Positions 1 through 64,000 of a DNA stretch of 64,000 nucleotides are shown piece by piece. The translations under genes and the position numbers were made by a program. The notes under the pieces were generated by a model. The model was given only the letters and a program-made list of their open reading frames with translations, ran no database searches and was not told where the DNA came from. Source of the DNA: Panagrolaimus kolymaensis (Eukaryota > Nematoda > Chromadorea > Rhabditida > Panagrolaimidae); contig JAJQJQ010000048.1 in NCBI GenBank assembly GCA_028622995.1, positions 1,488,001 to 1,552,000 on the forward strand, in the 5' to 3' direction. Each line of letters opens with the position of its first letter. Within the stretch, counting starts at the first letter, position 1.

Positions 1-1452
1 TCTTAACGCAATCAACGCTGCTATTGCAATATTCGATTTACAGAGGAAGAAAAGAAAAAAAGTTTCAATTACGTTTAAAAATGCTGATCACAAAAATGAA
101 TGAGTATTGTTTTTCACAGATGCGATGGCTAACGAAAAACAAAAGGATACTGTAGCTTTTAATATTGTAGTAATTTTCGTAAAATGCATTTATATATCCA
201 ATAAATACCAAAAAAATCATTCAGTTGTGATTAAAATGAAAAAGGTTAACCGAGGTCATTAATTTAACGTGTCGTGCTACAGCCACGTGGGAAGGAGGAG
301 GTGGTGATAAAATAAGCCCATTGTTGCTGAAATTAAAATTGTTTTTTCTTCTTCTCAGAAATTAATAGCATTGGATTTCTTAGAGATCGTTTACATATAA
401 TTCATTTGTTTCAAAGGTGCGATGACTCGATCTTCTTTTTCTTTTTCTTTTAAATCTGTTATATTTTGCGGTTTTATTTAGGCACAGATAAGAAATTCTT
501 CGCACAAGCTGCTTGGCTATGGGTTTTCCAATTTATTTGTTACCTTTTAATTATTGCTTTTGTTTAATTGTCATATTTGTGGTTTATTTTAAATAAAGTT
601 TAGGGAGATAAAGATTTTCGATCTTGAAGGCTCAAGGGTTTTCGAGATGAAGAATTGAATCTTTGTTCCAACCACGCAAATAAATCACCACGAAATTTCA
701 TAAGACCGGAGATAACAAAATTGAAAAATCTTTCATAACATTAAATGATTAATAAAAGCTCTTATTGACGTTTCACTTTTACATAATTCCTTTTACATAA
801 TTCCCAATCAATCACCGATCAAAATAATCAAGAACTTAGTTTTAAATAATTATTTGTCTCTATTTTTAACATTTCTTTTTACAAAAGTTGTAGTTTGAAT
901 TATAAATCTGATTATCATTTCCTCCCACATAATATTGACACAATCATTTTGAAAGTTTAAATGATATATTCAGCATTAAATAAATTTCGTCACCTAAATT
1001 TCTCCACCACCTTATTACTCTTTTTCTCTTCAAATATAAAAAGATAAAATAGTGGGAGTTAATTATATAGTAACCTTCTGTTTAAAATTGGCAATAAAAT
1101 GGTTATCATCAAAACAAAACCATTTTTTTGCGTTTTTAATGATTTTTTTTACTTTCCTAGCCTTTTATCTTTCAAAAAAGGAAAACGAATTAACTGATGG
1201 ACAAACAACAAACTTTTTTTTCATTCTTGCCCTTATTTTTTTCCAACTAAATAAATTTCAAGGCTAAAACTTTCCTGCAACGAAAAAAAATTAGTCATTC
1301 TAAGAATAAAAAACAGAGCCTCAACTGCGCACTTTCTTTTTTGCTGAATTTTTTCCAAGTCAAAAAAGGTTTAACGTTGGCAAACTTTTAAACCCATTTT
1401 TACACGTCACGTCATTTTACATCATCATTTTATTTAAATAGATTTCAGAATT
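1..1452. other. Intergenic, no gene seen
   Basis: AT-rich sequence with only short, low-complexity open frames. No exon with a convincing protein signature was found. The last bases (AG at 1447-1448) form a splice-acceptor-like site just before the phosphatase start codon. Confidence 0.5.
1447..1448 (+). promoter_or_regulatory. Candidate spliced-leader acceptor for the phosphatase gene
   Basis: A TTTCAG acceptor lies four bases before the ATG at 1453 with no coding exon upstream. In nematodes this arrangement normally marks a trans-splice site. Similar sites occur at 3290-3291 (directly abutting the RAE1 ATG), 25042-25043, 48304-48305 and 51795-51796. Confidence 0.45.
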
Positions 1453-3069
<1,617 letters not shown>

Positions 3070-3291
3070 TATTTGGTTTATGAAAATATTTATTATTGTT
3101 GATTTCATTTTTTTGTTTGTTTAAAAATCTGTTTTATTGAAGAAAAAAACACTTAAATAAATATTTTAACTTGTTCTTTGGTTTATTTTTTTATTTACAC
3201 TTGTTGTTTATGACAATTATATACTTTTTTGATGTCGGATTCAAGAGAACGGCTTCTTATCTTTTACCCATATTATGATAATATCTTTTAG

Positions 3292-4645
3292 ATGAGTTTC
3301 TTTAGTAATACATCCTCAAATACGTTTGCTCGTCCAGCATCATTTTTTAACAATTTATCGAGCGCAGCTTCAACGACATCAACAACTCAATCTGCTACAA
3401 ATGTTAATCCTGCAAATCCTATGAATGCGGTTGAAGTTCCTGGAGCACCAGATGATACTGTACAAGACTTGAAATTTAGTCCTGTTATATCTAATACCCC
3501 TATCTTTCTTGCTGCTGGATCATGGGATAATACTGTAAGAATTTGGCAAGTAAATGAAAATGGAACTGTTGAAGCTAAAGCAATGCAAAATGTTAATTCA
3601 CCTGTTTTATCAATTGATTGGATGGAGGTTAGTATGTACTTTGAATTCATTTCGACTAGAATAATTTTCTTTATTTTAGGATAGTTCAAAAGTTTTTATT
3701 GCTTCTGCTGATAAACAAGCACGTGTATGGGATTTAGCATCGAATCAAGTAGCTGTTATTGGAACACATGATCAACCTATTCGAACTTGTCATTGGATTA
3801 CATCACCCCAATATAGCTGTTTAATGACAGGAAGCTGGGATCAAAGTTTACGATTTTGGGATATGCGTCAACTTCCAACTCAAACATCGCTTGCAACAAT
3901 AAATCTTGGACAAAAAGTTTTTTGTGCTGATGTTGTTTATCCAATGGCTGCTGTGGGATTAGCGAATCGAAAAGTGAAGATTTTTAAACTTGATGGTGAA
4001 CCTAAAGAAGTTACAGAAATAGAAACTCCTTTGAAATTTCAAATGAGATGTTGTGCAATCTTTCGAAATAAAATGACCAATCAACCAACTGGAATTGCTC
4101 AAGGATCAATTGAAGGTCGAGTTGCTATTCAATATGTGGAACCATCATCTTCAAAAGATAATTTTACTTTTAAATGTCATCGTTCACCTGATTTGGTTAA
4201 TGGGTTTCAAGAAATTTATCCTGTACGTTTTTACCTTTTGCTTTTTTGATTTTAAGAAATATTTTTAGGTACATGATGTTGCATTCCATCCTCAACATAA
4301 CACGCTAATTACTGTTGGTGCTGATGGTCGATATTCATTTTGGGACAAAGATGCTCGAACTAAATTGAAAAGCTCTGAACAACATCAAATGCCCATTACA
4401 AAAGCTCATGTTCATGGTTCTGGAAATGTTTTTGCTTATGCTTTAGGTTATGATTGGAGTCGAGTAAGATTTTTCTTCTGTCATAGGGTTTTCTTCATCA
4501 ATGGAAACCCTATGTTTATTGGTAATCGTGTTCATCTTTTTAATGAAATTTTCATTTTTAGGGTCATGAAATGTATCAACAAGGTCAAGGAAGCAAAATT
4601 TTTCTTCTTGCTTGTGCTGAAGATTTAAAACCACGTAAAAAGTAG
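3292..4645 (+). CDS. rae1: mRNA export factor RAE1/Gle2 (WD-repeat nucleoporin)
   Basis: RAE1 is a seven-blade beta-propeller that binds NUP98 at the nuclear pore and acts in mRNA export and mitotic spindle assembly. Four exons (3292-3627, 3680-4222, 4269-4463, 4562-4645) join to 385 aa, close to the usual length of about 370. Seen: a Ser/Thr/Asn-rich N-terminus, then repeated WD-type units such as [33 protein letters not shown], and [11 protein letters not shown]. The block ending [13 protein letters not shown] is typical of RAE1 (GSIEGRVAI). The C-terminus is Lys-rich (PRKK). The ATG directly follows a TTTTAG acceptor-like site (3290-3291), which supports this start and suggests trans-splicing. 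Upstream neighbour is the tyrosine phosphatase on the same strand. No defects seen. Confidence 0.95.
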
Positions 4646-4958
4646 AAATTGAAAATTATTGTACATACTTTCTATTTCCACTTTACTAATTTGTTTGTTA
4701 ACTGATTTTGATTACCATTTTTTTCAATGTTGTACATACTTTTTCTTTATGATCTCTGTTTTATTATTTAGTAAAGTGGACAATAAATTGTTACCTAAAC
4801 AAAAATACTACTTTGTATGATGAAATTTTATTTTAAAATTTTTTTTAATTTAAGAAATTCTTTTCAATATTAACAAAGTTTTATTTATATAAAAACAAAA
4901 TAAAAAATTGTAATTAAAACATGGAAAAAATATTGGAATTTTCTAAACATTTTTTTTC
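4646..4958. other. Convergent 3' intergenic region
   Basis: Lies between the ends of RAE1 (plus) and the broken receptor gene (minus). It is AT-rich, with possible AATAAA polyadenylation signals, and holds no gene that I can see. Confidence 0.4.
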
Positions 4959-5913
4959 CTAAAATATTGTTGTCGGTTCTGTGGTTGATTTTATACTTCT
5001 CTTAAAAAATGTTAAAGAATTTTTATTAAGTTTTTTATTTTTTTGTATTTTGGAATAAATAAATTTAAATAAATCCATTATAGCTTCTCGATATCCCGTC
5101 ATAATAGACAAAATAAAAAAAGCTTCCATTAAAATACGAAATTGCATTATCATTTGACGCGAACTATTTTCAGCTAAACCTGATGGTCCACCCAACCAAA
5201 GAGGAAGTCGAAAATCTAAATATCCTTCATAATCTTCACCTTCGATATAATATCTTGAAGTAATAATTTTTAAACCAAAAGTTGATGCAAGAGAAGTATC
5301 CAATTTATCGATGAATTCAAGAATAAATACAAAAAAATTAATTAAAGTTTGTAAAAAAATAACTAAAGTAATGCGAAAGGAATTTTTAAATTTTTTTCGA
5401 TTATTTTTCATTTGAAATTTGGCTTGTTTTCCTATTCGATAAATTAGCATAATAGTAGAAAATATGGAAAAAAATAAAAATATTAGTGGCTTTGCTATAG
5501 CAATTTTAATAAATATTCTATATAAAGTATTATATAAATTATATAAAAAATCATCATCTAACTTTTTTCTGAATATAGGATTAAAAGGATATTCGTTTAT
5601 TCCACATAAATACCCTTCTCGCTTATTTCTTAATAATACAAAAAATATATAACTTTCAAGAAACATAATAAATAAATTAAAAATAAAAATTGTAAAAAAA
5701 ATTCTTTTGCCTTTAGTAAATTTATCATAAATATTTGTATAATATAAAGCCATAAATCTCGAAAATGAAAGAAGAAATAAAGCGTTATAGAAATCATTAT
5801 CAATCCAACTTCCAATAAATACATTAAAATATTGCCAATCAGCTTCGTTAAAGTTAGATATTTTATAATAATAAAAACATGTTGTTTTTCCTGGATTTAC
5901 ATAACCTTTTATA
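4959..5913 (-). pseudogene. Seven-transmembrane receptor, 3' part (gene split by mobile element)
   Basis: C-terminal three quarters of a nematode serpentine receptor. The frame from 5907 down to 4959 encodes several hydrophobic helices separated by basic loops, for example LFLLSFSRFMALYY followed by IYDKF (a TM3/intracellular loop 2-like region), and ends with a Lys/Ser/Thr-rich tail. The open frame appears to continue into the element (to about 5957) but the residues there are terminal-repeat sequence. The matching 5' part is at 14233-14507. Joining the two across one copy of the 6-bp target duplication gives one uninterrupted 407-codon intronless frame, reading GNDIKGYVNPG across the junction. 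The receptor class (srx-like or another chemoreceptor class) is not certain. As it stands the gene should give no full-length receptor. Confidence 0.8.
5908..5913. repeat. Target-site duplication, left copy (TTTATA)
   Basis: TTTATA immediately precedes the left terminus (ACACGTTTTTTGA). The same six bases follow the right terminus at 14233-14238. Removing the element and one copy restores the receptor reading frame, so the duplication is well supported. Confidence 0.88.
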
Positions 5914-6871
5914 ACACGTTTTTTGAAAAAGTGAAGCTTGGTCTGGCACAGGCGCAAAAGATTTCTTTTTCTGTTTACGAAACTTCATCCCTAGGGTCAA
6001 TTTGGGCCAAAAATCACGAATTTCAACTCCATTTGGCCGGATGATATGTTTAATATGGAGATATGGTCACTTTCGCGTTAGGACCCGAAATAATTTTTTA
6101 AGACCAATATATAAAAAAATTTCTTCTATTATCGTTTTTTCCACATAAAATTGAGTATTTTTCATATTGATGACAAAAATTGGTATCCATATAAATCCCT
6201 CTATTCGGTTACATTGAAGTTAAAAATATGTAAAAATTTACATAAATCCTCATTTATCTCAAAACATTTGTATCGCAGGGGAAGAAACAGCCCACATATT
6301 CGGATTCTCCATGAAATTTTACTCCTAGCGGTGAAGGAATAGTCAAAAATAGTTTTACCTCCGAAATTCATTTGACTCGTTAAAGGTGCATAACCTTGAT
6401 ACACAAAATATCAAACTTTATTAAGGTCATAAAGGAATATATCAAAATAAATTATTTTTGACCAAAATGGAGTCAAAAACAATTAAGATGGACAAAAAAC
6501 ACATTTTTGGCAACAATACATTATGCATTTGGGCTTCTGGAGGTATGACTACATGTCAGCCATTAATGGTATTTCGGGTGTATTTGGTGACCAAAAGATA
6601 AAAATTTAAAATTATTTATTTATTTCAACTTAAAACCATTTTACTTTATGTTTTTGATGTCGCTGATCACGAATTTGAAGTTAGTTTTAGTGATTGAGTC
6701 AATAATAAAAAAGTTATAGCGACGCTCAAATATTAAAATTTCCTTAAAAAATCTATTTTTTATTTTTTATTTTTATCCTTTTGATTTAAAAATGGTAACG
6801 TCTTTTTATTTATTCCTTTTTTATTTAATAATTTTATTATTTCTTAAAAATAATAATGCAAATTTTCTTTT
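5914..6871 (+). repeat. Left terminal inverted repeat
   Basis: About 958 bp, matching the reverse complement of 13266-14232. Differences seen are a few substitutions in the outermost 40 bp and a 9-bp length change next to a GAAGCTT site (the right copy repeats AGCTT). The rest, compared stretch by stretch, looked identical. Homology stops abruptly at 6871/6872. It contains the motif TCGCTGATCACGAATTTGA at about 6660-6678, also found in two palindromic elements in this window. Short open frames inside it are mirrored in the other arm and are not genes. Confidence 0.9.
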
Positions 6872-6989
6872 AATTTTTAAATTTTTATTTATTATAAATG
6901 TACAAATATAACAAATAGTCATAACAATTTTTTGAAAAAAATAAATTATTTAAAGTTCTACTTTTGCTTTTGCTGGAAGTTGGCTCAAC

Positions 6990-9900
6990 TTATTCTTCTT
7001 CACTTTCATAAAGATCATGAACATCATCATTATCAACATATTCACCTTCGCTATTTTTATCCGGAACTGCAGTATTGCCTTCTCTTACACATTCATAAAT
7101 TTCATCGAATTCGTCAGAAGCTAGAGGTTCATCTTCGAATTCCACTTCAATGTCACCTGAAAGAAAAAAATATTTTTGCGCAATATGTATTTTTTAATTT
7201 TACCTGTTGCTTGATTTATTTCCTCAACAACTTCTTCAGATTCCTCTTCATTTTCCACTTCCGCAAGAAATTCACCTCCTCTTTCTCTTATTTTTTTTAT
7301 TTTTCTTCCAAAGTAGGACATAATTTGGGCGGCATTAAGTCGCTCATCGGGTTTAAATAATTTATTTCCATCTGGTTTTAGTTCTTCTCGCATAAGATTT
7401 TCAACGACTTTTGGGTCTATTCTTCTTTGGCCATTTTGATATTTTTTAAGTTGTTTGTCCAAGAAATGTAGTTGCTCTGAAGTAAATCTGACATTTTTTC
7501 TTGGCTTTGTCAGCGCCCATCCTAAAGGTAAAACTTTATCAACTGTTTCTTCTCCAGCTGTATGCAGTGCTTCAGCAACTTCAGGAGTGTAATGTTCATC
7601 GCAAATATTTTCAAGCTGATCCACAAAGGCATTGAGGGCATATTCATATTGAGTAATTTTTTCTGGAACTTTATCATGGACACCATTTATTAAGTGTCGG
7701 AAGAGATTTCCCAATTTAGCATATTCGGCTCGACAAGTTGGTTCAGGGCAAGAATACAAGGCATGTGGATTAAAAGGCACATCCTCTTCTGGGTTATTGT
7801 TGTTGGTATTTGCTTCTTCTTCTTGAACATCAGCATTTGAAGATGCTTCATCATTTGACAATTCATTTGTAATAGAATTAGTGTCGCGCCAAAACTTGTA
7901 ATTCAAATCATCTGGGGAATGATGGGTTTCTTTTTCGATAACAAGCTTAGATTCCAAAATAAAATCTTTAAATTTTGAAAGTTGATGTTTTTTTCCTTGA
8001 CCAATTCCATGATGCCGCCATACTGTGAAACTGCTATCAGAATTGTAAACAAAATCAGATAACAAAGAAATTTCTTGAATGTTTGCTTTGCGAACAGCTT
8101 TTCCTTTGTCAATTTTAGCAATGACAATTGAAAGGGAAGTAAGAGGTTTAGTGCCATATTGCATGGCATCATACATTTCAGCAGCGGTGGTAACATCAAA
8201 ACCATAATCAAGGGCATCTTGAATTCGTCTTTTTAGCCTTGAACCTTCTTGATCAGCTGCTCCTTTTCCAGATTGTGATTCACTGAAGGAATAGCGTCTA
8301 ATTGGTATGCCAATATCTTTGCTTAATTGAGGTAGGCTAACAATAACTTGGGCGCTATGATAATAACCTTAAATATTTTGTAAAGTTTCATTCATTTTTA
8401 ATTAAAAACTTACCGGCTTGATCCGAACGAAGAGTAACACCTTTAAGGTTCCAAGATTTTGCTTTTTCCAAAAGATCTCTAATAATTGCAACAACCGCAA
8501 CACCGTCCTTTAAAAAAATATGTCTTTAAAAGTTCAAATAAATAAAAAGAAAACTAACTTGGTCTTCAAAATTTAATAAATGTACTAATGAATGGACTTT
8601 TAATTGACCATTGATGCGGGCTTGTATATGGCTAATGTGCCAGGAAAGTCCTTTCTTACTATAAAAATCGCGCTGCGTTTCTGTGTGTTTTTGGGGAAGA
8701 TATTTCATTGAATAATCAAGAATAATGATAGCTTCTCCTTCTGGCAAATTTTCAACAATTTGCTTTCTTTCTCTTTCGCTGTAAATTGCTCTTAGCAAAT
8801 GGCTTTTCATTTCTTCGATTTTTGCTTCATAAATGTCTAGTTCATCTAACATTTCTTCCAATTCTCCTTTCAATTTTTTATTTTTTCTGGAATTTTGAAT
8901 TGACGTTTTCAATTCCTCTCGAAAATCACCCATTACTTCATCAAAAAGTCGAACACGTTCAAGGCGAAGATTATGTTCATGGTTATTCGGTGGTTCAAGG
9001 TTTGTACAACTAGGAGCTTGAAATTCTCTACGGGTTGGATCCGACAATGCGTGAGTCATACAATAATCTGCGATTCTAGAACACATTTTGACATGGACAT
9101 TGAAATCGGTTTTCAAAAATTGTTGAGATTCTCGAAGTCGACGTTTCAAACTTTTTGACCATTCACTTTCAATCAAATCTTTTTTGTACATGTTGTCAAC
9201 GATTTCTTCCAATTTTTCAAAAGCCTAGAAAATACAATTTTTACATTTTCTAAATGACTAAAACTAACTTCATCTCCTGCAGCAATTTTGTAATCAACAC
9301 AGTGTAGGGATTTTTTTCTTTTTGCTGCACAAACTTTTAAAATTTTTCGCATCACTTAATGTGACATTTTGATATCTGTTCGGCCTGTTTGTATTTTAAA
9401 TTCTTCAAACATATTAATTGTTTCCGTGTCACGGGTCATTCTCATTGAAGGAGGAATAGTATATTTTGTTCCATCATGGAGCTTCGTTTTTTGAGTTCCA
9501 TATGGAAGCATTTTAGAGATTGCGGGACTAAAAAATAAACATACAAATAATTTTATCATTGAAAAAGCATCATTACCTTGTTATGAATTCAATAAAATAA
9601 GTGATATCAGGTTTGTTGTAGCGCACAACAACATTTTTGCGAGGTTCTTCCCTCAAATTGTTGAGGCGTCTCAGTGCTAATGATCTTGCAGCTAAAAAAG
9701 CTCGATTTGATAATCTTGGGAAATGTTCCAATATGTCGGGGTAAGTGAAACCAGAAGCAATTTGAGCCAACGCTTCTTTCCTTTCATTATTTGATTTTGC
9801 ATTTCTATATTGAGCTTTTGCAACTTCAAAAATAATATCAATGCTTTTTGCTGTTTTTTTATTAAGGTCTGCTTTTTCACGATTATTTGCTAAACAAAGT

Positions 9901-11916
9901 AGTTGGTCAGCTGCGCCGGGTGCCATGAATTCAGCAATTACTCGATTAAGTTGATGAAAAGCCACAACTTTTTTTCTCTGAGTATCGGGTTGCCATTCAT
10001 CAAATGCCTGATTTGGGTTTATACGTGAAATACCTAAAAAAAATTCATTTTTACAAATAAAAATGAATTCAGCTTTACCTGCTTTTTTTGCAACATCCTT
10101 GATTACTTCTATTATTTCTGGGGAAAGAGTTGGAGCTGGTGGATTCAAATGAACTCGAGATTCACGATTACGGAAATCTGGATCTTGAGGATCATTATCA
10201 GATGAGCTTGAAGAACTTGTGGCACCTGGAATTGACCGAGGTGGAGTTTTACCATTAATAAAAGCGTCAGGATCTTCTTGAGAATTATCAGAATTATGTG
10301 TGGGTGAATTTCCAAAATCATTATCAAATGGGGTTATCGAATATCCTTGCTTTTCTACAATTTGTTGGGCAACGAGTCTTTTTAGATATTCAGCATGTTG
10401 AGGGCAAACCGCTAAAAAAATATGTAAAAATGCTTTGAAATTTTTAGAACTTACGTATTCCAATATGTATCAAGACATGATGTTTTTCAAAAAATGCTTT
10501 TGCTTCTGAATAAGTTACCTTGTGAAAACTTTTTGTGGCGAATGGACGAGGTTTATCGGTATGATCATGATCCGTATATCCATCTGGCATTGAACAAACT
10601 TGTCTATTTTCACCATTAACTCTCCGATACATTATATGATTATATCTCCTATTTGACCAAAGAGTGCTAAGCTCTTTTCTGATATTTTCACATATTTTTC
10701 TTTTACCAATTTTTTTTCTAAATTCCTCGTTTTCCCAATCATCATAAAATTCTGCTGCACCTCTTGCAAGAATTAGTTGAGCTTCATTGATCGTGCCATA
10801 GAGATCTTGCTCATTATTCATCAATTCATTGAAACTAAAACAACAAAATAATTATATTTATCTTTGCATTAATATTTTCACCTTATAAGCTTCCCATTTT
10901 CAGGGCAAATTGTAGAAACTTTGGACTGGGCTGGTCTTTTTTCCATTTCGTCTGCAGGGATTCTTTCACGAGAAAAATAACATTCATGGTCTTCATCTTC
11001 GTCATCATTATCTTTAACATTTTGTGTAGGCAAAGTTAATCTGTCAGCAATTATATTTCCATCACAAATGTTTTCTTTTCCAGGGGTTGGGGTTGATAAT
11101 ACTAATGAATTTTCACATAAATTAATACTTAAAGTCTTTTCTGATCGAATATCATATTCAATAATTGGTTTGTTCATTTTTTTGGTTAATTGAGAAACGA
11201 AATCAATTGATTGAATTTCTTCATGGTTGCCAACAAAAATAAATCCATCGGTTACTGTTTCCAAAATAAAGTCAATCAATTCAGCTTCATCCAAGTATGC
11301 AACAGCTTTGTTTTTGATTAACGCTCCTCTTGATGCTTTGTAAGCGTATGACAATTGTTTTAAAATCTCTTCTACTTTTTCTTTGGATAATGCAGACTTA
11401 TCCGTTTTCAATAACAAAATAGCAAAATTTTTGGACAATGGACCGGAAGCTTCATTTTTCATTCTTTTTTTGTAATAACTTTCTTCAATCCAATTAAATT
11501 CAGAAGTGAGGATATCTGTTACAAAATTGAAAGCATTATTTTTGTTTGGAATTCCAATCGTAAAATATTCATTGAATCCATTTAAAGATATCATAAGCTT
11601 TTGGTTTTCCAGGGTTACATATTGAAGAACGGCGGGGATTTGAGATTTCTTATGATGAGGTAAATTCAATTGGATGTTTAGCAAAACATATGGCGATAAA
11701 ATTGGGGGATTGTCGCAATCTTCTGCTTTGAGTTCAATAAAATCATTTGAATGGCTGCTATCAAAATGAAAAATATTTGTTTGAATTTCATTTAATAATA
11801 ACCTAAAGTTGATAACAATATTAAATTAGATTTTGAAAAAGCTTCACTCACTTGCAGCTGCTAACATAATTGAATAGAAATAAACCCATGATGAAACGAA
11901 ACCAAAAGACATTCAT
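6990..11916 (-). pseudogene. DDE-transposase-like protein of the element, one in-frame stop
   Basis: Ten exons join in phase (11916-11852, 11802-10882, 10834-10455, 10411-10079, 10033-9577, 9527-9269, 9224-8559, 8507-8414, 8367-7204, 7156-6990), about 1501 codons. Candidate catalytic acidic residues: Asp in ILDYSMKY (~975), Asp in RSDQAGYYHS (~1056), and Asp/Glu in GKGAADQE (~1097-1099), spacing like an RNase H-fold integrase. A C2H2-like finger (CPEPTC...H...H, ~1265-1290) and a C-terminal block (RIDPKVVENLMREE, QIMSYFGRKI) follow. From memory, this order matches a widespread family of uncharacterised animal transposon proteins. Codon ~776 (9356-9358) is TAA inside a block that is otherwise conserved-looking (MSH-stop-VMRKILKVC), and no splice can bypass it plausibly. 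Exon 1 encodes a signal-peptide-like N-terminus, odd for a nuclear enzyme; the true start may be later. Confidence 0.8.
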
Positions 11917-12417
11917 CTTGAAATAAAGTAAATACGCGTATTTGATATCAAGGTTTTTGTAATAAATGCTTTACAAAAACAAACAAATAATTTAGATAAA
12001 AAAATAAATAAAATTCTTCGAAGTGAATGAATGATAAATTGATGGTTGACTAAATCTTTAAAAAAATTTATAGTAATAAAAAAGAAATATTTTGTTTACT
12101 CCTAAGATCGTTTATTCTAGTTCAAAAAATGGATAAAAGTCTGCTTGGAGGAATTTTTTTCACTTTAGTTTTTTTTCCAATCAAAGGAAAGGAAAGCTGG
12201 CAAAAGACTTCATTCACAAATTATCAAATCATTTTGGAGTGTGAGAAGCAATAAAAATGAAAACAAATATTTATGTACAAACTACAAAACAAAAAAAAAC
12301 TACTACTAACAAAATTTTACAAAAACAATACAAAAATGAAAAATTTACAATATAAATGAAAAGTGAGAAAGAAAAAAACAAATAAGTGAAGTACCAGAAA
12401 CGCGATTTAGTTGCTTT

Positions 12418-12886
12418 TCAAGGCTTAGCATTTTCACGAAGTTCATCAAAGATCTTCTTAACATTATGCCGAACATCGAGAGCAACTTCCTTCCGTTCCA
12501 AATAGCCATCCACAACCGACGCAAAAATACTAATGCCATGTTCAATATAAGGAATGTTGTCGAGCTAAAAAGTAAAATATAGTAAGTTTCGTAGTTATAT
12601 AATTAAAAAGCTAGCCTACTTGTGAATGGCCACCGACACGGAAGGTATTGCTCATCTTTACCGCTTTTCTCCATTTGACGAAAAGAACAATAATGATGAA
12701 AGACAAAATGGCGATAATTGAGATGAAAAATGCATAAAGCTTTAGATCTTGGCAATCGTTGAGTTCTCCAAAATAATCAACAAAAAAATCTTTCTGACCA
12801 TCCTTCCAATTTGCGGTGTATTCTTTGACGAGGGCAGTTGAAGCAGCAGATGAACAGCTTTTGAAGACAGTAGGTGTAATAGACAT
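12418..12886 (-). CDS. Small single-pass membrane protein carried by the element
   Basis: Two exons (12886-12620 and 12564-12418; donor GTAGGC, acceptor TTTTTAG) give 137 aa. Residues 1-50 hold Cys 11 and Cys 45 and no obvious signal peptide; residues ~51-70 form one strongly hydrophobic helix (FFISIIAILSFIIIVLF) followed by KWRK, so the C-terminal ~65 residues are probably cytoplasmic. The second exon is a charged, helical-looking segment (VALDVRHNVKKIFDELRENA). Base composition is less AT-rich than the flanks, as in the neighbouring transposase-like gene, and codon continuity across the intron supports a real gene. It lies between the transposase-like gene and the right TIR, in the same orientation. 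I do not recognise the family; it could be an element-specific accessory gene or a captured host gene. Confidence 0.7.
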
Positions 12887-13265
12887 TTTTTTGGTGAAGA
12901 TTATAAAAATAATGATGGGGAATTGGGGATTCTGCGAGTATTTATACTCGAAAAAAGATTTAAAAAAACGGGGCTTTTAACACCTTAATTTGCAAATGAA
13001 AGTTTGTTCACACCATAAAAAAGAAATGACCGCTGCTAGAAAAAGGGTAAAAAATAAAATGCATCGTTGTTTGACCAAAAATAATCCCGCGTTTTGCGCC
13101 AAAAGATAGTTTTTTTGATATCATTTTTATTTTCACTGCCAAATAAAGGTAAATTTTAATAAAAGAAAAAATAAAATAACTCCTTTCTTATTTCACAAAA
13201 TTTCTAAATATCCAAAGCAAAAATAAAATCGCAGAAGAAATTGAAAAATTTGTGCAAATAAAATA

Positions 13266-14232
13266 AAAAGAAAATTTGCATTATTATTTTTAAGAAATAA
13301 TAAAATTATTAAATAAAAAAGGAATAAATAAAAAGACGTTACCATTTTTAAATCAAAAGGATAAAAATAAAAAATAAAAAATAGATTTTTTAAGGAAATT
13401 TTAATATTTGAGCGTCGCTATAACTTTTTTATTATTGACTCAATCACTAAAACTAACTTCAAATTCGTGATCAGCGACATCAAAAACATAAAGTAAAATG
13501 GTTTTAAGTTGAAATAAATAAATAATTTTAAATTTTTATCTTTTGGTCACCAAATACACCCGAAATACCATTAATGGCTGACATGTAGTCATACCTCCAG
13601 AAGCCCAAATGCATAATGTATTGTTGCCAAAAATGTGTTTTTTGTCCATCTTAATTGTTTTTGACTCCATTTTGGTCAAAAATAATTTATTTTGATATAT
13701 TCCTTTATGACCTTAATAAAGTTTGATATTTTGTGTATCAAGGTTATGCACCTTTAACGAGTCAAATGAATTTCGGAGGTAAAACTATTTTTGACTATTC
13801 CTTCACCGCTAGGAGTAAAATTTCATGGAGAATCCGAATATGTGGGCTGTTTCTTCCCCTGCGATACAAATGTTTTGAGATAAATGAGGATTTATGTAAA
13901 TTTTTACATATTTTTAACTTCAATGTAACCGAATAGAGGGATTTATATGGATACCAATTTTTGTCATCAATATGAAAAATACTCAATTTTATGTGGAAAA
14001 AACGATAATAGAAGAAATTTTTTTATATATTGGTCTTAAAAAATTATTTCGGGTCCTAACGCGAAAGTGACCATATCTCCATATTAAACATATCATCCGG
14101 CCAAATGGAGTTGAAATTCGTGATTTTTGGCCCAAATTGACCCTAGGGATGAAGTTTCGTAAACAGAAAAAGAAATCTTTTGCGCCTGTGCCAGATCAAG
14201 CTCAAAAAGCTTCACTTTCTCAAAAAATGTGT
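13266..14232 (-). repeat. Right terminal inverted repeat
   Basis: About 967 bp, reverse complement of 5914-6871. Outer end reads TGTGT against the TTTATA target copy. It contains a 9-bp insertion relative to the left arm near 14200 (CAAGCTCAAAAAGCTTC). Confidence 0.9.
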
Positions 14233-14238
14233 TTTATA
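14233..14238. repeat. Target-site duplication, right copy (TTTATA)
   Basis: Directly follows the right TIR terminus and matches 5908-5913. Confidence 0.88.
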
Positions 14239-14507
14239 TCATTTCCACATGAATATGCTTCACACGCAATTAAATCCCATATAGCTTGATTAAGAATAAA
14301 CCATTTATAATTACCATTAATTCTTCCAAAAATTGATATCAAAATTATAATGCCAATAAAAATCATGCAAAAATATCCGAAATTATAATAAAATAAAGTT
14401 GCCGCAAATTGCATTAAAAAACAACGAAATTCATCGATATTTGTTATGATTCCGTTATGCACCTTACAATCAAAGATTGTTGTTGCAGTATTAGTTGTTG
14501 CATTCAT
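14233..14507 (-). pseudogene. Seven-transmembrane receptor, 5' part (gene split by mobile element)
   Basis: Start ATG at 14507. Encodes an extracellular N-terminus with N-glycosylation-like Asn sites and two Cys, a first membrane helix (FCMIFIGIIILISIFG), and the start of a second (WFILNQAIWDLIACEAYSCG). The frame then runs into the element's terminal repeat and stops after a few foreign residues (KHIF). The remainder of the gene is at 4959-5907. The six bases 14233-14238 are the right target-site copy. Confidence 0.8.
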
Positions 14508-15305
14508 TTTTTACGACGGTTTTACTACTTTTTTTTAAAGTTAAAAGTAAAAGAAACTTACTTTATATAATCCACTTTTTTAAATAAACTTTGCTTTTTT
14601 TTTTTTTAATCCGCCGCCTCTTTTTTTTTCTTAATATTGTATTTTCTCTTAACCGCTTATTAAAGTTTACTTTATTTTACAATATAAAACATGTTATCAA
14701 AATAATTAAGTGTTAACATGGCCTTATTCCTTGCCCACATTGTATGTATTATTTAGTTTTTAATTTGGTATTAACAAATTTTGTACTTTATACTTTTTAA
14801 CAAAATAATAGTGGGTTGTTTTATAAAAAAATCAATGAATGACAGTAAGCAATTTTCTCCAACAATTTTTTTCTTCCCAAAAACAATAGCAAACTCTTGA
14901 ATCAAAAAGAAAGAGGATTTGTAAAAACAAAAAACAAAAAATGTAATTGATTGATTTTTTGGTATTGCTGGCTTTTTGTTTCCATTTTCATTAATATTTC
15001 TTGACTTTAGATTTTCTCTTTTTATTAGTTCGATTGGTTTTTGCACAGTCAAGTTTGTCATAAAAATGGTTTATCCAAAATACCCTCCAAAACACTTAAT
15101 CCAAAATGATGCCATTTACCTTGAAGGTTGAACCCTTCGGGATAAGAATAAGCAAAACTCAAAAACACTTAAAATTTTATTTGATTTTTTGTTTGAATAC
15201 TTTGGCTATAATTATTGGAGTATTGAATTTTTAGCCAGAGAAAACGGCATTCTAAAATATTCTTTATTCAAACAATTTGTCTCTAGTTAAAAGTCGCATG
15301 CTATT
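14508..15305. other. Intergenic, promoter side of receptor and F-box-like gene
   Basis: The two flanking genes diverge from this stretch, so it should hold both promoters. Poly-T/poly-A runs dominate; no exon or RNA gene was recognised. Confidence 0.4.
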
Positions 15306-16208
15306 ATGGGATTGACGAGTAAAATCGAAATTTCTGAAAATGAAGAAGAAATAGAAAATTATGGATCTTCATATGCTTTTAATCCAAACTTTGATCGTTC
15401 AAATACCGATACTTTTGATTTGCCTCAACATCAAACATTTTCTTTTCCATCCACTTTGATTCATTATATTTCTATAAATCCAAAATCAGCGAAAGGATTT
15501 TCAAAAATTCAAAAAACTTGCAAATATTTTTTTGCTAAAAATAAAATCATCGTTGTTAAAAATGGTGTTACAGCTGAAGGAGATTTTCTCACATGCTATG
15601 GAATATCTTTTGAACTTTTGGATGGGTTTAAATATTGGTTAACTAATTCCATCAATGGTTATGGTGATGGAAATATTATGAAATATATTTATCGATGCAC
15701 TTTCAATACATTTTTATATCGTAACCAAGATTTTACTTTGAATGAATTTAATTTACTTTTGGGTGATGGAAAGATTCGTCAAATTGAATTATCTAATGTC
15801 AATATTTATGATTCTAATGGCGCTTTAGTTACCATCGATAAAATCCTTGAAAAAGTTCCATTTGTTAAAGAATTTAAATATGAATGCGAAAATGAAATTT
15901 TCAATACAAAAACCTTCGAAAACTTGTGTTCTTTGAAGTTCAATTCAAAGCTCCAAGAAATCAAACTCGGAATTTCCAAAATTTCAAATGAAGCAGACTT
16001 TTCATTTTTATGCAAATTTTTCCAAAACAATGCTGCAAATACGTTTGCTTTCCGAATTTCGTTTTACACTGCAGAAAACAAATCAAAATATTTGAAAGAT
16101 ATGAAAAAAGAAATTTTAACTTGGATCAATAAAGATAAACTTTCTGTATTAATCCACAATGAATCAATTGACATTTATAAAGGAAAAAGATTTGGCCATT
16201 TTTTATAA
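15306..16208 (+). CDS. F-box-like protein, nematode-expanded family, copy 1
   Basis: Single-exon frame of 300 aa. Residues ~50-80 (FPSTLIHYISINPKSAKGFSKIQKTCKYFF) resemble a divergent F-box: a proline-led helix, a middle segment and a QTCKYFF block in place of the usual CKxF. The rest has alternating hydrophobic/acidic strands (LSNVNIYDSNGALVTIDKILEKVPFVKEFKY) shared with the copies at 30997-31818, 33458-34318 and the C-terminal half of 28305-30205. F-box proteins recruit substrates to SCF ubiquitin ligases; that role is inferred here only from the weak F-box resemblance. The N-terminus is acidic and longer than in the other copies. No signal peptide. The ATG chosen is the first in the open frame. 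Confidence 0.75.
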   Translation: MGLTSKIEISENEEEIENYGSSYAFNPNFDRSNTDTFDLPQHQTFSFPSTLIHYISINPKSAKGFSKIQKTCKYFFAKNKIIVVKNGVTAEGDFLTCYGISFELLDGFKYWLTNSINGYGDGNIMKYIYRCTFNTFLYRNQDFTLNEFNLLLGDGKIRQIELSNVNIYDSNGALVTIDKILEKVPFVKEFKYECENEIFNTKTFENLCSLKFNSKLQEIKLGISKISNEADFSFLCKFFQNNAANTFAFRISFYTAENKSKYLKDMKKEILTWINKDKLSVLIHNESIDIYKGKRFGHFL

Positions 16209-16492
16209 CTTTTATTTATATTTGCTTTTTTTTTTGACTCTTTTAAATTCAATTTTTTTAATTTTTTGCTTGTTTTTTTTGTTTTGGAATAAATAAATAA
16301 ATGATTTCTGTGTTTTTGGGATTTTTATTGTTTTTTTTGAAATTACAAACAAAATATCAAATAAATAAATATAATTAAAATAGGTTAAATTGTTATTTAA
16401 AAAATATAAAATTAAAAAGGATACAAGTAATAATGTGAATGTGGAAGGCTACTAGCGAAGTAAAAATTAATTATTTTTAAATAATTTATAAG

Positions 16493-19400
16493 TTAGCGTG
16501 AATAAGGATTATATGGTGATTGAAGCTGATGTGGTGGATATTGTTGTTGCTGTTGGGTTTGTTGAGGAGGATTTGAAGGAGGATATTGGGGATATTGAGG
16601 AGGTGGAGCTGAAAACTTTCTTTTAAATACAAGTTTAAAAAATGATAAAATCAATCTTCATTTATTTTTTTAAATTAAATTTCTAAAAATTAAAAAAAAT
16701 AACTTACGTCCATATGGTTGCTGTTGTTGCTGTGGTTGACCATTATAGCCACCAGGAGGATACATTGGTTGTTGTTGCTGCATGGGTTGAAGAGGAATTT
16801 GACCTTGTGGCGGTGGTTGTTGTGGATATCCTTGCATCGGTGGCATCTGTGGTGGAGGCTGTTGTTGTTGATGCCATGGAGCTGTATGAGGACCAGGTGG
16901 TGGAGGTTGAGAGCCATATCCATAATTTTGTGGAGGATATTGTGGCTGTTGGGGCGGCGGGAGTTGTTGAGGATAATGTTGTTGATGTGACTCATGAAGT
17001 GGTGAAAATGGAAGTTGGGATGTTTGTTGCATTAAACTTGGAATTGAATCGGTTGAAGGTCGATGATTTTGTGGAGTTTGAGGGGGCTTGGAAAAAGATG
17101 GAGGAGGATGAGAAACTTGAGCGCTGGCAACTTCATGATAGGCTGGTGGCGGAGAAGGATACAAAGGAGTCGAAGGTGGGGGTGATGGAGGAGGATTATT
17201 TAGTCGTTGGACTCTGTTTTGTGGAGGTCGAGGATTTGTATGGCTGGGGTTATGGTGAGTATTGGCTGATTGGATTATTGGTGGTTTTGAATTTTTATTC
17301 GAATTTTTATTCGCATTTACATTTGGCTTCGATTTTGGTGGTCCAGAATTAAGTGAACTTTGTGAACATGAAACGCTATTATTTTGTTTCTGAATTTGTG
17401 GTTGTTGTTGTTGCTTTGTCAAATTTGAATTCGATACATTCGGTTGTTTTTGTTTTTGCTGTTTCTGCAATGGCTTTGAAGCTTTTGTTGTTGTTTTTGG
17501 TGGTCGCTTCACTGCAGCATTGGCGCCTTTAACCATTAATAATTCAGGTTCTTTAACGAAGCGTTTTTTATACGGCATAGACCGATATTTTTCCAAAAAA
17601 GCAATATAAACAAGCTCGTCACCACTTATTATGATGGAATCGAGATTATTGGTCGTAGCTGTATCATCGGTACTGATACTTTCCAAAACTTGATCAAAAA
17701 CTTGGAAAATATTTTGAAAATAGAAAGCAAAGTAACTGAAAAAATGGTTTAATTTAGTGACAAATATTTTTGCATTTTCGATTGCCAAAAAATTGTTTAA
17801 AAATGTTTTCGCGGTGAGAAATCTAGAAAAAATCTAAAAAAAACTTACTATTCCTTTCCTTTTCCATCAGCTTCATTAAGAATATTATCAAAAAATAATT
17901 CTTTTGATCGATGAAATTCTTCCAAATCGTCGAAGCATTCACATTCCAATTCTTCTTTACTTTCTCCTTTTCCAGCTTTAAAAAGTGAAAGACGAATTTG
18001 AAGTTCGGTGCAATGAATCAAAATATAAAATTTTTCATTTGGAATTTTATATTCTTTTTCGATTCCACAAGCCAAAGTTAATTGCTCATCAACAAATTTA
18101 ATATTTGGAAGATTTGCTAATTTTCCAGCTTTCATATAACTCAATTTTTGAATATCCGTAAAAGTTGAAGGAATAATTAAAATCACAGAATGAATCCCAC
18201 TTTTTTCATTGGCTTTTCGAAGCAATGCAGCTACCACCTCTTCGGAAGATATTTCATGCTCAAAACTCATGGAATTAATTTTGAATACAAATTGTGGATT
18301 GCCTTGAACATATTTCACAATTATATTATTGGTTGTGTTGACATTTGGAGTACTTGGCAATTCCCCGAGATAATTAAAAGCGCCTGAAAATGGATATTGA
18401 TATATGAATTTAATTTTGGCTATCATAAAAGAGAAAAAATCTTAAATTTATTTCTATGTTTTTTCGTTTTTAATTATAAAAAATTTCTGACTGTCTTTTC
18501 CATTATAAGATCAATAAATCCGAAATTTGCGATAGTAAAAAAATTATCTTTACTTACACAAAAAATAGATTTTTTCTGCTATTTTCAAAATAAAATTTAG
18601 CTTTTTATTTTTTTGGTTTCATAATGAAAGTGCTCCAATTTCAGCCATGTTTGTTTGAATTTTTTTCAATCGTAAAAAAATGTTTAATATTTTTTTAAAT
18701 TATTATCTTTTCGAAATCTCAATAACCTGGGGGCAGAGTTATTTACCTTTAACTACGGTTGATGAATCATATTCAACTCCAACTTTAGGAGGTTGACAAC
18801 CATAATCAACTGTTGCAGGAAATGAAGATAACACTGAAAAAATAAAATTGATATTTTCTCTTGTTTTTTAAACCTTTTTTGCATACCATAAGTTTTTGTG
18901 TTATACAAAAAAACCATATCATTTTTAATTGTAATAATTAAATTTGCTTCTTTATCCATATTTTCAGACTTAATTTTAGCCTTTAAATTATTGGCGGGAT
19001 TATTCGAAGCATTTTGATGAAGAATTGACTTTTTAGTTTTCGGAATAGAATTTTTTGGAGGCATTTCATTTTGCAATTGCGGAGTTTTAAAATCAACTGC
19101 CCAAATTCCATTTTTATCCACTTCAATTGTAATAGTAAATTTATTACAATTTGGGAGTTCTCTTTTGGTTGTTGTTGAATGATCGACAATCTAAACTTTT
19201 GAAACTTAATTTTGTTTTTTATATAGATCAAAGCTTAAAAAAAAAGTAAGAAAGCTTTTCGGTAATTTCTAAAAATTTATGCAAGTTTTAAAGAAACTAT
19301 TTTTTACGATTACCCCTTTTTAAGTTTTTTATTTAGAAATTTGCTAGATTTACAAAAAAAAATCTACATAACTCAAATAAAAAAGCATCAAAAATTTGAC

Positions 19401-20664
19401 CGACCAAAAAAATCTTAAAACTTTTGTCGTCTTTTTTTTTCATAAATAACTGATTTTTAAAACTTTCGATCTAATTTGATGAAGCTTACTTACAAATAAA
19501 ATTTCAGATTTTTTAAATAAATTAATTTATTTACCTCTAACATTTTATTATCATCGTTATCCATTTTTTCAACTTCGATATCTTTATTATAGCTAGGTAA
19601 ATTCCACATTTTTCTAACATGATAAATTAATTTTTCGCCTATTCTTAACATAATATCTCGTTCTAGAATAGGTTGGGCATCAAAATCAAGAACTTCTGGA
19701 TCGCCTGCCATTATTCTTGCTTTAATTAAAGCTCCATCTTCTTGCTTCTTTTCAGAATAAACGCAAAGATGAGAATTTTTAAAAACATTTTTAACTGTTT
19801 CTTTTTTCGTTACATGTGTATTTCCATAAATAATTAAATTTGGATCTTTGTTTATTTTTGATCTTCTTCGAATTTCATTGAGAGATTCTTCAGAATCTTT
19901 ATAAAAAAGATCGCAACTAAATTTAGCTTTTTTATGGCCTTTTTCCCATATGTAACATCGATTTCCAACAAATATCCAAATTACATCAGTTTTATTGGGT
20001 TTATAAATTTTTTTATCTGATGTTCGACAAATTAAATCCATATAAATTATTGAACACCAATCAGCTATTTCAACTTTTTGAAATCCTAATTTTTTTCCAT
20101 CTTCAATAAACTTTTTTCTGATTTCACTATCAAACACGTCACCCAAACAAATGCATAAACATCCAAGTGGAGGGCCGTGAAGGAGTAGATTGCCCTTAAT
20201 GCTTTCAAACATTCGATCCACGCCATCAATATCATGGGGGGCAACTGAAAAAAAAATAGATGTCAAAAATAATAATAAAAAATTAATATGGTAGTTGCGC
20301 TAATTATTTTTTATTGATCCAAATTTTGGAACTTTTAGGGTCTAATCACGGAAATACGAAAAAAGAGCTTTCAGAAAGTATTTTTAGAAAATTATGCTAA
20401 TTTAAAAATAGAAAATTCTATAATTTTTATGTGGAAAATTTTTTTTGCCTTCTTTAGTTTTTTGCTCAAGGACCTTTAGAAGCTGGAATGCTACATACTA
20501 TTCATCAAACAAAAATAATAATAATTTACAGTTTTTATTTTCTAATAAAAAATTGAAAACTCACCAACAGGGATATCCTGCTTTTTGTTAACTTTATTTT
20601 CAGTATTATAAGTTACTAAGCTTCCTAATTTTCTGTAACATACAATACCGGCGTGTAAAACCAT
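16493..20664 (-). CDS. Degenerate tandem Hsp70-like protein with Pro/Gln-rich tail
   Basis: Seven exons (20664-20565, 20244-19535, 19190-18887, 18833-18747, 18383-17849, 17735-16708, 16608-16493) join in phase to 959 aa. Residues ~30-270 resemble the second half of an Hsp70 ATPase domain (DPNLIIYGNTHVTKKETVKNVF; ALIKARIMAGDPE) followed by a piece like the substrate-binding beta domain (FTITIEVDKNGIWAVDF). Residues ~370-640 again resemble an Hsp70 ATPase lobe (VILIIPSTFTDIQKLSYMKAGKLANL; LDSIIISGDELVYIAFLEKY). The phosphate-binding GIDLGTT-type motif is not visible in either unit, so ATP hydrolysis is doubtful. From ~650 on it is Pro/Gln/Tyr-rich and low in complexity. This looks like a lineage-specific pseudo-chaperone; the function is unknown. 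The long open frames on the plus strand opposite the tail are shadows. Confidence 0.75.
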
Positions 20665-21844
20665 TTTTCAACAAAAAAAAGATTTACAACGCAGCAAAAA
20701 AATATAATAAAAATCACCAAAAAAAGTGAATTTTAATCAATAAAACCAAACAACCAATTCCACAAACAAAATGAATAGAAAAAACTGACTTTTTTGAATG
20801 CTTTTTCATTTTCTTTTAAGCAGCACCCTTTTTAGAGAGAGAGAGTGCTGGCTTGCTATACAGCTATCAGCGATAGAGTGTTTTTGTTTTATCAATTTTT
20901 TTTTTTCAAAGCTAGCATCTTTTAAAATAAATGTAAACACGCGACTTTTTTTATTGAGGTGAAAGTTTGCGTGTTTTTTTGTAGTTGTTTTGTAAGGTCA
21001 GCAAAAATTCATGGGTACCAAAAAAAAAACTAATAAATGTAAAAATTATGAAAATTAAAAAAGACACTCAAATAAAAATAGAATAAAAATAAGCATAGTT
21101 TTCTCCCAGAAATTTTGATTTCTTTTAAAAGTTTTGTTTTATGAAGAAAAAAAATTCTTTTTGATAAAATAATAAATAGTGAAAATTACAATTTTTTTTA
21201 AAGTTTAAAAATGCTAAAATATTTTCAGATTTTTAGTAAGGGCAAAATAATGGGTTTACCATTCTCTTTCATTACTACTTTTATAAATTGGATTTTGGTG
21301 AATTTTTTTACGACGATTTATAACTAAATTTTTTTTCATGATTTAGCCAAGATTCATTGTTTTAATATGGAAAGAAGCCGTATCATGATAGCCAAAATTA
21401 ATTTATCCCTTTTTTTAAATTGACTAATTTTAAACTTATTTCGTTACCAAAAAAATAAAGCTTTTAATAAAAAAATTCAAAAAAAAAAATGACTAAAATA
21501 AAATCAATAAAAACAAAAATCATTGCTTTTTGAAACAACAATGTTTTTTTTTTCTTCAACTTTTATTCTTCTTTTTTTGATACACTTTCATTTATTAAGA
21601 AAAAAATGTTTAAGAAAAAAAATGCTTGCATCACTTTTTTTGTTGTTATTGTTGCATGTCTGTTCGATTATTTTTTATTGTTTCATTGAAAAAATGTTTT
21701 TATAAATATAAATGAACAAATCCAAAAGTTTATAAGAAAAAACAAATAAATACAAATCCGTGAATTTCAAGAATTAATTATGAATAAAAACAAGTTTAAA
21801 AAATGGATAAAGAAGTGTATCAAAACTTTGATCCCTCTTCAGCT
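20665..21844. other. Intergenic
   Basis: AT-rich, with long A/T runs and a short GA-repeat (AGAGAGAGAG) near 20837. It separates the Hsp70-like start from the CDK8 stop codon. No gene seen; the ORF at 21523-21705 is low-complexity Phe/Leu. Confidence 0.4.
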
Positions 21845-22634
21845 TTAACGAGGTTGTGGAGGTGGAGGCCATTGTTGACCAGGATGCATTTGAGCTCGTT
21901 GTTGTTGTTTCTGTGGTTGCTGTTGTTGCATCATTTGTTGCTGTTGTTGTGGATTCATACGCATTTGCATTTGTTGATTTGGATCTGGAAATTTATTCAT
22001 TTAGCAAAATATAAACTAGTTTTGAAAATATTTATTTTTAGCCAAAAATATGCAAATTTTTAATTTTCAAGTAAGTTTTTCTTTTGAAGAAATTTTTAAC
22101 TAATATAAAAGAAAACTAACGCATAAATCTTTGTTGTTGTTGATGTTGTTGATAATTGGGTGGAGGCATTGGTTGTTGTTGCTGAGGAGGTTGTTGGGGC
22201 TGTTGTTGAGGCAATCTTTGAAATTGTTGTTGCTGAGGCATTTGACCTTGTTGTTGCTGTTGTTGTAAATTTTGCTGTTGTTGTGGTGGTTGCATCATTT
22301 GTGGATGACCCTGTTGTTGTTGTTGAAGAGGCTGTTGTTGGGGTCTTTGATATCCAAATGGTGGCTGCTGTTGGTGTTGTTGCTGGGATTGATTTTGTGG
22401 AGGTTGTTGTTGTTGCATCATATGTTGTTGTTGCGAAGGTTGTGGAGGAGGTCCACCTTGCATTCTTTGCTGTTGCGATGGCTGCTGTTGTTGTTGCATT
22501 GGATTCATTTGGGGTTGATTTTGTGGTTGCTGTTGTTGCGGCTGTTGATAATTATTATTATATGGTGGTGGAGGTATAGGTTGTTGTTCAAGCTTCATAG
22601 ATTGCTGTAAGGGTGGAACCATAGGTAGCGGAAT

Positions 22635-22675
<41 letters not shown>

Positions 22676-24381
22676 GAGGTTGAGGAGGATGCATCATCAT
22701 TGGTTGTTGAGCTCCACCAGGCTGTTGCTGTTGCTGTTGTTGGTTTGGAGGTTGTTGCTGGGGTGGAGGTTTCCGTTCATCCGAATCATCTTGATATTCT
22801 CTAACGGGATATGGAATTTTCATTCCAAAAAACGCATCGGGTGTTGGATAAGGTTCTTCATTAAAATATGGATCTTTCATTGCATCTTCAGCTGTGACTC
22901 GCTTAATTGGATCTATGGTTAAAAGTCTTTCGAGAAGTTTAAAGGTGGAAGTGTCTTGAAGTCGATACTTCGACATATATCCAGAAAGGCTGGATTTTTG
23001 AAAACTAAAAAATTAAGGGTTTTAATATATTTCTGAAATTAGCAAAAAAATGAAAACAAGAACATTATTTTTTTCTCTCAATTCAAAGGCAAAAGCAATA
23101 TTTCGTGTGAAAAAGTGAAACTAAATTTTTTATTTCGAGAGAACCAAAAAATTTCTATTAAAAAAATATTTAACTTTTGCTGTGCTTCTTTTAAATAAAT
23201 TGTAAACTCACGTGGAAGCTTTAAAATCATTATTCAATCGATTATATTCAGGCATCTTTTTTAAATCATGCCAATCATCCGTGCTTGGATAACCCATGAC
23301 ATGAAAAATTCGATGTAATTGTTCTTGATGATATGGAGTGGAAGTTTTGATATCTTCTTCGCGGCAATAAAATATTGGTTCTGCTGTAAGTAATTCAGCA
23401 AAAATACATCCAATCGCCCAAATATCTATGGCTTTGGTATAATGTTTAGCTCCAAGTAATAATTCTGGAGCTCGATACCAAAATGTTACAACTACAGGAT
23501 CTACGTCTGCCAAAGATCGAAGAGGATTATTAAAAATTCTTGCAAAACCCATATCTCCTATTTTTACTCGACCTCTTTCACATGCAGGAGCTTCACCAAC
23601 TACAAGGATATTGGCGGGTTTGAGATCTCTGAAAAAATTTTTTGTTACTTTGGAATATATAAATTTTAGACTAATAAAACAATTTTTTACCTGTGTAAAA
23701 TCCAATTATTATGCAAATATAGTATTCCATCCAACATTTGATACATTAAACTTTTAACCATTCCAGCGGAAACAGAAAATTTTTCTTTATTATTTTTATT
23801 ATTTCTTTGTGATCGATGATATTTAATAATGTGCCATAAATCATGCTCACAATAATCGAATAAAAGCCATACTTTTCGTTGATCTGTGAAAACTCGATTC
23901 AAGCGAATTAGATTTTCGTGTCTAAAAACCAAAGATTATGGCATGGAAAATTTTCATAAAAATGGCACCAAAAAAGTGAAAAAAATGCAAATTTTTAATC
24001 ACAGAAAATCAATAATTAGTTTATTTAATTTTTTATCAAAAAATGGCGCCAAAATAAATAAAAAAAAGTTGTTAGTGAAATCACTCACTTTGGCTCTCTC
24101 AACAACGCAATTTCTCGGCAAGCACTAGTGCTAAACCCTTGGCCTTCAATCAATTTTAAAGCATATTCTTTTTTGGGAAATAATTTATTTTTTGTTTTTG
24201 GAAAAGCTTTAAATACATGTCTAAAAAAATAAAGTTAACTTTAGAGTCGAGTATTCATTTTTAATTTTAAAAAAACAAACCCATAAGTTCCTCGACCAAT
24301 TTTATATCCTTCAAAATCAAATAAAGCTTCAACCTTTTCACGCTTTTTCTCTAATTCGGCAATAAAATCTCGATCAATCAT
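21845..24381 (-). CDS. cdk-8: Cyclin-dependent kinase 8 (Mediator kinase), polyglutamine tail
   Basis: CDK8 pairs with cyclin C, MED12 and MED13 in the Mediator kinase module and phosphorylates transcription factors and RNA polymerase II. Six exons (24381-24281, 24220-24089, 23921-23691, 23628-23212, 23004-22121, 21984-21845) join to 634 aa. Seen in order: glycine loop GRGTYGHVF, catalytic Lys in YALKLIEG, the cyclin-C helix [14 protein letters not shown], the CDK8-specific [22 protein letters not shown], the CDK8/19-specific DMGFARIF in place of DFG, and the APE-type YRAPELLLG. The activation segment and [18 protein letters not shown] are intact. After about residue 380 the protein is almost wholly Gln/Pro/Met-rich to the stop, with a (CAA)n run at 22636-22676. 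The tail is longer and more Gln-rich than in vertebrate CDK8. Confidence 0.96.
22636..22676 (+). repeat. (TTG)n microsatellite coding polyglutamine
   Basis: About 13 near-perfect TTG units on the plus strand, read as CAA glutamine codons in CDK8 on the minus strand. Likely length-variable. Confidence 0.85.
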
Positions 24382-25064
24382 TTTATTAGATATCATTAAA
24401 ATAAAATTGTGCCAAGTCAAGTAGAATAATGTTCATAAAATTAATGGAAGTTGTTTTGGCTTGAAAAAAGAAAACACTTTATTTTTGATTTGGCATCCAT
24501 TTACGTCTGGCCAGAAAGATGGGTAACGCTGTAAAATTTGAATTGCTTGAATTTTTAAATTTGCCAAGTCAAACTTGCCAGATTATTTAATAAGTAATTT
24601 TTTTAGCTTTTAAAATCACAAAAAAATATTAAATTGATAAAAGTGCAAAAGTAATAAAAAAAAATAAAATAAAAGTGCAACAAAGAAGCTTAATTATTCT
24701 TTCTTTATCATCAAAGCTCAAATCCATTAGTGAAAAACACGGTTTTGCTTTCATGTTTAATAGTGCAAAATCACAAACAAGCATGCATTATCGCTGCTAT
24801 ATTTGGCAAAAATTTTCTTTACAAAATTAAAGAAAAAGAAACATGTTTGCCACGTTGCTTTAAAGTTTATAACAAAAAATATTAAAATCAAAGTGCATAT
24901 TTAATTTTTTTTTTCATTGTTTTGAATCCATATTTAAGATGCCCATTGACTTTGATGGGGCATCAGAAGCAGTTTTCTCCAAAAAAAAACTTTTCGCAGT
25001 CATCAAAGTTTTTTCATTTTTTTCTAATCAGCTTTGATTTCAGAAAAAAAAAGTCGTGTTAGCT
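24382..25064. other. Divergent intergenic region
   Basis: Promoter side of both CDK8 (minus) and the cysteine-rich peptide gene (plus). No exon seen. A TTTCAG acceptor-like site at 25042-25043 lies 22 bases before the peptide's ATG. Confidence 0.4.
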
Positions 25065-27147
25065 ATGTCTCGTTTCATCCTTGTCGTCGCAATTGTGGTT
25101 GCCTTCATTGCTATCTATGCTCAAGCATGGATTGGTGAAGAACCCTTCAGTGTAAGTGATATTTATAAATATGTTATTTAAAAAATTATATAATTCTTCT
25201 ATTTTCGATGCAAAAAAAGCTTCCAAAAAAAAAGGTTTTTTCCAGAAAAAAATATAATCGACAAAAAATTATGGCTTCCATAAAAAAGACTAAAGAAAAA
25301 AGATAAAAATTGTTTATTAAAAGCCATTTTTTCTAAATATCGCACTTGGTTTAGGTTTTCAAAAAAAAATAAATTTCGTAAATTGACTTTTGTTCATTCC
25401 ACCTTAGGTTTTCGGGGTCGCTGATCACGAATCTGACCTTAGTTTAATTGGTCTCATAGCGAAAAACACTAGATCCAGAGGTCTCCAAACGAAAAGTCAA
25501 CTTTTTTTTAAGATGCTTTTTTAAAAAAGTGTTTACATGGAAAAATAGTAAAAAATACGCTGATTATTTTTGTAATTGATGCTGATAATAGAAGTATAGG
25601 CACAAATGGGTCAAAAGTCCATTTTAATGTCTTTTTCATCCGTTTCTTGACTAAAGCTCGAAGCGGTTGACATTTGTCCGACCTTTTGATTACAGATTCG
25701 AATTCCCCATAAAATTCTGCCCTAGAAAAAGCTTATCTTTAAAATATTCAAGGTGGCCCCCTGGGAATATTGACTGGCAGATTGAATTACATCAATATGA
25801 GGTATATGAACAAGTAATTAATAAATACATGTGAAAAATACAAACTCTTAGCTAAAAACGTAGAAAAAATTATTTAATGATTTTACAAATCGATAAAACT
25901 TCAAGTTGTTATACTTTTCGATTTTTCCCACATTTTTAAAGGTTAATAGCAACTAATGATGGTCAAAAAAATAAAAATTCTCAAAATTAGGTATTTAATT
26001 TTAAAACTAGTCATTTCTAGACCTAATTTGGGTCGTAGAAACCGAATTTAATAACAGTTTCTAAGGTCGACAATCTCAAAATTGAGTTATAGCATAGTAA
26101 AAAATTTGCATATTTTAATAATTCATAACTCAAAAACCTGCTTATGATTTATTTTTTTAATTGTCAAATTCGGTTTCTACGACCCAAATTAGGTCTAGAA
26201 ATGACTAGTTTTAAAATTAAATACCTAATTTTGAGAATTTTTATTTTTTTGACCATCATTAGTTGCTATTAACCTTTAAAAATGTGGGAAAAATCGAAAA
26301 GTATAACAACTTGAAGTTTTATCGATTTGTAAAATCATTAAATAATTTTTTCTACGTTTTTAGCTAAGAGTTTGTATTTTTCACATGTATTTATTAATTA
26401 CTTGTTCATATACCTCATATTGATGTAATTCAATCTGCCAGTCAATATTCCCAGGGGGCCACCTTGAATATTTTAAAGATAAGCTTTTTCTAGGGCAGAA
26501 TTTTATGGGGAATTCGAATCTGTAATCAAAAGGTCGGACAAATGTCAACCGCTTCGAGCTTTAGTCAAGAAACGGATGAAAAAGACATTAAAATGGACTT
26601 TTGACCCATTTGTGCCTATACTTCTATTATCAGCATCAATTACAAAAATAATCAGCGTATTTTTTACTATTTTTTGATGTAAACACTTTTTAAAAAAAGC
26701 GTCTTAAAAAAAAGTTGAATTTTTTGATCAAGGCAGCTGTATCTCGAGATATAGCTATGAAACCAATGAAACTGAGGTCAGATTCGTGATCAGCGACCTC
26801 GAAAACCTAAGGGTAGTCAAAGAAAAGTCAATTTGCGAAATTTATTTTTTTTTGAAATCCCAAAATCCATCGAAAAAGCTCGATTCTTACAAAAAATGGC
26901 TTTTAACATCTAATTTACTATTTTTAGCCCCGCGACCGAATATGTGCTAGTAAACTTGCTCCATTTATCGTAGAATGTTGCAAAGGTCATACAATGGGAG
27001 GTGGACCTGATGGTTGCGAAAGTTGGTTTTTAAAATTGTTTTTTTTATTATTATAAATATATTCAAATTTTAGAGGGTATGGCTACCAAATGTTGCAGTG
27101 ATGATTGTGATCCAGCAGACGTTGTTTCATGCATGTGTCCTAATTAA
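25065..27147 (+). CDS. Secreted cysteine-rich peptide, insulin-like candidate
   Basis: Three exons (25065-25151, 26928-27021, 27074-27147) give 84 aa. Residues 1-21 are a clear signal peptide (MSRFILVVAIVVAFIAIYAQA). The mature part has nine Cys. ICASKLAPFIVECC follows the insulin B-chain pattern (Cys, x3, Leu, x7, Cys), and KCCSDDCDPADVVSCMC resembles an A-chain (CC-x3-C, then a further Cys), with the two joined by a short Gly-rich linker and no dibasic C-peptide. Nematodes have many such single-chain, extra-cysteine insulin-like peptides acting on growth and dauer-type decisions, so this is my first choice. The A-chain spacing (7 or 9 residues to the final Cys instead of 8) is off, so another secreted cysteine-rich peptide family is possible. 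The first intron holds a 1.6-kb palindromic element. Confidence 0.6.
25321..26902. mobile_element. 1.58-kb palindromic (foldback) element in an intron
   Basis: The left arm (from AAGCCATTTTTT) is repeated as reverse complement in the right arm up to 26902, with the centre near 26112 and almost no spacer. The inner ~550 bp of each arm looks near-identical; the outer 100-150 bp are more diverged. TTAA lies on both sides (25317-25320 and 26903-26906), compatible with a TTAA target duplication, but TTAA could also belong to the palindrome. No coding capacity. The motif GTCGCTGATCACGAATCTGA lies near each end (about 25429 and, inverted, about 26788). Transcribed as intron, it could fold into a very long hairpin. 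Confidence 0.85.
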
Positions 27148-28304
27148 TATTCTTGATACTTGCTTACATTGCATTAATTTTCTCAAACGAGAAAATAAAT
27201 TCCGGGGAAAATAAAAAAGGGATAAAATTTGTATTGTAAACTAATTTAAATCGATTGATCGTAAATAAACTTTAAAGCAAGCATAAATAATATTTTTTAA
27301 CATAAAAATTTAAAATATGATTTGTAATCAATAATTTTGTCCATTTAGTAAAAGGAAAGTAAAGATGCGTGTTTCTTTATTTTTTCTATTTTTTTCTCCG
27401 TAAAAAAATTCTTGATGGCGGAAAAAAGATTAAATTTTTTCCTTTACCCAAGAAGCTCCTTTTTTTCTTTAGAAAATTGATATTTAAAAAGATAATGACT
27501 CAAAGCAGCAAAATTAATTCTAAATAACCTTGTCTTTTTATTTTTATTTTTTTTTTATTTCTTTAAATCAATCAAAAATAAAATTGGTTACATTTTTCAT
27601 TCATATTTTTATTTTTTTTCTTTTGAATATTTTGTTAATATTATTTTTTTGTTTGTCAAAGCTCTTTATTGGTTGGAACCTAATATTTTTTAAATAAGTA
27701 AAAATAAATATTTTCGGTATCACCATAATTGGAGGAAGGTGTTGATGATGATGAAATTTATCAACAGCAATTTTATACTGATTATTCCTCCTTCGGTAAT
27801 ATAAATTACATGGGCTCAACTCACATTGCTGCTTTAGGATTAATTAAAATAATGTTTGATATAGTTTTCAATCTCACTAAAGTGGATCAAAATCCATGAG
27901 AAACATTCATCAAAAAAAAAATCAAAGCTGCTTTAGTTGTAAACAAAACAAAACTCATGCACCCAATGCTACACGAATCGGGTTAATATTAATTCCTGTT
28001 TCACAATAGTTGAAGCTTTCGAAAGATTTGCACATTAACGTTTTTAAAATAAGTAATGACGTTGTTCAAATACTATCCAATCGCCACGTTTATTTTGGAT
28101 TTTTGGGAGCCGTAAAATCGGCCGCTAAAGTCGCAGCCGCAAAGTGTCGCAGCAGCTAATCAACAAATTTCAGAGTAAATAATATATCTTTTTAAAATTT
28201 TTTATTTTTTATTTTTAAAACTCTATGCTTTAAAAAAAACATTCCTAGGGATAAACTTTGTATAAACAAACACATATAATATTTAAATAAAAAAGAAAGC
28301 AAAT
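27148..28304. other. Intergenic with an unexplained GC-richer patch
   Basis: Mostly AT-rich, between the peptide gene and the 3' end of the HAT/F-box-like gene. The patch at about 28060-28165 is much richer in GC and codon-like (a frame reading HVYFGFLGAVKSAAKVAAK) but has no start or clear partner exon. Too short to call a gene. Confidence 0.35.
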
Positions 28305-30205
28305 TTATAAAACATAAATATTTACTTCTGGCGTCATTTTCGAAGGTTTCCATTGGTCCAGCATGCTTTTAACTGCGTCTTTTAATATTGGATAAACTAA
28401 GGAACAATCGAAAGTTCTATGAAACCTTAAATTAAATTCTGCTCTTGGAGCTGCATTTTTCTAAAAACATTTTTTAAAAGTTATAAAGAATTAAGTTATT
28501 GACAAACCTTGACAAAATTACAATAATCCATAGGATCGATTAAGTTATTTACATGATGAATATTAAAACCAATCAATTTATTTTTAAGTTTGAGTTTAGA
28601 TAATTCATTATTGGTTGATAAAAAATTGGTTGCATTTGGACCAGGTTTTAAACTGTAAAAAATAAATTATTAAAGCACTTAAATTTCAGAACTAACTAAA
28701 AATCTCGAATTTTTGGAAGCAAATTTAGAACAGTTTCTAATTTGAGAAAATTTTCATCCGAATTATTGATAATGGAAGAATAAACAAAAGCAAAAGATTC
28801 AACATTTCCTCGACCACATAAAAATTTGAAATCATTTTCATTAATAATTTGATTGTATATATATATATACTTAGCATCACATTCATAAACATATTCGCTA
28901 AGGAGCTTGTTGAAATCGCTTGAGTTAGCGGATTTAAGCCAAATGAAAGATGTTGTGATAGAAATCTTTTTAGCTTTAAAATGCTTTAATAAAGCTAATG
29001 AATTAGAATTTTGTGTTAAAAGTAATGATTGTTCTTTGATTTTAGAAAACTTGTGTACCGCATGATAATAGAAAAATCGATAACAATAAATTTTGGACTT
29101 TTTCAAATAAAAATATTTGCATGTTTGTTGTAATTTTGACATAATTGATGACCTTGCGTTGTCTATCATACATCGAATTAATGGCAATGGTAAATCCCAT
29201 CGTTGACATGGAGTTTGAATATTCACTTTGGCGCATTCAAATAGTGGAATTTGCTTAGTTTCTTCTTTAACTTTTGACATTTTTTGTGAAAATTGTGTGT
29301 TTCTTGATAACATATTTTCAAAGGTGAAAGGATTTTTCCATGGAACAAAAATAGGTCCATATTTTTCCGTTGCATTTTTATATTCATTTTTCATTTCAAA
29401 ATCATCCAAAAAAAATCTACAATATTTTGAATAAACTTGAAGCATTTCTTTTGGATCATTTTCACGAAGGTAAGAAATATAAAGTTTCCATAATTTTTTG
29501 TTATTTAAATTTTGTCCAAGACGCTCTTGAACATTTTGTTTAACAAATTCTGGATCGTTTGCTTCTTTTATATATTCAAGCCATTTTTGGTCATTATTTT
29601 CAGATGCTTTAATTTTCCAATAAAGTTTTTCCATTTTATTAACATGCCCGAAAATTTCTTTAGGAAGTGGGCTAGCTACAAAGTTTTTTATATAAACTTT
29701 TTAAACTTTATTTATAAAGCACTCGCTTACATGAATATTCTTCATGCCACATTAAATGTTGTTGAATTTGGCGATGAGGATACAATAATTTTTGCCAGCT
29801 TTTAATTATAAATGGATCATTTTTTCTGTATAGAGTTTTATCGTGGCCAAATAGAAAGGGATGTAAACCATCTAACATTTTTGGATAAAAATTCTATAAA
29901 ATTAATATTAAAGATGTTATAACATTTAGAAGAAAAAAACATCCAACCTTTATATTATCATTATATATACTATAATAAAAATGATAGACAGCTTCTTTAT
30001 ATATTTCACTAACAGGTTGTAAACAAAACCTTTTATTCCATAATGGTTTAGACATTAAATAATTTTGGCTAAATTCAGAATAAATTTTAACTTTTTCTTT
30101 ATCATTTTTAGCTTTCTTTAATTTAATATGCAAATCATAAATAACCGTAGCATAATTATTATTATTTGATGTTGGAGATATTTTAGCCAATTTTTTCTTA
30201 TCCAT
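28305..30205 (-). CDS. HAT-repeat protein fused to an F-box-like domain
   Basis: Five exons (30205-29948, 29893-29731, 29675-28697, 28652-28508, 28460-28305) join in phase to 566 aa. The N-terminal half has half-a-TPR (HAT)-like units (LWNKRFCLQPVSEIYKEAV; KKLWKLYISYLRENDPKEMLQVYSKYCRFFLDD), the kind found in the splicing factors PRP39 and CLF1. From about residue 290 it changes to the F-box-like family also seen at 15306, 30997 and 33458 (LPLPLIRCMIDNARSSIMSKLQQTCKYFYL). The transition lies inside exon 3, so the fusion does not depend on a doubtful splice. An in-frame ATG further upstream (30301) exists, but the start at 30205 gives a charged, soluble N-terminus and is preferred. No enzyme motif. 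The function is not known; the combination suggests a HAT scaffold placed on a ubiquitin-adaptor-like domain. Confidence 0.7.
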
Positions 30206-30996
30206 TTTACTTTGCCACACAAATGAGCAAAAAATAAAATAACTATGAAGTTCAAAAATACAATTTTTTGAACTCCAAAAAGTGGGGAAAAATGCACACA
30301 AATGATTTTATTGTTTAATTATGGGATGAATAAATATGGATATGGACAGACAAACTATTACTCAAGGGAGAAAATGTAGCCACTTAACATCTTTTTTATT
30401 ATTTGGGTCAGATTAATGATTGTCAGGGTTATTTGTTATTTTGTTGTTTCACTACCAAAAAAGATAAAGCATAAACATCCAAAAATAATGGGGTCAAACA
30501 AAATTATTCCTAACCTTTCAGTTGGTAAATTGATAGCTTGAATGAAGGGAATCTCGTCCACTTTCACATCATTCTCATTACTTTCTTGCAAAAATCATCA
30601 AAAAATACATACATTTTTTAATTTCAATAATTTTTTTGGTAATCATTAAATCTCTAAGAGAGTCTCTAAGGGGCGGGCTTGCATTCAGCTAACATTTAGA
30701 TCACACAAATCTTTCTTCTTTTTCTAATAATTAAAAAAATATTTTTTTGTTTTTTTGAAAGATACAAAAAAAGAAAAATGTAGACTTGGTTTTGTTTTTC
30801 CTTTTTCTTATTTTCCATAAAAGACAAAATGAACAAATGTCATAAACAAATTATCGATTGACTTGGCTCTCTTTATTTTTTGTGGTGCATTCATCACTTT
30901 TGCTTTCGCTTTTTTAGTTAGGTATCAATTTTTTCCATATTCATTTTCTTCACAATTTTTCCTTTTTTTATTTATTTTTTATGATTAAACCAGAAA
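30206..30996. other. Divergent intergenic region
   Basis: Promoter region for the HAT/F-box-like gene (minus) and the F-box-like copy 2 (plus). No exon seen. An acceptor-like CCAG precedes the ATG at 30997 by three bases. Confidence 0.4.
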
Positions 30997-31818
30997 ATGG
31001 ATCCTTCTTCTGGGTTTACTCCTTTAAATCCGAATATTTTTAATACTCTACGCCAACAACATTTTTCCATTCCATTTGTTTTGATTCATTATATTTCGAA
31101 GCATCCATTTTCTACCAAAGAAGGATTATTAAAGCTTCACCAAACTTGTAAATATTTTTTCTCAACAAACCCAATTGTTATTATTGATAAACATGTTCGA
31201 CAAAAAGAAAAGAAATTATTTTGCTATTTTCAACAAAATTTTGTGCAACTCAATATTAAAAAATATCATTTTTGGATCACTGAAGGCTTATCAATTGAAA
31301 ATCCTTTACCAAAAAGAATTTTCAAAATGTTTTATCGATGCAATTTAAAATCATTGTTACTAAGAAATCTCAATATTAGTTTTAAGGAATTTAACTTTCT
31401 TCTAAATGGCAATCAAATGAATGAAGCTACTCTATTGGATGTTAACATTCTGGATGAAACTAATGCTTTCTTGATTTCGTGTGATCAAATTCTTAAAGCT
31501 GTTCCAAAAATAAGATATTTTAATTATTCTTCTAAAAATGAAAGATTTAGCACAAAGAATTTTGAAAAATTTTATTCTTTGGTATTTGAAAATAAATTCA
31601 ATGATTTTAAAATAGCTTTTCAAAAATTGTCAAAAGATATTGATATTATGACTTTATTCAAATTTATCGAAAAAAATTCTACAAAAATTTCTTGCTTTAC
31701 TTTTGAATTTAAAATGGATAATGCTCATTTTTATAAAACAATGTTTCGAACTGCGTTGAATGAAAGTTTTCAAGATGATAGTGTTTTTGCAAAACAGCCT
31801 TATATATTTATTTTATAA
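30997..31818 (+). CDS. F-box-like protein, nematode-expanded family, copy 2
   Basis: Single-exon frame, 273 aa. Begins with NIFNTLRQQHFSIPFVLIHYISKHPF, then the family's HQTCKYFF block at about residue 50-56. The remainder aligns along its length with copy 3 (33458-34318), including IIDKHV, FLLNGNQMNEATLLDVNI and KFIEKNSTK. The DNA identity between copies 2 and 3 is especially high over the first 200 bp, indicating a recent local duplication. The C-terminus ends QPYIFIL. Ubiquitin-ligase adaptor function is only inferred from the F-box resemblance. Confidence 0.78.
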   Translation: MDPSSGFTPLNPNIFNTLRQQHFSIPFVLIHYISKHPFSTKEGLLKLHQTCKYFFSTNPIVIIDKHVRQKEKKLFCYFQQNFVQLNIKKYHFWITEGLSIENPLPKRIFKMFYRCNLKSLLLRNLNISFKEFNFLLNGNQMNEATLLDVNILDETNAFLISCDQILKAVPKIRYFNYSSKNERFSTKNFEKFYSLVFENKFNDFKIAFQKLSKDIDIMTLFKFIEKNSTKISCFTFEFKMDNAHFYKTMFRTALNESFQDDSVFAKQPYIFIL

Positions 31819-33457
31819 ACCCTTCTTGAAAATTTGTATCTTATTTGTGATTTTTTCTTGTATTCTACATTTGATTATAAAGTTTCAATAAAAAATTCCT
31901 TTTTTTTGCAATATAATTCTTCTTTCACTTCTCTACTTGTCGCTGTGCGGTCAAAATGAAAAAACCCTTTTACGCATTTCTTTCCGAGAAAAATGAATAT
32001 TTTTAATGTTCATTTTTTAAAATAATGAAACGAATTAAAAAAATGTTTTGGAAATTTTTTCGATTTGAAGTTTGAATTTTTCATTTTTATTTTTTTATTT
32101 TTAAATAATAATTTAAAAAAAGAGTTTTGTGAAGGTTTTTATGGAAGTTCCAAGTAAACCTTCACAAAACACGTAAAAAAATAAGCTCATTCAATTGCTT
32201 TGTTATTTTTCTTTTTTTGGCAAAAAGCCAAGATGATTCATATTTACCGCATTTATTACATAATATACAAATAAATGAATCCGGAGGATATTTTATCCAA
32301 CAATTTATTAAAAAAATTCTAGAAGTGATAAATAAAAAGAATCGCTGTTGAAGAAAAGAAAAAAATGAAATTATTTCTTTTAAAAAGAATTTTGTTTACA
32401 AAAAAAGATTGATTTTATCAATTCATCCTTTCTTCACAAATACATAAATTGATTTATTTTGGACGATTTTTACTTAAATATGCTTTTTTCCGAAATAACT
32501 GAATATTATGTTTCTCTTAATAAAATTGATTTTTCTGCATTTCAGAAATTATTGAAGTTATCGTCGCGGATAATTGTGTTCAACTTGATCAAACATGGAT
32601 TTCCCTGATTTCATCGCATTCAAAAGTACACCATGGGAAAAAATGACCATCAACTGTCACAAAAAAAGAAAAGAAGAAAAAATCAATTAAAAGTCATTTA
32701 GTTTCTGAAGTACTTGGAGCCCTTTCAAGTTTAAAAACATTTTAATGAAAATGTGTGATTTTTTTTTTCAAACCGAATGATTTATATTTTAAACAATAAA
32801 GATTTTTTTGCTAGTTTGTGTCTTTTTTGCTGCATGGAAAAAATCTTTTTTGATCCAAGCATAAACGTAAAAAAAAATTAAACGGTAACATTTATGATAA
32901 AAATGTAATCAAGCCTTTCACAAATCTGGGTGTCTTACAAGCCATTTTCTTAATTTCTTTTTAAGCTAAACATAGTGATACTGTATTTTTTTGTTGCGTA
33001 AACAAGAAGAAAAAAGAATAAAGGAAATTTTTTCAAATTTAAAAATCAATTCTTTAAAGTTTTGTCTTTCCATCATTCCAAATAAATTACTTATTTGTTT
33101 AAAAAATATTAGAAGCAGATTCGACGCGTCTTCCAAATAGTTCGTTTTATTTTATATGCTAAAAATAAGTTTCTTCAATTCACTAAATTTTCACTTACAG
33201 ATTTGATCGCGTGTTTTCTTTTAATATTTTTGATTGATTTTATTTTTGGGGAGTTGCCATGGCTAAAAACAAACCTGCGCGTATCTTGAGGACGCCTCGT
33301 TTTGACCTAGAAAGAGAAAGACAAAAACAAATTGAAATTATTGATTCCTTCCAAGAAACTTTTTTTCTTTTTTTTGTGAGCTTTGACATATTTTTCTAAT
33401 TATTCGAGACTTCCTTTTTGTTATTTTGATTCTTTTAATTTTAAATTTTTCCTAAAA
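31819..33457. other. Intergenic, one possible orphan exon
   Basis: AT-rich. At 33259-33355 a frame starting ATGGCTAAAAAC reads MAKNKPARILRTPRFDLERE and further charged residues with codon-like composition, then runs into poly-T. It may be an orphan first exon or a remnant; no partner exon was found before the next gene. Elsewhere nothing was recognised. Confidence 0.35.
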
Positions 33458-34318
33458 ATGAATTATTCTACATCTTTTATCTCAACTTTTCCGAATATTT
33501 TTGATACTCTGCGCCAACAAAATTTTTCAATTCCGTTTGTTTTGATTCATTATATTTCGAAGCATTCATTTTCTACCAAAGAAGGATTATTAAAGCTTCA
33601 CCAAACTTGTAAATATTTTTTCTCAAAAAATCGAATTGTTATTATTGATAAACACGTTTATTTAAAAGAAAAAGGCTTATTTTTTTATTTTCAAAATGAA
33701 TTTTTTCAAATCATAAATAATCAAATTAATTTTCATTTGGTTGATGGACTTACAATTGAAAGGAATGATTCCCTCAAATCTTTCTTCAAAAGCATTTATC
33801 GCTGCTGCTTAAAATCCCTATATATGAAAAATCTTAATTTTACCTTTAAAGAATTAAATTTCCTCTTGAAGGATGGTCAAATAAATGTAATTTCACTCTT
33901 GGACGTAAATATTTATGATGACTTTGGCGAATTAGTTTCATGTAATCAAATTCTGGAAAGAGTTCCAAAACTCTTATATTTTAATTATTATTGCAAAAAA
34001 GAAGTATTTGAAACCGAAAATTTTGTAAAATTTAATTATTTTTCACTTGAGAAAAAATTTATTGATTTCCGAATGGTTTTTTTTGGATTTTCTGATGATA
34101 TTGATTTCAAGCCTTTATGCAAATTTATTGAAAAAAATTCAACAAAAAATTCATTTTTTACTTTTAAAATAAACATGGTTGATGCTGATTTTTATAAAGC
34201 AATGTTCAAACTGCAATTAAGGAAACTTTTCAAGATGAAGATGTTTTTGCAAAAAAGCCATGTATTTCTATTTTATAAACTCTTTTTGAAATTTTTTGTT
34301 TGTTTCTTTTTTCTTTAG
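33458..34318 (+). CDS. F-box-like protein copy 3, frameshifted C-terminus
   Basis: Start ATG at 33458 (MNYSTSFISTFPNIFDTL); an in-frame upstream ATG exists but is not matched in copy 2. Aligns with copy 2 until about 34207, where the DNA lacks one base relative to it: copy 2 reads ATGTTTCGAACTGC, this copy ATGTTCAAACTGC. The frame therefore shifts, replacing the expected ending (stop would be 34276-34278) with a different Lys/Leu/Phe-rich tail that runs to 34318. The F-box-like block (IPFVLIHYISKH, HQTCKYFF) and the body are intact, so it may still work or be an early pseudogene. Confidence 0.7.
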   Translation: MNYSTSFISTFPNIFDTLRQQNFSIPFVLIHYISKHSFSTKEGLLKLHQTCKYFFSKNRIVIIDKHVYLKEKGLFFYFQNEFFQIINNQINFHLVDGLTIERNDSLKSFFKSIYRCCLKSLYMKNLNFTFKELNFLLKDGQINVISLLDVNIYDDFGELVSCNQILERVPKLLYFNYYCKKEVFETENFVKFNYFSLEKKFIDFRMVFFGFSDDIDFKPLCKFIEKNSTKNSFFTFKINMVDADFYKAMFKLQLRKLFKMKMFLQKSHVFLFYKLFLKFFVCFFFL

Positions 34319-34754
34319 GTTGTATTATACATTTTACATTTGTAATCAAATAAATATTTAATAATAATTTTTAAATTAAATTTTCTATGAAACCAATAAG
34401 TTTCTTGTTAATGGGCTTACAGTTAATATTTTCAATCCAAAAGGAAAATTTTTGAAAATTCAACTCACTGGTGGAGAGATAAACATTGCGATTAATTTTG
34501 GATCAATGAAAAAAACGCAAAATACTTATATAAAATATTTCTATTATTACTTATTGTTGGAACGTTTACAACAACAATATAATATTAACTTTAAAAGTAT
34601 TATGTTTTAAAAAAATAATAACAAAAATTTAACCTGAAACTTTAATTAAAATATTCAAAAAACGAAGAAGAAAAAAATGCAGCCAACAAAAAATCAAAGT
34701 TTTAATCAATGCTAAAACTGTGATACTTTTGTAGCAGCTTTTGGACTTTGTACT
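34319..34754. other. Intergenic
   Basis: Only short low-complexity frames; no gene seen. Confidence 0.35.
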
Positions 34755-34994
34755 ATGAACAGCGGAGGCGGCGGATATCAAAATTATCATCAAACTCCAA
34801 TATATGGAAGAAATGGATATACATATGGTCAAGTAAATCAAATGTATAATGTTAATACTGGAAGTAATAGTGGAGATTATAATGGTTATTCAAATAATTA
34901 TTGGATATGTGTAAATCAATATCGTGGACAATATTATTATAGTTATACTTATGGAAAATATATTTGTGATGCAAGAGCCAATCGATATGGTTGA
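34755..34994 (+). CDS. Small Gly/Tyr/Asn-rich protein, unknown
   Basis: 79 codons starting MNSGGGGYQNYHQTPIYG. Strongly enriched in Tyr, Asn and Gly, with two Cys near the end (WICVNQYRG, KYICDARA). There is no signal peptide in this frame. The composition is unlike random AT-rich DNA, which would favour Lys, Phe, Ile and Leu, so coding is plausible, perhaps as the end of a longer gene whose first exon I cannot see. No family recognised. Confidence 0.4.
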   Translation: MNSGGGGYQNYHQTPIYGRNGYTYGQVNQMYNVNTGSNSGDYNGYSNNYWICVNQYRGQYYYSYTYGKYICDARANRYG

Positions 34995-35635
34995 CATCAA
35001 AAAAAGGATAAACTTTCAAACACAATTAAGTCGTCAAAAATCAAAATATCCCAAGACTGTGATTCCCCATTATAAATACTTTTATCTCTCTTTCTTTTGT
35101 AATATAGCTAAATAAAAAGGCTGTTTTGTAATACAATATTGTATTTTGTTATGGAAGAAACATAAGTTATTTTTGTAGCAGCCGAAATAAAATATGTAAA
35201 AAATCAAGTAGAAAGTTTTTTTTGGAAATTACAAGAATATCTCTTTTTTTCCAAAAAGGAAACTATAAATTTTAAATTTTCCCCACACAATGCTTATTGC
35301 TAGTGTACATTTTTTGTTCGTCATTAAAGATACGATATCTAACGGCTATTTAAAACAAAGAACAAAATAATTTTTATTTTTTTATTCACTTTTTTTTTAA
35401 AAATGATGTTCCAAATAACATAAAAGTACTTTTAAACATTACGTTTTATTTGCAAAAAAAAAATTGCCATACTAAAGTTTTGGAGTTTTGTTTAAAATTT
35501 TTATTAATAAATAATGTTTTCTCCTTTTTCCTTTCATTTAACTGTCTTCAGATTCAACAAATAAAAAAAAGTTTTATCAAGAAAAACAACAACGAAAACG
35601 TTGAAAAATTTCTTATAAAATTGACAAAAGATCCT
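34995..35635. other. Intergenic
   Basis: AT-rich, no gene seen between the Gly/Tyr-rich frame and the serpin stop codon. Confidence 0.35.
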
Positions 35636-37212
35636 TTAACAAAAGGTTCCAACATACAACAAATTATTTGGAGAAATTAAAACTTTGTTATTTTCAACTT
35701 TTTTATCATGGCATGTTACAATGAAATATAAAAATGGTCGATCTGCACAAAATTTGGATCCGCCTCCGGTTTGGGGAATTCCAAATTGTTTATTAACGCT
35801 GCTACTACTTGTTTCTGTTCCATCTTCGTCAATCTAAAAAGGATTTTAGTTATAATTATTTTTTTATGGTATTAAAAAGTGAAATATTATTGTACTTTAA
35901 TAAAAGATGAATGAAGAACTTTTTCTAATTTTGTGGAAGTTTCAGTCATTCCATTAAGAGTGCAACAACTTTCATTGAAAAGCGTTTTTAACCCAATCAT
36001 TTCAAGGATTTCATTAAGTTGAAGATTTGAAGATTTATTGATAATTGGAATGGTTACAAACATTTTACTTCCTTTGAATTCACCTCTGGAAATTGAATTA
36101 AAGAAACCCATAATAAACAAATTTTATTTCGCTTACTTTCTTGTAAATTCTTCAAAACTTTGAACATTAATGCTTTCAATTAATTTTAGCAAACTATAAT
36201 GTTGATTTGGTAAAACAATATAAAACCATGCTTTAAAATCATCATATGGAATTCCAAGGGAAACCCAATTTTTGCCTTCAGTGTAACTCCATCCTACCCG
36301 AGGAATTACAACTTTTTTCATCATTGGTATTTCTTTTGGTTGAATTCCAAAAAACATTTTCATTTCTTGCTTATCAAATTTGATATCCCATGGTGCAATA
36401 AAATGTAAAGCATTTATTGTGATAAAACTATTTGAAGAAGATATTTCTTCGTTATTTCTTGTTGCTTCTGTTATTTGATTGTTTGTTGCTTTTGAAATAA
36501 AATTGTTGATATTCTAAAAATAGTTTATACAGTTTTAGCATTTTCGTTTTTTAAAACTTGAAGTGCCTTTCTTAAGTGTTCTGTTTTTTTTTACTGGTTT
36601 AAGACAGACACTTTCAGGTCCGAATCTAGGGGTTGGGCACTTCAAATGTGCAAACATATGTGTGTTAGATACTTACATTTACAACAAAATCTTTGTTGTT
36701 GAAATCCATTTTTTCAATACTTCCATTAAATTTGCTTTTTATTGTTTCTTCAAAATCAGTTAATAATGAAAAATTAGATGGGACGAAAAAGCCATTAGCA
36801 AACGAAATTTTAACTTTGCTTTCATCACCTTCAGATTGTTTGATAACTTTGGACCATCGCTCAATTACATCTTCCTTTGTATTAGATCTTTCTAAAAAGT
36901 TTTTTAACCTTTGATACGTATTTCTGAAACAAATAAACTCGGAATTTTTGTGCTTTACACCCCCTTCCAAAATTTATTGACATTATATAAACTTCATTCG
37001 CCCCTTTTTGACTTCCTTGAAACAATAAAAAAAGCCTTACCTTTTCCAACCAAATCTCCAATCTCTTTTTCAGTTTGATCTTTAGCTCCAATATAAATTA
37101 ATGAAAGTCCAGAAAGGATTGAAGTTGGAGAAAAAATAATTGATTCACGGGAAGCATTTTTAAATAAAGGTAAAATTTTGCAAGCAAATGAAACTTCGTG
37201 ATCAAAGGACAT
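35636..37212 (-). CDS. Serpin (serine protease inhibitor)
   Basis: Serpins trap proteases by inserting a cleaved reactive loop into a beta-sheet. Five exons: 37212-37041, then probably 36963-36677, 36513-36137, 36085-35896, 35833-35636, about 407 aa. Seen: N-terminal FSPTSILSGLSLIYIGAKDQTEKEI, central NALHFIAPWDIKFD, breach/gate region, hinge and reactive loop DEDGTETSSSSV up to GIPQTGGG, and C-terminal ADRPFLYFIV then YVGTFC. The hinge has Ser-rich residues where inhibitory serpins usually have small Ala residues, still compatible with loop insertion. No signal peptide at the chosen start, as in many intracellular nematode serpins. Odd point: the obvious TTTCAG acceptor before exon 2 (about 36925) breaks the frame, and a weaker acceptor at 36964-36965 keeps it. 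Confidence 0.88.
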
Positions 37213-38635
37213 CTTTTAACTTTACACCTTTGTTGAATGATTGACTAGACACGACTTTTTAAAACAAGGAAGATAAAAAGCAATGAAAAATACAACCAAC
37301 TGCTTGCTTTTCAACTGACGCAAAAAAAAAAACTAGCTAACGCTGTTTTAAAAAGCTGCTAAGATATAGCCGCTGCTGATACAAAAAGATTTGTTTGTTT
37401 GTTTTCTTTAATCGATAAAAAAAAGAAAAGGGGAGTTACCTGAACAGCCAAAAAAAAGTGTGGACAAAAATAAATTTTTTTTTGTTGAAAGAACCGAAGT
37501 GCGTAAAAAAAACTTGGGTAAATAGGAAAAGTTTTTGACAACTTTTATTTTATTCAAAGATACAAAGTAACTCTAAAAAATTTTAAACTTTTAGAATGTC
37601 TTAAAACTAAATATTGTTTTCTGGTGTTTACGTTCGAGAGAAATGTTAAATTTTACTTGAAAGAAACGATAGCTAAATAACATTACCTGATTATCCTCGA
37701 GTAAATGCTAGCCAAATCAGCAAACATACCTCAGAAAAGCTCTACTAGGCGCGCAACAACTTCATTTATTTTCTAATAAAAGACCATTTGTTTGCTGTCT
37801 GTCTGTAATCTGTTTTGCTGTTGATAAAAGTTTATTATCCGCTTTAACAATTTTAATAATCAAAATTCAAATTTTATTTGAAAAATATGTACATATAAAT
37901 AATTTAAAATTTAGCGACAGGGATTAATATTGTTTAACATTTCTAGTGATAAATTAGTTTCATTAAAAATAAAAAAGAAGTTCTTTATTGTGATAAATAA
38001 AAGTGTAAGGTTGTTGTTGTTTTGTCATAACTTATCACGGACGACTTGGATCATGTCCATCGCTAAAGGGTCATTTTTAAGAACTACAATTCTGGAAAAT
38101 AAACTTTTTGATTGGTTTAATTTAAGAAATCTTTTTCTAAATACTTGAATTTTTGGCAAATAACAAACAAACTTTGAAATGATGCCAAATTGGATCGAGA
38201 CATGGAGATGCTTCAAAATCTTCAAAATAACGTTTTTTCGTGTAGATTTATGGAATGGACGAAAACGAAACCCAAAAAAATTTCAAGTAGCGCTCGATTT
38301 TAGTTTTTTTGTAAATCGTCTCTTAATTCATTTCTTTCTAGTTTATGCTTTAATTTTCTCAAAAAAATCGGATGATATAATACTGAACTTTGACTTTAAA
38401 AATAATCCTATTCTTTGCAAAAAATCTTATCTTTTTCCCCTTTGTTTGTTTCTTCCAGCATTAAATAATCTTTTACCAATTTTTGTTTTATTCTTCTTTT
38501 TTTTTCTCAAAGTTTGGTGATAAGAGTTACGGCCGGAAATGAAATCAATAAAAATTAAAGATTCAAAGCAGCTTTAAAACATATTTAAAGAGAAGGTGGA
38601 AAGCTAAAAAAAAAGAAAAAAAGAATCGTTTAAAA
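37213..38635. other. Divergent intergenic region
   Basis: Promoter side of the serpin (minus) and the acid phosphatase (plus). Several short open frames are low-complexity; no gene recognised. Confidence 0.4.
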
Positions 38636-40228
38636 ATGAATTATTCTTTTTTGACTTTTCTGGTTTTTATTTTACCAGTTTTTGGTGATATTACTCCGCA
38701 ACAAGTTCATATCTCTCTCGGTGAAGACACTTCTTCTATGGTAGTTACATGGATAACTTTCCAAAAAGGTATGTTTAAAAAAAGATAGCAATGAAAATTG
38801 CTGAAATACTGTGTGTGAATGACATTTTGTCGTCTATGAACTCCAAAAAAAATTTCATTCGACATGGCGTAAAATTGAAAATTGATTTTTAGCACCGATC
38901 CCAATTATTCAATATGGTCCTACACAAGCATTACAAATGAAACATGTGGGCCATTCCACTGACTTTACATATAATGGAGTTACTCGATATGTTCACACTG
39001 GAACTCTTTCAAATTTAGAACCAAACACAAATTATTGTAAGTTTTTGCTAAATATAAATACAATGATTATTACTGTAGAATTAATTTAGATTACAAAGTT
39101 GGAACATCCCAAGGTTGGAGTGGACCATTTGAATTTAAAACATTTCCAGCTGGAAATGATTTTAAATTTCGTGTTTGTATTTTTGGTGATTTGGGATATC
39201 GACATGGAAATTCAATTCCAAATTTAATAGAAGCAGCAGAAAAAAATTGGTTTGATATGATTATTCATGTTGGAGATATTTCATATGATTTACATTCAGA
39301 TGAATGTGATGGAAATTGTGGAGATAAATTTATGACTGAGCTAGAGCCTATCTTTTCACGTTATCCATATATGGTTATTGCAGGAAATCATGAAAATGAT
39401 CATAAAAATTTTAGTCATTTTCATAATCGTTTTAGAATGCCTGGTGAAGAAGGTGGACATCATAATAATCAATACTATAGGTAAATTTTTCAAAACTTTT
39501 ACGTTATGAAATACCAAACTCCTAAATTTTTAGTTTTAACCTTGGTGCAGCACATTTCTTTGGAGTCAGTACAGAACATTATGGATATATGGATGAATAT
39601 GGAAAAGCTCCAGTTTTAAGCCAATATAGTTGGCTTACTTCTGATCTTCAAGTATGTTAAAAATTTTACAATATGCAAATTTTTTTGTCATATTTATAGG
39701 AAGCAAATAAAAATCGTGCAATTCGTCCATGGATTATCGGATATCAACATCGTCCATTTTATTGTTCAAATTCTCATTGTTCTGAAGATAATGAACCTTT
39801 AATTCGAAAAGGTGAACATGATATTCCTGGCCTTGAACCTATTTATGATTCAAATAAGATTGATCTTGTATTTTGTGGACATATGCATTCATATGAAAGA
39901 TTTTATCCAATGTCTAATCTTGTTGCTTATAACAACGGAAACAATCCATATCATAATGCTGTAGCTCCAACCTATATTACAACAGGTTCAGCAGGATGTC
40001 ATTCACCAAAAACTCCATTTGGTTCACCACATACTGGCAGTGCTTTTAGGTAAGCAATATATCCGAAATTTGTATAGAAAGTGTAAAAGTTTTTGCTTTT
40101 AAATTTTTAGATCTGATGATTGGGGTTACACAATTGTAAGTGTCTACAATCACACTCATATTCATTTATATCAATGGTCAGTTGATCAACAAAAAGACAT
40201 TGATGATAAATGGATTACAAAATATTAA
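38636..40228 (+). CDS. Secreted purple acid phosphatase
   Basis: Binuclear metallophosphatase that hydrolyses phosphate monoesters at acid pH. Six exons (38636-38768, 38893-39036, 39090-39480, 39534-39651, 39700-40049, 40111-40228) join to 417 aa. Residues 1-17 are a signal peptide (MNYSFLTFLVFILPVFG). Next is the fibronectin-like N-domain (QQVHISLGE...MVVTWIT), then all the metal-ligand motifs: FGDLG, GDISYD (GDxxY), GNHE, and CGHMHSYERF (GHxH), with the upstream His in YQHRPFY. Every ligand is present, so it should be active. The length matches animal PAPs of the ACP7 type. Probably lysosomal or secreted. Confidence 0.95.
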
Positions 40229-43200
40229 AGTCGGGATACATATATAAATTTTAAAGATTATTTTTAATGTAATTTATTCATAGCTCTATCTTTTTTGTTG
40301 TTTTTCATTCGATATAAAAAAAAGAAGAAAGAGAGACTAGCAAGAAAAAAAAAACAACGTAATTTTTTTGCAAAATTTTAAACTATTATTTAAAAGTAAA
40401 AAATAAATGATTAGCAAAAGCAATCAATAATCAATAATGAGTATTTATTGAAATTTATAGGAAACGTTTTTACTCAATATATGTATTTTTTTCATTTATA
40501 ACATCCGCCTTTCCGAAGCACCTAAATATTGCTGGACTTCGTGAAACGAAGAAGAAAAAAAGAAGATTTAAACAAATAAATTTATTTAAGTAAAAATAAT
40601 CCAAAGATGTTCAACATCAACAACAAACAAACAAACAATAAACAAATCTCGGGAATAAAAAAATATTTGAGATCAGAATGAATTGTTATTATTATTGTTG
40701 TTATTTATGAACTTCATCATTGTTTGCCGGTGGAAGAGGTTGTAGACGAGGATGGTCTGGTCTGAATACTTTCAAATGAATGGAATAAAGTGACTAATTT
40801 TGCACATAAAAAATCTTTGGTCCAAAACGAATCAAAAAAAGACGCTATACAACTTGGTATCCATGAAAAAAAATTTGAGGTCAAAATAATGATTGTTTTG
40901 CCATCGCTTTTTTGTGTTCGCCCTTTTTCATTATTTTTCAATGGCAAAACTCAAAACAAATCAAAAGCATTTTTAATATGCTTGGGGCATAAAAGAAAAA
41001 AAAAAGAAAAAGAAATAAAATCTGCAACATAAAAAATCTCTCTCTTGGTTTAGTTTTTTTTTCAAAGAAAAAACGATCTAATGCATTTTTTGTTTTTACT
41101 TTGTATATCGCTTTTTTGAAGGAAAAAATATAAAAAGACAGTCGTTATTTCTTTTTTCTTTTTCTTTTTGACGAAAAGCTTTTTTTTCTTTGTAATAAAC
41201 TTTTTTTATAGATTTGAATATTTTAGTTGATTTTTTTTACCATTTTTTGTTTTGATTCATATTTGTTTTCACAAAACAAAATAATTATTTTTAGTTTAAA
41301 AACCGTAAGTTGGCATGTATAAAAAATGCAATATTTTGTCTGATATTTTTTATTAAAACTATGGGTGTTACAACCCACTAACAAAATAAAAAAAATATTG
41401 TTGAAAATGCCTTTTTAAATCCCGTTCAAGATAATGAAATGGACTTGCAGCATTTTTATTTGAAATTGTGCCTTTTTTATACCTTTGAACATTTTTCAGC
41501 TTTTCTATTTTATTTTGTAAATAATTTTTTATTAATGAAAAATAAAAGTGCATAAATGCTCTTAACCTAAAATCGGATTTTTTTTTAAATCGAGACAAAT
41601 CAAAACCTGGCGGAACTGAAAAAACTCATCTGTGGTTAACAGGGGCTGAAAAGTCGGATCCTAGGGTTAAAAATTACGTAGATCACGAATCTGAACTCAG
41701 ATTTATAGAACATATAGGTGGAAATTGAGTTACAGAATGTCTCACCACGAAAATCCAAAATTCTATAATTAATTTTTTGTGGCTTGCTCTAGGGGTTATT
41801 TATAGCGTAGATTAATGTTTTGGACAAGTTTCAGAATTTTACTCTTACTTATTCTTGAGTTCCAGGGCCTCAAAGTTCACAATTTGTAAGTTTTAATATA
41901 TCCCAAAGGAAAACTTTTTTTCACAATTCTGAGTACCAACTTTTTTTTCGGTAGGATTAAAGCTAAAAGCCTACTGAAAAATCGTATCGAATAAAAAAAA
42001 ATTCCTACTGGGGGGAAGAAATACTTTTGACTCCTTGAATGCGGATAAAAGCACACGATGCAAAAGGAGGTTTATTGAAAACTACATTATAAACATTAGT
42101 TTTGAAGGAAATGTTTTGTAGAAAAATTAAAACAAACATAAAAAACATTATTGGTAAGAATAAAAACATTATATGCCTTACTTTAGCCACCATACCAACC
42201 CAATACCTAATATACCCTAAATTAATAAAATTAAAAAAATCGAAAATTTCAAAAACTCTATTTTTGGCTTAAACTCATCATTTCTAGACCTAATTTGGGT
42301 CGTAGAAACCGAATTTGACAACGGTTGACCCCTTAAACCTATTTAAAACTGAGTTATGAATTTTTGAAATATGCAAATTTTAACTATCCACAAAACTTTT
42401 TTTTAAACAGCTCTCATATAGAAAACAACATCAAATTCGAGTTCTACGAACCAAATTACATATAAAAATGATGAGTTTTAATTAAAAATAAAGATTTGTA
42501 AATATTCGATTTTTTTAATTTTATTAATTTAGGGTATATTAGGTATTGGGTTGGTATGGTGGCTAAAGTAAGGCATATAATGTTTTTATTCTTACCAATA
42601 ATGTTTTTTATGTTTGTTTTAATTTTTCTACAAAACATTTCCTTCAAAACTAATGTTTATAATGTAGTTTTCAATAAACCTCCTTTTGCATCGTGTGCTT
42701 TTATCCGCATTCAAGGAGTCAAAAGTATTTCTTCCCCCCAGTAGGAATTTTTTTTTATTCGATACGATTTTTCAGTAGGCTTTTAGCTTTAATCCTACCG
42801 AAAAAAAAGTTGGTACTCAGAATTGTGAAAAAAAGTTTTCCTTTGGGATATATTAAAACTTACAAATTGTGAACTTTGAGGCCCTGGAACTCAAGAATAA
42901 GTAAGAGTAAAATTCTGAAACTTGTCCAAAACATTAATCTACGCTATAAATAACCCCTAGAGCAAGCCACAAAAAATTAATTATAGAATTTTGGATTTTC
43001 GTGGTGAGACATTCTGTAACTCAATTTCCACCTATATGTTCTATAAATCTGAGTTCAGATTCGTGATCTACGTAATTTTTAACCCTAGGATCCGACTTTT
43101 CAGCCCCTGTTAACCACAGATGAGTTTTTTCAGTTCCGCCCCTGTCTCGAACCAAAAAAATATTCGATTCTAAGTTGTAAGATCAACATTAATTTTTAAC

Positions 43201-43962
43201 TATGAAAACAAACTAACTTCTGTTTTTTTCTTCATATTTTGCACCTATTACATCCTATCAATTCTCCTTGACTAAAAACTAAGACAAAAATGAAATAACA
43301 AAAAATATTTCTTTAAAGCCATATTTTTTTTTTTTGCAATGCCAAACTTTTTTGAGGTCAAATTTCAGGGTAATCAAATGCATTTTTTTATTGATTGCTT
43401 GGTTTGTCCTCTTGCTCGCAGACTTGTTATAATTTTTTTGTTTTCTATTTTTGAAAAAAAAAATCATTGCTTTGCTGAAAAAAATATGATCGAGGCCTAT
43501 TTTTCACAAATAACTACAAACCCAAAAGTCAGTCATCCCTGGATTTGAGTTTTTTTCACCCTTTCTTTGAACAAAGCAAAGCAACATTTTTTATTTCTTT
43601 GTTTCTTATTCTCATTTATTTATTGAAGAATGTGACTTTTACACGCGCCTGTACAAACATTTCTCAATAAATAAAAACATAATTATTTATCTTCTATTTT
43701 TTTATTTTCATGACTTTTTTTTTGGGCTTCCGGAACCGCTGTTTAAATAAAAACTGAAACCTATGAATTCATTTTTAGCTAATAAAAAATGAAAGAATTG
43801 ATTTAGCTTTTTTTCTCAAAGCTTTATTTTATTTTGTATTATAATTTGATAAATAACTAAAAATTCTTTATTTCTAAAAAAACCTTATGGGCAAGAATGG
43901 GAGCGAGCATCAAACAAAAAAACAAAAACAAAAATAAAAAATATAAAATGTTAAAATTATTT
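40229..43962. other. Intergenic, contains a palindromic element
   Basis: Long gene-poor stretch. A possible terminal exon lies on the minus strand at 40701-40761 (PDHPRLQPLPPANNDEVHK then stop, preceded by an AG acceptor), but no upstream exon was found. The palindromic element occupies 41609-43140. Nothing else was recognised. Confidence 0.4.
41609..43140. mobile_element. 1.53-kb palindromic (foldback) element, related to the one at 25.3 kb
   Basis: Starts GGCGGAACTGAAAAAAC and ends with its exact reverse complement; arms meet near 42375 with a poorly paired centre of about 100 bp. The outer ~650 bp of each arm look nearly identical. CCT flanks both ends (41606-41608, 43141-43143), a possible 3-bp target duplication. 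The arms carry GATCACGAATCTGA (about 41691, inverted about 43060) and a block TCTAGACCTAATTTGGGTCG (about 42283) that is also present in the element at 25321-26902. Short identical frames appear in both arms (42005-42193 and 42556-42744) simply because it is a palindrome. No protein. Confidence 0.87.
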
Positions 43963-45500
43963 TCAAGTTTCATCATCACATTTAGGATAGCATTGACCTA
44001 CATCGGGTTCATTTAAATAAGGCAAGCCTCGAGCTTGTTTGGGAAAACCTTGGCCTGCACCTTTTTCAAAATCAGCTAATTGTTTTTTAATTTTTTCTAT
44101 TGACAATCGTTTGCTCGTTCGCCAATTCCATCCTGAATAATCTGCGGCGCATTCGGAAGCGTTGAGAACTTTCTAAAAAAATTTATTTAGGCAAAAAAAA
44201 TGGAAGAATTTGTTTTAGAAAAAAAAGCTTACAGTAAAAGGTGATTCCCATCCACTAACATTTATATCTTGAACCTTCCAACCATGAAACATAAAATCAA
44301 ATTCACACCAACTATCTCCCGTCAAATAGCCGTCACGAATCCAACCATGAGCTCTTCGATAAATTCGAAGCTTTCCAGGCCACATTCGATTGGCGCCTTA
44401 AACCACCAAAAACTATTTAAAAATAATACGACGAAGCCTTACCAAGCATGACTTTGCAGCAAGTGACATAATTCATATAAGTGTCATAATCTTTTCCTTG
44501 ATGCCAAATATTATCGCATGCTCGAATTTCAGCCTTTGCATTGGGATTTACTGTTTGCAAAATGTGGATCTGAAATTTCTCTTAAATTTTCTAGCCATTT
44601 AAATCTATGTCAAATTAAACCTGTAAAACCCCATTATCCGCTCCATTCCAATTAGAAGGTTGAATAAATTGCCAATCAGCCCATCGTCTCAAAAAATTCT
44701 TAGCAAATGGAGTATTTTTAACTAAATAATTTCCGGATGCAATTTCCCAATTAAAAAATCTTTCATAAAAAACTATATCCACTCTATCGTCGATCCATTC
44801 TTCAATGCAATGATTGGGATTTACTATTCCAACATCGGCATCCAAAACCAACATCCAATCGGTATCTTCTAAATATACCGAAGCGGCGCAATGCTTTTTG
44901 AAAAATAACTAAAAAAAATTTAGGGGATTTTGGTGAAGCGTGAAAAAGTAATCTTTACTTGATCGTGTTTGCAATGCTTTTTAACTCTCTCATCATTATC
45001 AAGATCGATAAGTAGATAAGTGTAATTAACAGATTTTAGATAGCATTCAAGTGATTGCTGCGCTACTCTATAGTGCCTAAAATATTATTCACGGTTAATC
45101 TCCGCTAAAAATAAATTTGTCCTAAAAAAACTTACGTTTCTAAACTTTTTTTAACAACCCCAATAAATATTGTAACTTTACCAAATAATGGATAACATGG
45201 ACCCATATTCATTCGTTTAGGATAAATTGTTCGTTTAGGAGTCATATCCACGACGCTTTTAGGTGCTTGAATATGTTCATCATTAGCTTCATGTCGATGT
45301 TGAGGTTCACCATTCCCAAAAAAATTATTATTATTCCCATTATCATGAAGTCGATAATTTTGAGCCTTTAAAAGGGCATCGTAATAATCTGATGATGAAA
45401 ATGGAGGCGAAAAACTTATACACAAAAATATTACAAATATAATAAATATGTAAATATAAATTTTATTATTATTAAATTGGCGAACTGTTATTTTTGCCAT
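43963..45500 (-). CDS. DUF273 family protein (putative GT-A glycosyltransferase), copy A
   Basis: Six exons (45500-45136, 45076-44959, 44908-44621, 44569-44443, 44396-44233, 44172-43963) join in phase to 423 aa. Type II membrane topology: short N-terminus, then an uncleaved hydrophobic anchor ([17 protein letters not shown]), a Ser/Asn/His-rich stem, and the lumenal domain. The domain has [12 protein letters not shown] (a DxD-like metal site), [19 protein letters not shown] and [13 protein letters not shown], the hallmarks of the nematode DUF273 family, which is thought to be Golgi glycosyltransferase-like. The C-terminus has paired Cys ([11 protein letters not shown]). Sits head-to-head with copy B, 297 bp between the two ATGs. 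Substrate unknown. Confidence 0.88.
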
Positions 45501-45797
45501 TTTTTAGGGGATATTTGGAACTTTTGATAACTGTATCGAGGTTTCTTAATAAAAAAATTTTTTAACTATCGACACACTAATCAAAATTAAGCTAAGTTCA
45601 AAAAAAAACGTGTCTCTTATTTTTTCGCTTTTTTGTTTTTTAATTGATTCTCATCGAACAAACAAACAAAAAACGTTAAAGGCGGGCTTTTTTCCATTGC
45701 TCTTTGTCTTTCATCAAAAATTTTTTTTGTTTCCCATGCAATTTCAACGTGTGCTTTTTTGTTTTTGTTAGTGGCTTTTGTAACTTTTTTAAAAAAT
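45501..45797. promoter_or_regulatory. Shared divergent promoter region of the DUF273 pair
   Basis: The only DNA between two head-to-head paralogues, so both promoters must lie here or inside the genes. No TATA-like or operator element can be assigned with confidence. Confidence 0.45.
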
Positions 45798-47359
45798 ATG
45801 AGTAAAATAACCCTTCGTTCAATAAATAACAGTAAAATATATATTTACATATTGGTGTTATTTCTGATATTTCTTGGAATTAATTTTTCTACCAGATCCA
45901 CAAAAGCGAATTATTATGCTTCGATTATTCAAGCTCAAAATAATCATCGATTTCAAGGCTCGCCTAATAATAATCCAGAAGAAATAAGTCCGCATCAGCA
46001 TGGAGCAGACGATGAACATATTCAAGCTCCACAAAGTGTAGTGGATATGACTCCAAAACGGAAAATATATCCTAAACGACAAAATATGAGTTCATGTCCA
46101 CCAATATTTGGTAGAGTTATGTTATTTGTTGCGGTTGTAGAAAGCAGTTATAAAACGTAAACATTTTTTTTCTTTGTTATTTCCAAGGTTTACAAATCCA
46201 TATTTTCCAGGCATTATAAAGTAGCTCAAAAAACCCTTGAATGCTATCTCAAATCTGTGAATTACACTTTCCATTTAATCGATTTGGATCATGATGAAAA
46301 AGTTAAAAAGCATTGCAAACACGATCAACTTTTCTTCAAAAAGCATTGTGCCGCTTCGGTATATTTGGAGGAAACCGATTGGATGTTAGTTTTGGACGCC
46401 GATGCAGGTGTCGTAAATCCCAATCACTGTGTGGAGGAATGGATCGATGATAGAGTGGATATAATATTTTATGAAAGATTTTTTAATTGGGAAATTGCAT
46501 CAGGAAATTATTTTGTAAGAAACACTCCATTTGCTAGGGATTTTCTTAGGAGATGGGCCGATTGGCAATATTTACAACCTTCAAATTGGAATGGAGCGGA
46601 TAATGGTGTTTTACAGGTTTTTAATAGAAATTAGTATAAAATAGTTAGAACGGTGTTTTTAGATTCATATTTTGCAAACGGTTATGCCAAATGCAAAGGC
46701 TGAAATTCGAGCATGCGATAATATTTGGCATCAAGGAAAAAATTATGAAACATATATGGCTTATGTCAGTTGCACCAAGGTCATGTTAGGTAAGTTTGTA
46801 TCCCAACTTTCTGAATTTTTTTATCTTATCTTTTTTATTTTATTTTGATAATTTGGAAAAATCTACAAAATTTTAGGTGCAAATCGTTTTTGGCCTGGTA
46901 AACTTCGAATTTATCGTAGAGCTCATGGATGGGTTCGAGATGGATGGTTAACCACCGATACTTGGAGTGAGCATGATTTTTTCTTGCACGGTTGGAAAGC
47001 TCAAGATGTTAATATCAGTGGGTGGGAATCTCCCTTTACTGTAAGCTTGTGTTTTTGCTTTTCAAACTTTGTACATCAGAATATAAGAAAGAAAAGAAAT
47101 ATGCAAATTTTTTAATTTTAATTTGTAACTTTCTTAGAAACTTTTTTAGAGAATTATAAATCCCGACGAATGTTCCACCGATTATTCAGGATGGCCTTGG
47201 AGACCAAATAAAAAAATGGAAATAGAAAAAATTCAAAAACAATTAGCTGATTTTGAAAATAGCACTGCAAGGAATTATCCTAAAGAAGCTCAAAATTTAC
47301 CATATCTTTCTGAACCGGATATAGGCGAGTGCTATCCCTATTGTGATGATGATACTTGA
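45798..47359 (+). CDS. DUF273 family protein (putative GT-A glycosyltransferase), copy B
   Basis: Five exons (45798-46156, 46211-46616, 46663-46789, 46877-47040, 47150-47359) join to 421 aa. Same design as copy A: membrane anchor ([17 protein letters not shown]), stem, [42 protein letters not shown], and C-terminal [11 protein letters not shown]. Introns match copy A in position and phase except that copy A's second intron (after HCKHDQ) is absent here. The start is set by alignment with copy A (MAKITVRQ versus MSKITLRS); an earlier in-frame ATG is not matched. Confidence 0.88.
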
Positions 47360-48318
47360 AAATCATAAATGCAACAAACAAAAAAACAATAGATTTTTTT
47401 GTCTGCTTTTTTTACATTCATCCGGGTTTTGCCTTTTTGTTTATTTTTTGTTTTACGATTTTATGTTTTTTGTTTGTCTGAAATTTTTTTATTTGTTTGA
47501 TAGTTAAATAAATAAGTTTAAAAAAAAATGTAAAAAAAATCATGGTCTTTGTTGGCAAATAAAATTAATAAATAAATGTTTTTTCCGGTGTCTAACATTA
47601 TTTATTTAGCTTGGATGAAGAAAAAAAGATTTTAGACAATTTAAAAACTGCCCAGTTTTAGTTAGAACCAGCGAAACAATTATCATCTATACTTAATTCA
47701 ATGAAATCCAAACAAAAATTTAAAAAACAAAAAACCAAAACTATCTTTAAAAACATAAATGCAAAGATATAATATATTTCTTAAAAAAATTTATGTTTTT
47801 AAAAACTTATAATCATAACTTCTTCGGAAATCCTATGAAATAATATGTTTTATGTATTTTTGCTAAATCAAGTTTAAAAATTTTGTTTTGTTAGAATTTA
47901 TTTTCCTAATTTTCATTTCTTAAAACTAATATAGAACTTTGGCGCTATTGTATTTTATATTTGCAAAAAAACTGTCTTAAAAAATAAAATTTCAAAGAAA
48001 GTTTACAAACTTGGAAACGTTGGTTTATTTTCTTACATAATTTCCGTTTTCAAAAAAGTCAAAGTCTTCTTCTTTTTTTTTTTTTTTTTGCTTCTTCCAA
48101 AAAAAATTAAAATTATTATTTATTTATTTATTCAGATGTTTTTCTCATTTTTTCATTTGATCGATGTTAATGAGAATTTGTAAAACAACATCTTTTTTCC
48201 TGTATTTTTTTTAAACATGTCAAAGAAATGATTTTAGCTTAGAATAATTTAATTTTAATTAAGAAAAAATAATAAAGAAACCTTTTTATGCTCAAAATTT
48301 TCCAGAAATTATAAAATT
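47360..48318. other. Intergenic
   Basis: AT-rich with long T runs; no gene seen. A TTTTCCAG site at 48304-48305 precedes the next ATG by 13 bases and may be a trans-splice acceptor. Confidence 0.4.
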
Positions 48319-50210
48319 ATGATTAGAGCCAAGTTATTTTTTTTTTCTTTAACACTTTTCCATAAATTTTTTATTGTTTTTTAGTAATACAATTCTTCAC
48401 ATTTTTATTTTTATTATTGGTTTTATTGTTGGAGTATCTGTTATTTTTGCATGGATTAAACAGGATGCTGGTATTGTTGGTGTTGGTGATTCCAAACTTC
48501 CGCCTCGATCATTTTTCTTAAACTTGAATAGACAATTATTGAGAGAATTTGAAGAACAACAATCTAAAAAGCAACTAGAGCAAAAAGATGTTGTGGAGAA
48601 ACAACAACCTAAAGCTCCTGGAAACGCACCTATTGTTGAAAGCGATGTTCGAGTTCAAACTAAACATGGTAAGTAAAAAAAAATAAAAAGCTTTTTTCGT
48701 TTAGAGACACTGATTTGATAAATTATAAAATATTGTAAACTTATTTTCTTGATGAAAAAGATAATACAAAATTTTAGTTTAAAAAGTTTAGAAGCTTTTT
48801 TTAAATATTTTTCGATCACCAAAAAAACTCACGATTCTTTTTCGCTTTGAAAGCGGACTTTCGTTGCGAAAACATAAAATCTTTTGACCCTAAAAATAGG
48901 TTTGCTGTCTTTAGCAAAAAAGTTCTTTAACATAATTAATAAAAAATCTTTTAGATGCCTCTTCTGTTACAAAAACCTTGTTTGATTCCGTGAAAATTCT
49001 TTGCTTAATCAATACCGCATCAAAACATATTGAAGCTCGAGCGATCCACGTAAACGCCACATGGGCTAAAAGATGTAATAAACATATATTTTTAAGTTAC
49101 AATGAAGCAAGCTTTTTAAATAAAATAAATCACAAATATATTTTTAAAACTGTTTTTAGAGCTTTGATTTACCATATCTAAATTTGGGGGTTCCCGAGCT
49201 TCGATCAAATTTATGGAATAAAATGCGAGCACTTTTTCGTTGGATTGTAAAAGTACAATTTTTTTAAAAGTTTGTCCATTAAAAAATCAAATTAATTTCT
49301 TTTAGAATGAAGTGGATAATTATGATTATTTTCTTCGAGCTGATGATGATTCATATTTTATTATGGAAAATTTACGATTTATGCTTCTTCCATATAATCC
49401 TGAAGAACCTTTGTATATTGGTTCTAGATTTAAAATGATTGTTAAAAATGGATATATGAGTGGCGGGGCTGGATATATTTTGACCAGGCAAGTCCTCCAA
49501 TGTCCAAAAATAGAAACACAAAGTCCTCAAATTTTCAAAATTGCTTCGAGAAAAATTTGTATTTTTATGAATAAAGCAAAATACTAATTTCAGAGCCGCA
49601 GTTAAAAAACTGGTCCCAGGTTTTGATGACCCACAAATATGTCCACAAGAAAATGGAGATAAAGAAGATGCCAAAATTGGTGCATGCATGGAAAAACTAA
49701 ATATTCCATCGGTGGATACACGAGATAAATTAGTGAGTTTTAGTTATCGCAAAACATAAATATTTTTTTAATTATCTTAAATTTATCAATTTTCAGGGTC
49801 GACATCGAATGCTTCCATTTTCTCCAGGAGACCATCTAGTTGAAGGTTTACGTTCGCGACATTTTCAATATTTATATTATCCCTATAAAAGTAATGAAGT
49901 AAGTAAGCAGCAAACTTTTAACTCTAATTTATTTTTGCCAGAAATTCATAATTTGGAATTCACAAGCTTAAATTTATTTTAGACTGCTGTATTTGAATGT
50001 TGCGCAAATCATATGATTTCATTTCATTATATAAATAAAAATTTAATGTATTATTTTGAATTTTTAATTTATCATGTTCGCGCCATTGGTTCATTGGATG
50101 ATTTATGGGTGAAAGCTGCGGAAGCTGGAATTGCGGAAGGAAAATCTTTGTTAGAAATATTAAAAGAAGCTTCCATTGATATGGCTTTAAATACTACCCT
50201 TATTTCTTAA
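48319..50210 (+). CDS. c1galt1: Core-1 beta-1,3-galactosyltransferase (C1GALT1/T-synthase type)
   Basis: Adds galactose beta-1,3 to GalNAc-Ser/Thr to make the core-1 O-glycan in the Golgi. Eight exons (48319-48332, 48385-48668, 48955-49106, 49160-49252, 49306-49487, 49594-49732, 49797-49898, 49983-50210) give 397 aa. Seen: a short cytosolic tail (MIRANN), signal anchor, Gln/Lys-rich stem, CLINTASKHIEARAIHVNATWAKRC, WNKMRALFRWIVK, YDYFLRADDDSY (DxD site), SGGAGYILTRAAVKKLVPG, and the paired-Cys region near FECCANHMISFHYI. Two introns appear to use GC donors (49107 GCAAGC and 49488 GCAAGT); both are needed to keep the conserved frame. The tiny 14-nt first exon is supported by frame only. Confidence 0.92.
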
Positions 50211-51812
50211 AAAAAATAAATTAATCTTACTTTTACCTGTATTTTTTCTTTATGAACATCACTTTTTTAGTTTCAACAAAAAAATAAATAATCACTATAG
50301 TTTTTTTCTTTTTGCACCCACAAAAAAACGTTGAACTTTTTTGTTTTTAGAATTTTATTGAAGACCCAAACCTTTAATACTTTTTATTTGTCTGATTTCG
50401 TTGAAAAAATGTACGTTTTTAAAAAAAAGCTTTTATGTATCATCAAGTTCCGCGAATATAAGAAAATGTAAAGCTATATATTTTTTAACTTTTATCAATG
50501 AAAAAAAAACAAAAAGAAATTTTTCTTTTTCTTCGCTTCAATTGTTGTTGCTTTTTTAAATGTATTTTTTTCTTTCTTTTGCGGGAGTTCAAAACAATGA
50601 AAAAAAGTTTGAAAACAAAAAATTAAAATTGAATTTATTTTTTATTTTTACACATCATAACAAAAAAATACGCTGCTTCTGAATTGTTGGATAGTCAGAC
50701 TCCACATCATTTTTCAAATTTTTGTATTATATTTTATGTTTTTTCGTTTCAATTGGTAGGTAGACGACGACTGACATCCTTTGTGAACTTGTTTACATAC
50801 ATCTCATTCAAATGTTTTAACATACATTTTTTATTATATATTTTTTTTGCTTGAAACCCAAAATTAAACAATGAAAAATTCTGAAATCCTTTTTGTTGGG
50901 CAGAAAACATGTTTATTATTTAACTTAATTTTTTGAATGTGCCTCGCCACCTGCAATAAAATCAAATAATGTTTTTTTGTTGCTTTGTTTATAATTTTGC
51001 CTTGATGGGTTAATTAAACGAAACAAAAAAAAAAGCCAACGAAGCAAAGAAAGAAAAAACCATTGTTTTCTGATATTTTTTTTGAAACTAAAACGTTATT
51101 CATAACTTTGGGAAATATTTGAGAGACAACTAAAAATTGAATTGTAAAAGGAAAAAAAGAATTAAATGTTGGGATTAACGTTCTCTTCTAGCACAGTGAG
51201 AAGAGACATTTTTATTTTATGTACTTTTATTTTTTGAGGTCACAGGATTAGCTTGATTGAAACACTTTTTTCAATATTAGTGAAACGTTTCGAAAAATTT
51301 CGAAATATTTTTTTATTTACGAAAAATAAGGGTCTTGGAACGATTGTAATCCGTTATGGAAGTTTTAAAGAACTCTAGAAAAAAAAGCTTAGACATTCTT
51401 AGATAAAATTCTCTTTGACTAGTGTATAAAAATTACACATTTCGAATTTTTAATATTTTTAGAAAAAAAACTTTTCAAGTTTCAATATTCATCGTTTTTT
51501 TAATTTACAAAAACGCTTCTTATTTTTCTTTCCCATAATTAATAATACAATATTATTCGGATTTTGAAGTCGCTTCAGTGATGGCTCTAGAATATGGAAA
51601 TTGTCGTCGATGTTAAATTGAAGGATGATAAAAACAAATTCGATTTTTTTTAACAATTTTATTTAAATAAAATAAAAAAGAATAAGATTTCCATCTTCTC
51701 ATAACGAAAGCCGTCCAGTTTTAATTTACGCATCGAGAATACAAAGATTTAATTTTTACGTTGTTTTTTTAATTAAATAATAGTACAATTTTTCAGTAAT
51801 TAATTATAAAAA
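50211..51812. other. Intergenic
   Basis: AT-rich, no gene recognised. TTTTTCAG at 51795-51796 lies 16 bases upstream of the next ATG and may be a trans-splice acceptor. Confidence 0.4.
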
Positions 51813-53038
51813 ATGGTGATGGGAATTGAATATAAAAGAATATTGATTCAAATATTAATAACTTTTTGTGTAGTATTTGCATTTTTTAAACTTTTTGCTA
51901 ATTTTTCGCCCATGGTAAAATTAAACCTTCCAAATAATCTTTACAATTTGCAAACTTCAAGAAATGTTGAACCTTTAATGAATCAACTTCGATGCTGCTT
52001 GAATTTGGCTTATTTTGAAGAAGCTGAAAATAAAAATGAATTTATTTTGCGTTATCGAAAATGCATCGCTAAATATGTACCAGATTTACCAGTGGAAAAA
52101 TATTATATGGGAAGATTTGGTGAAAATAAAATGTTTTTACCCATGCAAAATTCTTTTGATCAAACTAAATGTGTTTGGCTCACCATTGGCATAGGAGGGG
52201 CTGATAATGCTGAAAAAGAATTTAAACAAAAATATCCTGAATGTGATTTATTTGGGATTGAAGCTTCACCTGATCAATATGCAGGATTTGAAAAATATGG
52301 TACCATTATTCCTTTTGGCGTTGGTAAGTTTAAGAAAATTTCCTACTATTTTAATTTTTCTTGTTTGAAAAAAAACAGTAACTTTTTCCAATTTTTCAAA
52401 CATTTTTTAAAAAGCGTTCACTAAAATTTTTATATTTTCGCTGTTAGACCAAAAAAGGTTTAGCCTTTTTATTTTTGACATTTTTATATTTTCATTTTTC
52501 ACTGATTTTCATAAACTCTGTTTTTCAGGGGTCACAAATGGCACCTTTGAACTCACCGTTAGAGAAGGCTCGAGTTACCATAAAAAAGAAGTGGCTGTTT
52601 TATCGATGGCTGAAATCCTTGATAAATATGTTGGTTCCCGTCTCGTTCATTACATGACCATCGATATAGAAGGTTTTGAATATGGAATTTTGGAAGAACT
52701 TTTGAAAGGCAAAGTTTTAGCTAATCAAGGAATTGCTTTTTGTCAAGTAAGTTTGTACTATATTTTTTATTCCCAAGACGAAAATTTCTTTTTCAATTTT
52801 TCGCTGCGAAAGTATTTTTCTTTTTTATAATTAATCAAAGAATTTTTTTAAGATCGACGCTGAATTGCATGGTGGAAAATCGGGCCAAGCATCAGAAATC
52901 CTCCACAAATTCGATACTAATGTCTCAGATTATTTGCCGGTGATCACAAAAAAATTTATGATTCACGAAAAGGTTACTTGGGTAAACATAAAAAATCCTG
53001 AATGTATTAAAGCTTTTGGTCTTGAAGTATTTTTATGA
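51813..53038 (+). CDS. FkbM-type methyltransferase (Methyltransf_21), membrane anchored
   Basis: Three exons (51813-52323, 52529-52746, 52853-53038) join to 304 aa. N-terminal hydrophobic anchor (ILIQILITFCVVFAFFKLF), then Cys-containing linker and a Rossmann-type SAM-binding region: VWLTIGIGGADNAEKEF (glycine loop), CDLFGIEASP (acidic end of strand 2), HYMTIDIEGFEYGILEELL, the signature of FkbM-type enzymes. These are S-adenosylmethionine-dependent O-methyltransferases; nematodes have an expanded anchored set of unknown substrate. The position beside glycosyltransferase genes fits modification of glycans, but this is inference. No defect seen. Confidence 0.86.
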
Positions 53039-53386
53039 TTAAAAAATAAAAAAATTTTTGTTGTTAAAATAATATTGGAAAAATAAATTATAAAAAAATA
53101 AATTTCTCCATTAACACTTCAAATGCATATTTTTATAATATTTAAAATTAATGTGAAGTGTCTGCGGAATTTAATTAATTTTATTTACTTTTTATGACCA
53201 TACATCAGTTTTTTGATTGCACTAAAATATATCTGTTTGTGTATTTAAATTTTTCAACAAGAGAAAATTTTTTTTAAATATTTAAAAAGCATTTGAGAAA
53301 AGAAACTTTTGGTGAACGAAATTGATTCCTTTGCATTTCTTATGGCGTCTTATTTTTTAAACTAACAACAATAATTTAAAAACTTT

Positions 53387-53880
53387 TAATAAAATATTCA
53401 AAAACAAAAGCAGGAAAAAATAAGATCAATGAAAAGCAAAATCAATAATTTTTGCAAGAATGATGAGTTTTGTTTTTTATCATTCCAAGCGGCCATGATT
53501 TTATGATTCATAAAAAAATGGGTTATGTCTGAGTAAATGTGTTTTTTTCATTACCCTTTTTTTGACACAAAAAATAAATTAAAATGGTTGTTTCTTTTTT
53601 GTTGTTGATTTTTTATTAAATTAAAATAAATGATTCATTATTGGAAAATGTTTTTTATCGTTCAAAAAAATGCATAAAGATTACAAAGATAGGAATGGCA
53701 GCAAAAAAAAACACACATTTCGGGCAGCAAAAATAAAACAGCTGAAAACCGATGAAAATAAATCACAAAAATAAAAGAGAAAAAACGGCATTAAAAGTCG
53801 TTTTATGATTTAGCGTTTGCTAACGATTTTTCTTTTGAATATTTTATAAAATTATTTTTTTAACTTTAATATAAAGAATA
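53387..53880 (+). repeat. Diverged direct repeat, copy 1
   Basis: Shares many blocks in the same order with 54486-54988, for example TAAAATATTCA, ATAAGATCAAT, GCAAGAATGAT, GGGCAGCAAAAATAAA and TTTTGAATATTTTATA, with numerous substitutions and small indels between them. Confidence 0.75.
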
Positions 53881-54485
53881 GCAATCCTTTTTTATAATCG
53901 GTTAATATTTAAAACAATTGAGATGCTTCACTAATATTAGCTAAAACGAAATAAACAAAAAACTAGAATTTTATGCCTTTAAATTTATTGGAATTTTCTC
54001 TACAAAAAATCAATATTTGAATTTATCCATTTTTTTTATCCATTTTGGAAATTTTAAGGAAAACAAAAAAAAAATAAACTAAATAAAAAGATTTTCACCA
54101 TTTATTTCTTTCTTTTATTTATAGGAAAATTAAACGCAACAACATAGCTTAATTTTTTAACGCTAAAATTTAGGTGCTGAAATCGAGCGCCGTTTTTAAA
54201 TATGCTACTGCGACTTCTTTTGGATTTGCTGCATTTGAAGCGCGTCATAACGAGGTATACTTTCCATGGGAATGCTAAGGATAATTGTACCAGCATTAAT
54301 TTGTTCAACATTTATCAATTTTATTCCATCCTTTTTGTTTTTAATAAAAAATATAATCGTTTTAAACATGAACCAATTTATTTTATTAATTTATTTATTT
54401 AAAGCCTTTTATCTGTCTCGAAGGACGAAAGTGTCTAACAAGCGAAACCAAATAAAATACGTAAATGAAAATTAAAAAAAAAATT

Positions 54486-54988
54486 TAAATAAAATATTCA
54501 GAAACAAAACCGTGAAAAAAATAAGATCAATAAAAAGCAAATTCAGTTTTTTTTTGTTGCAAGAATGATTATTTTTGCCTTTCATTATTCCAAACAAGGC
54601 CAATGATTTTATAATTCATCTAAAATGAAAGCAATATCTGCGAAAATGTGTTTTTTTGAACCATTTTTTTGCGCAAAAAATAAATTAAGCTGTTTGCTAT
54701 TTTTTTGTTGTTGTTGGTTTTTATCGATTGAAAAAAATATTTCTTTCTTTTTTTCGTTAAAAATAATGAATAAAGATTGCGAAGAATAAAATGAAAAAAA
54801 AACACACACATTTCGGGCAGCAAAAATAAACCAGCTGAATATCAACGAAAAGAAATCAATAAATTGAAAGAGAAAAAAATGGCATAAAAAAAGTCATTTT
54901 TTGATTTAGTTTTTGCAAACGACTTTTCTTTTTTGAATATTTTATATAGTTAATTTTTTTTATTTAGTTTAAAATAAAAAATAGTTAA
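54486..54988 (+). repeat. Diverged direct repeat, copy 2
   Basis: Second copy of the stretch at 53387-53880, about 1.1 kb downstream in the same orientation. Confidence 0.75.
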
Positions 54989-55459
54989 AAAAGCGACTGG
55001 TGGATTTACTAGCGTCATCGTCGAAAATATTAAGAAATCAAATAACTGCATTATTTTTTCTCCCTTCGGTTTCAATATTTAGGGCAAAAGAGAATCATAA
55101 CCTTATTATGGATGGGATATTTCTTCAAAACGTCGGTGATGCCATACGTTAAAAAACCCCAAATTTAATAAATATATTTTTATTTCTTTTTTAAGTTGAA
55201 ATCTATCTTTCAAAATAAATTAAACATTAGTAACCCAAAGATCCATTTGATTTTCACTTTCAACCACAAATTTATATTATTTTTATATAAAAAAGTTAAA
55301 TAATGTAAAATAAATGCGAGAAACAACAATAACAAAAATATAATATATTTACCCGAATTTTTTTTGTAAAACAAAACAGAAAAAATAATAAACGAAGAAA
55401 GTTAAAATTGCGCCAAATAATTAACACCATTTTTTTCTTCATGATTTTTCTTCGGTTTT

Positions 55460-58400
55460 TCAGTTGTTGTTTGAAGCCAACGATGATAAAGTTTCGATGA
55501 GTTTCGAAGAACTCTGGGTTGGCGAAATTTTTATTTTTAATGTTGTTGGAATTATTTTAGTTTGAAAATTTTTTTTCAAAGTTGGGGGCGAAAATAAGCT
55601 TTTCTTTGTCGTTGCCAAAATTGTCGTCGGTGGATTCGCTGTGGATAATTTAATTAAACTTTTACAAAAACAATATGATTCATATTTGGCTCCTGCCGCG
55701 CAATAAGCTTGAGCTGCATATGGATTAGCTCTTGGAAACCTTTCAGATAAAATAACAAAACTTCCATTTTGGCTTCCATTTTGAGTAATAAAGCCCGAAA
55801 ATTGGCCTCTTCCAGGGAGTGTTTCCCAATTAATTTGAAATACTTTAATATTTTCCATTTTTTCTTCATATTCATTCACTTCCAAATTCGCTTCAGGATT
55901 CAAAGTTAAAAGACTGCAAACAGAAGTTTCATTAAATTCTCTCAAATTTTCATTCATTTTTTCTATCATTAAATTCACTGCAGTCAAACCTATTTCATTT
56001 TTCTTTGGAATTAGATGCTTTTTAAAATCACACATACAAAAATGAAATGGAATTCCCAAACGATCGCATGTTCGAGGTTGGGGAAGTGGGTGGAAGAGAG
56101 AACTGCCCTTAAGTAAAGGATTAGGATGTCGAGGGTTCGATGGCTAAAAAAATAATTTTTATTGTTGTTTTTATTAAATAAAATGAAAGACAAAATCCAT
56201 AATTAATTTTTCCTGTAAAATTTAATACAAAAAAATATTAAAAAAGTCGAATATTTTTGTTAAAATAAAGGTAGCTTTCTTTAATATAAAAAATAAAAAG
56301 CTAACTTTAAGAGAGAAAAGTGGAATAGAATTTAATAAATAAATACAAATGAAATTTTGACAATTTTATCGAATACACCTTTTTTAGAATTTTTGACAAA
56401 TATATTTAAACCAAAAAATTTATTAATGTATTTCAAAACTTTAGAAAATATTCAAATATTCGATTAATTATATTTTTGGCTTAGATTTCTTTTTTGTATC
56501 TCGGGAAGAATAAAAAAAAAATACCATAGAAATTTTTTTAGTTGATGAAATTTTAAAAGTTATTAAAAAACTCAGGGAACTCTCGCGCTTTCTTTCTTAC
56601 CTTCGTGATTTCCACCATGGTTGCATAAAGATCATAATGACTAATCAATTCATGAGCATTTTGTTTAAGAATATTAATAATTTTTGGATCCCGTCTCATT
56701 CGAGCTGGAATAGACATAAATAATAAAGGATTTTTATCTTCGATTTCTCCAACTTCGGTACTTCTTAAAGAACCTAATCGATTTCCATGATCACCCATAA
56801 CCAAAACGAAGGAATTATTTAACTAAAAAATATTATGATTTAAATACTTTTGGTCTCCAAACGAAAATATAAAAATAAGTTAGTGCCTTACTTTTTCTTG
56901 ATATTTATTAAAAAAATCAAAAAAATAATCATCGGTGTGATATAAATTATTCCTAGAATTATGACTTAATTCTGTCATCCAAGTTAAAGAAAATTTCGGT
57001 TGATCCGGATATGCATCAAGAAAATTCTTTAAATATTCTATTTGATAATAATGTTTTTCTTTACATGAATCTTTAGTCATTACTCGATTCATATATGTTG
57101 ATCTCCAACCTTTATTTCCTTCAAGTCGAACTTGAAATGGTCTGCAAAAAAAAAAATAAATCAATGAAAATACGCTTTCAAAAAAAAATACATATGTAAA
57201 TTTAAAAAAAGCCAGACTACATGTGTTTCATAAAAAGTGAAACTCAAGCAGAAAGTTTCAATTTTCATTGTTAAATTTTTTTCTTCCAACTTTTTAAAAT
57301 CGAAAGAAAAAAGTAATAAAATCTTTTATTAATTAGATTTTACTAACTCTTTCGAAAATGCATGCCTGTTTTGTGAAAAAGAAGCGTGAGAAATCTACCT
57401 ATTTATTTTTGAAAAGTTTGATTTTAGCACGAAAAAATATAAAAATTATTATTTTAGATAAATAATATAAAAAGTAACAGTAAAGTTAATTAACTAACTT
57501 CATATAATGTGTAGTTGGAGCCTTTTCAAATCCAAAACAATTAGGCCAATTAAATACTCCTTTTTGCCAATCTTCTGACATCATCGTTTTATATCCATCA
57601 TCTTGAAATCGATAACCAATAAATTGATCATCATCCAAAAATTCTCGACACCACTGGGTTGAATTATCGTAATCAGCTTTATGGCCACGAGAAACTGGGG
57701 AAATAGGAATGGGATATATAGTTTTTCCTGTAAAACAAACAAAAAACATTAATATAAAATTTATTTTCGTGGCAAGAGAAAAAAATCCACAAAAAAATAA
57801 ATTTTTATTTTACCAAGTAAAAGTGCAAAACCATTTGGTCGACTATTTATTCCAACTTTATTTAAATGTCGAAAAGCTATAGCTTCATAATATTCTCTTA
57901 AAACATGGAGGGTTTTAGGCATGGATCGAATAAATTGTGTCGAAGCAACGGAATCAAATAAAATTATATGGACATCGGGTTTATCAAGAGGTGGCGGCAT
58001 TGTTGGAACATCTGTAATCGTCGATGTTTCCTCTACTTGTGATGGGAAACTAAAAAATTACAATTTTAATAGTTCAAAAATTGGTTACAAAAAAATTAGA
58101 TTAATTGAAAAATTTTAAAAATAAATATTTAAAAAAAGAAGCCTTTTACTTGGTTTATCTTTGCCGCGATTTGAGTTTTTATTGATGAAAAAAAAAAAAT
58201 TGCATTTTTTTTTATTCTTGCGGAATGGATTCAAGGGTTTTAGCTTGAAAGAAAACATAAAATTAAACACTGTCGTCAATGTATCGAAGCGAAAGATTTG
58301 TCTTGATGCGAAAAAGTGGCTCCAATCCATTATTAAATTATTTAATAGAAAAAAGTGGTGTTTTAAAAAATGAAAATTTCGTAGTCAAAATTTCAAAAAA

Positions 58401-59453
58401 TTTTAAAGATGGAATTCGATATTCAAGGAGAAAGAAAAACATTCCTTGAAAATCGTATAAAAGCTCGGAGAAAATAAATTTTTTTTTAAAATAAATAAAA
58501 ATAAAACTAACTCTGGTCGATAAATTTGTGCATGTAAAAATTCATAAAAAATTTCCATTTCTCCTGAAGTTTCATTATAATTATTACATTGAACTTCAAT
58601 TACATCACATCGAGGTCGAATACCATCGAAAGGTTCCATCCATTCGCCAAATTCAATTCGATAATCTCCATTTGGTTTTAAACAACGCCACTGACAAAAT
58701 GTCGCGTTTTCATTATTTTCAGAATTTTCGCATTTTTTGCCGCATTCAATATAAAGTTTTCCATCGATGAGTTTTGAAATTGGTTCAACTTTGACTGTGC
58801 AATTTTTCGTTGGATCAGGAATGGGCCAAAAATTTATCCATTTTTCTATTGTTGGATCCCAAGGATTTACATTTCGCAATTCACAATGATCAAATAATAA
58901 TTTTGTTGTTGATTCTGATTCATTATTATTATTTTTATTGAAAGGAATTAAATGGAAATTATCTATAAAATAATTTTAAAAAATTAATTAAAATTAAAAT
59001 CGGTTTATGGCAAATGTTTTTTTGTGATACATACTTTTAAAACTCTTTTATGGACATCTGAACGCACACGACGAGAGTCGAAAGATTAGATTTAAGAATT
59101 TGGAAAAATAAAAAAAGTTATTCACATATTTTTTGGAATCGAATTACTTTATTTTTAAAGCATAAATTTTTGTTATAAGCGTAAAAAATGTTTTTGAGAG
59201 ATTTCAAAATAAATTAATAAAGTTATACTTGAAAAAATTTACTTTTTTGAAAGCAAGATTAATATTTATAAAAATTCTATGATATGTATTTGGTCGATAC
59301 TTTTAGTCAAGTTAATTGGAACAGAAACATACCTGAATTCAATATAGTTAAATTATAATCAAAATTATTCCATATTAATGAATCATCCACAATTAAAATT
59401 ATTATCAAAGCCAATATTGTTATGGAAGCAACAATTTTTTTGGTGTTCGACAT
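55460..59453 (-). CDS. DUF229 family protein (alkaline-phosphatase/sulfatase-like fold)
   Basis: Seven exons (59453-59333, 58962-58512, 58049-57814, 57727-57499, 57141-56892, 56822-56601, 56143-55460) join in phase to 730 aa. N-terminal signal anchor ([16 protein letters not shown]), then a Cys-rich region ([21 protein letters not shown]) and the DUF229 core: [22 protein letters not shown] (family DS(V/I) motif holding the likely nucleophile), [42 protein letters not shown], and [11 protein letters not shown] (GDHG metal site). DUF229 proteins share the alkaline-phosphatase superfamily fold and are common in nematodes; the substrate is unknown. The C-terminal 50 residues are Thr/Pro/Lys/Ser-rich, likely extracellular and glycosylated. 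Confidence 0.9.
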
Positions 59454-60980
59454 CTTCTAAAAAAATTAGGTATTTTTATTTTACTTTTTAAAACAAATAT
59501 GTAAACAAGAAAAAAGAAAAAATTTTAGAATAAAATTACAGTTATTTTTAAAATACTAAACTAAAAAATGAAATATTTAGGATATGCGGATTTGTTAAAT
59601 ATAATTCTTATTTAACCTTTTTCCTTTTCTTTTTTTTGAAACATGTAAAACTAAAGCTACATTTTTTTCAACTAATTTTTACATGACAGATGTTCAAACA
59701 TTTTTTTTGGTTCGGTTCAAAAAAACCACGTTTTTTCTCGTACACTTCTGCTGCTCCTCTTCTTTTTTACTTAGCAAACAATAGTCAGCAATGATCAATC
59801 AAAAAAGGAAAGCAAAAATGCAGAATAAAAAATTCATTTATGGATAAAAGCAAAAAAAAATTCTTTTGAAACAATAATTTCTGTATAATAAAAAAAGCTA
59901 CATACAATTGTAATTTTACAACAACAAAAATGAATAATCGACGGAAGTAGAATAACGAATTCTTTGCTTAGCTGTTTGTACAATTTTATTATATATTTTA
60001 ATATTAAAATTATACGTGTGGGAGCAAAAAAATTTATTTGATCTAAAAAAGTTTCAAAAGATCAAAAGTTTAATTCTGAAAAAAATATCCAAAAATCCCG
60101 TGTCATGTATTAATAAATTTACATATTACCAGACTGAAGCATAATTATCTAATCCAAAAAAAGAAAAAGAAAATTTATTTAATGTTTATAAAATTTGCAT
60201 ATTTTGATTATTTACTTGTATTTTACTCAAAATTTATTTTTAACTTGTCTCATTTATTATTTTTTTATTTCTTGCTGATCAAAAAACACACAAGAATATT
60301 TTATGGAAATATTTACCTTTTCCTTTTTGTTCCTTTTCTTTAACAAAGGTTTTTCCTTCTTCTTTAGTTTCTTTAATTGGAACAAAATGAAAATAAAATA
60401 AAAACGAAATTTGTGTTATCAGTAAAAATTAAGATGGTTTCACTTTTAGAATAAAATCTTTATGACTTCTTTGATGATAATGAAAAAAATATCGCTAAAA
60501 AATGGCTATTAATTTTTTTTAATTGAGCGAGCTCTTTTATTTTCTTTTTAACTTTCACTTTAATTATTGAGAAAAAGTTTAATTAAAAATAAAAATGGTT
60601 TTTCATTTTGGGATTAATCCATATAATGGTGAAGTTGCAGTTTACGAACATTTTTTAAGGTCACAACCTGATGGGTAGTTGCGTGCATCCCATCTCTTCT
60701 TTCAAACTTGGATTTTTAAGTTATTTTTGGTCTCTAAAAATTTATATCCGTCACACAAAGATGCTGTTATTTCTGTTAAAAAAAGATGTAGGGTTAACAT
60801 TCAAATTAAAATAATGTAAAAAAAATTTGATAACAACCAAACACATACACACATAAAAAAAGACATCATCATTATTTTATCAGCCTTTTGTCAACAATAA
60901 AAGAAAAGCAAAACAGAAGCTTTTGAGTTTTTTTTCCAGAGTAAAAAAATAAGAAAAATCTTTCCTTTTTAAAACAAAAA
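59454..60980. other. Divergent intergenic region
   Basis: Promoter side of the DUF229 gene (minus) and the C-type lectin gene (plus). No exon recognised. Confidence 0.4.
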
Positions 60981-61974
60981 ATGTTAGTCTTGCTATTTTT
61001 CTTTGCTATTTTCTCTTTTAGTTTAGCGAATAATTGCCCTAATGGCACTGTAGAATATGGTGGAAATTGTTATATTTTTCAAACAAATTCAACCGAATTT
61101 GCAACCGCTGAAATTTCTTGTAATGGATTAGGCGGCCATTTAGTTTCGATCCATAATGCTTTTACCAATGCTTTACTTACAGGTAAGTCAAAATAAATAT
61201 TTTTCTCAAAAAATTTATTTACATATCGGCTATTTAATTTTTTTCCGATTTTTTATTTTTTTAGGTGAAGCTCCCAATTATTTTCAAGATAGCACAGAAG
61301 TGGATTTTTGGATTGGTGCCACAACTATGATGATTCAAAAAAATTGGACATGGATGGATAATTCAGTTTTTGATTTTACTGATTGGTTAAAAGGGGAACC
61401 ACAAAATATTTCATCAGCTAATTGTGCAACCATTTCAATTTCAAATGGAGCATGGTCTTCACAAGATTGTATTAAGAAAAAACCTTATGTATGTGATGTC
61501 ACTCCCCATCCAACTTTTCCACCATATGTGTCTTGTCCATTTGGATGGAGTTATTTCCAGCCTACTGGCTGCTGTTATGGCTGTAACGGAACTGCTGATC
61601 AGCATTTGGGAAAAATCAATTTGACTTCAGCTGAAGAACATTGTTAAACCTTTGGCGCTCATTTAGTTTCAATTCATAGTTATGAAGAGTTTAAGTTTGT
61701 TGAATGTATGTAAATCAGAGTATGCGAAAAGCTTATTAATTTGCATTTTTAAGCGTATGACACTTACGCGTGGAATGGACCAATTTGGACCGGATTATTT
61801 TCGAATGATGGTGGAAAAACTTGGAGGTATACTGATGATACACCCATTGACTATCCATTTTGGGCAAACAGCACCAATACTTCGATTTCTGGTTGTGTAG
61901 TTTCAAGTATTTATAATCTTCAAGTTTTACATTGTAGCGATCTTTATCTTTATTTATGTAAAAAGAAAGCATAG
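60981..61974 (+). pseudogene. Secreted two-domain C-type lectin, stop in second domain
   Basis: Three exons (60981-61182, 61265-61705, 61754-61974). Signal peptide MLVLLFFFAIFSFSLA, then a first C-type lectin domain: CPNGTVEYGGNCYIF, AEISCNGLGGHLVSIHN, FWIGATT, W-x-W (WTWMD), GEPQN, CATISIS, WSSQDCIKKKPYVCD. A second domain starts CPFGWSYFQPTGCCYGC but is cut by TAA at 61645-61647 (codon ~195, after AEEHC); in the same frame the domain continues normally (TFGAHLVSIHSYEEF) and, after a proper intron, ends WTGLFSNDGGKTW ... LYLYLCKKK. The product is therefore either a one-and-a-half-domain lectin or a recent pseudogene. The QPD/EPN-type sugar site is only partly present in domain 1. Confidence 0.85.
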
Positions 61975-62049
61975 TTTTATAAATAAATTTTTGTGAAATG
62001 AAATACAATTTTTTTTCCACAAATTTTATTCTTTTCATATTTTATTTTA

Positions 62050-63238
62050 TCACGAAAGTTTATTAATTACAAGATTATTATAATAAATATAATCTGTAGT
62101 TGGACTAGTCCAATATTTTTCGCTTCCACCACGAAATGTCGCAAAACTAAATGCGTTTATCAAACGTTTATCATTATCATTTATGGATGTCCATCGAATA
62201 CTGCTGTCTATTAAAGTGGTTTCGTTGTTAATAATAACTTTTAGTCGACCATTTCTGTTTTCACCCGTGTTACTTTTAATGTACATATAAATTTGATACC
62301 AAATATCTTTTTTTAGTCCATTAAATTTTTTCCCAAAATTATATCCATATTTTCCTGGTTGATCTTTATAGTAAATATATGGGAGCAAATATGGGTCAGC
62401 ATTTGTGTTATTTTTGGTTTCGGAAGAGTTCTGATCTTGGCGAATATTATTGCTGTGCCACATCAACCGAAAACTTCCACCTGTTCCATTCCAAGCTGGA
62501 TGGCCACCATTAAAATGATTACCAATAAAAAATCCAAATCCAAGTTTTCCTCCTCTTCCCCAATGAAAATTTTTATAAAACTAAAATTAAAGAATTAAAA
62601 TGCAAAAAAAATAATCAAAAATTTTCAGCAAACTCCTTAAACGAAAATAACGGATGCAAACAAAAATTCAAAAAATTTTGTAATTTTAATTAAAAGTTAA
62701 ATGTATGAAATTTAATTTCTTTGTTAGTTCTTTTCTTTCAATTTTTTTATGTTTTTTAACAGCCAAAAAAGTTAAAGAACAAAAATTTTTTTAGGAAAAT
62801 TTTTCTAAATAGATTATAGCTCTCTCCAGAAACTTTAGTTTCGTCGTAAGAGTTAAGTTTATTGAAAGTCGTTATTTTTTATTTTTTTAAATCATTTACC
62901 TTAAAATCATAATGCATTTCATATTCTTCTCCTTTTAGCAAATGACTATGCATAATCAATCCACCCTTTGATAATTTATTTGCATCGAGCTTAATTCTCA
63001 AACTTCCATTAATTATATACGAATTTGTATCTTTCCAGCTAATAATTTTTGATCCAAAATCGCATTCAGCATCTTTTTTGAAATATTTTCCATCAGGTCG
63101 ATGATTCCAATTTGTTGATAAAATTTCACCAATAAAATTTATTTGTTTTTTGTGTTTATAACAAAAACATTGCGAAAAATCTATCAAAAAATATAAAATA
63201 ATAAATAAAGTCAAGAACCGTCGAAAGTTATTGCTCAT
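62050..63238 (-). CDS. Secreted polysaccharide-lyase-like protein (PL14-type jelly roll)
   Basis: Two exons (63238-62900, 62580-62050) join in phase to 289 aa. Residues 1-25 are a signal peptide (FLTLFIILYFLIDFSQC). The body resembles the beta-jelly-roll of polysaccharide lyase family 14 and relatives: GRGGKLGFGFFIG, GGHPAWNGTGGSFRLMWHSNN, PYIYYKDQPGKYGYNFG, DIWYQIYMYI, and FATFRGGSEKYWTSPTTDYIYYNN, the last matching the family's C-terminal FFGGSxxxW-P block. Enzymes of this fold cleave uronic-acid polysaccharides by beta-elimination; I cannot confirm the catalytic residues. Secretion and fold would suit an enzyme acting on host or dietary glycans. The assignment is from motif memory. Confidence 0.65.
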
Positions 63239-64000
63239 CTTTTTGTAATAAACCGAAAAATAAAAATAAATAAATTAATTTATAACACTTTTTAAGTTTG
63301 TTACCAGTGTTTCAAAAAAGATAACAAGAAATAAGAAGAAAATTAAATAAAGCAAACTAAAGTGTTGTATATTTGTTTGAGTGCTTTTTCCAGTTACAAG
63401 ATTATAATATAATTCACCAGAATTATTTTTTAATTAAAGGCTTATTAATATTTATTTTTTTAAACGAAAAATAGAGAATTAAATTTCACACATATAATAA
63501 ATTGTGGGGCTTTGGTTTTTTTAAGCGTTGTCTTTTTTTTCATTCATAAGATCATGATGATAGATTACTTGTTTTTTACTTCTTATTTTGAACAGGTAAT
63601 TTTAATTTAAAAAAATTTTTCTTTGATGTAATTAATGACTCAGTCTCCACTTTTTGATATGTGTCAAGCACTTTGAGAAAAAAAAAAATAAACTTTGCTG
63701 CATTGAATTTATTTTATTAACTTGACAACGAAAAAAGTCAACAAAGACTAATTTTTTTGGATTTTGAAAGAATAAAAAAACTCCTGATCTTGTGATATGG
63801 GGCAAAAAGACTATTTGTTAATTTTTTTATAAAGGATCGGCGAAACATGTTTCTTAAATTTGAAAAATGTATGTGTTGTGTCTTTTGTAGTTTTTGTTTT
63901 GTTGTTGTCGTCATAATTCATGTTGTTGCAATTCGCTAAGGAATAACGCTGGATTCACATGTGTTTGGTGGAAGAGGGCATCCATTACAGGTAATTTTTG
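63239..64000. other. Intergenic, window end
   Basis: AT-rich DNA upstream of the lyase-like gene; no gene recognised up to the end. Confidence 0.4.

Follow-up and report, generated by a model that had tools for sequence, protein, structure and literature searches.

Organization of the locus

The window, the whole stretch of 64,000 nucleotides that was analyzed, carries a DNA transposon with two predicted genes, inserted in a receptor-like gene (Table 1). Long inverted repeats had been noted in an earlier sequence-only reading of this DNA; they form two near-perfect arms, 964 and 973 bp long, which bracket about 6.4 kb and are told apart by 3 substitutions and a single 9-bp indel. The longest exact inverted match was 943 bp; when positions 4501-15500 were shuffled 20 times (mononucleotide), it was 13-20 bp. 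For gene 1, the predicted exons maintained the reading frame throughout, and GT-AG boundaries were found in 9 of 9 introns. Gene 2 adjoins gene 1 and has two exons encoding 137 residues, with one strong predicted membrane span. The halves of the interrupted gene, read on the minus strand, join in frame as had been calculated from the letters (275 + 949 nt = 408 codons, stop included).

Elsewhere in the window, members of the nematode-typical DUF273 and DUF229 families were present, in keeping with DNA of nematode character. The window had no match in Rfam and none in a tRNA scan. One open frame at 28696-29700 (minus strand) matched PRP39-type HAT repeats weakly (E = 0.0055, under the curated cut-off); the rest of this frame resembles, by eye, the frames at 15291-16208, 30985-31818 and 33380-34318.

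Table 1. Coordinates of the transposon, its predicted genes and the interrupted gene (positions in the window)
Feature	Position	Strand	Basis or remark
DNA transposon, 5'-AACACG...GTGTT-3', 8321 bp	5913..14233	.	TIRs, ends of 24 copies, empty sites
Target-site duplication TTAT, left copy	5909..5912	+	junction letters and 24-copy flank comparison
Target-site duplication TTAT, right copy	14234..14237	+	junction letters and 24-copy flank comparison
Left terminal inverted repeat	5913..6877	+	arm comparison plus terminal A
Right terminal inverted repeat	13260..14233	-	arm comparison plus terminal T
Gene 1, putative transposase, 10 exons, 1501 codons plus stop	6990..11916	-	predicted from GT-AG introns, frame, homologs
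Gene 1, exons 1-5	11916-11852, 11802-10882, 10834-10455, 10411-10079, 10033-9577	-	
Gene 1, exons 6-10	9527-9269, 9224-8559, 8507-8414, 8367-7204, 7156-6990	-	
Gene 1, exon 1, hydrophobic signal-peptide-like N-terminus	11852..11916	-	recurs in C24 copy; putative signal function
Premature stop, gene 1 codon 776, window copy	9356..9358	-	
Putative catalytic Asp 1, codon 975	8715..8717	-	conservation in relatives
Putative catalytic Asp 2, codon 1056	8421..8423	-	conservation in relatives
Putative catalytic Asp 3, codon 1097	8252..8254	-	conservation in relatives
C2H2 zinc finger of gene 1	7676..7750	-	family profile vs solved zinc fingers, best E 0.00026
Gene 2, 137-codon single-pass membrane protein, exons 12886-12620 + 12564-12418	12418..12886	-	
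5' part of interrupted receptor-like gene	14234..14507	-	
3' part of interrupted receptor-like gene, including left duplication copy	4959..5912	-	

Copies in the genome

The assembly searched comprised 265.8 Mb in 807 contigs. Termini of the form ACAC(A/G)TTTTTTGA, which other copies had been expected to share, were indeed common to them (123 matches of the 25-base terminal pattern at no more than 2 mismatches, reversed control 0; some read ACAG), and copies with different termini did not occur. If all copies were two-ended, the 123 matches would be the ends of about 60 of them. For the analysis of ends, 32 entries were examined and 24 two-ended copies retained; these were drawn from the matches that scored highest against the arm of the window element itself, not at random. 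Entries with one end or none (L023, L024, L028, L047, L048, L049, L051) were left out of the count, as was L050, a duplicate of L012. Twenty of the 24 copies were 1.1-2.5 kb long, and the rest measured 4859, 6279, 8319 and 8319 bp.

Arms 5935-6877 and 13260-14202 of the window element are 100% identical over 943 bp, and the arms of other copies matched the window's left arm at only 67-92%, which suggests that arms are homogenized within each copy. Another family copy lies at G000:C26:3335495-3358257 (parts in L048 and L051), with one end on each side; it is apparently split within the transposase by about 14.5 kb, and the part seen has open frames. One frame of the insert contains a DxxSLYP motif, which we take to be DNA-polymerase-B-like, and a Maverick/Polinton-like element may be nested in this copy. 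The genome also contains another group of transposase relatives, about 34-47% identical (G000:C58:865440-867467, C26:1806959-1809109, C7:671968-673989, C94, C23 and others), some of them with long open frames.

Target site, empty sites and the interrupted gene

Boundaries resolved to the base had been proposed at 5914 and 14232 (8319 bp). An element bounded by TIRs was recovered, and its ends moved to 5913 and 14233 (8321 bp), as the inverted repeat extends 1 bp more on each side (A at 5913, T at 14233). TTTATA is present at both window junctions as described, and it had been taken for a 6-bp duplication. This did not hold across the family: the 6-mers adjoining ACAC... and ...GTGT were identical in 9 of the 24 copies, whereas with the extra A (left) and T (right) placed inside the element the next four bases were equal in 22 (17 TTAA, 4 TTAT, 1 ATAA). 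The two misfits to the 4-bp model were C47:1176732-1179277 and C44:482400-484945, a 5-bp model fitted 0 of 24, and TTAA stood directly before 50 of 85 exact termini genome-wide. A true 6-bp TTTATA duplication, with the element in a 6-bp group, would account for the window junctions and the nine copies with 6-bp identity, but all nine also fit 4 bp and 15 copies show no 6-bp identity. A second copy of the element, at C30, has unequal flanks (TTTATA on the left, TTTATT on the right) and its empty homoeolog on C46 reads TTTATT, which agrees with the 4-bp model and speaks against the 6-bp one; unless most flanks have mutated alike, the latter is hardly credible. The window TTTATA is TTAT plus one base on each side. 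The correction from 6 to 4 bp bears on classification, since it takes the element out of any 6-bp group.

That a DNA transposon had inserted in a gene, the central claim of the earlier reading, was borne out by uninterrupted sites at two homoeologous loci. A flank search of the genome found the element flanks contiguous at C7:1267798-1269260 and C1:10042529-10044010, with a single target as predicted for an empty site (TTTATA in C7, CTTATA in C1, TTAT intact in both). The terms homoeolog and polyploid are drawn from three-fold similar loci, and the genome is seemingly polyploid. The second copy (C30:110438-118756) differs from the window copy at 4 of 8319 positions and lies in unrelated flanking DNA, and the homoeolog of its insertion site (C46:1040949-1041355) is empty. 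So close a match over 8319 bp might reflect duplication in the assembly; unlike flanks and an empty homoeolog for each site make this very improbable and indicate two independent insertions of nearly one sequence. Synonymous divergence among the receptor-gene homoeologs was 0.13-0.15, compared with 4 differences per 8.3 kb between the element copies, so both insertions took place long after the homoeologs had diverged. The locus documents very recent insertions in a nematode genome to the exact base and with internal controls.

The label of chemoreceptor given to the interrupted gene was not sustained, as no Pfam match was obtained for either half (E <= 1) or for a 380-aa uninterrupted homoeolog ORF (E <= 10). 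The same ORF had no PDB match at E <= 1, and its hydropathy profile showed 6 membrane-like stretches, two of them overlapping. The 3' part gave 54 matching stretches from 40 scored candidates in the genome. From these data the product of the interrupted gene can be called a predicted multi-pass membrane protein belonging to a large family, and nothing more specific. Receptor halves existing as separate genes, which would have told against an interrupted gene, were not seen in the two homoeologs examined (C7 and C1).

The event had also been called a clean record of gene inactivation, and this stands in part. The window frame was uninterrupted before the insertion, and pairwise dN/dS of 0.21-0.27 among the three homoeologs indicates past constraint; the C7 and C1 homoeologs, however, are broken in other ways, C7 by a stop at the position that aligns with codon 26, C1 by a net frameshift in the 3' part. 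As both homoeologs are broken, the insertion by itself cannot be held responsible for the loss of function. On paper all three receptor copies are interrupted, each differently, with the transposon as one apparent lesion among several. That the gene was already decaying or under relaxed constraint, so that it could accept the insertion without any functional loss, has somewhat less than an even chance: the different disabling changes in C7 and C1 favor it, but the dN/dS values imply constraint over most of the history of the three copies, and the C1 indels may be assembly errors and the C7 copy may use a later start codon.

Gene 1, a putative transposase

The premature stop in gene 1 was present in the window copy only, and the reading frame of the C30 copy was open (two-copy comparison). 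Protein searches for homologs scored about 8000 candidates each. With the sequence after the premature stop as query, the first four homologs were found at 30-37% identity; of ten homologous proteins, nine were from nematodes (Panagrolaimus, Caenorhabditis, Pristionchus) and the remaining one from the rotifer Rotaria. Several are filed in databases as hypothetical or 'C2H2-type domain-containing protein'. Pieces of gene 1 covering exons 2-5, 7 and 9 had no Pfam match above cut-off; across nine pieces of the locus two matches fell far below it, DUF2805 and PNPase (exon 9 frame). For four gene 1 relatives only sub-cut-off Pfam matches were returned, including zf-C2H2 on P0001 (E = 0.0078). A phage search with the exon 7 frame gave no match.

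When the gene 1 family profile was compared with PDB sequences, 37 matches were obtained, to zinc-finger proteins or transcription factors and to one 'novel protein'; none of the 37 was named as a transposase in its own right. A fold model from 4 sequences was poor (mean pLDDT 49.6). The model used was built from 12 sequences (mean pLDDT 63.5), with core blocks mostly above 80 and values down to 48 near residues 341-350. Foldseek returned many RNase H-like folds (Argonaute, SPARTA, RuvC, RNase HI, terminase, one retroviral integrase and ribosomal uS11-type), with unrelated folds among them and no match at E <= 0.001. We infer that gene 1 encodes a DDD transposase (D80D40D) with a predicted RNase H fold and a C2H2 finger. 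For exons 3-9 combined, dN/dS was about 0.17 (0.078/0.465) between the window and C24 elements. The searches bring to light a putative transposase lineage that targets TTAA, has relatives among nematodes and in a rotifer, and received no name from Pfam.

N-terminal domain of gene 1 and gene 2

The same exon 1 of gene 1, with a different sequence, was found in the C24 copy. A hydrophobic start was also seen in a P. mayeri relative and was absent or weak in those examined from C. brenneri, C. remanei and Rotaria, the N-termini of all of these being database gene predictions. For the N-terminal 330 residues of gene 1, no homologs were found among 2486 protein candidates of limited length. Within this genome the N-terminal domain occurred only at the element-linked loci C30, C47, C26 and C24, plus C13. 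At the last of these (G000:C13:2222485-2223406) the domain has 54-65% identity, and no transposase match is listed there. Beyond the two young copies, the sole other relative of gene 2 in this genome lies in the C24 element, at the equivalent place and with an identical two-exon layout (40 and 39% identity). Gene 2 had no Pfam match.

In comparisons of the window and C24 elements, dN/dS was 0.38 for gene 2 (bootstrap 0.16-0.63), a rough value given its high dS of 1.34, and 0.28 (0.18-0.41) for 240 codons of the N-terminal domain; resamples at dN/dS >= 1 numbered 0 of 1000 for gene 2 and the N-terminal domain. The ungapped first exon of gene 2 gave 0.37 in frame vs 0.68 and 1.12 out of frame. 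Ratios below 1 suggest purifying selection on both, and hence that gene 2 and the N-terminal domain are working parts of the element and not passengers. To our knowledge, a selected membrane-protein gene within a DNA transposon is unusual. Between the C24 element (L065, G000:C24:3127600-3136600) and the window, dS was uneven (0.46 in exons 3-9, 0.89 in the N-terminal domain, 1.34 in gene 2), a pattern that suggests exchange of segments between subfamilies.

Proposed mechanism

With high confidence, the best explanation of the locus is that a DNA transposon of the cut-and-paste type, from a DDD lineage that targets TTAA and is apparently undescribed, entered one of the homoeologs of a receptor-like, multi-pass membrane protein gene, very recently when measured against the history of this seemingly polyploid genome. 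The product of gene 1 would recognize the 5'-AACAC(A/G)TTTTYTGA ends of the inverted arms of about 960 bp and, acting as the catalyst, join them to a TTAA or TTAT target whose two strands are cut 4 bases apart. Repair of this stagger by the host would leave the 4-bp duplication. Excision would be of the cut-and-paste kind, and the small membrane protein would aid the element. Membrane tethering or dosage control would be a modest role for it. The boldest reading is that the transposase, with a cleavable secretory N-terminus and an extra domain, forms a conserved membrane module together with the small single-pass protein, and that this module acts outside the nucleus in the life cycle of the element, for example in vesicle packaging or passage between cells or individuals; this is a long shot. 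If true, the element would be a DNA transposon moving toward a virus-like life style independently of the Maverick line.

Comparison with known systems

Features general to DDD/E cut-and-paste elements were found here, namely TIRs at both ends, a target-site duplication with an empty site and, in the predicted fold, an RNase H core with three conserved acidic residues. Sola3, whose elements make TTAA duplications, is a lead for classification, and Pfam includes a piggyBac model. Assignment to one of these named TTAA groups is unlikely. The TTAA target and duplication are shared with piggyBac, as given in the available part of one account (PMC5199201), but no Pfam match above cut-off was obtained for the scanned pieces of gene 1 or the four relatives, and a piggyBac domain in particular was found neither at E <= 1 (gene 1 exons 2-5, 7, 9) nor at E <= 10 (four relatives). 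The termini and size of piggyBac are unlike those of this element.

Membership in the Kolobok superfamily would fit the 4-bp TTAA-type duplication, the 5'-RR...YY-3' termini (here AA...TT) and the presence of an accessory gene. In the portion of the literature available, Kolobok elements are described with TTAA duplications, such termini, a DDD/E transposase usually with a zinc finger and, in some lineages, an accessory protein such as KolX, and share with hAT, P, MuDR and Dada a C/DxxH motif between the second D and the last acidic residue (PMC9587614). Kolobok was compared by this description only. Of 10 relatives scanned, however, 7 have both the second and the putative third Asp, and all 7 lack the motif between them; 3 of these carry isolated C/DxxH strings beyond that interval, downstream and at unrelated positions. 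The model also puts the third Asp directly after the last core strand, with no predicted inserted domain, and the accessory gene has no recognizable domain. The inverted repeats of about 960 bp are a further difference. A Kolobok assignment is unlikely.

Proteins from Panagrolaimus, Caenorhabditis, Pristionchus and Rotaria share the putative DDD core and zinc finger; they are known here as proteins alone, and a protein search did not find in them the N-terminal domain of about 270 residues. Maverick/Polinton elements are large and make 6-bp duplications. They were rejected as candidates, the duplication here being 4 bp and the two genes found resembling none of their proteins. Tm1 of root-knot nematodes resembles the present family in its composite inverted repeats of variable length, its MITE-like derivatives and its nematode host; the source, as far as available, places it in a Mutator/Foldback family with 9-bp duplications and a MULE/FLYWCH (Phantom-type) transposase (PMC3169594). 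A Foldback/MULE assignment was likewise rejected, with a duplication of 4 bp vs 9 bp and no MULE match.

Among the titles and abstract openings searched, with subscription papers and Repbase entries outside this scope, none describes the element. For Meloidogyne incognita, the accessible part of one report gives TIR and MITE elements as almost two-thirds of canonical transposon content and 94.58% of categorized polymorphic loci, with PCR-confirmed insertions in genes or possible regulatory regions (PMC8288018). Given that record, a transposon in a nematode gene is unsurprising in itself. What is new here is the putative transposase lineage, the membrane protein predicted as its accessory, and an insertion event that is resolved exactly.
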